Below, in pieces: positions 1-55,398 of a stretch of 55,398 nucleotides of DNA. Made by a program: the position numbers and the translations under genes. The notes under the pieces are model-generated. The model worked only from the letters and a program-made list of their open reading frames with translations, was not told the origin of the DNA and did no database searches. The DNA lies in NCBI GenBank assembly GCA_944350445.1, contig CALVOW010000007.1, positions 1-55,398 of the forward strand, written 5' to 3'. Each line of letters begins with the position of its first letter. Positions within the stretch are counted from its first letter, which is position 1. This DNA comes from an uncultured Bacilli bacterium. GTDB taxonomy: Bacteria; Bacillota_I; Bacilli_A; RF39; UBA660.

Positions 1-94
1 TTCATAACAATCAACTTCCTTTATTGTAATAATTATATCAAAAAATTATTGCGAAGAAAATTTACTCTTTTTAGCTGCTCTTTGTAAATTTTTT

Positions 95-122
95 TTGACA
101 AGTAATAAATTTATGATATAAT
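95..122 (+). promoter_or_regulatory. Sigma-A type promoter for the first gene
   Basis: A consensus TTGACA (95-100) and a consensus TATAAT (117-122) are separated by 16 nt. Transcription should start near 129, shortly before a strong AAGGGAGG ribosome binding site and the ATG at 147. No other feature is visible in the first 94 bases. Confidence 0.85.
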
Positions 123-146
123 ATTTATTTTTAGAAAGGGAGGTTT

Positions 147-518
147 ATGACAACTAATAAAGAATATTTAGAAAATATTCAAAAATTAAAAAATGTAATT
201 GAAAGTGGAAAATTTAATCTTTTCGAAATTGAATGTTTTTTAGAAGGATTAGAGCTTCTTGGAAATGAAAATTTTTCTTTTTGGTTAAATGCCGTTTCCT
301 ATGCTAGCGTTAATATGGATGTGATTGTTTTAAAACAATTTATTTCTATTATTAGTATGATGTCTAAAAGTGAATTACGTACTTTAATTAAAAGTTTACA
401 AGATAATAGAGCTATTTTAGAAAATCCTTATAGTACTTTCTTTCAAGTATTAAATAGCATTTCCGTTACTAGAAAAGATAATTTCCAACAAATGGAAAAT
501 GTTTCTCTAAAAAAATAA
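147..518 (+). CDS. Hypothetical protein, 123 aa
   Basis: This is a soluble, mostly helical-looking protein with no signal peptide, membrane segment or Cys/His metal motif, and I do not recognise the family. The start is supported by AAGGGAGG six bases upstream and by a consensus promoter. It is a single-gene transcript: a bidirectional terminator separates it from the convergent pyrG. In many Bacillota the RNA polymerase delta subunit gene rpoE lies next to pyrG. This protein lacks the recognisable RpoE N-terminal pattern and the acidic tail, so I do not call it rpoE. Confidence 0.7.
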   Translation: MTTNKEYLENIQKLKNVIESGKFNLFEIECFLEGLELLGNENFSFWLNAVSYASVNMDVIVLKQFISIISMMSKSELRTLIKSLQDNRAILENPYSTFFQVLNSISVTRKDNFQQMENVSLKK

Positions 519-558
519 GTGTAAAGAATAGTAATTATAACAATCTTTACACTTTTTA
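518..558. terminator. Bidirectional intrinsic terminator
   Basis: AGTGTAAAGA (518-527) pairs with TCTTTACACT (544-553). It is followed by TTTTATT on the plus strand and flanked by an A-run that becomes a T-run on the minus strand. It serves both the 147-518 gene and convergent pyrG, whose stop codon is at 559. Confidence 0.85.
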
Positions 559-2196
<1,638 letters not shown>

Positions 2197-2228
2197 TTAA
2201 ACACTATACCATAAATTTAAAAAAAATA

Positions 2229-2783
2229 CTAGAAAATATCAAAATGTTCTAGTAATATTTTAATACCAATTAAAATTAAAACTGTTCCGCCGATAATTTG
2301 GGCTTTTTTTTCAAAATTTTTACCAATAAATTTTCCAATATTAACACCTATTAAAGAAAATATAAAAGCAGTTATCCCAATTAATAAAATCGCGAATACT
2401 AAATTAACTTCAAAAAAAGACAAAGTAATACCAACTGCCATAGCATCAATACTTGTTGCAATACTTAACATAAGTAATTCTTTAATACTAAGACCAATTT
2501 TTATATCTTCATTTTTATATGATTCTTTAATCATATTAATTCCAATAATAGTAAGTAAACAAAAGGCAATAATATGATTAAAACTAATAAAATAACCATT
2601 TAAATTAGATCCTAAAAAATAACCAATTAAAGGCATTAACATTTGAAAAAAACTAAAAGAAAAAGCAATTAAAAAACTATTTCTTCTCCATTTATGTTTC
2701 ATCGTTAATCCTTTACAAATACTAACTGAAAAAGCATCCATAGCTAAACCTATACTAATTAATAATAGTTCAATATTTTTCAT
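2229..2783 (-). CDS. mntP: Putative manganese efflux pump MntP
   Basis: This is a 184-aa integral membrane protein with about six hydrophobic segments and the two-fold pseudo-repeat of the MntP/YebN family. The first repeat carries LAMDAFSVSICKGL and the second SIDAMAVGITLSF; the membrane-embedded aspartates in these motifs are the conserved functional residues of the family. MntP exports Mn2+ to avoid toxicity. Many mntP genes follow a yybP-ykoY Mn riboswitch, but I see no such structure in the roughly 175 bp upstream, so regulation is unclear. Confidence 0.88.
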   Translation of the reverse strand: MKNIELLLISIGLAMDAFSVSICKGLTMKHKWRRNSFLIAFSFSFFQMLMPLIGYFLGSNLNGYFISFNHIIAFCLLTIIGINMIKESYKNEDIKIGLSIKELLMLSIATSIDAMAVGITLSFFEVNLVFAILLIGITAFIFSLIGVNIGKFIGKNFEKKAQIIGGTVLILIGIKILLEHFDIF

Positions 2784-2958
2784 AATTATCTATTTAATTA
2801 TATAGAAAATTAAGTAAAAAATTACTATCTTTTAGTATTATTTATCTTTCTTAAAATTAAAGTATAAAAGCATTAAAAAGTTATTTTCATAATATTACTT
2901 CTAAAATTAAAGACTTTTTGTTAAAAATTTGATAGAATGTTTTCAGGAGGTAATTAGT

Positions 2959-3219
2959 ATGAAAGAATATAATTATAAACCACATGGGGTTTGTTCTTCA
3001 AACATTAAATTAATAGTTAATGGTGATATTTTAGAAGATATAGAAGTTACAGGTGGTTGTAATGGAAACTTAAAAGGCATTAGAAGTTTAGTTCAAGGTA
3101 TGAAATTAGTTGATGTAAAAGAAAAATTAAAAGGAATTAAATGTGGATTTAAAGAAACTTCCTGTCCTGATCAAATAGCTGTAGCAATTGAAGAATATTT
3201 AGGAGAATTAGTTAAATGA
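2959..3219 (+). CDS. TSCPD-domain small protein (TIGR03905 type)
   Basis: This is an 86-aa protein with the vitamin B12-dependent ribonucleotide-reductase-associated TSCPD signature: HGVCS near the N-terminus, TGGCNGN in the middle and TSCPDQIA near the C-terminus, with conserved cysteines. The function of these stand-alone proteins is unknown. A longer reading from TTG at 2929 is possible, but CAGGAGG (2944-2950) sits correctly before ATG 2959, so I use that start. It overlaps maf by 4 nt (ATGA), so the two are translationally coupled. Confidence 0.85.
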   Translation: MKEYNYKPHGVCSSNIKLIVNGDILEDIEVTGGCNGNLKGIRSLVQGMKLVDVKEKLKGIKCGFKETSCPDQIAVAIEEYLGELVK

Positions 3220-3788
3220 AAATAATTTTAGCTTCAAATTCTAAACGTCGCCAAGAACTTTTAAAAATGCTGAATTTGTCTTATGAAATAGTTGTAAGTA
3301 AAAAGGAAGAAATTCAAGATGATAACTTAACACCTTTAGAAAATTGTTTTAATATTAGTTTAGCAAAGGGAAAAGATGTTTTAGAAAAAACAAGTGGTGA
3401 TCGTATCATTATTTCTTGTGATACCATTGTTGTTAAAGATAATAAAATATATGGAAAACCTAAAAATAGGGAAGAAGCCTACAATATGTTAAAAACATTT
3501 AGTGGAACAAGTCATGAGGTTTTATCTTGTTTAACAGTTATTAAAGTTTTGAATGACCAAGAAAAAATATTTAAAGATTATGGAAAAGCTTCGGTTTATA
3601 TTGACTTAATGAGTGATTTTGAAATATATGATTGGATTGATAAAAGTAATCCTTATGATAAAGCTGGGGCTTATGCAATTCAAGAAGAATTTGGAAAATA
3701 TATTACAAAAATTGAAGGCGATTTTTATACAATTGTTGGTCTACCAATTAATAAATTATATCGAATTTTAAAAGAAATAATGGATTAA
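3216..3788 (+). CDS. maf: Maf-like nucleotide pyrophosphatase
   Basis: This is a 190-aa protein of the Maf/YhdE family, which are house-cleaning pyrophosphatases acting on non-canonical or modified dTTP/UTP-type nucleotides; B. subtilis Maf is linked to septum formation. The N-terminal SNSKRRQELL motif matches the family S-x-R-R signature. The SCDTIVV segment carries the conserved catalytic aspartate and DKAGAYAIQ is also typical. Its ATG overlaps the TSCPD stop codon, so it is probably the second gene of a two-gene operon. Confidence 0.93.
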   Translation: MKIILASNSKRRQELLKMLNLSYEIVVSKKEEIQDDNLTPLENCFNISLAKGKDVLEKTSGDRIIISCDTIVVKDNKIYGKPKNREEAYNMLKTFSGTSHEVLSCLTVIKVLNDQEKIFKDYGKASVYIDLMSDFEIYDWIDKSNPYDKAGAYAIQEEFGKYITKIEGDFYTIVGLPINKLYRILKEIMD

Positions 3789-3793
3789 AACAA

Positions 3794-3822
3794 TTGACAA
3801 ACCTTATCTTTTATTGTATATT
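3794..3822 (+). promoter_or_regulatory. Promoter of the argS T-box transcript
   Basis: TTGACA (3794-3799) and TATATT (3817-3822) are 17 nt apart. They lie immediately after the maf stop codon and start the T-box leader near 3829. Confidence 0.88.
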
Positions 3823-3828
3823 CTTATC

Positions 3829-4018
3829 AAGAAATTTAAGAAAGAAGTAGTAATAAAACTTTATCATTTAGTGAGAAGATGGTTGGTGAAAATCTTTTGA
3901 TAAACTTATGAACGTATCTTTTTAGTTTCATCGCCATTCGCGTTATCGAAAAAAGTGCATAGAATTCTATGAAATAAGGTGGTACCGCTAAAAATTTAGT
4001 CCTTATCCTTATTTTTTA
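3829..4018 (+). promoter_or_regulatory. T-box riboswitch, Arg-specific (CGU specifier)
   Basis: The leader contains the T-box core AAGGTGGTACCGC (3976-3988), whose bases pair with the uncharged tRNA acceptor end. A GAA-CGT-A specifier segment puts the Arg codon CGT at 3913-3915, matching the downstream argS. The competing terminator is AAATAAGG (3972-3979) with CCTTATTT (4007-4014), ending in a T-run. Uncharged tRNA-Arg should stabilise the antiterminator and turn argS on. The specifier assignment comes from position and context, not from a computed fold. Confidence 0.9.
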
Positions 4019-4041
4019 GAATTTTTTTTAAGGAGGAATTT

Positions 4042-5763
4042 ATGTCATTTATTAAAGAAAAAGAAAAATTTATTGAAAATAAATTAAATGAATTAGGCTA
4101 TTTAAATGAAAGTGTGCAAATTTTACCTAGTAGCAAAAAAGAACTTGGTGATTTTCAAATTAATACAGCCATGATGTTAGCTAAAAAATATCATAAAAAT
4201 CCTATGGAAATTGCCAAAGAAATAACTTCATGTTTAGACTTGGAATTTGTTAATGTAAATATTGCTAATCCTGGTTTTATCAATTTTTCTTTTCAAGATG
4301 AAAGTTTATTAAATTATTTAAATAATGGTATTTTAAATTTTCAAAATTTATTTGATAAACATCCAGAAAAATTAATTTTTTTAGATTATGGGGGAGCTAA
4401 TGCTGCTAAAGCTTTGCATGTTGGTCATATGCGTTCAGCTAATATTGGCGAAGCTTTAAGAAGACTTTGTAATTTACTTGGCTATAAGACAATTTCTGAT
4501 GTGCATTTAGGAGATCTTGGACGTCAAGCTGGTATGTTAATTTCGGAAATTAAATTACGAAATCCTAATTTAGCGTTTTTTGATGAAAATTATCAAGGTG
4601 AATATGAAAAAGTTAATTATACTTCAAAAGATTTAGGAGAAATGTATGTAGCTGCCAATATTGCTGCTAATAAAGATCCAAAACGAATGGAAGAAGTCCG
4701 CGAAATTACAGCTGCTATTGATTCTGGAAATAAGAGATATTTAGCTTTATGGCGTCAATTAGTGGATATTTCATGTGTTGAAATAAAAAAAGTATATGAC
4801 GAATTAAATTGTCATTTTGATCTATTTGAAGGTGAATTAGATTCATTTAAAGATATTCCAGCAATGTTAGAAGTCGTTAACCCATTTCTTTATGAATCAA
4901 ATGGTGCCATGGTAATGGATGTTAAATTAGAAACTGATACCAAAGAAGTACCACCTTTAATTGTTATCAAAAAAGATGGAGCTACTATTTATGCAACAAG
5001 AGATTTAGCTACAATTTATTCAAGGGAGAAAAGATTTCATCCCGATGAAATTTGGTATGTGGTTGATTCAAGACAAGGCTTATATTTTGAACAAGTATTT
5101 CGGGCTTCCTATAAAGCTGGTTTAGTTAATGATAAGATAAAACTTTTACATTTAGGCTTTGGAACAATTAATGGTAGTGATGGAAAACCATATAAAACAA
5201 GAGATGGAGGAGTAATGGAGTTAGGCTCTTTAATTGATTTAATTGGGATAGAAATTGAGGCAAAGATTAAAGAAGAAATTCAAGAAAACCGCGAAGAAAT
5301 AAAAAATAAATTAACAATCGCTACTTTAAAATTTGCTGATTTAATGAGTAATCGTCAAACTGATTATATTTTTGATCCAGTTAAATTTTCTTCTTTTGAT
5401 GGTAAAACGGGTCCTTATATTTTGTATACAAGTGTACGTTTAAAATCAATTCTTAATAAGAGCGAAGCTACAAATTATCAAATAACGACGATAAATAATC
5501 AAGAAATGAAAAATATTTTTCTAAAAATCTTAGAAATTTCCAATGTTTTAAACAGAAGTTTTCAAGACAAAAGTTTAAATTATATAACTGATTTCTTATT
5601 TGATTTAGCTAGTTTATTTAATAAATTCTATAATAATTACCATATTTTAACGGAGCCTGATATAAAAATTAAAAATTCTTATCTTGGAATGACAAAATTA
5701 GTTTCCAATGTAATTAGTAATCTTTTAAATGTTCTTGCCATAGATGAAGTAGATAAGATGTAA
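4042..5763 (+). CDS. argS: Arginyl-tRNA synthetase
   Basis: This class I synthetase (573 aa) charges tRNA-Arg. The N-terminal additional domain (about residues 1-100) includes GDFQINTAM. The HIGH motif appears as HVGH in KALHVGHMRSAN near residue 130. The KMSK position is replaced by the KTRDGG loop in GKPYKTRDGG, as is normal for ArgS. The C-terminal all-helical anticodon-binding domain begins around residue 450. An AAGGAGGAA ribosome site precedes the ATG. Expression is controlled by the Arg-specific T-box directly upstream. Confidence 0.97.
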   Translation: MSFIKEKEKFIENKLNELGYLNESVQILPSSKKELGDFQINTAMMLAKKYHKNPMEIAKEITSCLDLEFVNVNIANPGFINFSFQDESLLNYLNNGILNFQNLFDKHPEKLIFLDYGGANAAKALHVGHMRSANIGEALRRLCNLLGYKTISDVHLGDLGRQAGMLISEIKLRNPNLAFFDENYQGEYEKVNYTSKDLGEMYVAANIAANKDPKRMEEVREITAAIDSGNKRYLALWRQLVDISCVEIKKVYDELNCHFDLFEGELDSFKDIPAMLEVVNPFLYESNGAMVMDVKLETDTKEVPPLIVIKKDGATIYATRDLATIYSREKRFHPDEIWYVVDSRQGLYFEQVFRASYKAGLVNDKIKLLHLGFGTINGSDGKPYKTRDGGVMELGSLIDLIGIEIEAKIKEEIQENREEIKNKLTIATLKFADLMSNRQTDYIFDPVKFSSFDGKTGPYILYTSVRLKSILNKSEATNYQITTINNQEMKNIFLKILEISNVLNRSFQDKSLNYITDFLFDLASLFNKFYNNYHILTEPDIKIKNSYLGMTKLVSNVISNLLNVLAIDEVDKM

Positions 5764-5811
5764 TTCGACAAATAAAGACAAATTGATTTCATACAATTAA
5801 GATGTGATTAT

Positions 5812-7002
5812 ATGAAAAAAATATTTGTCTTTATTTTAATTTTTCTTATCTTTTTATTTAGTAATGCCTATGTTGCTTCAAAAAGAAATATGAAAATAAA
5901 TGAAGAAGAAGAAATTCGTGGTGTTTATATTAGTTATTTAGAATATTTAACTTATTTTCAAAATAATGCCGTAGCAATTAATAAAGCCTATATTAATAAA
6001 ATGTTAGATAACATAAAATCATTAAATTTTAATACGATTTTTTTACATGTATCGCCCTTTTCAGATAGTATTTATGACTCACGTATTTTTCCTTATTCAT
6101 ATACTTTATCAGGACAAGAAGGCAAAAATCCGGGCATGGATTATTTAGAATATTTTATAAAAGAATCTAAAAAAAGAAATATAAAAATACATGCTTGGAT
6201 TAATCCTTATCGAATAAGTAATGAAAGTGATACTTCGCTTTTATCTAAAGATAATCCTGCTTATACTCTTATAGATTCTAATGCTGTTAAAATAACCGAT
6301 TCCGGAATTTATTATAATCCAGCCAGTCCCAAAGTTATTGATTTAATTTTAAAACAAGTTTATGAAATAATTTCCAATTATGATATTGATGGTATTCATT
6401 TTGATGACTATTTTTATGTTGACTTAGAAATTGATCAAGAAAATTATCAAAAATATTTAACTGAAAATGGGAATATTTCGCTTTTAGATTATCGTTTAAA
6501 AATTACTAATACGATGATTAAGAATGTTTATCAACTTATTAAAGATTATAATCCAGATATTTTATTTAGTATTTCTCCTGATGGAAATATTGAAAATAAT
6601 TATAAATATCATTTTGCTGATGTTAAAACTTGGCTTTTAGAATCTGGTTATGTTGATATTATAATGCCTCAAGTTTATTATGGCTTTGAAAATGAATATA
6701 AACCTTTTAAAGAAACGTTGGATGCTTGGCATTCTTTAATTCAAAATGATGTAAAAATAGTTCCCGTTTTAGCCTTTTATAAAGTTGGTCTTGAAGATAG
6801 TAATGCCGGCAGTGGTCAAGATGAATGGCTGCAAAATGATAATCTTATTGCAAGACAAATTAATTATTCCAAAACTTTAAAAAATTATGAAGGAATTACT
6901 TTATTTCGCTATGATTTTTTATTTAATACTAATTTAGAAACCGAAAAAACCAAACAAGAAATTGAAAATATGAAATTTAGTTTTCAAAAATTAGAAAATT
7001 AG
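5812..7002 (+). CDS. Exported glycosyl-hydrolase-like protein (GHL10/DUF187 type)
   Basis: This is a 396-aa protein with an N-terminal hydrophobic signal or anchor (residues 3-22), then the TIM-barrel-like GHL10 domain found in YngK-type exported proteins. Diagnostic pieces are EIRGVYISYLEY near the start, LNFNTIFLHVSPFSDSIY, KIHAWINPYRIS, DGIHFDDYF and DIIMPQVYYGF. The family is predicted to act on cell-wall or extracellular glycans, but substrates are not established. It follows argS by 48 bp with no clear terminator between, so read-through is possible. Confidence 0.85.
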   Translation: MKKIFVFILIFLIFLFSNAYVASKRNMKINEEEEIRGVYISYLEYLTYFQNNAVAINKAYINKMLDNIKSLNFNTIFLHVSPFSDSIYDSRIFPYSYTLSGQEGKNPGMDYLEYFIKESKKRNIKIHAWINPYRISNESDTSLLSKDNPAYTLIDSNAVKITDSGIYYNPASPKVIDLILKQVYEIISNYDIDGIHFDDYFYVDLEIDQENYQKYLTENGNISLLDYRLKITNTMIKNVYQLIKDYNPDILFSISPDGNIENNYKYHFADVKTWLLESGYVDIIMPQVYYGFENEYKPFKETLDAWHSLIQNDVKIVPVLAFYKVGLEDSNAGSGQDEWLQNDNLIARQINYSKTLKNYEGITLFRYDFLFNTNLETEKTKQEIENMKFSFQKLEN

Positions 7003-7047
7003 TAGAAAATTTAAAATAATTGTGCTATTATAATAATAGGTGATAAG

Positions 7048-7458
7048 ATGATAAAGTTTTTTTGGATGCCAGAAGAAGTTTGGTATTATGTAGTAATTCC
7101 CATTGTTTTAATTTTATTAATATATTTTTTATTTACATTATTTTATAAAAAGAAAAAAGGTACTTATTATTATGATTATGTTGTTGATTATGTATATAGT
7201 ACCTTGGGAATAGTGTTTTGTTCATTACTTTTTTGTTTACTTTTAGGTTATAGTATTGCAACTCTCCAAATTTTAAATACAAACGGAGTTTTAACAGATA
7301 ATCTTATTTTAACCATTATTTTATTTATCTTACCAATTATTCCATCGTGTTTTTTAGTTTATGTCGTAACAATTTATGTTAAAAATTTAAAAAGAAAACA
7401 AAAACTTGATGAGGCTCTTGCCCAAACAGAAGTAGAATTAAAAAAGAAAAATAGTTAA
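7048..7458 (+). CDS. Small membrane protein, unknown function
   Basis: This is a 136-aa protein with three hydrophobic segments (about residues 14-33, 50-72 and 84-110) and a lysine/glutamate-rich cytoplasmic tail. I do not recognise the family. GGTGATAAG precedes the ATG and a TATAAT at 7029-7034 may be a -10 element with no good -35. The gene ends inside the left arm of a bidirectional terminator. Confidence 0.7.
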   Translation: MIKFFWMPEEVWYYVVIPIVLILLIYFLFTLFYKKKKGTYYYDYVVDYVYSTLGIVFCSLLFCLLLGYSIATLQILNTNGVLTDNLILTIILFILPIIPSCFLVYVVTIYVKNLKRKQKLDEALAQTEVELKKKNS

Positions 7459-7476
7459 AATTGCTTAACTATTTTT
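7447..7476. terminator. Bidirectional terminator built from both stop regions
   Basis: AAAAATAGTTAA (7447-7458) is a perfect 12-bp inverted repeat of TTAACTATTTTT (7465-7476), with a 6-nt loop. The left arm contains the stop codon of the plus-strand gene and the right arm the stop codon of the minus-strand gene. T-rich flanks are present on both strands. Confidence 0.85.
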
Positions 7477-8334
7477 ATATAGCTCTTTTTTTATTTCTTC
7501 TAAATTATTATACATGATTGTAAAATAATCTTCGTTTTGATCTCTTTCTTCATCGGTTATATTTTTTAAATTTTTAATATCTAATGTTTCTACACTATTA
7601 TCTTCAACTGTTTGTTTTACTTCCTCAGTTAAAGGAGCGTTTTCATAAATATATAAATATTTAATTGTTTCTTGTCTTAAATAGCTTTTAAATAAAGCTA
7701 GATTTCTTTCATAATTTGTATTATTTTCATCTAAAGAAATAACATTTAAATCATATTTTTCTAAGAATAGTAAATTATCACTATTGACAACAATCGTTTT
7801 TTCTGGAGCATTTTCAATTGAAGTTTTATATTCAGCATCTAAATTTGATAATTTTACTTTCAATTCATCATATAAAGAATCAATATTTTTTAAAAGATAA
7901 GTACTAGTAATATATTCACCTAATCCATTTTTAATATTTTGTGTTATCATTAATAAATTAGAAGGATTTAACCAAAGTTCATCAGCTGTGTATTTATAAT
8001 TCATTCCATAAGTAGCATCAATAATTTTGATTTTATTATTATTATTTAAAAATGTCACAGCTTGATCAGAATCACTAGTTACTCCCATATAAACAAATAA
8101 ATCTTTTTTACTATAATCTTTAATTTGTTTTTCAGTAAATGTATAATTATCAATATCGACTCCATCTGGGTAAATAGAACTTACTAACGAATTATCTCCA
8201 TATAAATAATTTACAACGTATTCAAGCGTATAATTAGTTGTAATAATACTAATATTTTCCATTTCATCACGTTTAAATAAAGAACATCCGGATATAAAAA
8301 ATAAAGTTATAAATACAATTATTATCTTTTTCAT
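7465..8334 (-). CDS. ZnuA/AdcA-like solute-binding lipoprotein with altered metal ligands
   Basis: This is a 289-aa lipoprotein with a signal peptide whose lipobox is FISGC (Cys at about residue 17). The body follows the cluster A-I Zn/Mn ABC solute-binding fold: an SSIYPDGVD segment, LWLNP, a long linking helix and a C-terminal LDIKNL segment. Against well-known members, the metal His of the PHxYE motif is Asn here (DIDNYT), and the His before WLNP is Glu (DELWLNP). Metal binding may therefore be weak or changed. I start at 8334 rather than 8379 because GGTGATT precedes that ATG and the signal peptide begins there. No ABC permease or ATPase gene is adjacent. Confidence 0.78.
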   Translation of the reverse strand: MKKIIIVFITLFFISGCSLFKRDEMENISIITTNYTLEYVVNYLYGDNSLVSSIYPDGVDIDNYTFTEKQIKDYSKKDLFVYMGVTSDSDQAVTFLNNNNKIKIIDATYGMNYKYTADELWLNPSNLLMITQNIKNGLGEYITSTYLLKNIDSLYDELKVKLSNLDAEYKTSIENAPEKTIVVNSDNLLFLEKYDLNVISLDENNTNYERNLALFKSYLRQETIKYLYIYENAPLTEEVKQTVEDNSVETLDIKNLKNITDEERDQNEDYFTIMYNNLEEIKKELYKNS

Positions 8335-8385
8335 AATCACCACTATTAATATTTTACTATTATTTTTAAATTTGGACAAGTTTAA

Positions 8386-8414
8386 TATACAAAATTTTAA
8401 AAAAATGTTATAAT
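8386..8414 (+). promoter_or_regulatory. Probable promoter of rnc
   Basis: A consensus TATAAT (8409-8414) has TATACA (8386-8391) 17 nt upstream as a four-of-six -35. The leader to the rnc ATG is about 60 nt with no obvious structure. Confidence 0.55.
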
Positions 8415-8481
8415 TAATCTATCTATTAAAAGATGAACTAAAAATGGTATTTATTTTAATTAATATCAAAAAGGAGAAAGA

Positions 8482-9153
8482 ATGAAAGAATTTTTAGACA
8501 GATGGCATATTCAAATTAGAAATCCTAAGTTATATGAAACGGCTTTTTCTCATTCGTCTTTTGCTAATGAACACCGTTCAAAAACGGATTATGAGCGCTT
8601 AGAATTTTTAGGAGATGCTGTTTTGGAAGTGGTTGTTAGCGATTATTTATATCGAAATTCTTTTGAAAAAGAAGGAGAAATGACGAAGATTAGAGCTAAC
8701 TATGTTTGTGAAAATGCTTTATATGAATACATGAAAGATTTAAAATTAATTCCTTATATTAAAGTAGGACATGGTGAATTAAATGAAGGGGAGATAAAAA
8801 AAACAATTGTTGCGGATACTTTTGAAGCTTTAATGGCGGTTATTTATTTAGAAGAAGGCTTTGCCAAAGTAAAAGAAGTTATTTTAGATATTATTGTACC
8901 TTATATAAAAGATCCAAATATAGTTTTTTTCAATGATTATAAATCGACTCTGCAAGAGGCTTTGCAAACTGATAAAAGATCATTTGTTTATGAAACAATC
9001 GATGAATCAGGACCAGCTCATGATCGAAAATTTACAGTTGTTGTGAAAATTGATAATATAATTTATGGAAAGGGGATAGCCAGTAGTAAAAAAGAGGCAG
9101 AAAGAGAGGCTGCTCGAGTTGCCCTTTTAAAATTGGCTTTGAAAAATGAATAA
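8482..9153 (+). CDS. rnc: Ribonuclease III
   Basis: RNase III (223 aa) cleaves double-stranded RNA in rRNA maturation and mRNA decay. The catalytic domain carries the signature ERLEFLGDAVL near residues 39-49, with the conserved acidic residues, and the second acidic site in the VADTFEALMAVIYLEEG segment. The C-terminal dsRNA-binding domain starts at DYKSTLQEALQ (about residue 152) and ends with KKEAEREAARVALLKL. AAGGAGAAAG precedes the ATG. It overlaps the following prepilin gene by 8 nt. Confidence 0.96.
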   Translation: MKEFLDRWHIQIRNPKLYETAFSHSSFANEHRSKTDYERLEFLGDAVLEVVVSDYLYRNSFEKEGEMTKIRANYVCENALYEYMKDLKLIPYIKVGHGELNEGEIKKTIVADTFEALMAVIYLEEGFAKVKEVILDIIVPYIKDPNIVFFNDYKSTLQEALQTDKRSFVYETIDESGPAHDRKFTVVVKIDNIIYGKGIASSKKEAEREAARVALLKLALKNE

Positions 9154-9595
9154 AAAGGGATTTACATTAGTAGAATTATTAGCTGTTATTGCTCTTCTTG
9201 CTCTCTTAACAGGAATTGCCGTACCAAATGTAATTTCTACTATAAATAATAATAAAAAAAATACATTTTTAATGGATGCTAAACGAATGGTTAGTAAAGC
9301 TTCTTACTTACTATCTAATAATCCATCTGATCGAGAAACGGTTTTAGCTGGTGGTCGAAAAATTTATAATTTCAATGCTTTAAATGAAGATGAAGAATTT
9401 TTAACCGATGCTGATGGTGGTTCTTATGATGCTAATACATTTGTTATGGTAACTTTAAATGGGGGAAGTTATAATTATTGTATTTGTGCAGTTGGTTCCA
9501 AGCGCCAAATTGGCTCATCTTGTAATGCTACTACCGGTTCTGGTTGTGTTTCTAGTACCACTTTAACTGGTATTGATGTTGTAAAAGATAAATAG
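9146..9595 (+). CDS. Type IV prepilin-like protein
   Basis: This is a 149-aa protein starting with the class III signal KKG/FTLVELLAVIALL: cleavage after Gly, Phe as new residue 1, and Glu at +5. The hydrophobic helix continues to about residue 30 and the small globular domain has four cysteines near the C-terminus (YCIC, SSC, SGC). It could be a major pilin, a pseudopilin or a ComGC-like competence pilin; the nearby comEA/comEC suit a DNA-uptake role but do not prove it. The prepilin peptidase and assembly ATPase genes are not in this window. It overlaps rnc by 8 nt. Confidence 0.85.
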   Translation: MNKKGFTLVELLAVIALLALLTGIAVPNVISTINNNKKNTFLMDAKRMVSKASYLLSNNPSDRETVLAGGRKIYNFNALNEDEEFLTDADGGSYDANTFVMVTLNGGSYNYCICAVGSKRQIGSSCNATTGSGCVSSTTLTGIDVVKDK

Positions 9596-9634
9596 AGAAA
9601 AAAATATTAAAAAAAATTTTTTTCTCTTTTTTTA
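9594..9634 (+). terminator. Terminator after the rnc-prepilin operon
   Basis: AGAGAAAAAAAT (9594-9605) pairs with ATTTTTTTCTCT (9616-9627), followed by a run of T to 9633. The stem overlaps the prepilin stop codon. Confidence 0.8.
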
Positions 9635-9740
9635 TATCTATAAATTGGAAAGTTTCTTTTTTATTAGTAAAAAATCAATTAAAACGATTAATTTTTTATA
9701 TACTTTTTTTAAAATGAGAAGTTGAGTTAAAAATGCAAGC

Positions 9741-9770
9741 AAAATGTCAATTTACAAAAGTTGACATTTT
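9741..9770 (+). repeat. Perfect 10-bp inverted repeat over the -35 element
   Basis: AAAATGTCAA (9741-9750) and TTGACATTTT (9761-9770) form a perfect inverted repeat with a 10-nt spacer. The right arm contains the TTGACA -35 box of the promoter for the 9824 gene, so a dimeric regulator bound here would block RNA polymerase. It could also fold as a weak hairpin followed by T residues. Confidence 0.6.
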
Positions 9771-9789
9771 TTAAAAAGCGTATTATGAT
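9761..9789 (+). promoter_or_regulatory. Promoter of the 9824-comEA-comEC operon
   Basis: TTGACA (9761-9766) is followed 17 nt later by TATGAT (9784-9789), predicting a start near 9796. That start lies inside the palindrome at 9795-9810. Confidence 0.82.
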
Positions 9790-9794
9790 GAATT

Positions 9795-9810
9795 TATCAA
9801 CCGGTTGATA
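9795..9810 (+). promoter_or_regulatory. 16-bp perfect palindrome at the transcription start, putative operator
   Basis: TATCAACCGGTTGATA is a perfect 16-bp palindrome centred about eight bases downstream of the predicted start. Its position and symmetry suit a repressor of the TetR, GntR or LacI type. No such regulator gene is in the window, so the partner is unknown. Confidence 0.6.
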
Positions 9811-9823
9811 GAAGGATGTAATC

Positions 9824-11347
9824 ATGAAAATTAAATTAAAATTCATTTTTTGTTTTTTCTTTTTATTATTTTTAACACCTAAGATATGTTTTGCCAAAAT
9901 CATTGAAATTGATAGAATTACTTATGATGTTGTTGATGTTTTAGATCAAGAAACCTTTATATATGATGCTAAAAACGATACATTAACTTTAAAAAACGCC
10001 AATTTAAAAACAATCAAAACAAGTAATTCTTTAAAAATTAATGTAGAAGGTGAAAATACTTTAGTAAATGATATTTCAAATCTTGATAGTATAGTTGCCA
10101 AAGATTTAATTATAACTGGAAGTGGTAACCTTAATATTATATCTAATAGAAAAGGAATAATAGGTGAAAGAATTAAAATTCAGGGAACTAATCTTTCCAT
10201 TTTATCAAAAAGTGATGCTATTACTTCCTCTTCTTCTTACAATTATGATATCATCATTGATGACTCTAATTTAAATATAGGAAGTGAAGTAAATATTTTT
10301 AATGTTGTATCAGGAAATTTATATTTAAATAATTCTAATATTAAGATTTTAAAAGGCAAATATTTTGTTGGAGGGTTTACAAATGATGTTTATCTTAATA
10401 ATACTAATTTAGAAATAGAAGAAATAAACAGTTTTCGTGTTTCTTCTAAGAAAGTATATGTTAATCAAAATAGTAGGTTATATATTCATGCCATAGATAA
10501 TAGATTTCTAAATAAAAATTATATTATAAATGATAATTTAACTATGCTAACAAGTCTGGATGGAAATATTTATAGTGAATTAAAAAATGAAAAAGATAAT
10601 TATATTAAAATTTATCCAACTGTTACAGAAAGTAGTTTACAAATTCAAAAAGAAAAATTAACGGAATTAGAAAAAAAATTACAGGAACAAAGCATTTATT
10701 TACAAGAAGAAGAAAAAAAAATAAATTCTTTAAAAGATGCTTTAAGTTTAAAAGAAGCAAACCTAGTTAATTTTGAAAAATCTTTAAATGAAAAAAAAGA
10801 AGAAATGTTAAGTTTTGAAAATATTCTTGTAGAAAAAGAGAATAGTTTATTAGAACTTTCTAATTCGTTAAAAGAGCAAGAAGAATTAATTCAATTTAAG
10901 CAAATTGAGTTAGAAACTTTGCAAAAAGAACTTACATCTAAAAAAGAAATATTAAGTGTTGAAGAGCAAGAATATGATAAAAAACAGGAAGAATTAGCAA
11001 AAACAAAAGCCCTTTTAGGAAATGAAAAAAGTAAAATATATCAAGAAGAAAGTATTTTGTTAAAAGAAAAAATGGAAGTAGAAAAAATGAAAAAGGAGTT
11101 AGAGAAAAGAGAAATATTAATAAAAAATGAAAGTGCTGAAAATTCTTTGGAAGAATTTCAAGAAGTAAGAGTTGAAGATTATGAGGAGGTTTTAGTTGAT
11201 GATGAGATTTATTTGGAAGATGATTCAAAATTTATTAATTTTATAAAAAATAATAAAATTAAATTTTCTTTAATTGCAATTTTTATCTTATTTTTAAGCA
11301 TTATTATTACCATATTAAAAAGACGGAGAGTGATTTTGAATGGATAA
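9824..11347 (+). CDS. Exported protein: beta-rich head, long coiled coil, C-terminal anchor
   Basis: This is a 507-aa protein with a Sec signal peptide (about residues 1-25, ending CFAK). Residues 30-270 have short Asn/Ile/Leu beta repeats (ITGSGNLNII, DSNLNIG, NLYLNNSNI, DVYLNNTNL) that resemble a right-handed beta-helix. Residues 275-430 form a Glu/Lys/Leu coiled coil. An acidic stretch (about 440-470) precedes a transmembrane helix (about 478-498) and a short KRRR cytoplasmic tail. The predicted topology puts the head and stalk outside the membrane. I do not recognise the complete architecture. It overlaps comEA by 8 nt and shares its promoter, so it may belong to the competence machinery. 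Confidence 0.8.
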   Translation: MKIKLKFIFCFFFLLFLTPKICFAKIIEIDRITYDVVDVLDQETFIYDAKNDTLTLKNANLKTIKTSNSLKINVEGENTLVNDISNLDSIVAKDLIITGSGNLNIISNRKGIIGERIKIQGTNLSILSKSDAITSSSSYNYDIIIDDSNLNIGSEVNIFNVVSGNLYLNNSNIKILKGKYFVGGFTNDVYLNNTNLEIEEINSFRVSSKKVYVNQNSRLYIHAIDNRFLNKNYIINDNLTMLTSLDGNIYSELKNEKDNYIKIYPTVTESSLQIQKEKLTELEKKLQEQSIYLQEEEKKINSLKDALSLKEANLVNFEKSLNEKKEEMLSFENILVEKENSLLELSNSLKEQEELIQFKQIELETLQKELTSKKEILSVEEQEYDKKQEELAKTKALLGNEKSKIYQEESILLKEKMEVEKMKKELEKREILIKNESAENSLEEFQEVRVEDYEEVLVDDEIYLEDDSKFINFIKNNKIKFSLIAIFILFLSIIITILKRRRVILNG

Positions 11348-12107
11348 ATTAAATACAATTAAATTATTTATTTATGAAAATAAGAAAAAAGCTATTTTAC
11401 TATGTTGTTTATTAGTTCTATTCTTGTTATCTACTTTTCTTTTGTTTCAAAAAAATAATACAAGTAAAAACAATGTTGTTTATGAAAATTTAGTTGAAGA
11501 AAAATTGGAAGCTAATTTAGAAACTAATTTAAAAGAGGAAGAGATAGAAGAGGAAAAAATTTATTATTATGTTGATGTAAAAGGATATGTTAATAATCCT
11601 GGTGTCTATTCTATTGAAAAAGGCAAAAGAGTTGTTGATGCAATTAATAAAGCTGGGGGATTAAAAAAAGATGCTAACACAAGTCTTTTGAATTTAAGTA
11701 TGGAAGTTCGGGATGCAATGGTAATTATCGTTTATTCAAATAGTGAAATTAATAATTATCAAACTTTACAAGAAAAGAATAAAACAACCGAGGAAATTTG
11801 TAATGAAAATATTCAAAATGATGCTTGTATTTGTAATACTGAATCTAATGATGATGTTTCAAATGTAGATGAGACATCTTCTAAAGATGAAGAGACAAGT
11901 TTAGATGAAGCAAATTCTAAGATTAACATTAATAAAGCTTCTTTGGAAGAATTAATGACTTTAAATAATATAGGAGAAAGTAAAGCCAAAGCAATTATTG
12001 AATATCGAACAACCGTAGGTTTATTTAAAACAATTGAGGAAATAAAAAATGTAAGTGGAATAGGTGATACTATATTTGAATCGCTTAAAGATTATATTAC
12101 AGTCTAA
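11340..12107 (+). CDS. comEA: Competence DNA receptor ComEA
   Basis: ComEA binds double-stranded DNA outside the membrane and passes it to the ComEC channel. The 255-aa protein has an N-terminal membrane anchor (about residues 16-36), an SLBB-type domain (YYVDVKGYVNNPGVYSI, about residues 75-140), an acidic linker, and a C-terminal helix-hairpin-helix pair (ININKASLEELMTLNNIGESKAKAI and GIGDTIFESLKDYITV). The order anchor-SLBB-HhH is the standard Gram-positive form. It overlaps the upstream surface-protein gene by 8 nt, and the comEC start codon lies inside its 3' end. Confidence 0.95.
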   Translation: MDKLNTIKLFIYENKKKAILLCCLLVLFLLSTFLLFQKNNTSKNNVVYENLVEEKLEANLETNLKEEEIEEEKIYYYVDVKGYVNNPGVYSIEKGKRVVDAINKAGGLKKDANTSLLNLSMEVRDAMVIIVYSNSEINNYQTLQEKNKTTEEICNENIQNDACICNTESNDDVSNVDETSSKDEETSLDEANSKININKASLEELMTLNNIGESKAKAIIEYRTTVGLFKTIEEIKNVSGIGDTIFESLKDYITV

Positions 12108-14112
12108 ATTATTTTTAGTAATTTTCCTTATTTTCACTTGTTTATATGTTTTTGTAGCTGTTAAAGTGATAAAATATGAAAGCAAATTTAATTTTAATGA
12201 AACAAAATTTATTGGTCAAGTTGTTAGAATAAAGATAACCGATTACGGTTATTCGATTACTGTTAGGTCGAAAGAGGATTTGGTTGTTTATACAGAAGAA
12301 TTTCCCTATCAATTAGGAGATACTCTTCTGATAGAAGGCGAACTAAATCCTCCTTCCAATAATACGGTTTTTAATAATTTTAATTATAAAGAATACTTAT
12401 ATCAAAATAAAATTTTTTATACTGTTTCAGCAAATAATATTAAATTACTAGAAGAAAATCAAAATATTTTCTTTGCTTTAAAAAATAAATTAATAAAATA
12501 TATGAATACTTTTAAGTCTCATGAATACTTAAAATCTTTTATATTAGGTGATACTTCCTATTTAGATAATGACTTATATGAATCTTATCAAATAAATGGA
12601 ATATGTCATTTATTAGCTATTGGTAGTAGTCATATTACTTTTTTAAGTCTATTTTTATTATTTATTTTTAAAAAATTAAAATGTAACGAATCTTTTTCTA
12701 AGATTATATTATTTTTAATAATTTTTCTATTTCTTCTTTTAACAGATTATCCAATTTCTATTGTCAGAGTTTATTTATATATGATACTTTCCTTTTTAAA
12801 TAAGAAATTAAATCTTAATTTATCTAGTATTAAATTATTTATTTTTGTCTTACTAATTACTTTATTTATTAATCCTTTTTATATTTATCATAAGGGATTT
12901 CTATATTCTTATAGTATTAGTTTTATTTTAATACTAAATAAAGATAAATTAACAGGAAATTATTTAATGAAGTTATTAAAGATTTCTTTTATTTCTTTTT
13001 TATATAGTATACCATTTAACATTTATTTTAATTTTTCTATTAATTTATTTAGTATTATTTATAATTTATTTTATGTTCCAATCTTTAATATAGTTGTTTT
13101 TCCAATCTCTCTTTTGACACTTATATTTCCATTTTTGGATAATATTTTTTATCAAATTATGAATGGTTTAAATTATCTTTCTTATTTTTTGAATGATTTT
13201 ACTTTGGGAATTATTATATTAAAAAAAATATCGCTTTTGATTTTAATAATTTATTTAGTAATTATAACTTATGTAATAAAAGATTGGTTTTCTAAAAAGA
13301 AAAAAAGTTTTCTTTTACTTTTACTTATTTTAATATTTCATTTTTATATTAATGATTTAGTCCCTAATGATTATTTTGTTATCATTGATGTTAAACAAGG
13401 TGATAGTAGTTTATTTTATAGTAATAATAAAACGGTTTTAGTAGATACAGGGGGAATTTTTAATCAACAAGTGTCCAAGAAAACTATTTTAATGTTAAAA
13501 TCGTTTGGAATTAAAAAAATTGATTATTTATTTTTAACCCACGGAGATTACGATCATATGGGAGATAGTATTTATTTTCTAAATAATTTTCACGTATCTA
13601 ATGTAATTTTTAATAGTAATGAAATGAATGATTTAGAACAAGAATTATTAGGGGAATTAAAGCTTAAAAAGATAAAATATAGTATTGGTTATCAAGGTAT
13701 GACTTATACTGTTAATAATTTAAAAATAAAACTTTTAAATACAGCTTATCAAGATGAAAATGATTCTAGTTTGGTTTTATATATGTTATTTAATGACAAA
13801 AAAATTTTATTAATGGGTGATGCTTCAAAAACAGTTGAACAAGATTTAATAGATAAATATGATTTACCAAATATTGATTATTTAAAAGTAGGACATCATG
13901 GAAGTAAAACAAGTACATCTAGTAATTTTGTAGATGTAGTTAATCCTAAATATTCGATAATATCAGTAGGTAAAAATAATCTCTATAATCATCCAAATGC
14001 TGAAGTATTAGCTAATTTAAGTAATACAAAAATATATAGAACAGATGATAATGGTAGTATTTTATTTAAATTTAAGAAAAATAAAGTTATTATAAAAACA
14101 TCTCCATCATAG
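12076..14112 (+). CDS. comEC: DNA uptake channel ComEC/Rec2
   Basis: ComEC transports single-stranded DNA across the membrane during transformation. The protein has N-terminal membrane segments, an extracellular OB-like region, the competence domain with many hydrophobic helices (about residues 150-430), and a C-terminal metallo-beta-lactamase domain with THGDYDHMG, MGDASK and VGHHGSKTS. I choose TTG at 12076 (678 aa) because AGGTGA lies 8 nt upstream; GTG at 12064 (682 aa) is the alternative. Either start overlaps comEA, implying coupling. The last roughly 430 bp are partly duplicated at 15180-15560. Confidence 0.93.
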   Translation: MNRLKIILQSKLFLVIFLIFTCLYVFVAVKVIKYESKFNFNETKFIGQVVRIKITDYGYSITVRSKEDLVVYTEEFPYQLGDTLLIEGELNPPSNNTVFNNFNYKEYLYQNKIFYTVSANNIKLLEENQNIFFALKNKLIKYMNTFKSHEYLKSFILGDTSYLDNDLYESYQINGICHLLAIGSSHITFLSLFLLFIFKKLKCNESFSKIILFLIIFLFLLLTDYPISIVRVYLYMILSFLNKKLNLNLSSIKLFIFVLLITLFINPFYIYHKGFLYSYSISFILILNKDKLTGNYLMKLLKISFISFLYSIPFNIYFNFSINLFSIIYNLFYVPIFNIVVFPISLLTLIFPFLDNIFYQIMNGLNYLSYFLNDFTLGIIILKKISLLILIIYLVIITYVIKDWFSKKKKSFLLLLLILIFHFYINDLVPNDYFVIIDVKQGDSSLFYSNNKTVLVDTGGIFNQQVSKKTILMLKSFGIKKIDYLFLTHGDYDHMGDSIYFLNNFHVSNVIFNSNEMNDLEQELLGELKLKKIKYSIGYQGMTYTVNNLKIKLLNTAYQDENDSSLVLYMLFNDKKILLMGDASKTVEQDLIDKYDLPNIDYLKVGHHGSKTSTSSNFVDVVNPKYSIISVGKNNLYNHPNAEVLANLSNTKIYRTDDNGSILFKFKKNKVIIKTSPS

Positions 14113-14124
14113 GAAGGGGTAAAA

Positions 14125-15010
14125 ATGAATTACTATAACGAGATAAAAAATGAATTGTTAAATAATGAAATCAATAGAAAAATTAAAAACTATTCAATTA
14201 ATAGAAGTGATCTAAATACATATTATAATGTTGGAAAAATGTTAAGTGAAGCAGGTAAACATTATGGTGAAGGAATAATAAAAGAATATTCTAAAAAATT
14301 AACATTAGATAATAGGTAAAGGATATGGGATTTCCAACTTAAAGAGAATGCGACAATTTTATTATATTATTGCAAAAGGTGTTGCACTGCCACACCAATT
14401 AAGTTGGTCGCACATTTTATCGCTATTACCAATTGATGATATAAATGAAATTAATTACTATATTGATATTTCTATTAAACAAAGTTTATCTTATAGAGAA
14501 CTTAGAAATAAAATAAAAAATAATGAATATCACCGATTGGATACTGAAATTAAAAATAAATTAATTAATAAAGAGAAATCAAATGTAGTAGATTTTGTTA
14601 AAAATCCAATAATGATAAAAAATAATAATAACTATGAAATTATGTCCGAGAAGATTTTAAAAAAATTAATTTTAGAAGATATTGAATTTTTTATGAAAGA
14701 ATTAGGTAATTCTTTTAGTTTTATTGGTAGTGAATATAAAATTAGAATTGGCAATAATTATAATTATATTGATTTGCTGTTATTTAATTATGAATATAAT
14801 TGTTTTGTAGTAATTGAACTAAAAGTCACTGAACTTAAAAAGGAACATATAGGTCAAATACAAGTATATATGAATTATATAGATGAAAATTTAAAGAAAT
14901 TTAATCAAAATAAAACGATTGGAATAATAATTTGCAAACAAAATAATAAGTATGTAATAAAATATTGCTCTGATGATAGGATTATTGCAAGAGAATATGA
15001 ACTAGTGTGA
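14125..15010 (+). pseudogene. Frameshifted DUF1016/YhcG-type PDDEXK nuclease
   Basis: Two adjacent ORFs together make one DUF1016 protein. The first (14125-14319) holds the N-terminal helical part ending KKLTLDN. The continuation GKGYGISNLKRMRQFYY is read from 14315 in the next frame and runs to 15010, so one extra base near 14314 breaks the gene. The second part carries LSWSHILSLLP and a PD-(D/E)XK core (YIDLLLFN, then VVIELKV). Members are mostly linked to mobile DNA or defence. No slippery heptamer is visible at the break, so decay is more likely than programmed frameshifting. AGGAAGGGGT precedes the ATG, 12 nt after comEC. Confidence 0.85.
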
Positions 15011-15036
15011 TATGATAAATAGCAACAGGTGAGGTT

Positions 15037-15159
15037 ATGGAATTAAACGATATAAAAGAATTAAAAAATATAAAATTAATATCATCAATAGAAAGCAATT
15101 GTTATGTATATAAAGATATTATTTATAAAGTATTTAAAAACAGTTTAATTGAGAGATAA
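15037..15159 (+). CDS. Short ORF, probable gene-start fragment (40 aa)
   Basis: A GGTGAGGTT ribosome site precedes an ATG and 40 codons beginning MELNDIKELKNIKLISS. The sequence stops just before the decayed comEC copy, so it looks like the 5' end of a longer gene cut by recombination. I do not recognise the family with confidence; the segment NCYVYKDIIYKVFK could be the first strands of a kinase-like fold. Confidence 0.35.
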   Translation: MELNDIKELKNIKLISSIESNCYVYKDIIYKVFKNSLIER

Positions 15160-15179
15160 TTGGATACAATTAAGGTCTT

Positions 15180-15560
15180 TTTGGAAAAAGTTATTAAAGT
15201 TATTAGAAGAATTAAAACTTATAGTACTGGTTATCAAGGTATTATTTATACTGTTAATAATTTAAAAATAAAACTTTTAAATACAGCTTATCAAGATGAA
15301 AGTGATTCTAGTTTAATTTTATTAATGGTGATTCTTCAAAACAATATAAATATGATTTATCAGATATTGATTATTTAAAAGTAGGACATCATGGAAGTAA
15401 AAAAAGTACATCTAGTAATTTGGTAGATGTAGTTAATCCTAAATATTCGATAATATCAGTAGATAAAAATAATCTCTATAATCATTTAAATAATGAAGTA
15501 TTAGTTAATTTAAGTAATACAAAAATATATAGAATAAATGATAGTGGTAGCATTTTAAAA
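15180..15560 (+). pseudogene. Decayed partial copy of the comEC 3' end
   Basis: This stretch aligns by eye with about 13640-14070 of comEC, including long identical blocks such as GGACATCATGGAAGTAAAA (the GHHGSK region) and the ATTCGATAATATCAGTAG region. It has internal deletions of roughly 30 and 15-20 bp, frameshifts, and loss of key residues (NHPNAE has become NHLNNE). It cannot encode a functional product. The DUF1016 pseudogene and a 40-codon fragment lie between it and the true comEC end. Confidence 0.9.
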
Positions 15561-15727
15561 ATCATAGTATAAGATATTAAAATACAACATATAATATTAA
15601 CAACTTATTTTTATAACTATTTTACTTAATAGTTTGTATTATACTTGAAATTTAAAAATAGCAAATAAGTGAAGTAGGAAGTATTTTATTAAAAAGATGG
15701 AACAATTAAATGTCAAGCGCCATAAAA

Positions 15728-15807
15728 TATAATGTGACGCTTAACGTGTTAAGCGTTTAATATAGATAGGAATATTTCCTGGGAGAACTCACTTTGAGTT
15801 CTTTTTT
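15728..15807 (+). ncRNA. Possible short transcript with palindrome and terminator
   Basis: A TATAAT (15728-15733) with only a weak -35 is followed by ACGCTTAAC-GT-GTTAAGCGT (15737-15756), a 9-bp perfect hairpin. Next come AGAACTC (15784-15790) and GAGTTCT (15796-15802) with a T6 run, a good intrinsic terminator. No ORF fits inside. It may be a small RNA or the remains of a lost gene's end. The rest of 15561-15889 shows nothing I can name. Confidence 0.35.
15784..15807 (+). terminator. Intrinsic terminator upstream of the dacA-type gene
   Basis: The stem AGAACTC/GAGTTCT with a 5-nt loop is followed by six T residues. It isolates the carboxypeptidase gene from the comEC scar region. Confidence 0.8.
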
Positions 15808-15898
15808 GTAAAGATAAATAATAAAAAAAACGAGAAATGATTATATAAATAGTTGTATTAATTTTTTTTATTTTCATATATTTTTATAGGTGATCGAA

Positions 15899-16975
15899 TT
15901 GAAAAAGCTCGTTTTTTTGTGTTTCTTTTTATTGCTTTTCCCGAAAAATGTTTTAGCAATAGAAAACAGTGCCACATCTAGTATTGTTATGGATTTAGAT
16001 AGTGGAAGAATTTTCGAGCAAAAAGATAGTAATACTGAGCGTTTAATTGCTTCAACAACAAAAATTATGACCTTTTTAGTAGCCGTTACTTATGCTGGTG
16101 ATAAATTAAATGAAAAAGTTGTTGTTGGTGAGGAAGTTTTAAAAATGTATGGAACTAATATGTATTTATCTTTAAATGAAGAATTAAAGTTAATAGATTT
16201 ATTATACGGTTTAATGCTTCGAAGCGGAAATGATGCTAGTGTTGTAATTGCCACCTATGTTGCTGGAAGTATTGATAATTTTGTTTATTTAATGAATGAA
16301 AAAGCCGAAGAGATTGGGATGCAAAATACAACTTTTAAAAATCCTCATGGCTTAGATGAAGAAACTAAAAATTATTCAACAGCCTATGATTTAGCTATTT
16401 TAACAAGATACTTATATTTAAATTATCCTCTTTATAAAGAAATATCTGGAACTAAATATTATGATTTTCAATCTAATTTAAAATCATATTCACTTACTAA
16501 TCGTAGTAAAATAATCTTTACTTATGAAAATACAACAACAGCTAAAAACGGTTATACACCATCAGCTGGTAAATCATTAGTAACAACAGCTACTAACAAT
16601 GATTTAAATTTATTAATAGTAACATTAGATGATCCAAATATATATGAAAATCATGAAAATTTATATAAATATTATTTTAATACTTATAAAAATTATTTAA
16701 TTCTTGATAAAAATAACTTTCAAGTAGATGGTAATTTATTAAATAACTATTATATAAAAAATAGTTTTTCCTATCCGTTAACTGAAGCTGAAAAAGAGAA
16801 AATCACAACGAAAATAATTGTTGAAGATGAAAAAAAAGATTCTTTAGGTAGAGTACAAATTTTATTAAATGATGAAGTAATTCATGAAGAAAAAATTTAT
16901 AAAAAAGACGAACCAGCCAAAAAAGAATCATGGTGGACCAAAATAAAAAATTTTTTTAAAAATTTATTTAAATAA
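15899..16975 (+). CDS. dacA: D-Ala-D-Ala carboxypeptidase (DacA/PBP5 family)
   Basis: This penicillin-binding protein trims pentapeptide stems in peptidoglycan at the membrane surface. It has a signal peptide ending VLA (about residue 18). SxxK is STTK (in LIASTTKIM) and SxN is SGN (in RSGNDAS). The third motif, normally KTG, reads KNG (AKNGYTPSAG), which is unusual. The C-terminal beta domain ends in a Trp/Phe/Lys amphipathic helix (SWWTKIKNFFKNLFK), the usual membrane anchor. I choose TTG at 15899 because AGGTGAT stands just upstream; GTG at 15890 is the alternative. Confidence 0.9.
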   Translation: MKKLVFLCFFLLLFPKNVLAIENSATSSIVMDLDSGRIFEQKDSNTERLIASTTKIMTFLVAVTYAGDKLNEKVVVGEEVLKMYGTNMYLSLNEELKLIDLLYGLMLRSGNDASVVIATYVAGSIDNFVYLMNEKAEEIGMQNTTFKNPHGLDEETKNYSTAYDLAILTRYLYLNYPLYKEISGTKYYDFQSNLKSYSLTNRSKIIFTYENTTTAKNGYTPSAGKSLVTTATNNDLNLLIVTLDDPNIYENHENLYKYYFNTYKNYLILDKNNFQVDGNLLNNYYIKNSFSYPLTEAEKEKITTKIIVEDEKKDSLGRVQILLNDEVIHEEKIYKKDEPAKKESWWTKIKNFFKNLFK

Positions 16976-16982
16976 TTTAACT

Positions 16983-17010
16983 TTGCTTTTCTTTCAAAAT
17001 AAATTATGAT
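16983..17010 (+). promoter_or_regulatory. Probable promoter of the 17048-polC operon
   Basis: TTGCTT (16983-16988) and TATGAT (17005-17010) are separated by 16 nt, just after the carboxypeptidase stop codon. Confidence 0.55.
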
Positions 17011-17047
17011 ATGATTAATTTGTATTTTGTGGAAAGTAGTTGATTAA

Positions 17048-17899
17048 ATGAATTTAGAATTTTATGTAAATGAATATCTTTTAGCATGGTATTTACTATA
17101 TAGTGCTAGTTTGTCAAAAGAGATTGATAAATTTCGCAAAAATTTATGGAGTAAGTATAAAAAAGAATATAATTTTTGTTATAAAGATAAACAAGAAATT
17201 ATAAAATATGGACATGATTTTATTCCTGATAATGATGTTTTATATAACGAAATATTTGAAAGTGATTTATATGTTTCTCTAAAAAAAGAAACACAAAAAC
17301 ATAAAAATCATTTAGTAAAACTTTTTAATGGTGATATGAAAGTTTTAAAAAAATGTGTTAAAGATGTCTTGAAGTTAGATTTGAGTGATACTTATTCTAT
17401 TTTTGTTATTCACCCAAGAATGGAATGTATTGAATATAATAATCAATTTAATGCTATAATTTGGGGCAGTGATAAAGATAAGTATGATGCTTTAACGATT
17501 TTAATTTTAACAATTGTAAGAGGTATTTATGAAAACTTTAACAACGAATATAAAGAAGTTGTAAATGCTATTATTGAACTTGCAGTTATTAATGAAATAG
17601 GTAAGCAATTAACCAAAACAGAAACTTATGAGCTTGGTGATAAAACATTAAGAATTATTAAAAGACAAATTTATCCTTTTTGGTTAATGTATTTAGGAAA
17701 CGATACCAAAGAAAGTTTAATTAATAAAATGATTGAAGATAAAATTGCTTTTGATATGGAACGTTATCCAATTGATAAAAATATGAAAAAAATGAATTTA
17801 ACGGAATTTATTAATTTTTGTATTAAAAACAATCGTCATATTTTAAAGCTTGGAAATGTTTTAAAGATAGAATCAGAGGAAGAAATTGAAGTAATTTAA
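17048..17899 (+). CDS. Conserved-looking hypothetical protein upstream of polC
   Basis: This is a 283-aa soluble protein with aromatic and charged helices. There is no signal peptide, and I recognise no motif such as HExxH, a P-loop or paired cysteines. It ends in an acidic EESEEEIEVI-like tail. It precedes polC by 10 bp with no terminator, so the two genes form an operon. A role near replication or polC expression is only guilt by association. Confidence 0.7.
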   Translation: MNLEFYVNEYLLAWYLLYSASLSKEIDKFRKNLWSKYKKEYNFCYKDKQEIIKYGHDFIPDNDVLYNEIFESDLYVSLKKETQKHKNHLVKLFNGDMKVLKKCVKDVLKLDLSDTYSIFVIHPRMECIEYNNQFNAIIWGSDKDKYDALTILILTIVRGIYENFNNEYKEVVNAIIELAVINEIGKQLTKTETYELGDKTLRIIKRQIYPFWLMYLGNDTKESLINKMIEDKIAFDMERYPIDKNMKKMNLTEFINFCIKNNRHILKLGNVLKIESEEEIEVI

Positions 17900-17909
17900 G
17901 AGGTATAAA

Positions 17910-20900
17910 ATGGAAGAAAACAAGTTAGAACATTTTTTAGATATAATTCATATGGATAAAACAAACTTAGAAGAATTAAAAAATACAGTTTTAAAAAAAG
18001 TAGTAGTTAGTCGAAAAAATGATTATATTGCTATTTACTTATCTTCTCAAAAAATGTTTCCATTAAATATTTATAAAGAATTAAAAACTCGTATTAAAGA
18101 GTTTTTTCATTCTAATATTTTAATTTATGTTGAAAATTTAGGTGATAAAAATTTATATTTAGAAGATTATTTTAAATACTTTTTACCAAGTTATGTTTCT
18201 TATTTTGAAAATAGATTGAACATTAATGCTTCTAATAATTATATAGTTGTTTATAATCATGGCGAATTTCGCCAAATTGATGAATATTTAAACGAGATTA
18301 ATAAAAATTTAGAAATGTTAGGCTATTTACCACTTACTGTTTATCAAAACGAAGGTGAAAGAGAAAATGTTTTGAAATTAATTCAAGATGAAATTAAAGA
18401 CATTGATTTTAAGCCAATGGATATTCCGATGGAAAATAAGAAAGTAGAAACTTTTAAGTTTGAAAATAGAAGAAAAAAAATTAAAACGATTGAAGATGAT
18501 CGTGTTTATTATGGTGATTTAATTGAAGATAGTCCAGTTACAATTTCCAGTATTGTTTTAGAAGATAATAATTTAGTTTTAGAATGTGAAATATTTGGTG
18601 TTGATGTTTTTGAATCTAGTAAAAGTAATTTTAAAATTATTACTTTAAAAATTACTGATTATACTGATAGTATGTATGCCAAAATATTTTTAAATGATAG
18701 TGAAGAATTAAAGAGATTAACAGGTATTTTAAAAGTCGGTAAATGGGTTAAATTAAAAGGAAATACGAAAAGAGATAAGTATGCTTCAGATGAGATAGTA
18801 TTTAATGTAACAGCAATTAATGTATCTGATCATAAAAAAGAAGAAGTTATTGATGATGCTATGGTTAAAAGAGTTGAATTACATACGCATACAATGATGA
18901 GTGCTATGGATGCAGTATGTCAAGTTACCAAACATGGGGTAGCAACTATTGAAGAAGCTATTCGCTTAGGTCATAAGGCTGTTGCTATTTGTGATCATGC
19001 TGGTTGCCAAGCTTTTCCAAATGCTTATAATATGATCAAAGATTATAATAAAGGTAAAAGTAAAGAAGAAAGATTTAAGGTAATTTATGGTACAGAACTT
19101 ACCTTGGTTGATGATAATGTTGAGATTGTAAAAAGAAGTAACGATAGTATTCTTTTAAATAATGAATATGTAGTTTTTGATTTAGAAACAACAGGGTTTA
19201 ATGCAGCTGGTGGTGATTCAATTATTGAAATTGGGGCCGTTAAATTAAAAAATGGGGAAATATTAGAAAAATTTGATCGACTTATTAAACCACCTAAACC
19301 TATAAGTGAAAGAATTACAAATGTTACAAGTATTACTAATGAAATGGTAAGTGATTGTCCAAATGAAGAAAAAGCCATCAAAGAATTTATTGACTGGGTC
19401 GGCGACTTACCAATGGTTGCTCATAATGCCAAATTTGATACATCATTTATTGAAATGTGTTATCAAAAATATAATTTAGGAGAATACAAGAATACGGTTA
19501 TTGATACCCTTGCCTTATCACGTATCCTTGATCAAGATGCAACTCGGCACGGATTGTCAGCTATAACAAAGCGATATGCGGTTGAATTTGATGAGGAATC
19601 CCATCATAGAGGTGATTATGATGCTTTGGCAACAGCTTTAGTTTTTCATAAAATGATGAAAAAATTAGAAAGTATTAATATCATAAAAATATCGGATTTA
19701 GAAACTTTAATTAATAAAGATGAAATTCATAAGTTTGGTCGCACTTATCATTTTAATATTTTAGTAAAAAATAAAGCTGGTTTAAAAAATTTATTTAAGA
19801 TTATTTCCCTTGCTAACACTAAACATTTTTATAAAACAGCAAGAATTTTAAGAAGTGAAGTTGAAGAACTTCGCGATGGTTTATTAATTGGTAGTGGCTG
19901 CTATGAATCTGAAGTATTCATCGAAGCAAGAAGTAAAACAGATGAAGAACTTCGGGATATTATTGGTTTTTATGACTATGTTGAAGTTCAACCACCAGAG
20001 TGTTATTCACATTTAATCCAAATGGGAGATTTTAAAGATGAAACGGAGTTAATCAATAATATTCAAAAAATTATTCGTTTAGTAAAAGAAGCAGGTAAGG
20101 TAATTGTTGCAACTGGCGATGTTCATCATATCCGAAGAGAAGATAAAATATATCGAGAAATTATTGTTAATCAGAAATTACCAGGTGGAGGATTACATCC
20201 TTTAGCAAAACGTGATATTACATCAATTCCTAGTCAACATTTTCGAACAACTAAGGAAATGCTTGAAGATTTTTCGTTTTTAGATTCAGCTTTAAGAGAA
20301 GAAATAGTTATAACTAATACTAATAAAATAGCTGATTTAATAGAAGAAGTTGAAGTAATTATTGATACTGGAGGAATTCCTTTTTCACCACGAATTCCTA
20401 ATTCAAGGGAAGATGTTTACCAAATGGTTTTTGATAAAGCTCATAGTATGTATGGGGATCCCCTTCCTAGAAATATTGAAGAGCGAATTGCTCAAGAATT
20501 ATATGGAGATAGAATTATCTCACTTGTAAAAAATAAAATTCAAAAAGAAAATCCTACTTTTGATTCAAAAAAAATCGATGAAGTATTTCAACAAGAATTA
20601 ATTAAAGTTGTAAAATTAGGATATGATGAAGTATTTCGTTTAACCAAGGAAGAATTATTAGAAAGTTTAGATGAAGAAAAAAAATTAGATGAAGAATACA
20701 TAAATACAGAAACCAAGAAACAATTAGGTGGTATTATTGGAGGCGGCTTCGATGTTATTTACCTAATTGCTCAAAAGTTGGTTAAGCATTCAAATGAGGA
20801 AGGATATTTAGTAGGTTCCCGTGGTTCAGTTGGCTCTAGTTTTGTAGCTACAATGATGGGAATTACGGAAGTTAACCCCTTACCAGCTCATTACTTATGC

Positions 20901-22529
20901 AAGCAATGTCATTTAAGTTTATTCGAAGATGAAAATGGTGTTAGTTTATCTAAAAATTATTCAAGTAGTGGTTATGATTTACCTGATAAAATGTGTCCTA
21001 ATTGTCATATACCATTGTCTAAAGAAGGACAAGATATGCCATTTGCAACCTTCTTAGGTTTTAATGCTGATAAAGTACCAGATATTGATTTGAATTTTTC
21101 TGGTGAAAACCAAGCGTCTGCTCATGCTTATACCAAAGTAATTTTTGGGGAAGATAATGTCTATCGAGCTGGAACAATTGGCACGGTAGCTGAAAAAACC
21201 GCTTATGGATTTGTTAAAGGTTATTTTGAAAAAAAAGGAATGCTTGATTCCGTTCATCAAGCTGAAATTGAACGACTTGCGATTGGTTGTACGGGAGTAA
21301 AAAGAACAACTGGTCAACATCCTGGAGGAATTGTTGTTATACCTTCTTATATGGATGTCTTTGATTTTACACCTTTTCAATATCCAGCTGATGATACGTC
21401 TTCAGTTTGGAGGACAACGCACTTTGATTATCATGCTATTGATCAAGATGTTTTAAAACTTGATATTCTAGGACACGATGATCCAACAATTTTAAGAATG
21501 CTTCAAGATTTATCAGGAATTGATGTAACAACTTTACCAATGAGTGATCCAAAAGTTTTAAGTTTATTATCTTCACCAAAGGCTCTTGGAGTTACCGAAG
21601 AACAAATTAAATGTGAAACGGGAACACTTGGACTTCCGGAGATGGGAACTAATTTTGTAATTAATATGCTTGTAAAAGCTAAACCAAAAACCTTTGGAGA
21701 ACTTGTAAAAATATCTGGTTTATCACATGGAACTGATGTTTGGAATGGCAATGCTGAGGATTTAATCGATAATCATATTTGTGAATTTAAAGAAGTAATT
21801 GGTTGTCGTGATGATATCATGGTTTATCTAAGCAATCATGGTTTAAAACCAAAAGATGCTTTTAAAATCATGGAATTTGTCAGAAAAGGGAAACCTAAAA
21901 AAGAACCTGAAAAATGGGCGGAATGGAAAAAACTTATGGAAGATAATAATATTCCTGATTGGTATATTGAATCTTGTTATAAAATTCAATATATGTTTCC
22001 AAAAGCTCATGCTTGTGCCTATGTTATGAGTGCAATGCGCATAGCTTGGTTTAAAGTTTATCAACCTTTAAATTATTATGCTACTTTCTTTTCAATTCGG
22101 GTTGTCGATTTTGATATTGAAACAATGATTAAAGGTTATGATGCTATCAAACAAAAAATAGAAGATTTAGAAAATAAAGGCTTTGAAATGACTAAAAAAG
22201 AAGAAGATGTTCTAGAATCTTTAAAAATTGCCTTAGAAGCAACTGCAAGAGGCATAAAATTTTCCAATTTAGATTTAAATAAATCTGATGCCATAAAATT
22301 CATAAAATCAGAAACCGAAGAAAATACCTTAATACCACCATTTAGATCAGTAGATGGATTAGGGGATACCGTTGGAAAACAAATAGTTTCGGAAAGAAGT
22401 CAAAGAGAATTTTTAAGTATTGAAGATTTACAAAAAAGAGGTAAAGTATCCCAAACCTTAATCGAAAAATTAAAAAATATGAAAGTATTAAAAGATTTGC
22501 CTGATTCTAATCAATTATCTTTATTTTAA
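17910..22529 (+). CDS. polC: DNA polymerase III PolC-type alpha subunit
   Basis: PolC (1539 aa) is the main replicative polymerase of low-GC Gram-positives. In order it has an N-terminal domain, an OB fold (about 190-315), a PHP domain split by the exonuclease (VELHTHTMMSAMDAV near 327 and DHAGCQAF), and a 3'-5' proofreading domain with VVFDLETTGF (near 421), AHNAKFD and HHRGDYDALA. The polymerase core follows, with GSRGSVGSS, a Cys zinc motif (CKQC, then CPNC) and the catalytic PDIDLNFSG. The C-terminus has KAHACAYV and a helix-hairpin-helix region. It is somewhat longer than B. subtilis PolC. AGAGGTATAAA precedes the ATG. Confidence 0.98.
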   Translation: MEENKLEHFLDIIHMDKTNLEELKNTVLKKVVVSRKNDYIAIYLSSQKMFPLNIYKELKTRIKEFFHSNILIYVENLGDKNLYLEDYFKYFLPSYVSYFENRLNINASNNYIVVYNHGEFRQIDEYLNEINKNLEMLGYLPLTVYQNEGERENVLKLIQDEIKDIDFKPMDIPMENKKVETFKFENRRKKIKTIEDDRVYYGDLIEDSPVTISSIVLEDNNLVLECEIFGVDVFESSKSNFKIITLKITDYTDSMYAKIFLNDSEELKRLTGILKVGKWVKLKGNTKRDKYASDEIVFNVTAINVSDHKKEEVIDDAMVKRVELHTHTMMSAMDAVCQVTKHGVATIEEAIRLGHKAVAICDHAGCQAFPNAYNMIKDYNKGKSKEERFKVIYGTELTLVDDNVEIVKRSNDSILLNNEYVVFDLETTGFNAAGGDSIIEIGAVKLKNGEILEKFDRLIKPPKPISERITNVTSITNEMVSDCPNEEKAIKEFIDWVGDLPMVAHNAKFDTSFIEMCYQKYNLGEYKNTVIDTLALSRILDQDATRHGLSAITKRYAVEFDEESHHRGDYDALATALVFHKMMKKLESINIIKISDLETLINKDEIHKFGRTYHFNILVKNKAGLKNLFKIISLANTKHFYKTARILRSEVEELRDGLLIGSGCYESEVFIEARSKTDEELRDIIGFYDYVEVQPPECYSHLIQMGDFKDETELINNIQKIIRLVKEAGKVIVATGDVHHIRREDKIYREIIVNQKLPGGGLHPLAKRDITSIPSQHFRTTKEMLEDFSFLDSALREEIVITNTNKIADLIEEVEVIIDTGGIPFSPRIPNSREDVYQMVFDKAHSMYGDPLPRNIEERIAQELYGDRIISLVKNKIQKENPTFDSKKIDEVFQQELIKVVKLGYDEVFRLTKEELLESLDEEKKLDEEYINTETKKQLGGIIGGGFDVIYLIAQKLVKHSNEEGYLVGSRGSVGSSFVATMMGITEVNPLPAHYLCKQCHLSLFEDENGVSLSKNYSSSGYDLPDKMCPNCHIPLSKEGQDMPFATFLGFNADKVPDIDLNFSGENQASAHAYTKVIFGEDNVYRAGTIGTVAEKTAYGFVKGYFEKKGMLDSVHQAEIERLAIGCTGVKRTTGQHPGGIVVIPSYMDVFDFTPFQYPADDTSSVWRTTHFDYHAIDQDVLKLDILGHDDPTILRMLQDLSGIDVTTLPMSDPKVLSLLSSPKALGVTEEQIKCETGTLGLPEMGTNFVINMLVKAKPKTFGELVKISGLSHGTDVWNGNAEDLIDNHICEFKEVIGCRDDIMVYLSNHGLKPKDAFKIMEFVRKGKPKKEPEKWAEWKKLMEDNNIPDWYIESCYKIQYMFPKAHACAYVMSAMRIAWFKVYQPLNYYATFFSIRVVDFDIETMIKGYDAIKQKIEDLENKGFEMTKKEEDVLESLKIALEATARGIKFSNLDLNKSDAIKFIKSETEENTLIPPFRSVDGLGDTVGKQIVSERSQREFLSIEDLQKRGKVSQTLIEKLKNMKVLKDLPDSNQLSLF

Positions 22530-22586
22530 TGATTAAATATTTTTCTTTTTATGTTATACTTTAAATAAATAAAAAAAGGAGATTAT

Positions 22587-23231
22587 ATGAAGAAGTATCG
22601 TTGTCAAATTTGTGGTTTCATTTATGATGAAGCTGTCGAAGGAGTTAAATTTGAAGATTTACCCAATGATTGGAAATGTCCACTTTGTGGAGCTTCCAAA
22701 GAAATGTTTGAAGAAGTAGTTGAAGAAGATACTACTTTAAAAAAAGAAGAAGTAAATGAAACAGAAAATAATATTTTTCAAGAAGAAGATTTACGTGAAT
22801 TATCAAATTATGAAATTTCTTATATTTGTTCTAATTTGGCCAAAGGATGTGAAAAACAGTATTTAGAAGAAGAAGAGAAATTATTTCAAGAACTTGCTAA
22901 TTATTACGCCGAAAAAGAAAAAACAGTAAATGGTACATTAGAAGATATTGCCAATTCTTTTCAAAAAGATTCCAATTTAATTAAAAATGCTCTTGATACT
23001 CTAAGTCAAGAAGAAGAACGGGGAACTAATCGTGTTCTTACTTGGGCCAGTAAAACTTCTAAGATGATTGAAGGAATTTTAGCTTCTTACAAAAATGAAG
23101 GTTTAGAATATTTAAAAAATAAGAAAATCTGGGTTTGTGATATTTGTGGATTTGTTTATATAGGAGATACGCCTCCAAAAGTATGTCCAGTATGTAAAGT
23201 TCCAAGTATTAAAATATTGGAGGTGAAATAA
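22587..23231 (+). CDS. Double rubredoxin-like protein, rubrerythrin relative
   Basis: This 214-aa protein has two iron-binding Cys4 modules. The N-terminal rubredoxin domain (residues 1-45) has [11 protein letters not shown] and CPLCGASK. The C-terminal rubrerythrin-type ribbon (about 183-210) has [11 protein letters not shown] and CPVCKVP. Between them is a helical region (60-165) with several Glu residues. I do not see the paired ExxH motifs needed for a diiron site, so peroxidase activity is doubtful. It probably passes electrons, perhaps with the ferredoxin gene that overlaps it by one base (TAATG). AAAGGAGA precedes the ATG. Confidence 0.85.
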
Positions 23232-23725
23232 TGGGAAAATATCATGCATATCGAAATATTGAACTTTGTACTAAAGATTGTCTTTGTTTATTTGTTTGTC
23301 CAACTGGGGCAACTAATAATGAAACAGGGCAAATTGATTTTTCAAAATGTATCGGTTGCGGCTCTTGTGCTAATGCTTGTCCTTCAAGAGCAATTACCAT
23401 GCTTCCTAATAAATATCCACCTCAACAAAAAAAGAGCCAAGTAGCAATTGATAAGTTATTTTCTGTTGCTAGAAAAAAAATAGATGAGGTAAAAATTTTA
23501 AATTATTTATTAGAACAAACTAAGCAAGAAGATGAGAGAAAGTTATATAAAGCTTTGCTGCATTCTAATAAAGTAATTATTGAAGATTTGATGCGAGAAG
23601 CAGGGTATATGTTACCTCAAAGCAAAAATACTCACGAATTATTAGAAAAAATTAGACCAACTTTGCCAAGTAATTTACAAAAAAATGTTGATGTATTATT
23701 AGAACGTTTACCAATAAATGATTAG
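23231..23725 (+). CDS. 4Fe-4S ferredoxin-type protein with helical C-terminal domain
   Basis: This is a 164-aa protein. Residues 40-50 have a canonical 4Fe-4S motif (CIGCGSCANACP). Residues 13-23 have CTKDCLCLFVCP, which supplies four cysteines with unusual C-x3-C-x-C-x3-CP spacing. Residues 70-164 are helical and unrelated to simple ferredoxins. GGAGGTGAAATA precedes the ATG, which overlaps the upstream stop codon by one base. It is the likely electron partner of the double rubredoxin protein. Confidence 0.85.
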   Translation: MGKYHAYRNIELCTKDCLCLFVCPTGATNNETGQIDFSKCIGCGSCANACPSRAITMLPNKYPPQQKKSQVAIDKLFSVARKKIDEVKILNYLLEQTKQEDERKLYKALLHSNKVIIEDLMREAGYMLPQSKNTHELLEKIRPTLPSNLQKNVDVLLERLPIND

Positions 23726-23792
23726 AAATTTTATTAAGTTTTTCTAGTTTTACTATTTTAATAAAAGTATAATTATAAAGGAGGATGATAAT

Positions 23793-24119
23793 ATGGTAAA
23801 ACAAACAGCTGGAAGAGATAACTTAGGAGATTTTGCTCCAAAGTTTGCTGAGTTAAATGATGATGTTTTATTTGGTGAGGTTTGGAGTAGAGATGATAAA
23901 TTATCCTTACGAGATAGATCATTAGTAACTATATGTGTATTCATGGGTAAAGGCTTATTCGATTCTTCTTTAAAGCATCATTTAATAAATGCTAAAAACA
24001 ATGGAATTACCAAAGAAGAAATGGCTGAAATTATAACCCATGCCGCCTTTTATGCTGGTTGGCCAAATGCTTGGGCAGTTTTTAATATGGCCAAAGAAGT
24101 GTATGAAAATGAAAAATAA
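23793..24119 (+). CDS. Carboxymuconolactone decarboxylase (CMD) family protein
   Basis: This is a 108-aa all-helical CMD/AhpD-like protein. Conserved signatures are LSLRDRSLVTICVFMGKG, an HH pair in SLKHHLINA, and ITHAAFYAGWPNAW. It lacks the CxxC redox pair of AhpD, so it is closer to the YurZ or CMD subfamily, whose reactions are mostly unassigned. AAAGGAGGATGATA is an excellent ribosome site and a TATAAT at 23768-23773 may provide its own promoter. It sits with a flavodoxin and a cupin, a frequent association for CMD genes. Confidence 0.88.
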   Translation: MVKQTAGRDNLGDFAPKFAELNDDVLFGEVWSRDDKLSLRDRSLVTICVFMGKGLFDSSLKHHLINAKNNGITKEEMAEIITHAAFYAGWPNAWAVFNMAKEVYENEK

Positions 24120-24162
24120 TTAAATAAAAAATTTATCTAAAAAAATAAAGGAGATAGTTAAA

Positions 24163-24651
24163 ATGACTGATACCTTGATAATATATTATAGTTTTACTGG
24201 AAATAGTAAAAAGGTAGCTGAATATGTAAAAAATAAAATTAAAGCTGACATTCTAGAATTAGAACCACTTGTACCGTTTTCTAATGACTATAATACTGTT
24301 GTTCAAGAATGGCAAAATAATGATATTAAACGAGATGTTGAAATTAAAGAAATAAATAAAGATTTAACCAATTATCAAAAAATAGTTTTAATTACTTGTA
24401 CCTGGTGGTATGGAATTAGTCCGGTTATGAAAAAATTTTTAAAGCAATACGATTTATCTAATAAAGATATAATAGTTGCAAGTTCTAATGCTGGCTGGAT
24501 TGGTCAAAGTTTTAGTGATTACAAAAAACTACTACCAAATTCTAATATTAAAGGAGAATTAGATTTAGTATTTTCAGCCAAGGACAATGAACGAGATAAA
24601 ATATTAATACCAGAAAAAGAAATAGATGATTGGTTAGAAAAATTAAATTAG
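24163..24651 (+). CDS. Flavodoxin-like protein
   Basis: This 162-aa flavodoxin fold has an FMN phosphate loop YYSFTGNSKK at residues 8-17 and the isoalloxazine-contacting loop TCTWWYGISPVM near residue 87. It probably carries electrons or acts as an NAD(P)H-dependent oxidoreductase in the cytosol. It is 43 bp after the CMD gene and 10 bp before the cupin gene, so the three are likely cotranscribed. A second, broken flavodoxin lies at 25114-25418. Confidence 0.88.
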   Translation: MTDTLIIYYSFTGNSKKVAEYVKNKIKADILELEPLVPFSNDYNTVVQEWQNNDIKRDVEIKEINKDLTNYQKIVLITCTWWYGISPVMKKFLKQYDLSNKDIIVASSNAGWIGQSFSDYKKLLPNSNIKGELDLVFSAKDNERDKILIPEKEIDDWLEKLN

Positions 24652-24661
24652 GAGGAAATCT

Positions 24662-25087
24662 TTGAAAGATAAAGAAGAATTTACTAAAGTTAATGTTTTT
24701 GGGTTAGGAGAGCCAAATGATGCTTATGCTAAGTATTTTATAGGAAATAGTTATTTAAATCCCTTAGTTGGTCAAGATAGTCCGTTATTTCTAGCAAATG
24801 TTACTTTTGAACCAGGATGTCGAAATAATTGGCATATTCATCATGCAACCAAAGGAGGAGGCCAAATTTTAATTTGTACGGCTGGCTTTGGTTGGTTTCA
24901 AGAGGAAGGATGTGACCCTGTAAGTCTTGAACCCGGTAAAGTTATTGTAATTCCGGCCAATGTTAAACATTGGCATGGAGCTAAGAAAGATTCTTGGTTT
25001 TCGCATATTTCTATTGAAGTACCAGGTGAGAATACTAGAAATGAATGGCTTGAAGCAGTAAATGATGAAGAATACAATAAATTATAA
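24662..25087 (+). CDS. Cupin-domain protein
   Basis: This is a 141-aa cupin. Motif 1 is WHIHHA-x-GGGQILICTAGFGW and motif 2 is PGKVIVIPANVKHWHGA, giving the His/Glu-type metal site of the superfamily. The start is TTG at 24662, supported by TAGGAGGAAATC immediately upstream. Cupins of this type often occur next to, or fused with, CMD-family proteins, as here. The substrate is unknown. Confidence 0.87.
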   Translation: MKDKEEFTKVNVFGLGEPNDAYAKYFIGNSYLNPLVGQDSPLFLANVTFEPGCRNNWHIHHATKGGGQILICTAGFGWFQEEGCDPVSLEPGKVIVIPANVKHWHGAKKDSWFSHISIEVPGENTRNEWLEAVNDEEYNKL

Positions 25088-25113
25088 TTAAGTTAAAAAA
25101 TATTAGATGAACT

Positions 25114-25418
25114 ATGAATAAAAAATAATTTGTTATTTTTCAGCTAGTGCAGTTACTAAAAAAGTTGCTTTTAAACTTGCAACTATATTAAATAGTGATT
25201 TACTTCCAATCGAACCAATAGAAAAATATACCGAAGCAGATTCAAATTGGTCTAACCAAAATAGTCGTTCATCAATCGAAATGAATGATAAAACTAGTCG
25301 CCCAGCCATAAAAAATATATTAGTAAATCTTAATATATACGATACAGTTATTATTGGTTATCCAATTTGGTGGGGAACAAATGATTATGTGCGACAAAGT
25401 CAAAACCTTGTAATATAA
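25114..25418 (+). pseudogene. Broken flavodoxin gene (one-base frameshift, truncated)
   Basis: The ATG at 25114 reads MNKK and then hits TAA. Inserting one A into the A6 tract (25120-25125) restores a flavodoxin start, MNKKIICYFSASAVTKKVAF, and the frame continues to IIGYPIWWGTNDYV, the second FMN loop. After that the sequence diverges and stops at 25418, missing the C-terminal third. It is a degraded paralog of the 24163 gene. The homopolymer break could also be a sequencing error or phase variation, but the truncation supports decay. Confidence 0.8.
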
Positions 25419-25467
25419 GGGATTATAAAATAGTTTTTATTCATTTTTTCTTTCATTTTACACATTT

Positions 25468-25980
25468 CTATTTAATTCTTATAAGTAGTATAACATTTAT
25501 AAGAAAAAGGAGTGTAATTATATATGAGTAAAATAAAATTATAGCCGATCCAAAACAATTCCAATTTATTAGTAATTCTATTACTTTAACAAATACTATT
25601 TGCAACAAATCATGTTTAAATTTACAAAATTTTCTTTTATAATTTTGTGAATATGTAGAGTGGTTTGAAACTTCTTCACATAAATTATATCCAATAAACC
25701 ATCTATATAAATTATTATATTTTAAATTTTCATATGTTTTTCTTAAACCATCTTCATGAAAAAGGAACTTTAATATATGAATCTTTACTAAAACTACTGG
25801 ATCTATACTTTTACGTCCAACCTTAGAATATGGTTTTTCTACCTCATCATATATAAAGTTCCGATCAAAATATTTTTCTATTATTCTTAAAAAATGGTCT
25901 TGTGGTGCAATATTTTCTAAATTTACTATTTCACTTAAATATTGTCTCTTTTCTCTTTTTGCCATTGTCATATTTATCAC
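25468..25980 (-). pseudogene. Truncated IS1182-type transposase
   Basis: The N-terminal roughly 125 residues match the DUF772 region of IS1182/IS5-like transposases: an initial AKREKRQYLSEI, then VGRKSIDPVVLVKIHILKFLFHEDGLRKTYE, NLYRWFIGYNL and HSTYSQNYKRKF. The DDE catalytic part is missing: about 145 residues in, the sequence runs into unrelated hydrophobic codons, with the junction near 25543. On the plus strand at that junction, AAAAAGGAGTG and an ATG opening only six codons look like the severed start of another gene. Confidence 0.85.
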
Positions 25981-26030
25981 TTACTTTCTTTTATATCCTA
26001 TAATAATTATTCCATTTTTCCATAAAAAAA

Positions 26031-26075
26031 GTAAGGTTATGTAAGCTTTATTTTAGGATATAAAAGCAACCTTAC
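26031..26075 (-). terminator. Minus-strand hairpin at the IS end
   Basis: GTAAGGTT (26031-26038) and AACCTTAC (26068-26075) form an 8-bp stem. In minus-strand reading the stem is followed by TTTTTTT. It sits upstream of the transposase and probably shields it from read-through, as in many insertion sequence ends. Confidence 0.65.
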
Positions 26076-26100
26076 ATATTCATTATATAATAATTTTAAA

Positions 26101-26140
26101 AAATAAAAAGACTATTAACAAATTTATTTGTCGACAGTCT
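26101..26140 (-). terminator. Terminator after the zinc-ribbon gene
   Basis: AGACT (26109-26113)/AGTCT (26136-26140) with an inner ACAAAT/ATTTGT pair forms a hairpin. On the minus strand it is followed by a T-rich run. It lies 67 bp beyond the stop codon of the 26207-26692 gene. Confidence 0.7.
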
Positions 26141-26206
26141 GAAATTAAATTAGAATAATTTCATTTCATTATTAATTAAGATTATTTGATAAATTGCACT
26201 AATAAA

Positions 26207-26692
26207 TTATTTATGTCTACTTAGTATATTATTTATTACTAAAGAACGTGCTTTATTAGGATTATCTATTATTTTATCAATAGTTTGTTTTGAAAGTAGT
26301 ATTGGAAATTCTTCGCCTTCAATCAACATTAAATATATTATCCCTTCTGAATTAGTATTTTTATCATAAGGAGATTGAGTAATTGAACATATTTTATAAC
26401 CATGCTCAAAACCACTTTCAGTATCATATACCGCTAGTAAATTTACATCGCCTAAACAATTAATTTGGTATGGTTTTTCAAATGAAACATATTTTTCAAT
26501 ACCATGATTAACAATATAATTATGCCCACAACTATTGCATTTGCAATTATAAACTTTTTTTCTTGTAGCTATTTTAATAGTATTGTCTGAATCATTACAA
26601 TGTTTTATTTTTTTATCATGATATTCTAAAGAACACTGAATATTTGAAGATGTGCAATTCGGACATGCTAACGATGTATTTATTTTTTTCAT
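26207..26692 (-). CDS. Zinc-ribbon hypothetical protein, 161 aa
   Basis: The N-terminal third has CPNC, then a later Cys, and CKCNSCGH, suggesting a zinc ribbon like those of accessory or mobile-element proteins. The rest (residues 70-161) is a small alpha/beta-looking domain that I do not recognise. AAAGGAG stands before the ATG on the minus strand, and a TATAAT-like element lies about 25 bp further up. It sits between an IS remnant and a likely RNA gene in a scarred region, so it may have arrived by transfer. Confidence 0.6.
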   Translation of the reverse strand: MKKINTSLACPNCTSSNIQCSLEYHDKKIKHCNDSDNTIKIATRKKVYNCKCNSCGHNYIVNHGIEKYVSFEKPYQINCLGDVNLLAVYDTESGFEHGYKICSITQSPYDKNTNSEGIIYLMLIEGEEFPILLSKQTIDKIIDNPNKARSLVINNILSRHK

Positions 26693-26764
26693 AAAACTCC
26701 TTTCTTTGTGATGATTATATCATACGGCAGACGTTGTCCGCAACCTAACAATTAAATTTCTAAA

Positions 26765-26954
26765 ATAAAAAGCAAACCTCCTCTTGAAATAGTTTGCCAA
26801 AACAGTATAATAACTGTTACGTGCTCTAACGCACACTCAAAATTAAATAAACGGTCTATGCCGTAATGTCGTTTATGCTACTAAATATTGGAACCTCAAG
26901 ATTAATCTTTTGTTTCATGTTTACAATATGCATAACTACCCAAGGAGTTTTGCA
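26765..26954 (-). ncRNA. Candidate structured RNA, about 190 nt
   Basis: On the minus strand TTGATT (plus 26984-26989) and TATTAT (plus 26961-26966), 17 nt apart, predict a start near 26954. The transcript ends in a GCAAAC/GTTTGC hairpin (26771-26798) followed by TTTTTATTTT. No ORF fits. Several small hairpins are visible (GTGC/GCAC, AACAGT/ACTGTT, ACGG/CCGT). The 5' end GCAAAACUCCUUG can pair with the 3' end CAAGAGGAGGUUUGC. I do not recognise a known RNA family. Confidence 0.5.
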
Positions 26955-27014
26955 ATGAATATAATAGAATAAAATAAGAAAAAAATCAATGGAATTTTAG
27001 AACCTTTTGACAGA

Positions 27015-27236
27015 ATGATAATTAATGATTTTTCTAATAAATTAATTAGAGAAAAATATTTCAAAAAAGAAATAACCAAAAAAGATATTAATAAACTTAC
27101 TCAGTTATTATCAAAATTAAGAGCTCATGGGATAATTAAAAAAGTAGCGAAAAAAAATAAATATTATCTAACTACTAATGGTAGAAAAATTATTAATAGT
27201 ATATTGATCTATACTAGAAAAAATTTATTAACTTAA
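27015..27236 (+). pseudogene. Fragment with winged-helix-like C-terminus
   Basis: The reading frame is open from about 26973 with no ribosome site and runs INGILEPFDRMIIN, then LTQLLSKLRAHGIIKKVAKKNKYYLTTNGRK. The last part resembles a winged-helix motif found at the end of some mobile-element proteins. It seems to be the C-terminal remnant of a larger protein whose start has been lost. The minus-strand promoter of the RNA at 26765-26954 overlaps its first codons. Confidence 0.4.
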
Positions 27237-27421
27237 GTTTACAAATTATATTCGTAATGGGGTAAGGGGTAATATACACTTTTTTGTGTTTTATAAAAAA
27301 ACTTGTTTAATTTTTATTTGTTTTGAATGTAATAGCATAATCAGACTTATTGCAGCTTTTTGATTAAAAACGAAATTCCAAATGAAAATTAACTATATTA
27401 AAGATAATTTTCGTAAAAATA
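27237..27421. other. AT-rich spacer with no gene seen
   Basis: The stretch holds only a short ACAC/GTGT hairpin at about 27278-27291 and G-rich AATGGGGTAAGGGGTAA nearby. No ORF, promoter pair or known RNA was recognised before the Phe T-box promoter. Confidence 0.5.
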
Positions 27422-27450
27422 TTTACATTTAAAAGAATCTTTGTTACAAT
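27422..27450 (+). promoter_or_regulatory. Promoter of the Phe T-box operon
   Basis: TTTACA (27422-27427) and TACAAT (27445-27450) are spaced by 17 nt, giving a start near 27457. Confidence 0.85.
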
Positions 27451-27456
27451 ATGCAT

Positions 27457-27646
27457 GTATTTATTAATGCGAGAAAAATAGTACTATATTTACTTATTTC
27501 AAGAGAGTTAGTGGTCGGTGCAAACTAATAATAAAGGTATAGGAATTCACTTCTCAAAATAAATCGTTCGTCGCGTTAAGATAAGTTAAGTGAAATAAAG
27601 GATGGTACCGTCTTCTGACTCCTCATGTACCATTCTTTTTTTAAAA
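27457..27646 (+). promoter_or_regulatory. T-box riboswitch, Phe-specific (UUC specifier)
   Basis: The T-box core AAGGATGGTACCG lies at 27598-27610. The specifier segment GAA-TTC-A puts the Phe codon TTC at 27546-27548, the same arrangement as in the argS leader. The terminator GGATGGTAC (27600-27608) pairs with GTACCATTC (27628-27636) and ends in T7. The leader controls a hydrolase gene followed by pheS and pheT. Confidence 0.9.
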
Positions 27647-27654
27647 GGAGGAAT

Positions 27655-28374
27655 ATGAAAAAAGCAGTTTTGATTATTCATGGTTTTGTAGGTTCGCTTT
27701 ATGATAATGAATATTTAATGAATTATCTTGAATTAGATAAAAAGTTTGATGTCTTTGCAAAAACTTTACCTGGACATCATGAAACATTTAGTTATCAAAA
27801 AGTTGATTTTCACGAATGGATAAAATATGTTGAAGAGATAGTTGAAGATTTAATTTTTTATGGCTACAAAGAAATATATTTAATTGGACATAGTATGGGT
27901 GGAGTTTTAGCTGGCTATGTGGCTAGTAAATATAAAGAAATTAAAAAAGTCGTTTTTTTAAATGCAGCTTTTAATTATTTAAATTTTAAACAAAATAAGG
28001 TTGATATTTTAAAAAACAAAGATTATAAAGATTATTTAGAAGTTTTAGATAGAGTTTTTCATACTTCAATTCCTTTCTTTTTAGAATTTATTAAGTTAGT
28101 AAAAGAATATCATGATTGCTTAACAAATGTTACAGTCGATTCTCTTGTTTTACAAAGTGATATTGATCAAGTTGTTCCCCTTGAAAATGGTATAAAAATT
28201 TATGATAACTTAAAATCTTATAATAAATATTTAACTTATTTAACTAATGAAAGACATGCCATTTTTGAAGGAAATCAGGAGAATTTAGAAAGAAAAAAAG
28301 AAATAGCAGAATATATTAGATTATTTTTAAGAGGTGGAAATAAATGGAAAAAGATATACAAAGAAAAGATATAA
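27655..28374 (+). CDS. Alpha/beta hydrolase (carboxylesterase/lipase-like)
   Basis: This 239-aa hydrolase shows an oxyanion HGFVGS motif near residue 10, the nucleophile elbow GHSMGG near residue 83, an acidic residue in QSDIDQVVP and the catalytic His in ERHAIFEG. It is closest to Est30-type carboxylesterases; the substrate is unknown. An upstream in-frame ATG at 27625 lies inside the T-box terminator, so I take ATG 27655, preceded by AAAAGGAGGAAT. It is the first gene under the Phe T-box and overlaps pheS by 31 nt, an unusual partner for pheST. Confidence 0.88.
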   Translation: MKKAVLIIHGFVGSLYDNEYLMNYLELDKKFDVFAKTLPGHHETFSYQKVDFHEWIKYVEEIVEDLIFYGYKEIYLIGHSMGGVLAGYVASKYKEIKKVVFLNAAFNYLNFKQNKVDILKNKDYKDYLEVLDRVFHTSIPFFLEFIKLVKEYHDCLTNVTVDSLVLQSDIDQVVPLENGIKIYDNLKSYNKYLTYLTNERHAIFEGNQENLERKKEIAEYIRLFLRGGNKWKKIYKEKI

Positions 28375-29390
28375 TTGAAAAATTAGATAGTGATTTAACT
28401 GTTATTAAAACAAAAAATGATTTAGCTTCTCTTAAAGCTTTATATTTAGGAAAAACAGGAGTTATTACAAATTTAAGTTCCAAAATGAAAGAGCTTGATC
28501 CAAGTGATAGAAAAGAATATGGAAAGTTTTTAAATGAACTTAAAATGGAAGTATTAGAAAAGTTAGAAACTGCTTCTAAAGAAATTGAGTCAAGAGAATT
28601 AGAAGAAAAATTAAACAAAGAAAAAATTGATATTACACTTCCTGGGAGAAAACATTTAAAGGGTAGTATTCATCCGATGACAAGAATTATTGAAGAATTA
28701 GAAGATTTATTTGTTTCCATGGGTTATGATGTTATATCAGGTCCAGAAGTAGAAACGGATATGAATTGTTTTACCAAATTGAATTTACCAGTCGGTCATC
28801 CGGCAAGAGATAGTCAAGATACTTTTTATATCGATAATGATTATTTATTAAGATCACATACATCACCTGCTCAAGTTAGAACAATGGAAGCTAATACCTT
28901 AAAAGAACCGCTTCGAATTGTTTGTCCAGGAAAAGTGTATAGACGAGATGATGATGCAACCCATTCGCATCAATTCATGCAATTTGAAGGTTTAGTTGTT
29001 GGCGAAAATATTTCTTTAGCTGACTTAAAAGGAACTCTTGAATTGTTTGCGAAAAAGTTATTAGGTGAAAAAACAAATGTTCGTTTTCGTCCAAGTTATT
29101 TCCCATTTACTGAACCTTCATGTGAAGTGGATGTAACTTGTTTTAAATGTGGTGGTAAAGGTTGTAGTTTATGTAAACAAACTGGTTGGATTGAAGTATT
29201 AGGAGCTGGGGTTGTGCATCCTAATGTTTTAAGAATGTCTGGCTATGATCCTGAAAAATATACTGGCTTTGCGTTTGGACCAGGAATTGATCGCTTTGCC
29301 ATGTTTAAATATGGAATTACAGATATTCGCCAAATCTATACTAATGATATTCGTTTCTTAGAACAATTTGATAGAAAGGATGTAGAATAA
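28344..29390 (+). CDS. pheS: Phenylalanyl-tRNA synthetase alpha subunit
   Basis: PheS (348 aa) is the catalytic class II subunit of the PheS2PheT2 synthetase. It has an N-terminal coiled coil. The class II motifs include HPMTRIIEELEDLF, SHTSPAQVRTM, GKVYRRDDDATHSHQFMQFEG and GFAFGPGIDRFAM. The Cys-rich segment CGGKGCSLCKQTGW is usual for Bacillota PheS. The start has GAGGTGGAAATA upstream and lies within the 3' end of the hydrolase gene. Confidence 0.97.
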   Translation: MEKDIQRKDIIEKLDSDLTVIKTKNDLASLKALYLGKTGVITNLSSKMKELDPSDRKEYGKFLNELKMEVLEKLETASKEIESRELEEKLNKEKIDITLPGRKHLKGSIHPMTRIIEELEDLFVSMGYDVISGPEVETDMNCFTKLNLPVGHPARDSQDTFYIDNDYLLRSHTSPAQVRTMEANTLKEPLRIVCPGKVYRRDDDATHSHQFMQFEGLVVGENISLADLKGTLELFAKKLLGEKTNVRFRPSYFPFTEPSCEVDVTCFKCGGKGCSLCKQTGWIEVLGAGVVHPNVLRMSGYDPEKYTGFAFGPGIDRFAMFKYGITDIRQIYTNDIRFLEQFDRKDVE

Positions 29391-29391
29391 A

Positions 29392-31761
29392 ATGAAATTA
29401 AGTACCAAATTTTTACGTGATTATCTAGATATTCCCAAAGATATAACCTATGAAAAAATAGCTTCCGATATGACAAGAATTGGTAATGAATATGATAGTG
29501 CTTCCAAACTTATAAATGCAACTGATTTAGTAATTGGGGAAGTAATCGATTGTAAAATGCATCCGGATAGTGATCATTTGCATGTAACTATTGTTGATAT
29601 TGGAACTGAAAAATTACAAATTGTTTGTGGAGCTCCTAATGTTTCTAAGGGTATTAAAGTAATTGTTGCCAAACCTGGGGCCGTTTTACCAGAAATTACA
29701 ATTAAAAAAACGGTTATTCGTGGGGTTGAATCAAATGGTATGCTTTGTGCTTTATTTGAACTTGGCCTTGATAAAAAATATTTACATGAAAGTGATATTA
29801 ATGGTATTTGTATTTTAGGAGATGATGCTAAGGTTGGATGTGATCCAATAAAATATTTAGGACTTGATGATGAAGTTATTGATTTTGAATTAACTAGTAA
29901 TCGTGGCGATTTATTAAGTATTCTTGGCATGTCTTATGAAATAGGAGCTTTATATAACAAGAATGTAAAACCAATGGAGACATCTTATCAAGAAATGGGC
30001 GACGATATTAATTCAAGTTTTCAGGTTAAAGTAAAAACTCCTGATTGTCCTTTATTTTTAGCCAAAAAAGTAAATAATGTTGAAATAAAAGAAAGTCCTG
30101 ATTTTATTAAAGAACGTTTAATTGCCAGTGGTATTAGACCAATTAATAATGTTGTTGATATTTCAAACTTTGTTATGTTAGAAACGGGTCAACCTTTACA
30201 TTTTTATGATGCCGATACTTTAAATAATGAGTTAATTGTAAGAAATAGTAAAAAAGATGAAAAATTAGTAACGCTTGATAAAAACGAAAGAACTTTATCA
30301 AGTGATGATATTGTAATTGCAACTGGTAATAAAGCTATTGGTTTAGCTGGAGTTATGGGCGGTTTAGAAACGGAAATAACCGAACAAACTAAAAATATTA
30401 TTATTGAAAGTGCTATTTTTGATAGTATCAAAATCAGGATGACTTCCAAAAGAATTTTAAGAAGCGAAGCAAGTAATCGTTTTGAAAAAGGACTTGATCC
30501 CAAAAGAAGTTATTTAGCTATTGAAAGATGTTGTAATTTACTTGAAAAATATGCTAATGCTACTATTCAAACAGGTTTAGTAGTATATGATAAAACTAAA
30601 AAAGATGATAAAATAATCGATATTACGTTTGATAAAATTAATAAAGTTTTAGGTCTTATTGTTCCTCGTGAAGAAGTTATTAATATTTTTAAGAAATTAC
30701 AATTTCAAGTCGAAGAAAAGAAAGATGCTTTAAGAGTAACTGTTCCAAGCAGGCGAATTGATATTTCCATTAAAGAAGATTTAATTGAAGAAGTCGGTCG
30801 TTTTTATGGTCTTGAAAATATTATCGGAACTCTTCCAACTGTTCCTTTAAAACCAGGAAAATTTAACAAAACTTACCGCGAAATAAAACATAAAATGGCA
30901 TCTCTTGGTTTAAACGAATGTTTAAGTTATACTTTAATTAAAGAATCAGAGTTTCCTTATTTCCAAGTAAATGTTAAAGAAAAAATAAAAGTTTTATCAC
31001 CAATGACTGAGGAGCATTCAACTTTAAGATATAGTTTACTTCCATCTTTACTTAATATTTATGATTATAATAAAGCAAGAGGAATAAATGATATTCATAT
31101 TTTTGAAATGGGAAATGGTTTTTATCAAGAAAATGGCGAATACAAAGAAGAAATGCGTCTTGCTGCTTTAATTGCTGGAGAGTATAAAAATCAATTTACA
31201 ACGTTTAAATTCAATTTTTATGATATTAAAGGAATTCTCGAAGATTTACTAGATTATTTAGGCTATCATGATCGTTATCAACTAGAAGTAGGTACAATGC
31301 CAAAAGAAATGCATCCTTATCAAAGTGCGAATATTATTTTAAATGGTCGAGAAATTGGTCTAATTGGTAAATTAAATCCTAGCTTTAAGAAAGATGATAT
31401 TTATGTTTTGGAAATCTCAATTAAAGCTTTACTAGAAAATAAATGTAAAGGTATTCAAGTAGCAGAAATTAGTAAATATCCATCAATTTTAAAAGATGTT
31501 GCGTTTGTTGTTTCAAAAGATATACCAGCTAATTTACTTGTTAAAGAAATTAAGAGAAGTGGTGGAAAATTATTAAAAGAGATTGAAATTTTTGATAATT
31601 ATGAAGGTGAGAAAATAGATAGTGATAAAAAATCATTAGCTTTTAAATTAACATTTAATGATTTTAAGAAAACTTTAACTGATGATGAAGTTATGACAAT
31701 TTTTAATAAAATTATTACTGATGTTGAAAATAAATTTAAATGTCAAGTTAGAGATAAGTAG
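29392..31761 (+). CDS. pheT: Phenylalanyl-tRNA synthetase beta subunit
   Basis: PheT (789 aa) has an EMAP-type tRNA-binding domain (about residues 40-150, HPDSDHLHVTIVD and VCGAPNV), the B3/B4 editing region (about 210-390, FVMLETGQPLHFYD), a B5 domain, the catalytic-like core, and the C-terminal FDX-ACB anticodon-binding domain (KYPSILKDVAFVV, about residue 695 onward). It starts one base after the pheS stop codon, so translation is coupled. Confidence 0.97.
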   Translation: MKLSTKFLRDYLDIPKDITYEKIASDMTRIGNEYDSASKLINATDLVIGEVIDCKMHPDSDHLHVTIVDIGTEKLQIVCGAPNVSKGIKVIVAKPGAVLPEITIKKTVIRGVESNGMLCALFELGLDKKYLHESDINGICILGDDAKVGCDPIKYLGLDDEVIDFELTSNRGDLLSILGMSYEIGALYNKNVKPMETSYQEMGDDINSSFQVKVKTPDCPLFLAKKVNNVEIKESPDFIKERLIASGIRPINNVVDISNFVMLETGQPLHFYDADTLNNELIVRNSKKDEKLVTLDKNERTLSSDDIVIATGNKAIGLAGVMGGLETEITEQTKNIIIESAIFDSIKIRMTSKRILRSEASNRFEKGLDPKRSYLAIERCCNLLEKYANATIQTGLVVYDKTKKDDKIIDITFDKINKVLGLIVPREEVINIFKKLQFQVEEKKDALRVTVPSRRIDISIKEDLIEEVGRFYGLENIIGTLPTVPLKPGKFNKTYREIKHKMASLGLNECLSYTLIKESEFPYFQVNVKEKIKVLSPMTEEHSTLRYSLLPSLLNIYDYNKARGINDIHIFEMGNGFYQENGEYKEEMRLAALIAGEYKNQFTTFKFNFYDIKGILEDLLDYLGYHDRYQLEVGTMPKEMHPYQSANIILNGREIGLIGKLNPSFKKDDIYVLEISIKALLENKCKGIQVAEISKYPSILKDVAFVVSKDIPANLLVKEIKRSGGKLLKEIEIFDNYEGEKIDSDKKSLAFKLTFNDFKKTLTDDEVMTIFNKIITDVENKFKCQVRDK

Positions 31762-31769
31762 GTGAATGT

Positions 31770-33050
31770 ATGAAAATCATGAACTTAAAAGGAACATTTG
31801 ATTTCTTACCAAAAGAACAAATGGTTAGAAATCAAATTATGAATACTTTAAGAACTAATTTTGAAAAATATGGTTATTTACCACTGGAAACACCAATTTT
31901 AAATTATTATGATTTATTAGCTTATAAATATGATAGTGATGCGGAGATTTTGAGTGAAATTTATAAGTTAAAAGATCAAGGAGATAGAAACTTAGGACTT
32001 CGTTATGATTTAACAGTACCTTTTTGCAAGGTAATAGCTTTACAAAAAGAATTGCGTCTTCCTTTTCGCCGATATGAAATTGGTAAAGTATTTCGAAATG
32101 GGCCTGTAAAACTTGGAAGAACTAGAGAGTTTTATCAATGTGATATTGATGTTGTGGGAATTGATAATAGGTATATTGAAGCTGAACAAATTTTAATGGC
32201 GATTGATACTTATCAAGAACTAGGAATTTCTGTTTTTGTCAAATATAATAATCGAAAATTAATGACAGGGCTAATTAAAGAAGTAGGAATTCCAGAGTCC
32301 AAAGTAAATTCTGTTATTGGCGTTATTGATAAATTAGAAAAAATTAGTCAAGAAGAATTAATTGCTAGTTTAAAAAAATTAGAATTAGAGGAAAAAGTTA
32401 TTCTAAATTTACTTGCTTCATTTAAACATAGTTTTTTGGAATATGCAGAAATGTTTAAAGAAACAAAAAATGAAGATATTCGCCTTGGTTTAGAAGAGTT
32501 AAAAGAATTAAATAGTTATTTAAAAGAATTAGGAATAATCGAAAATTGTCATTTTACACCAACTTTAGCTCGGGGCTTAACTATTTATACAGGTGTAGTC
32601 TTTGAATTTTATGATAAAGAAGAAAGATTAACCTGTGCTCTTGGAGCTGGGGGCAGATATAATAAAATTATTACTGATTTTTTGGATAATGGTAATTTAT
32701 ATCCAGCGGTTGGTTTATCCTTCGGACTTGAACCAATTTATACAATTTTAAAAGAAACTTTAAATAGTAAACCTTTAATTGATATATATTTAGTTCCACT
32801 TGATACTAATATTGAAACATTAAAACTTGCTAAATCTTTAAGAGATCAAGGTATTAAAGTTTTAATTGAAATGAATAAGAAAAAAGTTTCTAAATGTTTT
32901 GAATATGCTGAGCATGAAAATATTCATTATATAAGTATTATTGGTAGTGAGGAAATTGCAAGTGGTAAACTACGTGTTAAAAATATGTTAACTAAAGAAG
33001 AAATTAGTGTGGAAATAGAAAATTTAAATAATTATCTAAAAAATAATTAA
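31770..33050 (+). CDS. hisS: Histidyl-tRNA synthetase
   Basis: HisS (426 aa) shows the class II motif 2 region RRYEIGKVFRNGPVKLGRTREFYQ, the His-specific motif LGAGGRYNKI, and the C-terminal anticodon-binding domain (IDIYLVPL onward). TAGGTGAATGT precedes the ATG, 8 bp after pheT. It is probably cotranscribed with pheST from the Phe T-box, so its expression may respond to Phe starvation, which is unusual. Confidence 0.96.
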   Translation: MKIMNLKGTFDFLPKEQMVRNQIMNTLRTNFEKYGYLPLETPILNYYDLLAYKYDSDAEILSEIYKLKDQGDRNLGLRYDLTVPFCKVIALQKELRLPFRRYEIGKVFRNGPVKLGRTREFYQCDIDVVGIDNRYIEAEQILMAIDTYQELGISVFVKYNNRKLMTGLIKEVGIPESKVNSVIGVIDKLEKISQEELIASLKKLELEEKVILNLLASFKHSFLEYAEMFKETKNEDIRLGLEELKELNSYLKELGIIENCHFTPTLARGLTIYTGVVFEFYDKEERLTCALGAGGRYNKIITDFLDNGNLYPAVGLSFGLEPIYTILKETLNSKPLIDIYLVPLDTNIETLKLAKSLRDQGIKVLIEMNKKKVSKCFEYAEHENIHYISIIGSEEIASGKLRVKNMLTKEEISVEIENLNNYLKNN

Positions 33051-33057
33051 AAAAATG

Positions 33058-33087
33058 TTGACAATAATAAGTATTTTATAATATAAT
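33058..33087 (+). promoter_or_regulatory. Promoter of tRNA-Ala
   Basis: TTGACA (33058-33063) is followed by TATAAT at 33082-33087 with 18-nt spacing. An overlapping TATAAT at 33077 is spaced too closely. The predicted start is about 25 nt before the tRNA. Confidence 0.85.
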
Positions 33088-33118
33088 TCTATATGTCGTT
33101 TGACATTAGAACTATATT

Positions 33119-33194
33119 GGGGCATTAGCTCAGCTGGGAGAGCGTCACGTTTGCACCGTGAAGGTCAGGAGTTCGATCCTCCTATGCTCCACCA
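33119..33194 (+). tRNA. tRNA-Ala (anticodon UGC)
   Basis: This is a 76-nt cloverleaf: acceptor arm GGGGCAT pairs with ATGCTCC (one G-U pair), a D arm with AGCTCAGCTGGGAGAGC, an anticodon arm with loop TTTGCAC giving anticodon TGC, and a T arm with GTTCGATCC. The discriminator A is followed by an encoded CCA (33192-33194). Confidence 0.97.
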
Positions 33195-33204
33195 ATAAGA
33201 TTTT

Positions 33205-33230
33205 AAAACCTTGCATAAAGGTTTTTTTTC
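33205..33230 (+). terminator. Terminator after tRNA-Ala
   Basis: AAAACCTT (33205-33212) and AAGGTTTT (33218-33225) enclose a 5-nt loop and run into a T8 tract. Confidence 0.88.
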
Positions 33231-33299
33231 TTTTTACAAATTATTTAATAAAAGTATTAATATTTTTAGAAAAAAGCAATACAATTAACTGAGGTGGAA

Positions 33300-33554
33300 A
33301 TGGAAACAGCTGATATTGTTGCTATTGTGACATTTTTTGTTACTTTTGTTTTAGGAATTTTTTCAAAAAAAAGTAATTTCATTAAAAATGAAATGATTCC
33401 TATTCAAAATTTATTAGTTGGTTTATTAGTAGCTATCATTGAATGGATAATTACCAAAGATTTTCAAACAGCCATTTTATTATCCGGAATTTTAGCAGGT
33501 GGTACTTATGATGTTTTCCATAACATGGAAAAAATAGTTAAAAAAGAAGTTTGA
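33300..33554 (+). CDS. Phage holin-like small membrane protein
   Basis: This 84-aa protein has an N-terminal membrane segment, then KKSNFIKNEMIPIQNLLVG, a second hydrophobic segment, and the AGGTYDVFHNMEK tail. The pattern resembles holins of phages infecting low-GC Gram-positives. There is no endolysin or other phage gene nearby, so it may be a domesticated or orphan holin, or a bacteriocin-type export protein. GAGGTGG precedes ATG 33300; a GTG two codons earlier (33294) is the alternative start. Confidence 0.65.
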   Translation: METADIVAIVTFFVTFVLGIFSKKSNFIKNEMIPIQNLLVGLLVAIIEWIITKDFQTAILLSGILAGGTYDVFHNMEKIVKKEV

Positions 33555-33557
33555 ATT

Positions 33558-33590
33558 AAAACAAGTATAAACAAAAAATATACTTGTTTT
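33558..33590 (+). terminator. Terminator after the holin-like gene
   Basis: AAAACAAGTATA (33558-33569) is a perfect 12-bp inverted repeat of TATACTTGTTTT (33579-33590). Confidence 0.75.
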
Positions 33591-33620
33591 AGTTTGCGAT
33601 GAGAAAATTAAATCAAAATA

Positions 33621-33649
33621 TTGAAAAATACTTAAAATTATAGTAAAAT
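33621..33649 (+). promoter_or_regulatory. Promoter of leader copy 1
   Basis: TTGAAA (33621-33626) and TAAAAT (33644-33649) are separated by 17 nt. Leader copy 2 has the same arrangement with TTGAAT. The predicted start is about 20 nt before the leader-peptide ATG. Confidence 0.65.
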
Positions 33650-33760
33650 AAAAGAGTAAATTAGAAGGGTAGTTGATGAATATGTTAAATAATTCAAGAA
33701 ATAAAGTTAACTCTATGTCAACCACGGGGGGGGGCTAAACCGCCTAAGTTTTTCTAATTT
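33643..33760 (+). repeat. Leader repeat, copy 1
   Basis: This segment is near-identical to 42381-42498. The roughly 80 bases from the -10 region to the base before the G-run are the same, as are the bases after the G-run through CTAAACCGCC. Only the G-run edge differs: nine G then C here, eight G then TC in copy 2, with equal total length. Confidence 0.92.
33676..33738 (+). CDS. Putative leader peptide with poly-Gly end (copy 1)
   Basis: This 20-codon ORF begins MNMLNNSRNK and ends STTGGG, with TAA at 33736-33738 right after the run of nine G (33726-33734). AGAAGGG is placed 6-7 nt before the ATG; a second ATG is at 33682. GGG codons are rare in this AT-rich sequence, so ribosomes could stall there. 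One added G would shift reading into a longer frame that ends inside the loop of the terminator at 33783-33828. The same ORF is preserved in copy 2. Confidence 0.5.
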   Translation: MNMLNNSRNKVNSMSTTGGG

Positions 33761-33782
33761 TCTAAGAAATAGTAATAAAGTT

Positions 33783-33828
33783 AAACACTTAGAACTAGTA
33801 TGTAAATACTAGGTTTTAAGTGTTTTTT
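33783..33828 (+). terminator. Leader attenuator terminator (copy 1)
   Basis: AAACACTTA plus CTAGTA pairs with TACTAG plus TAAGTGTTT, with a small internal loop and a TGTAAA apical loop, followed by T6. It lies between the leader peptide and the 33866 gene, so it should end most transcripts unless antitermination occurs. Confidence 0.85.
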
Positions 33829-33865
33829 CATTTATTATTTTAATTAATAAAAAGAGGGAAGAAAT

Positions 33866-36430
33866 ATGCCAAAGAAAAAGATAATAATAAGTTTAATTAT
33901 TATATTAGTATTAGTAATAACAATTGGAATAAGTTATAGTATTTTTAATTTTTTAGGAATTGGTTCAGGAAATCAAGTAGCTATAACTGGAGATATTTAT
34001 ATGCATTATAATGGATCAGATACGATTACTTTAACTAATATGATACCAATGTCAGAAAGTGAAGCGTTAGCAAGAACTGATAATGTTTTTAATTTTACAA
34101 TAACTGGCAAAAATACTAGTAATAAAGATATTTATTATGGTATTTACTTAGAAGAAGGAGCTGAACAAACTGGAAAAACAAGAATAAAACCAAGTGATGT
34201 AATGGTTTATTTAGAAAGTGATGGCGATAAGTTAGTAAACTCACTTCGTTATCAAGATTTTACTAATCATATTTATGTTGATATGATTCCAGCTAATACA
34301 AATCAAGAAATAAGTAAAAATTATAGTTTAAGAGTATGGCTAAGGGAAGGAATAATTGTCAGTGATACCGAAAGTAATGCTAGTTATACAACTGAGGAAT
34401 GGGCAAATGCCTATTTAAGTTTAAAAGTAAGAGTTGATGGAAATTTAGAAAGTATGAATATGCCTCTTATGGTTGAAAATAATGAAACCTTTGTTGAGAA
34501 TAATAAAGCCTATTTAATAGTTAATATTAAAAACTATGAAAATCCTAATGAAGAAGGTGAAATGTTAACTGAAAATGATGAAATGAAGTTAGAAATAAGT
34601 GGAACTAACTCCGATGTAGTATTTTCTTATAAAGATAGTTTAGGTAATGAAGTAACAGATACAAGTGATACTTTAATCTTAAATTATTCTTTAAACAGAA
34701 AAACGAGTGTTGAAGTTCAAGTTTATGTAATTCCCAAAAATGATGCTAATAGTAATACAGATATAACGATAAAATTAACTAAAAATGGTACAGAAACTTA
34801 TCAAATAATTAAAAATATGAATGTAATGGGCAATAACTATTGTTTAAATAATGGCTTTAATAAACTAGGAGATTGTATCCTAGTCTCTGAGCATCAAACG
34901 GATAATGTTGAGACAGCAAAAACTCAGATAGCTGATAAAGGTTATCCAAATCTTGATGATACTGCTCCAAGTTATGCTTATGTTGAAGAAGTAACTAAAA
35001 ATGTAAATAATGCTTTTACATTACCAAATAATTATGATTATCTCTTTGCATCTAGTTACACTTTTGATCCAACAACTGGAAAATTTCGATTAACTGGAAG
35101 TATCATAACTGATACATTGAGTGATACTTATTTAAACTACTATACATGTGGAGCTTCATATGCTAGTGATGATAGTTGTTCAATAATTTATAAAATTTTA
35201 GGAACCAATGAAAGTTTACAACGAATAACCTTGGCTGACGTATATACATATAAAATTGTTAGCACCATTAGAAGTGAGCAAGGTTTATATGCGGTCGAAG
35301 ACGATTATGGTACTTCTTATATCTACCGAGGTGATGTTTTAAATAACAATGTTTATTTTGCAGGTTTTTACTGGAAAATAATTAGAATGAATGGAGATGG
35401 CTCAATCCGAATGATTTATAGTGGAACAACCCCAGATGCAACGGGAAATGCAGCTAGTATTAATAATACAAGGTATCCGTATAATAGTCATCATCCAGAT
35501 CCAACCTATGTCGGGTATATGTATGGTAAAGACTTTTCCCTTCATACAAGTGAAGAGACAACATATGATAATATATTAGCTTTGAATGAATATTATTTTG
35601 GATCTAGTTATGAGTTTGATGAAGAGACGGAAACATTTAAATTAACTGGGGATATTACGAGTGGAACATTCCGTGATATGAAAGAGAGTTTTGTTGATTA
35701 TCCTTATACTTGTAAAAATATAAATAGCACTGATTCGTGCCAAGTAATGATAAAAGTCAATAGTTATGTAAGTGAAAAAAGTGTTCGGGCACAATACATT
35801 TCTTATTCTTCTAATAGTTATGAAAGTACACTTACTAATGAATTTGATAGTGATGCAAAGATTGCAATAGATACATGGTATCAAACAAATATAGTAGGAA
35901 AGAATGATAGCGAAGGAAATTTATTAACAAATTATATAGTCGATGGCACCTTTTGTAATGATCGAACATTTGCCAGTTCAAATACTGGAAATGGTTATAG
36001 TTTAGTACCATATACTTTGTATTCAGCATTTAAGAGATTAAATTCAGATAGCAATAAAACAGCAACCTTAAAATGTTCTCAAGCAAGCGATAGATTTTCA
36101 ACGACGACTAGTCGTGGCAATGGTGATTTAACCTATCCTGTTGCCTTAATAACAGCTGATGAAGTAGCCTTAGCTGGTGGAAAAATTAATTTAAAAAATG
36201 AAAATTTTTATTTGCAAAGTAATTCTAATTTCTATACTATCACCCCATTTGATTTTGGAGCAAATTCTATCTATTCATTTGTATTTCAACTTAATTATCA
36301 AGGTGTATTAGAACCTTACAATGTTGCCAATGTTGTTGAACTTAGACCAGTTATCAATATTCGCTCCGATGTTTTAATCTCTCAAGGTGATGGAACAAGT
36401 GAAAATCCCTTTATTTTAAGTCTTAGTTAA
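33866..36430 (+). CDS. Large exported protein, paralog A, with C-type-lectin-like end
   Basis: This 854-aa protein has an N-terminal membrane anchor (about residues 6-28, KKKIIISLIIILVLVITIG). A conserved export-family region follows (GSGNQVAITGDIYMHYNG), then beta-rich domains. A long C-terminal region contains YIYRGDVLNNNVYFAGFYWKI and ends ELRPVINIRSDVLISQGDGTSENPFIL. The last part resembles C-type-lectin/FGE-like folds. Cysteine pairs occur around residues 426-436 and 618-627. The protein is about 80 percent identical by eye to paralog B (42592), except near residues 790-835. AGAGGGAAGAA precedes the ATG, and the poly-G leader and terminator precede the gene. Confidence 0.82.
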   Translation: MPKKKIIISLIIILVLVITIGISYSIFNFLGIGSGNQVAITGDIYMHYNGSDTITLTNMIPMSESEALARTDNVFNFTITGKNTSNKDIYYGIYLEEGAEQTGKTRIKPSDVMVYLESDGDKLVNSLRYQDFTNHIYVDMIPANTNQEISKNYSLRVWLREGIIVSDTESNASYTTEEWANAYLSLKVRVDGNLESMNMPLMVENNETFVENNKAYLIVNIKNYENPNEEGEMLTENDEMKLEISGTNSDVVFSYKDSLGNEVTDTSDTLILNYSLNRKTSVEVQVYVIPKNDANSNTDITIKLTKNGTETYQIIKNMNVMGNNYCLNNGFNKLGDCILVSEHQTDNVETAKTQIADKGYPNLDDTAPSYAYVEEVTKNVNNAFTLPNNYDYLFASSYTFDPTTGKFRLTGSIITDTLSDTYLNYYTCGASYASDDSCSIIYKILGTNESLQRITLADVYTYKIVSTIRSEQGLYAVEDDYGTSYIYRGDVLNNNVYFAGFYWKIIRMNGDGSIRMIYSGTTPDATGNAASINNTRYPYNSHHPDPTYVGYMYGKDFSLHTSEETTYDNILALNEYYFGSSYEFDEETETFKLTGDITSGTFRDMKESFVDYPYTCKNINSTDSCQVMIKVNSYVSEKSVRAQYISYSSNSYESTLTNEFDSDAKIAIDTWYQTNIVGKNDSEGNLLTNYIVDGTFCNDRTFASSNTGNGYSLVPYTLYSAFKRLNSDSNKTATLKCSQASDRFSTTTSRGNGDLTYPVALITADEVALAGGKINLKNENFYLQSNSNFYTITPFDFGANSIYSFVFQLNYQGVLEPYNVANVVELRPVINIRSDVLISQGDGTSENPFILSLS

Positions 36431-36433
36431 ACA

Positions 36434-36473
36434 TTAAAAGTGATAAGAATTAATTTTTTCTTATCACTTTTAA
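36434..36473. terminator. Bidirectional terminator between paralog A and the LytTR gene
   Basis: TTAAAAGTGATAAGAA (36434-36449) is a perfect 16-bp inverted repeat of TTCTTATCACTTTTAA (36458-36473). Confidence 0.88.
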
Positions 36474-36492
36474 CATATCTTATTTAAGATAT

Positions 36493-37215
36493 TTAGAAAT
36501 TTTTAATTTTATTTTTAATAATATTTTTATAACTTTTTGATAGTAAATGACATCTCTTATTGTTAAAAAAAGTTATTTTTTTATCTTTAAAATCAAAACT
36601 TATAACATTATTTAAATTTACAATACAAGCCCTATGAGTTCGAACAAAAAAATCACACTCTTTTTTTAATTTTTCCTCGATAAAATGCAAATTTTTACTA
36701 GTTTTAATAATGAAATTTGTTGTATGAATTAAAGTTTTTCTATTTTTTATTTCAACATATAAAATATCTTGAATTTTAATAACAAAAAAACTTGAAATGG
36801 TATTTATTTTTAAAACTTTTTCTAAAGCAAAATTATTAATTATTTCTTTTATTTTTAAATCTAAAATATCGATTTTACTTTTATCAATAAAGGCTAAAGC
36901 TTTTATTGAACTAGTTAAAAAATTACTAATATATTCTTCTTTAGAATAAGATGTTAAAATAATAATTTCTGATGTTTTATCAAAATTTCTAATTTTTCTA
37001 GCAACATCAATTCCATTTTCTGAATCTACTTCAATATCTAAAATATACACTTTATTTTCTAAATTTTGAAATACCATATTATAAAAACTTGTATTATAGT
37101 TAAGAAATTTATAAGTTTTGTAATTAATTGTACTATTAAATAATACCTTGTTTATTTTGTTTTCAACCTCATTTAGCCAAAAATTAAGATCATCTACAAT
37201 TATAAAGTTTATCAC
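36493..37215 (-). CDS. LytTR-family response regulator (AgrA/ComE-like)
   Basis: This 240-aa regulator has an N-terminal receiver domain with acidic VDD near the start, the phosphorylation aspartate in VYILDIEVD (near residue 61) and the TSYSKEE segment. The C-terminal LytTR DNA-binding domain has ILYVEIKNRKTLIHT and FVRTHRACIVNLNNVISFD. I choose GTG at 37215 because GGAGGAG stands directly before it; an ATG at 37242 would put that ribosome site inside the gene. No histidine kinase is nearby. A 22-codon ORF lies just upstream. Confidence 0.9.
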   Translation of the reverse strand: MINFIIVDDLNFWLNEVENKINKVLFNSTINYKTYKFLNYNTSFYNMVFQNLENKVYILDIEVDSENGIDVARKIRNFDKTSEIIILTSYSKEEYISNFLTSSIKALAFIDKSKIDILDLKIKEIINNFALEKVLKINTISSFFVIKIQDILYVEIKNRKTLIHTTNFIIKTSKNLHFIEEKLKKECDFFVRTHRACIVNLNNVISFDFKDKKITFFNNKRCHLLSKSYKNIIKNKIKNF

Positions 37216-37257
37216 AACTGCTCCTCCAAACTTTATTTTCAATGGTTCAATTTTTTA

Positions 37258-37326
37258 TTATTTTTTTTGTAACTTAATATAAAAAAAATTAATTAATTTG
37301 TTTTTTAATTTCATTATGATTATCAT
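37258..37326 (-). CDS. Possible 22-aa peptide upstream of the LytTR gene
   Basis: The ORF reads MIIIMKLKNKLINFFYIKLQ plus KK. ACGAGGTGAAGT gives a good ribosome site on the minus strand. TTGACT and TATGAA, 17 nt apart further upstream, could form the promoter. Short cationic-hydrophobic peptides next to LytTR regulators are sometimes signals, but nothing here proves expression or export. Confidence 0.35.
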   Translation of the reverse strand: MIIIMKLKNKLINFFYIKLQKK

Positions 37327-37504
37327 ACTTCACCTCGTTTTTGATAATAACATTAATATAGATAATTCATACCTAAAAATGTATAAAAAGTCAAATTTTA
37401 GTTTAAAAGGGTCAAAAAGTTAAAAAATTTCTTTTTTTCAGATTGAATATTTTCTATTAATTTTTTGTATTTTATGTTAAAATTAATTAGAAAGAGTTGA
37501 TAAC

Positions 37505-38458
37505 ATGTTAAAAGATTTAAAAGTAGTATTTATGGGAACACCGGAATTTAGTGTACCTATTTTAGCTAGTTTAATTGAAAATACTAAGGTTGTTGGGGTT
37601 GTGACACAGCCGGATAAGATGGTAGGGAGAGGAAAAAAAGTTAAGTATCCAAAAATTAAAGAAGTTGCACTTTTTCATAATATTTTAGTACTTCAACCAA
37701 ACAATATAAAAAATGAGTATCAAGAAATTTTAAACTTCGAACCAGATATTATTATAACTTGTGCTTATGGGCAAATAATTCCCAAAGTTATTTTAGATTA
37801 TCCTCGGTATGGTTGTATTAATGTTCATGCTTCCTTGCTTCCTAAATTAAGAGGAGGAGCCCCAATTCATCATGCAATAATCGATGGCTATCAAGAAACA
37901 GGGATTACTATCATGTATATGGATGTTGGAATGGATTCGGGCGATATTATTGCTTATCAAAAAATTCCTATTGAGCTTTCAGATACTTATCAAACCTTAC
38001 ATGATAAATTAAGTCTTTTAGGAAGCAGTTTATTAATTGAAACTTTACCTAGTATTGTAAGCGGTGAAAATCAAAGAATTAAACAAAATCAAGATGAAGT
38101 AACTTATGGCTATAATATTAAAAGAGAAGAAGAAAAACTAGATTTTAATTCTTCAATGCTAGTAGTTTATAATAAAATTCGGGGTTTAAATCCTGATCCT
38201 GGTAGTTATTTTCTTTTAAATGGAAAAACTGTAAAAGTTTATGGAGCTTCGATGATTGATGATGATACTTATCAAGAAAAGCAAAATGGTGAGATTGTAA
38301 ATGTTTCAAAAGAAGGAATTTATGTTAAAGTAAGTGACGGTTTAATTAGAATAACAGAAATAAAAATGGAAGGGAAAAAACAAATGACAGTAGCTAGCTT
38401 TTTAAATGGTAACAAAGAAAATTTAGTTGGTGTTATTTTAAATGAGGAAAAGATATGA
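37505..38458 (+). CDS. fmt: Methionyl-tRNA formyltransferase
   Basis: Fmt (317 aa) formylates initiator Met-tRNA using 10-formyl-THF. It has the N-terminal VVFMGTPEFSVPIL, the catalytic Asn/His/Asp set in INVHASLLPKLRGGAPI and TIMYMDVGMDSGDII, and the C-terminal domain with KIRGLNPDPGSYF. AGAGTTGATAAC precedes the ATG and a promoter is not clear in the 178 bp upstream. It overlaps the following gene by 4 nt (ATGA). Confidence 0.96.
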   Translation: MLKDLKVVFMGTPEFSVPILASLIENTKVVGVVTQPDKMVGRGKKVKYPKIKEVALFHNILVLQPNNIKNEYQEILNFEPDIIITCAYGQIIPKVILDYPRYGCINVHASLLPKLRGGAPIHHAIIDGYQETGITIMYMDVGMDSGDIIAYQKIPIELSDTYQTLHDKLSLLGSSLLIETLPSIVSGENQRIKQNQDEVTYGYNIKREEEKLDFNSSMLVVYNKIRGLNPDPGSYFLLNGKTVKVYGASMIDDDTYQEKQNGEIVNVSKEGIYVKVSDGLIRITEIKMEGKKQMTVASFLNGNKENLVGVILNEEKI

Positions 38459-39141
38459 AAGATGAAAATGGCAAAATTACAATAAAATCAATTTGGAAAT
38501 GGTTACGTTCTGATACTGGCAAAAAAGCTTCCTTTTTTATTTTTTACTTTTTCTTTTTTCTCTTTATATTTGTGCTTTTATCATCTGGTGATAATCAAAC
38601 TACTCCGCAACAAGAAGAAGGAACTAGTTTTCCATATAGTATAACAAATATAGAAGCTAATAATTATTCTTTTTCTTATATTTTAACCATTAATGATACC
38701 AATTATGAATATTTAGGAGAAAGAGATAATAATACTTTAACAATTAATGATGATACGGGAATATATATTTATTCTTATCAAAATGGTAATTTAACTTTTG
38801 AAGGGGGAGATAATCCTTTAAAATACCCAGAATTTTTAAATATTTATGATTTAAAAACTATATTAAAAACAGCTACTTTACAATCGGAAACCAAATTAAC
38901 AACTACTAATGAATATATTTATACTTATGAAATTAAAAATTCCCAACTTTTAAATTTATTAAATCTAACAACTGATCTTAGTATAGACATTGATTTAGAT
39001 AATGAAATTATTGTAAAAACAAATAGTAATAAGGAATTTCAAGAAATTCAATTAGATCTTTTAAATTTTATGAAAATAGTTGAAAATGCCGAATTAAATA
39101 CTTATACCATTACTTTAACTTATGGAGATACATATGAATAA
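38455..39141 (+). CDS. Single-pass membrane protein, unknown function
   Basis: This 228-aa protein has a short cytoplasmic N-terminus, a very Phe-rich membrane segment (about residues 26-43) and an extracellular Asn/Thr-rich beta-looking domain of about 180 residues. I do not recognise the domain. It is coupled to fmt by a 4-nt overlap and overlaps polA by 8 nt. Confidence 0.7.
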   Translation: MKDENGKITIKSIWKWLRSDTGKKASFFIFYFFFFLFIFVLLSSGDNQTTPQQEEGTSFPYSITNIEANNYSFSYILTINDTNYEYLGERDNNTLTINDDTGIYIYSYQNGNLTFEGGDNPLKYPEFLNIYDLKTILKTATLQSETKLTTTNEYIYTYEIKNSQLLNLLNLTTDLSIDIDLDNEIIVKTNSNKEFQEIQLDLLNFMKIVENAELNTYTITLTYGDTYE

Positions 39142-41734
39142 GATAGTTTTAATAGATGGAAATAATTTATTATATCGAAGTTATTATGCTACTGCTTATA
39201 GTGGTAATTTGATGAAAAATTCCAAGAATTTTCCAACCAATGCTTTATATGGTTTTATCAATATGGTAAATAAAGTAATCCAAGAAGAAAAACCAACCCA
39301 TATTATGGTAGCTTTTGATAAAGGGAAAACTTTTCGACATGATAAATATGAAGTATATAAAGCTGGACGTCAAGAAATGCCAGATGATTTAAAAAAACAA
39401 TTTTTGGTTGCTTATAGTTTATGTGAAGCAATGGGAATAAAACATTTGGAAATTGATAATTATGAAGCTGATGATATTATAGGTACATTTGCAAGGTTAA
39501 TTGATGAAGATAGTAATTCCAATGGTTTAATTGTTAGTAGTGATAAAGATTTATTGCAGTTAATTACTGATAAGGTAACGGTTAAGTTATTAAAATCTAA
39601 TGATTATATTTATATGGATAAAAATAAATTTTTCGAAGTTTATGGTATTCTTGATCCTAAAAAAATGGTTGATTTAAAAGCTTTAATGGGAGATTCTAGT
39701 GATAATATCCCAGGCGTTAAGGGTATTGGGGAAAAAACAGCTATTTCTTTAATTCAAAAATATCAAGATTTAGATGGAGTTTATCAAAATTTAGATAGCA
39801 TTTCCAAAAAAACCGTTGAAAAGTTAGAAAATGATCGAGAAAATGCTTATATGAGTTATGATATTGCAACTATTTATAAATATGTACCTATTGAAAGCAA
39901 TTTAGATGATATTATATATCAAGGTTATAAAAGAGAAGAATATGAAAAAATCTTAAATGAATTAGAATTTTATTCAATTTTAAAAAAAATGAATTTTGAA
40001 ACTTCTAATTTAAATAAAGATTTTTCATACATTACCATTACTAATTTAAATGATTTAAAACTAGAAAGTGAATATGCTATTTATTTAGAAACTTTAGGTT
40101 ATAATTATCATAATGACATACCGCTTGGAGTTAGTGTTCACGATTCTAAAAATACTTATTATATTCCCTTTGAACTTTTAAAAAATTCTTCTATTTTTAA
40201 TGATAATAAGAAAAAATATACTTATGACTTGAAAAAATTATTATTTGTTTTTAGGAAGTATCAAATTTTAATTGATACTAATATTGATGATTTAATGTTA
40301 ATTAGTTATTTATTAAATAAAAATATTAAAACAGATATTGCTTATTTAGCTAATAGTTATAATTTTAATATTAAGTTTTATGATAAATTATATGGAAGTG
40401 AAATCACTTGTCATATGCCAAATGATAATTCTTATTATGAAGAAGTTTCTAAAAAGGCTGATTTTATATATCAAATAAAAGAAGTGCTTTTCAAAGAATT
40501 AAATGAAGAAGAAATGCTTGATTTGTATCAAAAAATTGAGTTACCTCTTAGTTATGTTCTTTGTAAAATGGAAGAAAATGGCTTTTTAATTGATGAAAAT
40601 TATTTGCAAGATATGGGTCAAGAATTAGATAAATATATGCAAGAGTTAGAACAAAAAATATATGAATTAGCAGGTGTTAATTTTAATATTTTATCTCCAA
40701 AACAATTAAGTGATGTTTTATTTAAAACTTTGCATATTCCATATCCTAAAAAAATAAAAGGAGAAAATTATTCAACAAGTAAAGAAATTTTAGATAAATT
40801 AAAAGATAAATATGAAATAGTGGCTTTAATATTAGAGTATCGAGTAATTTCTAAAATGAAATCTAATTATATTGTAGGTTTAATTAATGAAATACAAGCT
40901 GATCAAAAAATTCATACTATTTATAATCAAACTTTAACAAGAACGGGAAGACTTTCTAGTGAAAGACCTAATTTACAAAATATTCCTATTCGGGATGAAC
41001 TTGGAAGATTAATTCGCAAAGCTTTTATCCCAAGTAGTGGTTATAAAATAGCCTCTTTTGATTATTCGCAAATTGAGCTTCGCGTTTTTGCCCATATGTC
41101 GGGTGCTCTTAATATGATTAATGCTTTTAAACAAGGTATTGATATTCACACGAAAACCGCTAGTGAAATTTTTAATGTTCCTTTGGATAAAGTTACTAAG
41201 GATATGCGAAGAAAAGCTAAAGCTGTTAATTTTGGAATCATTTATGGAATTTCTAGTTTTGGGTTATCAACGGATTTAGGTATTAATATTGATGAAGCTA
41301 AACATTTTATTAATTCTTATTTAGAAACTTTTCCAGGTATTAAAAATTATATGAACTCTTTAATATATGATGCTTATAAGAATGGTTATGTAAAAACTTT
41401 AATGAATAGAAAAAGAATTATTGAAGAGATTAATAACAAAAATTATATGATTAGGCAAAGTGGTGAAAGAATGGCTTTAAATACGCCAATTCAAGGTAGT
41501 GCTGCTGATATTTTAAAGAAAGCTATGATTGAAATAGATAGAGAAATGACCCGTCTTAATTTACAAAGTAAAATGTTAGTTCAAGTTCATGATGAATTAG
41601 TCTTTGAAGTGAAAGAAGAAGAAATAGACATCCTAAAAGATTTAGTTATAAAAATAATGACTTCGACTTATAAATTAGATGTTCCACTTGAAGTTGATTA
41701 TGAAATAGGTGATAATTGGTATGATGCCAAATAG
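39134..41734 (+). CDS. polA: DNA polymerase I
   Basis: Pol I (866 aa) fills gaps and removes primers. The 5'-3' exonuclease (about 1-290) has LIDGNNLLYRSY, EADDIIGTFA and GDSSDNIPGVKGIGEKTA. The middle domain lacks the DxE proofreading motif (LETLGYNYH instead), as in Bacillus Pol I, so it is probably exonuclease-inactive. The polymerase domain has TGRLSSERPNLQNIP, SFDYSQIELR, KAVNFGIIYG and QVHDELVFEV. GGAG just upstream favours ATG 39134 over 39122. Confidence 0.97.
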   Translation: MNKIVLIDGNNLLYRSYYATAYSGNLMKNSKNFPTNALYGFINMVNKVIQEEKPTHIMVAFDKGKTFRHDKYEVYKAGRQEMPDDLKKQFLVAYSLCEAMGIKHLEIDNYEADDIIGTFARLIDEDSNSNGLIVSSDKDLLQLITDKVTVKLLKSNDYIYMDKNKFFEVYGILDPKKMVDLKALMGDSSDNIPGVKGIGEKTAISLIQKYQDLDGVYQNLDSISKKTVEKLENDRENAYMSYDIATIYKYVPIESNLDDIIYQGYKREEYEKILNELEFYSILKKMNFETSNLNKDFSYITITNLNDLKLESEYAIYLETLGYNYHNDIPLGVSVHDSKNTYYIPFELLKNSSIFNDNKKKYTYDLKKLLFVFRKYQILIDTNIDDLMLISYLLNKNIKTDIAYLANSYNFNIKFYDKLYGSEITCHMPNDNSYYEEVSKKADFIYQIKEVLFKELNEEEMLDLYQKIELPLSYVLCKMEENGFLIDENYLQDMGQELDKYMQELEQKIYELAGVNFNILSPKQLSDVLFKTLHIPYPKKIKGENYSTSKEILDKLKDKYEIVALILEYRVISKMKSNYIVGLINEIQADQKIHTIYNQTLTRTGRLSSERPNLQNIPIRDELGRLIRKAFIPSSGYKIASFDYSQIELRVFAHMSGALNMINAFKQGIDIHTKTASEIFNVPLDKVTKDMRRKAKAVNFGIIYGISSFGLSTDLGINIDEAKHFINSYLETFPGIKNYMNSLIYDAYKNGYVKTLMNRKRIIEEINNKNYMIRQSGERMALNTPIQGSAADILKKAMIEIDREMTRLNLQSKMLVQVHDELVFEVKEEEIDILKDLVIKIMTSTYKLDVPLEVDYEIGDNWYDAK

Positions 41735-41746
41735 AAAGGAGAATAT

Positions 41747-42328
41747 ATGAATAATTCAGAAATATTAAAAAAAATAGAGTTAGTAAGGGAGGTAAGAAGA
41801 GATCTTGGTGGTTTTAGATTTTTAACTAATGAAGAAAAAGCGATGACTTTAAAAGCTTTAAATGATTATGAGTTTACCCTAGAACAAGATATTACTAGAA
41901 ATTTAAATACTAAGAAAGAATTAGATGCTGAGGGAATACCTAATGATATTGAAGTTGTTGAGGTTCCACTTGATACCAATCGTCCTTTATATAAAGAGTT
42001 CAGTGAAGCTGGTTCTTATGAAGAATTGAATGCTAATATTATTCGCTTAGTTGATGCTCTTTTTAAAGCTCCTTCTTTTGATTTAGAAGATAGTAAGAAA
42101 AAAGTTTTATTAGAAGCTTTAAAAGAATATGTAAAATATTTACAAAATCTAAAATTAAAACAAGAGAATAATCGCAATAATTATCCAGAACTATATCAAA
42201 TAGAAGAGATAAATCCAAGTCCCGAAGTAATAGCTTCAAGACCTCAAACTCCTAAGTTATCTCAACCAGAAAGATTTAGTGAACTTTATAATAAGATAAG
42301 AAGTGAAAGTGATAATAAAACTAAGTAA
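41747..42328 (+). CDS. Hypothetical protein after polA, 193 aa
   Basis: This is a soluble, charged helical protein with a low-complexity Pro-containing C-terminal region (about residues 155-178). I see no signal peptide, membrane segment or known motif. AGAAAGGAGAATA precedes the ATG, 12 bp after polA, so it is in the same operon. In many Bacillota, mutM and coaE follow polA; they are absent here. Confidence 0.7.
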   Translation: MNNSEILKKIELVREVRRDLGGFRFLTNEEKAMTLKALNDYEFTLEQDITRNLNTKKELDAEGIPNDIEVVEVPLDTNRPLYKEFSEAGSYEELNANIIRLVDALFKAPSFDLEDSKKKVLLEALKEYVKYLQNLKLKQENNRNNYPELYQIEEINPSPEVIASRPQTPKLSQPERFSELYNKIRSESDNKTK

Positions 42329-42358
42329 TTAATTACATAAAATGACTAAAAATTATGG

Positions 42359-42387
42359 TTGAATAATTGAGATGTTTGTAGTAAAAT
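42359..42387 (+). promoter_or_regulatory. Promoter of leader copy 2
   Basis: TTGAAT (42359-42364) and TAAAAT (42382-42387) are separated by 17 nt, the same geometry as in copy 1. The -35 lies outside the identical block, so it has been kept or re-created independently. Confidence 0.65.
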
Positions 42388-42498
42388 AAAAGAGTAAATT
42401 AGAAGGGTAGTTGATGAATATGTTAAATAATTCAAGAAATAAAGTTAACTCTATGTCAACCATGGGGGGGGTCTAAACCGCCTAAGTTTTTCTAATTT
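42381..42498 (+). repeat. Leader repeat, copy 2
   Basis: This is the partner of 33643-33760. The identical block runs from the -10 region to the base before the G-run and resumes after it. The G-run itself is eight G followed by TC. Confidence 0.92.
42414..42476 (+). CDS. Putative leader peptide with poly-Gly end (copy 2)
   Basis: This is the same 20-codon ORF as copy 1, ending STMGGV, with TAA at 42474-42476. The G-run is 42464-42471. Total length and reading frame match copy 1 although the last codons differ (ACG becomes ATG; GGC becomes GTC). Confidence 0.5.
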   Translation: MNMLNNSRNKVNSMSTMGGV

Positions 42499-42520
42499 TC
42501 TAAGAAATAGTAATAATGTT

Positions 42521-42568
42521 AAACACTTAAAACTAGTACGCGAGTACTAGGTTTTAGGTGTTTTTTTT
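42521..42568 (+). terminator. Leader attenuator terminator (copy 2)
   Basis: AAACACTTA plus CTAGTAC pairs with GTACTAG plus TAGGTGTTT around a GCGA tetraloop, followed by T8. The stem is kept and the loop changed relative to copy 1, which suggests that the structure matters. Confidence 0.88.
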
Positions 42569-42591
42569 CATTTTAAAGAAGGGAAAGTAAT

Positions 42592-45165
42592 ATGAAAGAT
42601 AGAAAGAAAGTAATAAGTATTAGTTTAATAATAATTTTAATATTAGTAGTAACACTAGGAATAAGTTATAGCATTTTTAATTTTCTAGGAATTGGTTCAG
42701 GAAATCAAGTAGCTATAACTGGAGATATTTATATGCATTATAATGGATCAGACACAATTACTTTAAATAATATGGTACCGATGTCAGAAAGCGAAGCGTT
42801 AGCAAGAACTGATAATGTTTTTAATTTTACAATAACTGGCAAAAATACTAGTAATAAAGATATTTATTATGGTATTTACTTAGAAGAAGGAGCTGAACAA
42901 ACTGGAAAAACAAGAATAAAGCCAAGTGATGTAATGGTTTATTTAGAAAGTGATGGCGATAAGTTAGTAAACTCACTTCGTTATCAAGATTTTACTAATC
43001 ATATTTATGTTGATATGATTCCAGCTAATACAACTAATGAAATAAGTAAAAATTATAGTTTAAGAGTATGGCTAAGAGAAGGAATAATTGTTAGTGATAC
43101 TGAGGAAAGTGCTAGTTATACAACTGAAGAGTGGGCAAATGCCTATTTAAGTTTAAAAGTAAGAGTTGATGGCAATTTAGAAAGTATGAATATGCCTCTT
43201 ATGGTTGAAAATAATGAAACCTTTGTTGAGAATAATAAAGCTTATTTAATAGTTAATCTTAAAAACTATGAAAATCCTAATGAAAAAAATGAAATATTAA
43301 CTGAAAATGATGAAATGAAGTTAGAAATAAGTGGAACAAACTCTGATGTTGTATTTTCTTATAAAGATAGTTTAGGTAATGAAGTAACCGAAACAAGTGA
43401 GACGTTAACATTAAATTATTCCTTAAATAAAAAAACGAGTGTTGAAGTCCAAGTTTATGTTATACCGAAAAATGATGCTAATAGTAATACAGATGTAACA
43501 GTTAAATTAACCAAAAATGATACAGAAACTTATCAAATAATTAAAAATATGGACATTATGGGCAATAACTATTGTTTAAACAATGGCTTTAATAAATTAG
43601 GAGATTGTATTTTAGTATCGGACCATCAAACTGATAATATAGAAACAGCGAAGACCCAAATAGCTGATAAGGGAGAACCAAATTTAAATGATACAGCTCC
43701 AAGTTATACATATTTAGAAGAAACAACAACAAATGTTAGTAATGCTTATACAGCCCCAAGTGGTTATAAATGTTACTTTGGAACGGGCTTTGAATTTAAT
43801 GCCACCAACGGAACATTTAGATTAACCGGTGATATTATAACCGATACAATAAGTGATACTTATTTAAATTACTATACTTGTGGTGGAACAAATAGAGGAA
43901 ATAGTGGTTGCTCGACAATTTATAAAATCTTAGAAACTGATGAAAGTTTACAAAAAATAACCCTAGCAGATGTTATAACATATAAAATAGCAAGTACTAT
44001 CAGAAGTGAAGTGGGATTATATGCCGTCGAAGACGATTATGGAACTTCTTATATTTACCGAGGCGATGTTTTAAATAATAATGTTTATTTTGCGGGTTTT
44101 TACTGGAAGATAATTCGTATGAATGGCGATGGTTCAATCCGTATGATTTATAGCGGAACCACCCCAGATGCCATCGGAAGTGCAACTAGTATTAATAATA
44201 CAACTTATCAATATAATAGCCATTATCCTGATCCAACTTATGTTGGTTATATGTATGGCAAGGAATTTTCCCTTCATACAAGCAATGAAACTAATTATGC
44301 AAGTATAGAACCTTTAACTAAATATTATTTTGGTTCTAATTACGAATTTGATGAGGCGACCGAGACGTTTAAAATAACGGGTTCTATTACCAGTGGAACA
44401 TTTAGTGAAATGCAGGATAAGTTTGGCGATTATCCTTATACATGCAATAATATGAATAGTACTGATTCTTGCCAAGTAATTATAAAAGTCAATAGTTATG
44501 TAAACGAATCCGAAGTTATAGCACAGTATATTTCTTATTCTTCCAATAGTTATGAAAGCACGATTACTAATGAGTTTGATAGTGATGCAAAGGTTGCATT
44601 AGATGCATGGTATCAGACTAACTTTGTAGATAAGAGTGATAGTCAAGGTAATTTACTAACCAATTATATCGTTGATGGAACTTTTTGTAATGATAGAACA
44701 TTTGCAAGTGATAATACTGGTGATGGTTATAGTTTAGTACCAACAACTTTATATTCAGCTTATAAAAGATTGGATTCGGATACTAATAAAACGGCGACTT
44801 TAAAATGCAGTCAAGATGTTGATAAATTTTCAACGACACCGAGCCGCGGGAATGGCGATTTAACCTATCCAATAGCTTTAATAACAGCTGATGAAGTAGC
44901 TTTATCTGGTGGACGAGAAGGTTTAAAAAATGAAGAATATTATTTGCAAGCAAATGGTTATTATTATACAATGACACCTCATGATTTTCGAACTAGAAAT
45001 GCTCGTGCCTATGTGTATTCCATTTATCCAACAGGTGAGTTAGGTGCTGGATTGTACATTACAGCCGCTTATTTGCTAAGACCAGTTATCAATCTTCGAT
45101 CTGATGTCCTAATTTCCCAAGGAGATGGTACTATAGAAAATCCATTTATATTAGATTTAGCTTAA
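42592..45165 (+). CDS. Large exported protein, paralog B, with C-type-lectin-like end
   Basis: This 857-aa protein shares its domain order with paralog A: anchor (SLIIILILVVTLG), GSGNQVAITGDIYMHYNG, beta-rich domains, YIYRGDVLNNNVYFAGFYWKI and the ending LLRPVINLRSDVLISQGDGT. It differs most near residues 790-840, where paralog A has DFGANSIYSFVFQLNYQG and this has DFRTRNARAYVYSIYPTG. AGAAGGGAAAGTA precedes the ATG. It lies behind its own copy of the poly-G leader and terminator. Confidence 0.82.
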   Translation: MKDRKKVISISLIIILILVVTLGISYSIFNFLGIGSGNQVAITGDIYMHYNGSDTITLNNMVPMSESEALARTDNVFNFTITGKNTSNKDIYYGIYLEEGAEQTGKTRIKPSDVMVYLESDGDKLVNSLRYQDFTNHIYVDMIPANTTNEISKNYSLRVWLREGIIVSDTEESASYTTEEWANAYLSLKVRVDGNLESMNMPLMVENNETFVENNKAYLIVNLKNYENPNEKNEILTENDEMKLEISGTNSDVVFSYKDSLGNEVTETSETLTLNYSLNKKTSVEVQVYVIPKNDANSNTDVTVKLTKNDTETYQIIKNMDIMGNNYCLNNGFNKLGDCILVSDHQTDNIETAKTQIADKGEPNLNDTAPSYTYLEETTTNVSNAYTAPSGYKCYFGTGFEFNATNGTFRLTGDIITDTISDTYLNYYTCGGTNRGNSGCSTIYKILETDESLQKITLADVITYKIASTIRSEVGLYAVEDDYGTSYIYRGDVLNNNVYFAGFYWKIIRMNGDGSIRMIYSGTTPDAIGSATSINNTTYQYNSHYPDPTYVGYMYGKEFSLHTSNETNYASIEPLTKYYFGSNYEFDEATETFKITGSITSGTFSEMQDKFGDYPYTCNNMNSTDSCQVIIKVNSYVNESEVIAQYISYSSNSYESTITNEFDSDAKVALDAWYQTNFVDKSDSQGNLLTNYIVDGTFCNDRTFASDNTGDGYSLVPTTLYSAYKRLDSDTNKTATLKCSQDVDKFSTTPSRGNGDLTYPIALITADEVALSGGREGLKNEEYYLQANGYYYTMTPHDFRTRNARAYVYSIYPTGELGAGLYITAAYLLRPVINLRSDVLISQGDGTIENPFILDLA

Positions 45166-45171
45166 ATAATT

Positions 45172-45199
45172 GTATCTAGTATTAACTAGGTACTTTTTT
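45172..45199 (+). terminator. Terminator after paralog B
   Basis: GTATCTAGT (45172-45180) pairs with ACTAGGTAC (45185-45193), one G-T pair, followed by T6. Confidence 0.88.
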
Positions 45200-45267
45200 C
45201 TATTTTTTTCTTTAAAAATAGACAATATTAAGATATAATATGATAAAATTTATTTGTTTGGAAGTGA

Positions 45268-46421
<1,154 letters not shown>

Positions 46422-46422
<1 letters not shown>

Positions 46423-47432
46423 TGCAAATTATTAAAGAATTAAATGAAGATAATTTAAAAATAATTAAAAAAGTAATTTTCAAGGATGATTTAGTAATTT
46501 TTCCAACGGAAACAGTTTATGGAATTGGTGCTAATGCCTTATCAGAGAAGGCTGTTGAAAGAATTTTTGCTGTTAAGGAAAGAGCTCGTAATAATCCTCT
46601 AATTGTGCATTTAAAAGATAAAGCGGAAATTGAAAAATATGCTTTTATTCAAAATGAAGTTGAGAAAAAATTAATTGAAGCTTTCATGCCAGGACCCTTT
46701 ACTTTAATTTTAAAAAAGAAAGATATTATTCCCGATGTAACTACCGCTTCCTTAGATTCCGTTGGCATACGTATTCCAATCAATGAAATAGCTCATAAGT
46801 TTTTAGAATATGTTGACTGTCCTATTGCTGCTCCAAGTGCGAATATTTCTACTCGTCCAAGCGGAACCAATTTAGATGATATAAAAGAGGAATTTACAGG
46901 ATTAGTAGATTTAGCAATTGATGGTGGAAGTTCCCAAATTGGCCTTGAATCAACGGTTGTGAAAGTTATTGATAATGTTCCAGTTATTTTAAGACCAGGT
47001 TTTATAACCAAAGAAGATATTGAAATGATTACTTCTAAATGTCTTGTCTCAGAACATGTTTTAAAACAAATAGATAGTCAGATGAAAGTTGAAAGTCCAG
47101 GTATGCTTTATCGTCACTATGCTCCTAAAACAAAATGTTTACTTGTTTATAGTGATAATTTAGATACTTTAAAAGAATTAGTTACAGAAAATATTTTTTC
47201 TAAAACAATTGTTTTAGGTAGTTCAAAATTAAAAGATATTCCTTGTTTTAAATACATATTCTATGGCAATACCAAAGAAGAAATATCGCATAACATATTT
47301 TCTTTACTTCGAAAATGTGATACTTACAATGCCGATCTTATAATTATAGAAGGAGTAAAAAAAGAAGGTCTAGGTTTAGCTATTATGAATAGACTTATTA
47401 GAACTTCTAATTTTAATTACATAGAAAAATGA
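46422..47432 (+). CDS. tsaC: L-threonylcarbamoyladenylate synthase (Sua5/YwlC type)
   Basis: This enzyme makes threonylcarbamoyl-AMP for the t6A37 tRNA modification. The N-terminal YrdC domain (about 1-200) has FPTETVYGIGANAL, KERARNNPLIVHL and APSANISTRPSGT. The C-terminal Sua5 domain (about 230-336) has SPGMLYRHYAPKT. The start is GTG at 46422, overlapping the tgt stop codon by one base. Confidence 0.95.
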
Positions 47433-48154
47433 AAATAGTAAAATATATTAAAATAAGTAATGATAAATATAAAATAATTCTTGAAAACAAAGAAACAATT
47501 ACTTTATATGAAGATGTAATTTTAAAATATGAACTATTATTAAAAAAAGAAATTACTAACATAGAAGAAATTTTTAAATACAATCAAAAATATGCGTTAT
47601 ATGAGAAATGTTTAAGTTATATTAATAAAAAAATTAGATCCGAACAAGAAATAAGGACACATTTAAAAAAATATACTACTAATTACGATGACATTGAAGA
47701 TATTATTTTAAAATTAAAAGAAAATAATTTTTTAAATAGTTCTTTATATATTAAAAGTTATATTCATGATAAAATTTATTTAAGTTTTGATGGACCTTTA
47801 AAAATAAAAAATGATCTACTTAATTTAGGATTTTTCGAAGATGATATTTTGTTAGAACTTGAAATCTTTGATGATAATTTAATTAAGGATCGAATAACTA
47901 AATATATTAATAAACAGTTAAAAGTAAATAAAAAAAGTATTTATGTTTTTAAAAATAAAATGTTGCTTAACTTAATTAATCTTGGTTATTTAAGAGAAGA
48001 TATTATAAAATATTTAAATAATATTAATTTTAATGATAATGACTTAAAAGAAAAAGAATATGAAAAATTAAAAAAGAAGTATTCGAAAAAGTATAAAGGT
48101 TTGGAATTAGAACAAATAATTAAAAGAAAATTGTATGAGAAAGGTTTTCAATAG
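47429..48154 (+). CDS. recX: Regulatory protein RecX
   Basis: RecX (241 aa) modulates RecA filaments. It has an N-terminal beta domain, then repeated three-helix modules. The pattern ALYEKCLSYINKKIRSEQEIRTHLKK followed by IILKLKENNFLNSSLYIKSYIHD is the RecX signature. It overlaps tsaC by 4 nt (ATGA). recA is not in the window. Confidence 0.88.
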   Translation: MKIVKYIKISNDKYKIILENKETITLYEDVILKYELLLKKEITNIEEIFKYNQKYALYEKCLSYINKKIRSEQEIRTHLKKYTTNYDDIEDIILKLKENNFLNSSLYIKSYIHDKIYLSFDGPLKIKNDLLNLGFFEDDILLELEIFDDNLIKDRITKYINKQLKVNKKSIYVFKNKMLLNLINLGYLREDIIKYLNNINFNDNDLKEKEYEKLKKKYSKKYKGLELEQIIKRKLYEKGFQ

Positions 48155-48272
48155 TAATAAATTAATTAGTGTCAAATTGTGTCAATTTTTTAGAGTTTAA
48201 AATAGGTGAATTTATTATTTTTTTCTTGGAAAACAATTTTTTTCTTATAATAATTTTTAAGATTTAAAAAGA

Positions 48273-48309
48273 AAATGGTTTTAATTTTTATAATTTAAGC
48301 CATTTTTTT
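48273..48309 (+). terminator. Terminator of the tgt-tsaC-recX operon
   Basis: AAATGGTTT (48273-48281) and AAGCCATTT (48297-48305) form a nine-pair stem with one wobble pair, followed by a T-run. Confidence 0.75.
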
Positions 48310-48313
48310 AATT

Positions 48314-48342
48314 TTGACTTACTAAACTTTCTTTGTTATAGT
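48314..48342 (+). promoter_or_regulatory. Promoter of the intergenic small RNA
   Basis: TTGACT (48314-48319) and TATAGT (48337-48342) are spaced by 17 nt, giving a start near 48349. It follows directly on the recX-operon terminator, as expected for an independent transcript. Confidence 0.75.
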
Positions 48343-48348
48343 AAAACT

Positions 48349-48485
48349 GTTCTTTGAAATTATCAAAGAACCTGTAATATTAAAACTATATTTTAAAGAA
48401 TTTCATTTTTAACTTTTTATCTAATACTTATTATTCAATCCGCCTCTTATCTACACTTTATTTAATATAGTTTTAATATTTTTTT
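48349..48485 (+). ncRNA. Candidate small regulatory RNA, about 137 nt
   Basis: The predicted transcript starts with a perfect hairpin, GTTCTTTGA (48349-48357) and TCAAAGAAC (48363-48371). It then has AATATTAAAACTATATT (48376-48392), which pairs perfectly over 17 bp with AATATAGTTTTAATATT (48464-48480) and is followed by U-rich sequence. The roughly 70-nt apical region is unpaired and has a C-rich patch (CAATCCGCCTCTTATC) that could pair with ribosome-binding sites. No ORF is present. The element could also be an attenuator for mutL, but it has its own terminator 74 bp before the mutL start. Confidence 0.6.
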
Positions 48486-48558
48486 GAAAATTACCTAAAT
48501 TATGTAAAATTATTTTAATTTTCTTTGTTTTTTTGTTACAATATCATCAGGTGACGTT

Positions 48559-50343
48559 ATGAGTAAAATTAAAGTAATGGATGAAGCTTTAGCCAATAAA
48601 ATAGCAGCTGGGGAAGTTGTTGAAAAAACAATGAACGTTGTTAAAGAATTAGTTGAAAATTCAATTGATGCTAAGGCTTCTATTATAAAAATTGAATTAA
48701 TTGATAGTGGTGTTCGGGAAATTAAAGTAATTGACGATGGTATAGGCATGGATAGAGATGATGCTATTCTAGCTTTTTCAAGACACGCCACGAGTAAATT
48801 AAAAACCTTAGATGATTTATTTAATATCAATTCTTTAGGCTTTCGTGGGGAGGCTTTACCATCAATTGCTAGTGTTTCTAATGTTTATTTAAAAACAAGT
48901 GATGGTATTACAGGAACAGAGCTTACTATTGAAGGGGGAAAAATTAAAGAAGTATTATCAGCTGATTTAAAAAAGGGAACAACTATTACGGTTACGAATT
49001 TATTTTATAATACGCCAGTTCGTTTGAAATATTTAAAAAGTTTATATACAGAGCTTGCGAATATTACTGATTATGTTAATAAAATGGCTCTTAGTTATCC
49101 AAATAGAAAATTTATTTTAAAAAATAATGATAAAGAACTTTTAAATACGAGTGGTAATGGTGATTTATTAAAAACCATTTTAAACATTTATGGAGTAGTG
49201 GTTGCTAGTAAAATGTTAAAAATCGCTGGTGAAAATAATGATTATAAAATAAGTGGTTATATTTCTTATCCGGAATTAACAAAAAGTAATCGTAGCAGTA
49301 TAACTTTATTAATTAATAATCGAGTTGTTAAAAATTATGAAGTTGTCAAAGCCATTTTAGAAAGTTTTCATACTTATATTCCTAAAGATAGATATCCTTA
49401 TGCTGTTTTAAATATTGAAGTAGATCCATTTTTAGTTGATGTTAATGTTCATCCAACGAAGATGGAAGTAAAATTTTCGAAAGTTGATTCGCTTTTAAAT
49501 TTAATTTATGAAACTATTAGTAATAAATTAAGTGCTAAGACTTTAATTCCTAAAGCAATTCAAGATAATGTTGAAGATAATTATTATAAAGACTTAGAAA
49601 GTAAAGATTTGGAGGTAAATGATAATTTATATGACTATCAAAATGCTGAGGAAAGCAAGCAAGAAAAGACTAAGAAGAACTTAACAGAAATAACTTTTGA
49701 TTTTTCTAATTCTGCTTCAAATACTAAGGATAATGGTCACCAAGAAGTAGAAGAAGATGCAAGAATTAAAAATATGTATCCAATTGGGATAGTTCATGGG
49801 ACCTATATTATTTGTGAAAATGAACTAGGAATGTTTATAATTGATCAACATGCAGCCGCTGAAAGGATTAACTATGAAAAATATTATCATGCTTTAAGTA
49901 CACATTCTAAGAATACAATTGATGTTTTAATTCCTTATAAAATAGAACTTCCAAGTCATGAATATTTAATTTTAGAACAAAATTTTCACATTTTAGATAA
50001 CTTAGGTTTTAAATATGAAGAATTTGGAAATAACACAATTATTATTCGATCACACCCAACATGGTTACCAAAATATGCTCCCCTTGAAGCTATTAAAAAA
50101 ATAATTGATATAATTATTAAAGAAGAAGATTTTGATGAAGAAAAATTTAATGAAAAAGTAGCAATTACCTTAGCTTGTAAAATGAGTATTAAAGCCGGTG
50201 ATGTTATAACGTTACCGGATATGACTTATTTAATAAATCAATTAAAGAAAACGAAAAATCCATTTACTTGTCCGCATGGACGACCAACTATTATTACTTA
50301 TACCAAGTATGATTTAGAAAAATTATTTAAAAGAGCAATGTAA
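48559..50343 (+). CDS. mutL: DNA mismatch repair protein MutL
   Basis: MutL (594 aa) has the GHKL ATPase domain (IAAGEVVEKTMNVVKELVENS, DDGIGM, GFRGEAL), the transducer domain (LINNRVVKN and DVNVHPTKMEVKF) and a C-terminal endonuclease domain with DQHAAAERINYE (DQHA-x2-E-x4-E) and CPHGRP. It is therefore the nicking type used in MutH-less bacteria. CAGGTGACGTT precedes the ATG. mutS, which commonly precedes mutL, is not adjacent. Confidence 0.97.
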   Translation: MSKIKVMDEALANKIAAGEVVEKTMNVVKELVENSIDAKASIIKIELIDSGVREIKVIDDGIGMDRDDAILAFSRHATSKLKTLDDLFNINSLGFRGEALPSIASVSNVYLKTSDGITGTELTIEGGKIKEVLSADLKKGTTITVTNLFYNTPVRLKYLKSLYTELANITDYVNKMALSYPNRKFILKNNDKELLNTSGNGDLLKTILNIYGVVVASKMLKIAGENNDYKISGYISYPELTKSNRSSITLLINNRVVKNYEVVKAILESFHTYIPKDRYPYAVLNIEVDPFLVDVNVHPTKMEVKFSKVDSLLNLIYETISNKLSAKTLIPKAIQDNVEDNYYKDLESKDLEVNDNLYDYQNAEESKQEKTKKNLTEITFDFSNSASNTKDNGHQEVEEDARIKNMYPIGIVHGTYIICENELGMFIIDQHAAAERINYEKYYHALSTHSKNTIDVLIPYKIELPSHEYLILEQNFHILDNLGFKYEEFGNNTIIIRSHPTWLPKYAPLEAIKKIIDIIIKEEDFDEEKFNEKVAITLACKMSIKAGDVITLPDMTYLINQLKKTKNPFTCPHGRPTIITYTKYDLEKLFKRAM

Positions 50344-50353
50344 GGAGGGTTTT

Positions 50354-51058
50354 ATGAAACAAGAAATAAAATTACTACAAGAAAAATTAAATAGTATCAT
50401 TGAATATGGTTATTTTTTAGAACCTGCTGATGGAATAAAAAGAGAATTTATTACTTTAAGTGAATTAGAAAAGGAAATTATTAAAACCAAAGAAATTCGG
50501 GAATTTTTATTAAAAATATTTCAAACTGATTTAAATTCGGAAATTACCAAACGAAAAATTAAAAATTTAAGTGTAAGTTTTCCAAATGAAGAAGTTATTA
50601 AAAATGGAAAAGTGCATTTAAATATTGCAACACCTTATGATTATGCCCACTTTTTTTATACGAAGACGAGCATTGCTTCTCCTTATAAGGAAAAAAGTAA
50701 AATCCAAGAAAAAGACTCTATTTTTTTTCCTTATGTAAGAGGGCTTTTAGAAGTAAGTGGGAACGATGAAACAAAAAATATTATTTTAAATAGTTTTTAT
50801 GATTATTTTCCAATTGATTTAGAAAATCATTTAGGAAAAATACTAGTAAATGGTAATGGTATTAATTTTTCCATTGATTGGTTTTCGCGTTTAAATTTAA
50901 CTGAAGAAGAAAAATTGCAACTTTTAGCTTGTTTTTATAATAAGTATCAAGAAGTTATTGAACGTATTTTTGTTCCTATAGAAGATGCAAAAACTTATAT
51001 GACACAAGCTAATAGAAGAGATGTTTTAAAAGTTTATAAAAGAGGTATTCGTGAATAA
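50354..51058 (+). CDS. Hypothetical protein between mutL and miaA, 234 aa
   Basis: This is a soluble alpha/beta-looking protein without signal peptide or membrane segment. I see no catalytic motif and do not recognise the family. TAAGGAGGGTTTT precedes the ATG, 10 bp after mutL, and its stop codon overlaps the miaA start, so it is an operon member between two conserved genes. Confidence 0.72.
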   Translation: MKQEIKLLQEKLNSIIEYGYFLEPADGIKREFITLSELEKEIIKTKEIREFLLKIFQTDLNSEITKRKIKNLSVSFPNEEVIKNGKVHLNIATPYDYAHFFYTKTSIASPYKEKSKIQEKDSIFFPYVRGLLEVSGNDETKNIILNSFYDYFPIDLENHLGKILVNGNGINFSIDWFSRLNLTEEEKLQLLACFYNKYQEVIERIFVPIEDAKTYMTQANRRDVLKVYKRGIRE

Positions 51059-51923
51059 AATAGTAGTTATAATTGGTCCAACGGGAGTTGGGAAAACAAA
51101 ACTTAGTATTAGTTTAGCAAAATACTTAGATGCAGTTGTTATCAATGCTGATAGTATGCAAGTTTATCGTGATTTAAATATTGGAACCGCAAAAATTAAA
51201 GAAAGTGAAAAAGAAGGTATCAAGCATTATTTATTTGATATATGTGATATTGAAGAAGAATATAACATTTATAAATATCAAAAAGATGGACGAAAGTTAC
51301 TAGATAAATTTCAAAAAGAAGGAAAAAATGTTGTTTTAGTTGGGGGAAGTGGTTTATATATTAAAAGCTTATTATATGACTATAAGTTTCAAGATGAAGA
51401 ATATAAAGAAGCATATGAAAATTTAACAAATCAAGAATTATTAGAAGAAATTAAAAAACATCATGAAACAGATATTCATGTTAATAATCGCAAACGCTTA
51501 ATTAGAGAATTAAATAAAATTAAAAATAATAATCAAATAACAAGTGATATTCATAAAAAACTATATGATTTTCTTTTAATTGGTTTAACATGTGATCGTG
51601 AAAAATTATATAAAATTGTTGATAAAAGGGTTGATTTAATGATCGAAGACGGTTTAATTGAAGAAGTTAAAGCTTTATATGAAAAAGGTATTAATAGTAA
51701 AGCTATTAATACCGGAATTGGTTATAAAGAGTTATATTCCTATTTTAAAGGTGATATTAGTCTCGAAGAAGCAGTCAAATTAATTAAAAAAAATACGAGA
51801 CATTTTATTAAAAGACAATATACTTTCTTTAAACATCAAATGGATGTTACATGGTTAAATGTTGATTTTTCAAATTTTGAACATACGATCAACGAGGCTA
51901 TAAAAATAGTAGATAGTTATTGA
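51051..51923 (+). CDS. miaA: tRNA dimethylallyltransferase
   Basis: MiaA (290 aa) adds the isopentenyl group to A37 of tRNAs reading UNN codons. It has the P-loop GPTGVGKTKLS (residues 9-19), INADSMQVYRDLNIGTAK, GGSGLYIKSLLYDY, NRKRLIRELN and the C-terminal RHFIKRQYTFFKHQ. The start codon is GTG, overlapping the previous gene by 8 nt. Confidence 0.96.
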   Translation: MNKIVVIIGPTGVGKTKLSISLAKYLDAVVINADSMQVYRDLNIGTAKIKESEKEGIKHYLFDICDIEEEYNIYKYQKDGRKLLDKFQKEGKNVVLVGGSGLYIKSLLYDYKFQDEEYKEAYENLTNQELLEEIKKHHETDIHVNNRKRLIRELNKIKNNNQITSDIHKKLYDFLLIGLTCDREKLYKIVDKRVDLMIEDGLIEEVKALYEKGINSKAINTGIGYKELYSYFKGDISLEEAVKLIKKNTRHFIKRQYTFFKHQMDVTWLNVDFSNFEHTINEAIKIVDSY

Positions 51924-51939
51924 AATTAGAAAAAATAGA

Positions 51940-51972
51940 AAGTTGTAATTAAGAAATTGATTACAATTTTTT
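51940..51972 (+). terminator. Terminator after miaA
   Basis: TTGTAAT (51943-51949) pairs with ATTACAA (51960-51966), with flanking A/T pairs, and runs into T6. Confidence 0.8.
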
Positions 51973-51997
51973 CTTCACAAAAATTTCACAAAAAAAA

Positions 51998-52024
51998 TTA
52001 GCACTCTCTGTTGACAAGTGCTAT
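51998..52024 (+). promoter_or_regulatory. CIRCE operator (HrcA site)
   Basis: TTAGCACTC (51998-52006), a 9-nt spacer, then AAGTGCTAT (52016-52024) matches the CIRCE inverted repeat. The left arm is perfect and the right arm has two mismatches. It overlaps the -35 box of the htpG promoter, so HrcA should repress htpG until heat shock. hrcA is not in the window. Confidence 0.88.
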
Positions 52025-52039
52025 TTTTAGTGCTATGAT
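52011..52039 (+). promoter_or_regulatory. htpG promoter
   Basis: TTGACA (52011-52016) and TATGAT (52034-52039) have 17-nt spacing. The -35 is embedded in the CIRCE element. Confidence 0.9.
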
Positions 52040-52075
52040 TAATTTGTTAAATGAATTTAACACCAAGGAGGAAAA

Positions 52076-53950
52076 ATGAAAAAGAAAGAATTTAAAGCTG
52101 AATCGAAGAAACTTTTAGATATGATGATTAATTCCATTTATACAAATAAAGAAATTTTCTTACGGGAATTAATATCTAATAGTAGTGATGCTTTGGATAA
52201 ATTATATTATTTATCTTTAACAGATACTTCTTTAAAAGTTAATAAAGATTCATTAGAAATAAAAATTGAAATTGATAAAGAAAAACGTACCATTAAAATT
52301 ATTGATAATGGTGTTGGTATGACTCGTGATGAGCTTGAAACGAATTTAGGAACAATTGCCAAAAGTGGCTCTGAACTATTTAAAGAACAAAATGATAAAC
52401 AAAAAGATATGGAGATTATTGGGCAATTTGGTGTTGGCTTCTATTCAAGTTTTATGGTTGCCAAGGAGGTTGAAGTATTAAGTCGAAGCATCTATGAAAG
52501 TGATGCTAATTTATGGAAAAGTAGTGGAGAAGATGGATACACGATTGAGTCTTCGAAAAAAGATACCAATGGAACCATTATTACCCTTTATTTAAAGGAT
52601 AATACTGATGATAATAATTATGATGAATTCTTAGAAACTTACACAATTAAGCGTATTGTTAGTAAATATTCTGATTATATAAAATATCCAATCAAAATGG
52701 AAGTTGAACATGAAGAAGAGGATAAAGATAAGAAAAAGAAAACAGTTAAAAAGGAAGAAACTTTAAATAGTATGATTCCTATTTGGAAAAAGAAAAAAAG
52801 TGAAGTTAAAGAAGAAGATTACAATAATTTTTATACTGATAAGTTTTATGACTATGAAAAGCCACTTCGTATTATTAAAAGCGAAGTAGAAGGACTTACT
52901 AGTTATCAAGCACTTTTATTTATTCCATCACATGCTCCTTATAATTATTACACTAAGGAATATGAAAAAGGTTTAATGTTATATTCTAAGGGAGTAATGA
53001 TTATGGATAAATGTGCGGATTTACTTCCTGATTATTTTAGTTTTGTTAAAGGTATTGTTGATTCTCTTGATATTTCTTTAAATATTTCTAGGGAAACAAT
53101 GCAAGAAGATCGCCAAGTTAAATTAATTGCTAGAAATTTAGAAACAAAAATTAAAAAAGAACTTGAAACAATGCTAAAAGATGATCGTGATAATTATGTT
53201 AAGTTTTACGAAGCTTTTGGAGAACAACTAAAATATGGAATTTATTCTAGTTATGGTATGAATAAAGAATTACTTCAAGATTTACTTTTATTCTATTCAT
53301 CTAAAGAAGATAAATTAATTACTTTATCGGAATATGTAAGTAGAATGGAAGGAGACACAATCTACTATGCTTCTGGAGAATCAATTGATAAGATCAAAAT
53401 GATGCCTCAAGTAGAAGAAGTAATAGCTAAAGATAAAGAAATTTTCCTTTTAACTAATTATTTAGATGAGTTTGTAATTAAAACAATTGGTGAATATCAA
53501 GGTAAAAAGTTCATGAATGTAAGTGATACTAACTTTGATTTATCTAGTGATGAAGAAAAAGAAAATTTGAAAAAAATTAATGAAGAAAATAAAGATTTAC
53601 TAGCTTTAATGAAAACGGTAATTGATACTAATGTCAAAGACATCAGATTTACCAATCGTTTAAAAAATCATCCAGTTTGTTTAATCACTGATGGTGAAGT
53701 CTCTTTGGAGATGGAAAAAGTTTTAAATCAAATGCCAAATGGCGAGAAAATTTCGGCTAGTAAAATTATGGAAATTAATGAAGCCCATCCAATTAGTAAA
53801 AAGTTACAAGAATTATATAAAAATAATGATAAAGAAACTCTTGAAAAATATACGAAAATTTTATATCAAGAGGCTCGTTTAATTGAAGGACTTTCAGTTG
53901 AAAATCCTAGTGAAGTTGCTAATTTAATTTGTGAAATATTGAGTAAATAA
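52076..53950 (+). CDS. htpG: Chaperone HtpG (Hsp90)
   Basis: HtpG (624 aa) is the bacterial Hsp90. The N-terminal GHKL ATPase has NSSDALDKL, DNGVGMTRDEL, GTIAKSGS and GQFGVGFYSSFMVA. The middle domain has LLFIPSHAPYNYY, GLMLYSKGVMIMDKC and LNISRETMQEDR. The C-terminal dimerisation domain is at about 500-624. A charged linker lies near residues 215-235. CCAAGGAGGAAAA precedes the ATG. Control by HrcA/CIRCE is seen in some low-GC bacteria; in B. subtilis htpG is controlled differently. Confidence 0.97.
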   Translation: MKKKEFKAESKKLLDMMINSIYTNKEIFLRELISNSSDALDKLYYLSLTDTSLKVNKDSLEIKIEIDKEKRTIKIIDNGVGMTRDELETNLGTIAKSGSELFKEQNDKQKDMEIIGQFGVGFYSSFMVAKEVEVLSRSIYESDANLWKSSGEDGYTIESSKKDTNGTIITLYLKDNTDDNNYDEFLETYTIKRIVSKYSDYIKYPIKMEVEHEEEDKDKKKKTVKKEETLNSMIPIWKKKKSEVKEEDYNNFYTDKFYDYEKPLRIIKSEVEGLTSYQALLFIPSHAPYNYYTKEYEKGLMLYSKGVMIMDKCADLLPDYFSFVKGIVDSLDISLNISRETMQEDRQVKLIARNLETKIKKELETMLKDDRDNYVKFYEAFGEQLKYGIYSSYGMNKELLQDLLLFYSSKEDKLITLSEYVSRMEGDTIYYASGESIDKIKMMPQVEEVIAKDKEIFLLTNYLDEFVIKTIGEYQGKKFMNVSDTNFDLSSDEEKENLKKINEENKDLLALMKTVIDTNVKDIRFTNRLKNHPVCLITDGEVSLEMEKVLNQMPNGEKISASKIMEINEAHPISKKLQELYKNNDKETLEKYTKILYQEARLIEGLSVENPSEVANLICEILSK

Positions 53951-54005
53951 AAAATAATTGTTTAAAATATAAATGGTAATATTTATAAAAAAGGAGAGTG
54001 ATAAT

Positions 54006-54374
54006 ATGTTACCAAGAAGATTATTTTATGATACTTTATTCGATGATGATATGATGAAAGGAATGGATGCAGATGTTTATCTAAAAGATGGAGTTTACCA
54101 TATCGAAGTAGATATTCCAGGCTTTAATAAAGAGGATATTAAAATTGAAACTCATAAGGGAACTGTTACAATTAAAGCTGAAAAAGAATATAAAGAAGAT
54201 GATGAAAATAAGAAATATATTCGTCATGAAAGAAGATATAATACCTTAGAAAGATCTTTCTATTTTGGCGATATTGAAGAAGATTTAATTAAAGCTGAAT
54301 TTACTAATGGTACCTTACATTTGACAATTCCTCAAAAAGCTGAGGAAGCTAAAAAACAAATAACAATTGATTAA
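54006..54374 (+). CDS. Small heat-shock protein Hsp20, copy 1
   Basis: This 122-aa alpha-crystallin protein holds unfolded proteins as an ATP-independent chaperone. The crystallin domain runs from about residue 20: VYHIEVDIPGFNKEDIKIE, then TIKAEKEYK and ERSFYFGDI, with the C-terminal NGTLHLTIPQK. An earlier in-frame ATG at 53973 lacks a ribosome site; AAAGGAGAGTGATAAT precedes ATG 54006. It lies 55 bp after htpG with no strong terminator between. Confidence 0.94.
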   Translation: MLPRRLFYDTLFDDDMMKGMDADVYLKDGVYHIEVDIPGFNKEDIKIETHKGTVTIKAEKEYKEDDENKKYIRHERRYNTLERSFYFGDIEEDLIKAEFTNGTLHLTIPQKAEEAKKQITID

Positions 54375-54393
54375 TAAAAAGGAGAGCGATAAT

Positions 54394-54762
54394 ATGTTAC
54401 CAAGAAAATTATTTTGTGATAGTTTATTTGATGAGGATATAACAAGAGGAATGGATTCCGATATTTATTTAAAAGATGGAGTTTACCATATTGAAATGGA
54501 TATTCCAGGCTTTAATAAAGAGGATATTAAAATTGAAATGCATAAAGGAACGCTTACAATTAAAGCTGAAAAAGAATACAAAGAAGATGATGAAAATAAG
54601 AAATATATTCGTCATGAAAGAAAATATAATTCCTTAGAACGATCTTTCTATTTTGGTGATGTTGAAGAAGATAATATTAAAGCTGAATTTACCAATGGTA
54701 CTCTTCATTTAACAATTCCTCAAAAACCAGAAGAAGTTAAAAAACAAATAACAATTGATTAA
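54394..54762 (+). CDS. Small heat-shock protein Hsp20, copy 2
   Basis: This is also 122 aa, nearly identical to copy 1 in the crystallin domain and differing mainly in the N-terminal 25 residues and scattered positions. The same ribosome-site block (AAAGGAGAGCGATAAT) precedes its ATG, 19 bp after the first copy. This is a recent tandem duplication. Different N-termini often tune small-Hsp oligomers, so the two may mix or have diverged in client range. Confidence 0.94.
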   Translation: MLPRKLFCDSLFDEDITRGMDSDIYLKDGVYHIEMDIPGFNKEDIKIEMHKGTLTIKAEKEYKEDDENKKYIRHERKYNSLERSFYFGDVEEDNIKAEFTNGTLHLTIPQKPEEVKKQITID

Positions 54763-54789
54763 TAATAATATTTAAATAATTATTGAATT

Positions 54790-54817
54790 AAGAAGTGATA
54801 ATATTACTTCTTTTTTA
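54790..54817 (+). terminator. Terminator after the heat-shock genes
   Basis: AAGAAGT (54790-54796) pairs with ACTTCTT (54806-54812), followed by T-rich sequence. Confidence 0.78.
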
Positions 54818-54946
54818 TATATTGAATTATATTTTTAATTTTAAAAAATTTTTACCTTCAATTAATTTTAAAAAAATAAACCGTTTATATTATATTGAGA
54901 AGTATTTCTCTTTTTTTATGAACTATTTATTTTTTAAGGAGGTAAA

Positions 54947-55398
54947 ATGAAACAAAATTTATTAACGAAAAAAAGAAAGTTAGAAAAGGGAGATATTATT
55001 CCCTTATACTATGATGAAGCCTTTAAAATAATGTTTGCTAATCCTAATCACTTAGAAATTCTAACTTTATTATTATCAAGGATTTTAAAGGTTGAATACA
55101 AAGATATTGTTGGTAAAGTTAGTCTTGCTCCTTTAAGTATCCCAAAGCATACTTTGGGTGAGAAAAAAACCGAACGAGATGTAGTTGTCTCTATTAATAC
55201 GACTAATTCGAAAAAAATTATTTTAGAAGTTAATGTTAAGAAAAAGTTTTATCAAAGTATTATGGATAGAAATATTTTCTATATGCAAGAAGTTGCAACT
55301 AGTGGTTTTGAAGAAGGAGCTGATTTTGAAAATTTAGATATAACTTTCTTAGTTAACTTTAATACTTTTTATGTTGATAAAATAAATAAAAAAGTCTT
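54947..55398 (+). CDS. PD-(D/E)XK nuclease-family (Rpn/YhgA-type) protein, 5' part
   Basis: The window ends inside this gene; 150 codons are visible. The protein begins MKQNLLTKKRKLEKGDIIPL, then YYDEAFKIMFANPNHLEILTLLLSRIL, which is the usual start of the Rpn/PDDEXK transposase-like family. TERDVVVSINTTNSKKIILEVNV is the nuclease core segment. AAGGAGG is 4 nt before the ATG. A GAGAA/TTCTC hairpin with T7 (about 54898-54917) lies just upstream and could stop read-through or attenuate expression. Such genes are often multicopy and mobile-linked. Confidence 0.82.
   Translation, partial: MKQNLLTKKRKLEKGDIIPLYYDEAFKIMFANPNHLEILTLLLSRILKVEYKDIVGKVSLAPLSIPKHTLGEKKTERDVVVSINTTNSKKIILEVNVKKKFYQSIMDRNIFYMQEVATSGFEEGADFENLDITFLVNFNTFYVDKINKKV

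Follow-up and report, generated by a model that had tools for sequence, protein, structure and literature searches.

The locus considered here lies in a window of 55,398 nucleotides (contig CALVOW010000007.1 of assembly GCA_944350445.1, forward strand), which is the whole stretch of DNA that was analyzed and to which all coordinates refer unless another contig is named. It belongs to a genome of 1.34 Mb in 46 contigs (G000). A predicted sigma-70 promoter on the plus strand (TTGAAA-17-TAAAAT; 33621–33649) is followed by a Shine-Dalgarno sequence (AGAAGGG; 33663–33669), kept as AGAARGG in most of the paralogs described below, and then by a leader ORF that starts with ATG and comprises 20 codons and a TAA stop (MNMLNNSRNKVNSMSTTGGG*; 33676–33738). 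Within that ORF are a pair of half-sites (GTTAAC-N5-GTCAAC, conforming to GTYRAC-N5-GTYRAC; 33706–33722) and, coupled to them, a run of nine G residues (33726–33734) that we propose to act as a switch. The stop codon (33736–33738) is located approximately 45 nucleotides 5′ of an intrinsic terminator (33783–33828), made up of a hairpin (33783–33825) and six T residues (T tract 33823–33828). Folding gives the hairpin about −21 kcal/mol; a consensus terminator scan missed it because its stem is AT-rich and bulged. Beyond the terminator, still on the plus strand, is a gene for an 854-residue exported surface protein (33866–36430) whose paralogous family is hypervariable at the C-terminus and which gave no Pfam match.

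An earlier, sequence-only reading of this region had described the promoter, the 20-codon ORF with its ribosome site, the G9 run followed by a stop, the terminator and the 854-residue gene, all of which are present. It had further suggested that adding a single G would extend translation into the terminator, and we confirmed this: with one G added, the leader would end at a TAG (33810–33812; offset 75 past the G-run) inside the terminator hairpin. We refer to that phase as ON, and to the present one as OFF.

A second complete copy of the element is found in the same window (42376–42573, plus strand). It contains a leader ORF in the OFF phase (MNMLNNSRNKVNSMSTMGGV*; 42414–42476), the paired half-site motif (42444–42460), a G8 tract (42464–42471) and an intrinsic terminator with hairpin and T tract (42521–42570), and it precedes a gene for an 857-residue surface protein (42592–45165). 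The window also contains a LytTR-type response regulator gene (36493–37242, minus strand), which faces the first surface-protein gene from directly downstream, and a T-box leader (Rfam RF00230; 3834–4007, plus strand) located 5′ of an ORF at 4042.

Copies of the element in the genome and across the genus

A nucleotide search recovered approximately 16 homologous copies of the element in G000 (roughly 79–94% identity). The TTG of the −35 element and the −10 element are kept across these paralogous leaders despite differing surrounding sequence; this retention amid divergence, together with the number of copies, argues that the layout in the window is not due to chance. Wherever enough sequence is present, each G000 copy is followed by a gene for an exported protein, in most cases about 855 residues long. 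Many G000 contigs terminate at or close to the element, as expected of a repeat that breaks the assembly. One leader (L020) is split, with the motif and a G10 run fused to a 68-residue ORF and the terminator half about 500 nucleotides away (pieces at contig C6, 46932–47052 and 47487–47611), as though the element had been rearranged or had received an insertion.

A pattern search for GTYRAC-N5-GTYRAC-N3-G6 gave matches in seven of 386 sampled genomes of the family, and a related pattern with three mismatches allowed was found in 10 of 17 members of the genus. Five more members (G002, G007, G014, G015 and G016) contain a leader, G-run and terminator with other 6-mer pairs before the tract: GTTRAG-N5-CTCAAC in G002 and G014, TTGACA-N5-TTGACA in G016, CTTTACA-N3-CTTTACA in G015 and CTTTACATGTCAAC in G007. 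The design is found in 15 of the 17 species examined, and the other two (G001 and G011) contain no G8 run anywhere. Among the at least 80 matches listed from a GTDB-wide scan, all but seven were gut MAGs, nearly all titled Bacilli; the seven exceptions came from unrelated genomes, GC-rich or distant, and we set them aside as chance matches. The viral contigs searched contained no match to the pattern.

The targets located downstream are exported proteins, acyltransferases, one Wzz-like protein and one SGNH-like protein. The sequence-only reading had considered a surface protein an odd target, but surface proteins are the usual targets of phase variation; that reading also missed the multicopy, genus-wide nature of the element and the paired motif beside its G-run.

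Reach of the leader ORF in the three phases

For each leader we added zero, one or two G residues and recorded the position of the ORF stop, with a phase defined as ‘reaching’ if that stop lay no more than 5 nucleotides short of the terminator 5′ arm, or past it. At least one phase reaches the arm in all 63 leaders with a detectable terminator, and the remaining two phases stop more than 12 nucleotides before it in 59 of the 63. Exactly one reaching phase was found in 23 of 25 sequence clusters (11.1 ± 2.4, maximum 19, when the sequence separating tract from 5′ arm was dinucleotide-shuffled 1000 times), and at least one in 25 of 25 (shuffles 12.9 ± 2.4, maximum 21). An earlier version of the comparison, using 34 clusters and a fixed 40-nucleotide criterion, gave 32 versus 19.7 ± 2.9. 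Five sister species whose flanks differ follow the same one-phase rule, and their ON stop codons often lie directly against the 5′ arm (−1 to −5 nucleotides); the loosest case in those species, L234 of G002, stops 11 nucleotides short. As far as sequence signals indicate, the simple-sequence tract lies inside a putative leader ORF that has a promoter and a ribosome site of its own.

These features are consistent with a phase-variable transcription attenuator, in which slippage of the G tract would set whether a translating ribosome blocks the terminator, and we consider this explanation highly probable. That the leader is instead a structured RNA (a riboswitch or protein-binding RNA), with an incidental ORF, seems to us extremely improbable: although it folds more stably than its shuffles (z −3.2, largely due to the terminator), an Rfam search of the leader at gathering and permissive thresholds returned no family, the best low-threshold matches being at chance level, and conservation across species is limited to the paired 6-mers and the G-run, with the open frame into the terminator kept.

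G tracts in gene starts and promoter spacers

The motif and tract also occur outside such leaders. At L097/L193 (an acyltransferase), L102 and L068/L202 they are located within the first codons of a gene, such that another phase gives the gene, and L241–L243 of G005 apparently have the same arrangement. These gene-start tracts appear from their sequence to represent ordinary translational phase variation. L241, L242 and L243 are three neighboring gene starts (G005, contig C1, 37650–43850), each with G8–G11 in its first codons and one of them acyltransferase-like; they apparently form a phase-variable surface cluster.

Another genus, g113, has a promoter form, GTTAACAAAAA-GTTGACR-T-G8/9-YARTTT-TATAAT, with a spacer of 15 or 16. 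Where this form was seen (G135 and G413; L109, L110, L112, L114–L119, L133 and L141), the motif and a G8 or G9 run serve as the −35 element and spacer, and the TATAAT promoters of G135 and G413 that carry motif and tract stand 5′ of surface-protein genes.

Differences in tract length and phase

G-run lengths range from 8 to 12 among near-identical paralogs, some of which are ON and most OFF; these are differences between paralogs and between MAG consensus sequences. Near-identical leaders that differ in G count (by 1–4 G) include L161 (G9) and L172 (G8), L012 (G9) and L016 (G8), L211 and L212 of G007 (9 and 10), a set in G016 with 8, 9, 10 and 12, and the pairs L151/L149 and L110/L112, which differ by one or more G. 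Variation of the tract within a population is presumed from such comparisons, because the sequences are MAG consensus. The G9 run of the window is of a different origin. Most paralogs have G8, the other intact copies ending in G8-TC-TAA, and the ninth G reflects a T-to-G substitution with no G added; its reading phase is therefore the same as in the G8 copies, and pairs that involve it were left out of the length comparison because of that substitution.

The current phases of 72 elements (a count that takes in a few elements at gene starts and one promoter element assigned in error) comprise 50 that are OFF and need one more G, 17 that are ON and five that need two. The ON copies in G000 are found on contigs C28 (L012) and C31 (L019), both with G9, and both copies in the window are OFF. 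A length of 8–12 places these homopolymers near the bottom of the range for fast phase variation. Because all 17 genomes contain MutS, we rejected the idea that the tract is unstable simply through lost mismatch repair.

The sequence-only reading had offered three models for the leader: stalling of ribosomes on rare GGG codons, slippage of DNA or RNA polymerase in the G-run, and ribosomal frameshifting. Comparison between paralogs and species strongly supports phase variation by slippage of the G-run, acting on the terminator; a fixed frameshift is disfavored because the copies occupy different phases. A broader form of that idea, in which RNA polymerase slippage or a −1 ribosomal frameshift on a constant G-run yields readthrough at a constant fraction in all cells, draws on the presence of a possible slippery heptamer (GGGGGGG) and on the 50 of 72 copies that are in the phase a −1 slip would open. 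We nevertheless judge it unlikely, given that copies are found in all three phases, that near-identical leaders differ in phase in both G015 and G016, and that in g113 the motif and G-run occupy an untranscribed promoter spacer, beyond the reach of either kind of slippage. RNA-polymerase slippage on the G-run could still operate in parallel with the DNA switch.

A paired motif coupled to the G tract

Among 45 non-redundant elements, the conserved parts are the two half-sites and the G-run, while the 5-nucleotide spacer and the flanks are not conserved; the elements were chosen by pattern, so that conservation of the half-sites is by construction and the unconserved spacer and flanks are the informative part. 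In G000, every exact occurrence of the motif (15/15) carries a G-run, and 16 of the 17 runs of at least eight G carry the motif or a one-base variant of it. The only G8 run in that genome without the motif (L210; contig C2, 44640–44647) is located just 5′ of a GGAGG ribosome site. The coupling is looser elsewhere, with one or two motifs lacking a G-run in each of G010, G008, G003 and G005.

Different leaders place the motif in different reading frames, all three being used. Together with the presence of the motif in the g113 promoters, this implies that it does not act as a peptide nor, in g113, as RNA, and the paired motif thus probably has a role at the level of DNA. An RNA hairpin formed by the two 6-mers was considered and rejected: the commonest pair contains an A–C mismatch, and the halves are direct repeats in G015 and G016.

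The same observations bear on classical attenuation, in which stalling on rare GGG (glycine) codons, or a nascent arrest peptide, would control an antiterminator. The layout of leader ORF and terminator is reminiscent of such systems, and a peptide ending in KVNxxSTxGG recurs. However, the three motif frames produce unrelated peptides (for example TCQHTVNHGGGY and KLTFCQLRGGV), and the motif is also found outside any ORF; conservation at the level of an arrest peptide was rejected on these grounds. Stalling on GGG, as the earlier reading had envisaged, is not supported for the same reason, and because two GGG codons lack an amino-acid logic: no target belongs to a glycine pathway, and the targets are surface proteins. 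One weak antiterminator pairing seemed possible by eye, but no dedicated antiterminator conserved across species was found. We regard classical attenuation as very improbable. Inspection of the G000 leaders by eye also suggested that changes in the segment following the G-run are compensated by changes in the 5′ arm of the terminator (CTAAG/CTTAG, TCGA/TTCGA and AACTT/AAGTT).

The phase-variable attenuator does not by itself account for the paired motif. One explanation, which concerns the motif only and is compatible with the attenuator, is that it regulates these genes as an ordinary operator, such as a direct repeat of the OmpR/PhoB type, and is irrelevant to slippage. The TTNAC-like half-sites, with a period of 10–11 bp in several species, do resemble OmpR/PhoB-type sites. 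Against an operator of this kind are the G-run that follows the motif in 15 of 15 exact G000 occurrences and the position of the motif 3′ of the promoter and within the leader; moreover, no OmpR-family regulator fully follows the distribution of the motif. One OmpR-family gene is present in each of G001 and G011 (which are without G8 runs) and two to four in nearly all the others; the best clade is absent from G002, G008 and G015, all of which have G-runs. We therefore rejected an OmpR-family regulator as the motif-binding factor, no single ortholog tracking the motif, and consider an ordinary operator rather doubtful.

A further suggestion, which we also regard as rather improbable, is that the paired 6-mer is the site of a dedicated protein that promotes or gates slippage of the adjacent homopolymer. 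Hypermutation would then be targeted to a regulon whose G-tract switches lie in leaders, in promoters and at the starts of genes, with the pair having diverged between species together with the protein.

Association with a DGR

G000 encodes a reverse transcriptase (contig C6, 41951–42679) with a template repeat beside it, the translation of which in this analysis gave TPSNFNAANANANVYNVNPTGELNQWNNVTNSNGVRA. The surrounding segment (L053:1–3729; contig C6, 40451–44179) contains the template repeat at 3440–3600 and a second, partly matching copy at 1030–1190. Variable repeats of two paralogs differ from the template almost only at adenines (16 of 16 mismatches in the paralog on C24 and 19 of 20 in that on C6), as in targets of diversity-generating retroelements (DGRs); divergence from this template repeat was too great for the two copies in the window to be scored. 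The DGR targets thus appear to be members of the surface-protein family, some of them also located behind the predicted attenuators.

Discussion

The multicopy design, the geometry in which one phase reaches the terminator and the differences in length between paralogs are established by sequence comparison. We infer that termination, occlusion by the ribosome and reversible switching would occur in the cell as follows. Transcription would begin at the promoter (33621–33649), and the leader ORF with its G-run would be translated behind RNA polymerase. With the tract in its present phase, the ribosome would halt just past the G-run, about 45 nucleotides before the terminator, allowing the hairpin to form and leaving the surface-protein gene OFF except for leak. 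Replication slippage that alters the G-run by one would open the leader frame to or into the terminator; the ribosome would then cover the 5′ arm, the hairpin would not form and the gene would be ON. With approximately 15 loci per genome switching independently, a mixed population of surface types would result.

To our knowledge, phase variation through a leader ORF and terminator has been known only from two pilus loci of one streptococcus. At the pil1 locus of S. gallolyticus, changes in a GCAGA repeat lengthen a leader peptide, and the ribosome on the lengthened leader disrupts a premature terminator, as proven genetically; the distance from stop to hairpin is about 39–49 bp in OFF leaders, and ON leaders end 4 bp ahead of the hairpin or inside it (Danne et al. 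2014; PMC3894217). The system described here resembles pil1/pil3 in having a repeat in a leader ORF predicted to be translated, the same OFF/ON stop geometry and a surface structure as target. It differs in using a G homopolymer rather than pentanucleotides, in its scale (about 15 loci per genome throughout the genus, rather than two pilus loci), in being known from sequence, and in the paired motif coupled to the tract and the DGR-target genes, which are found only here. A partial search of the literature found no other case combining a leader, a terminator and slipped-strand variation.

In Campylobacter and Neisseria, poly-G contingency loci (promoter spacers of the porA type among them) likewise place hypermutable G tracts at surface genes, either at the start of the coding sequence or in the promoter spacer, and both of those forms occur in this clade too. 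An attenuator is not the usual target of those tracts, and we know of no conserved motif beside them. The retroelement has the reverse transcriptase, template repeat and adenine-specific C-terminal variable repeats of DGR families such as that of Treponema denticola TvpA (PMC4891356). It differs in that some of its targets are also located behind predicted phase-variable attenuators, a combination for which our partial literature search found no report. The kind of mechanism is therefore already known from pil1; what is new is the homopolymer tract, the genome-wide scale, the DGR-diversified targets and the coupled paired 6-mer.

The switch is well supported by sequence, and its function in the cell is deduced from it. 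The most surprising part is the coupled motif, which makes testable whether homopolymer phase variation can be directed by a protein or arises from passive polymerase error. The rule that one phase reaches the terminator arm provides a means of finding such switches in metagenomes from sequence alone. Across this clade of uncultured gut bacteria, the element looks like the standard means of switching entire surface repertoires, and variation there would have two layers: the switch would vary which protein is made, and the retroelement would rewrite some of the same proteins.
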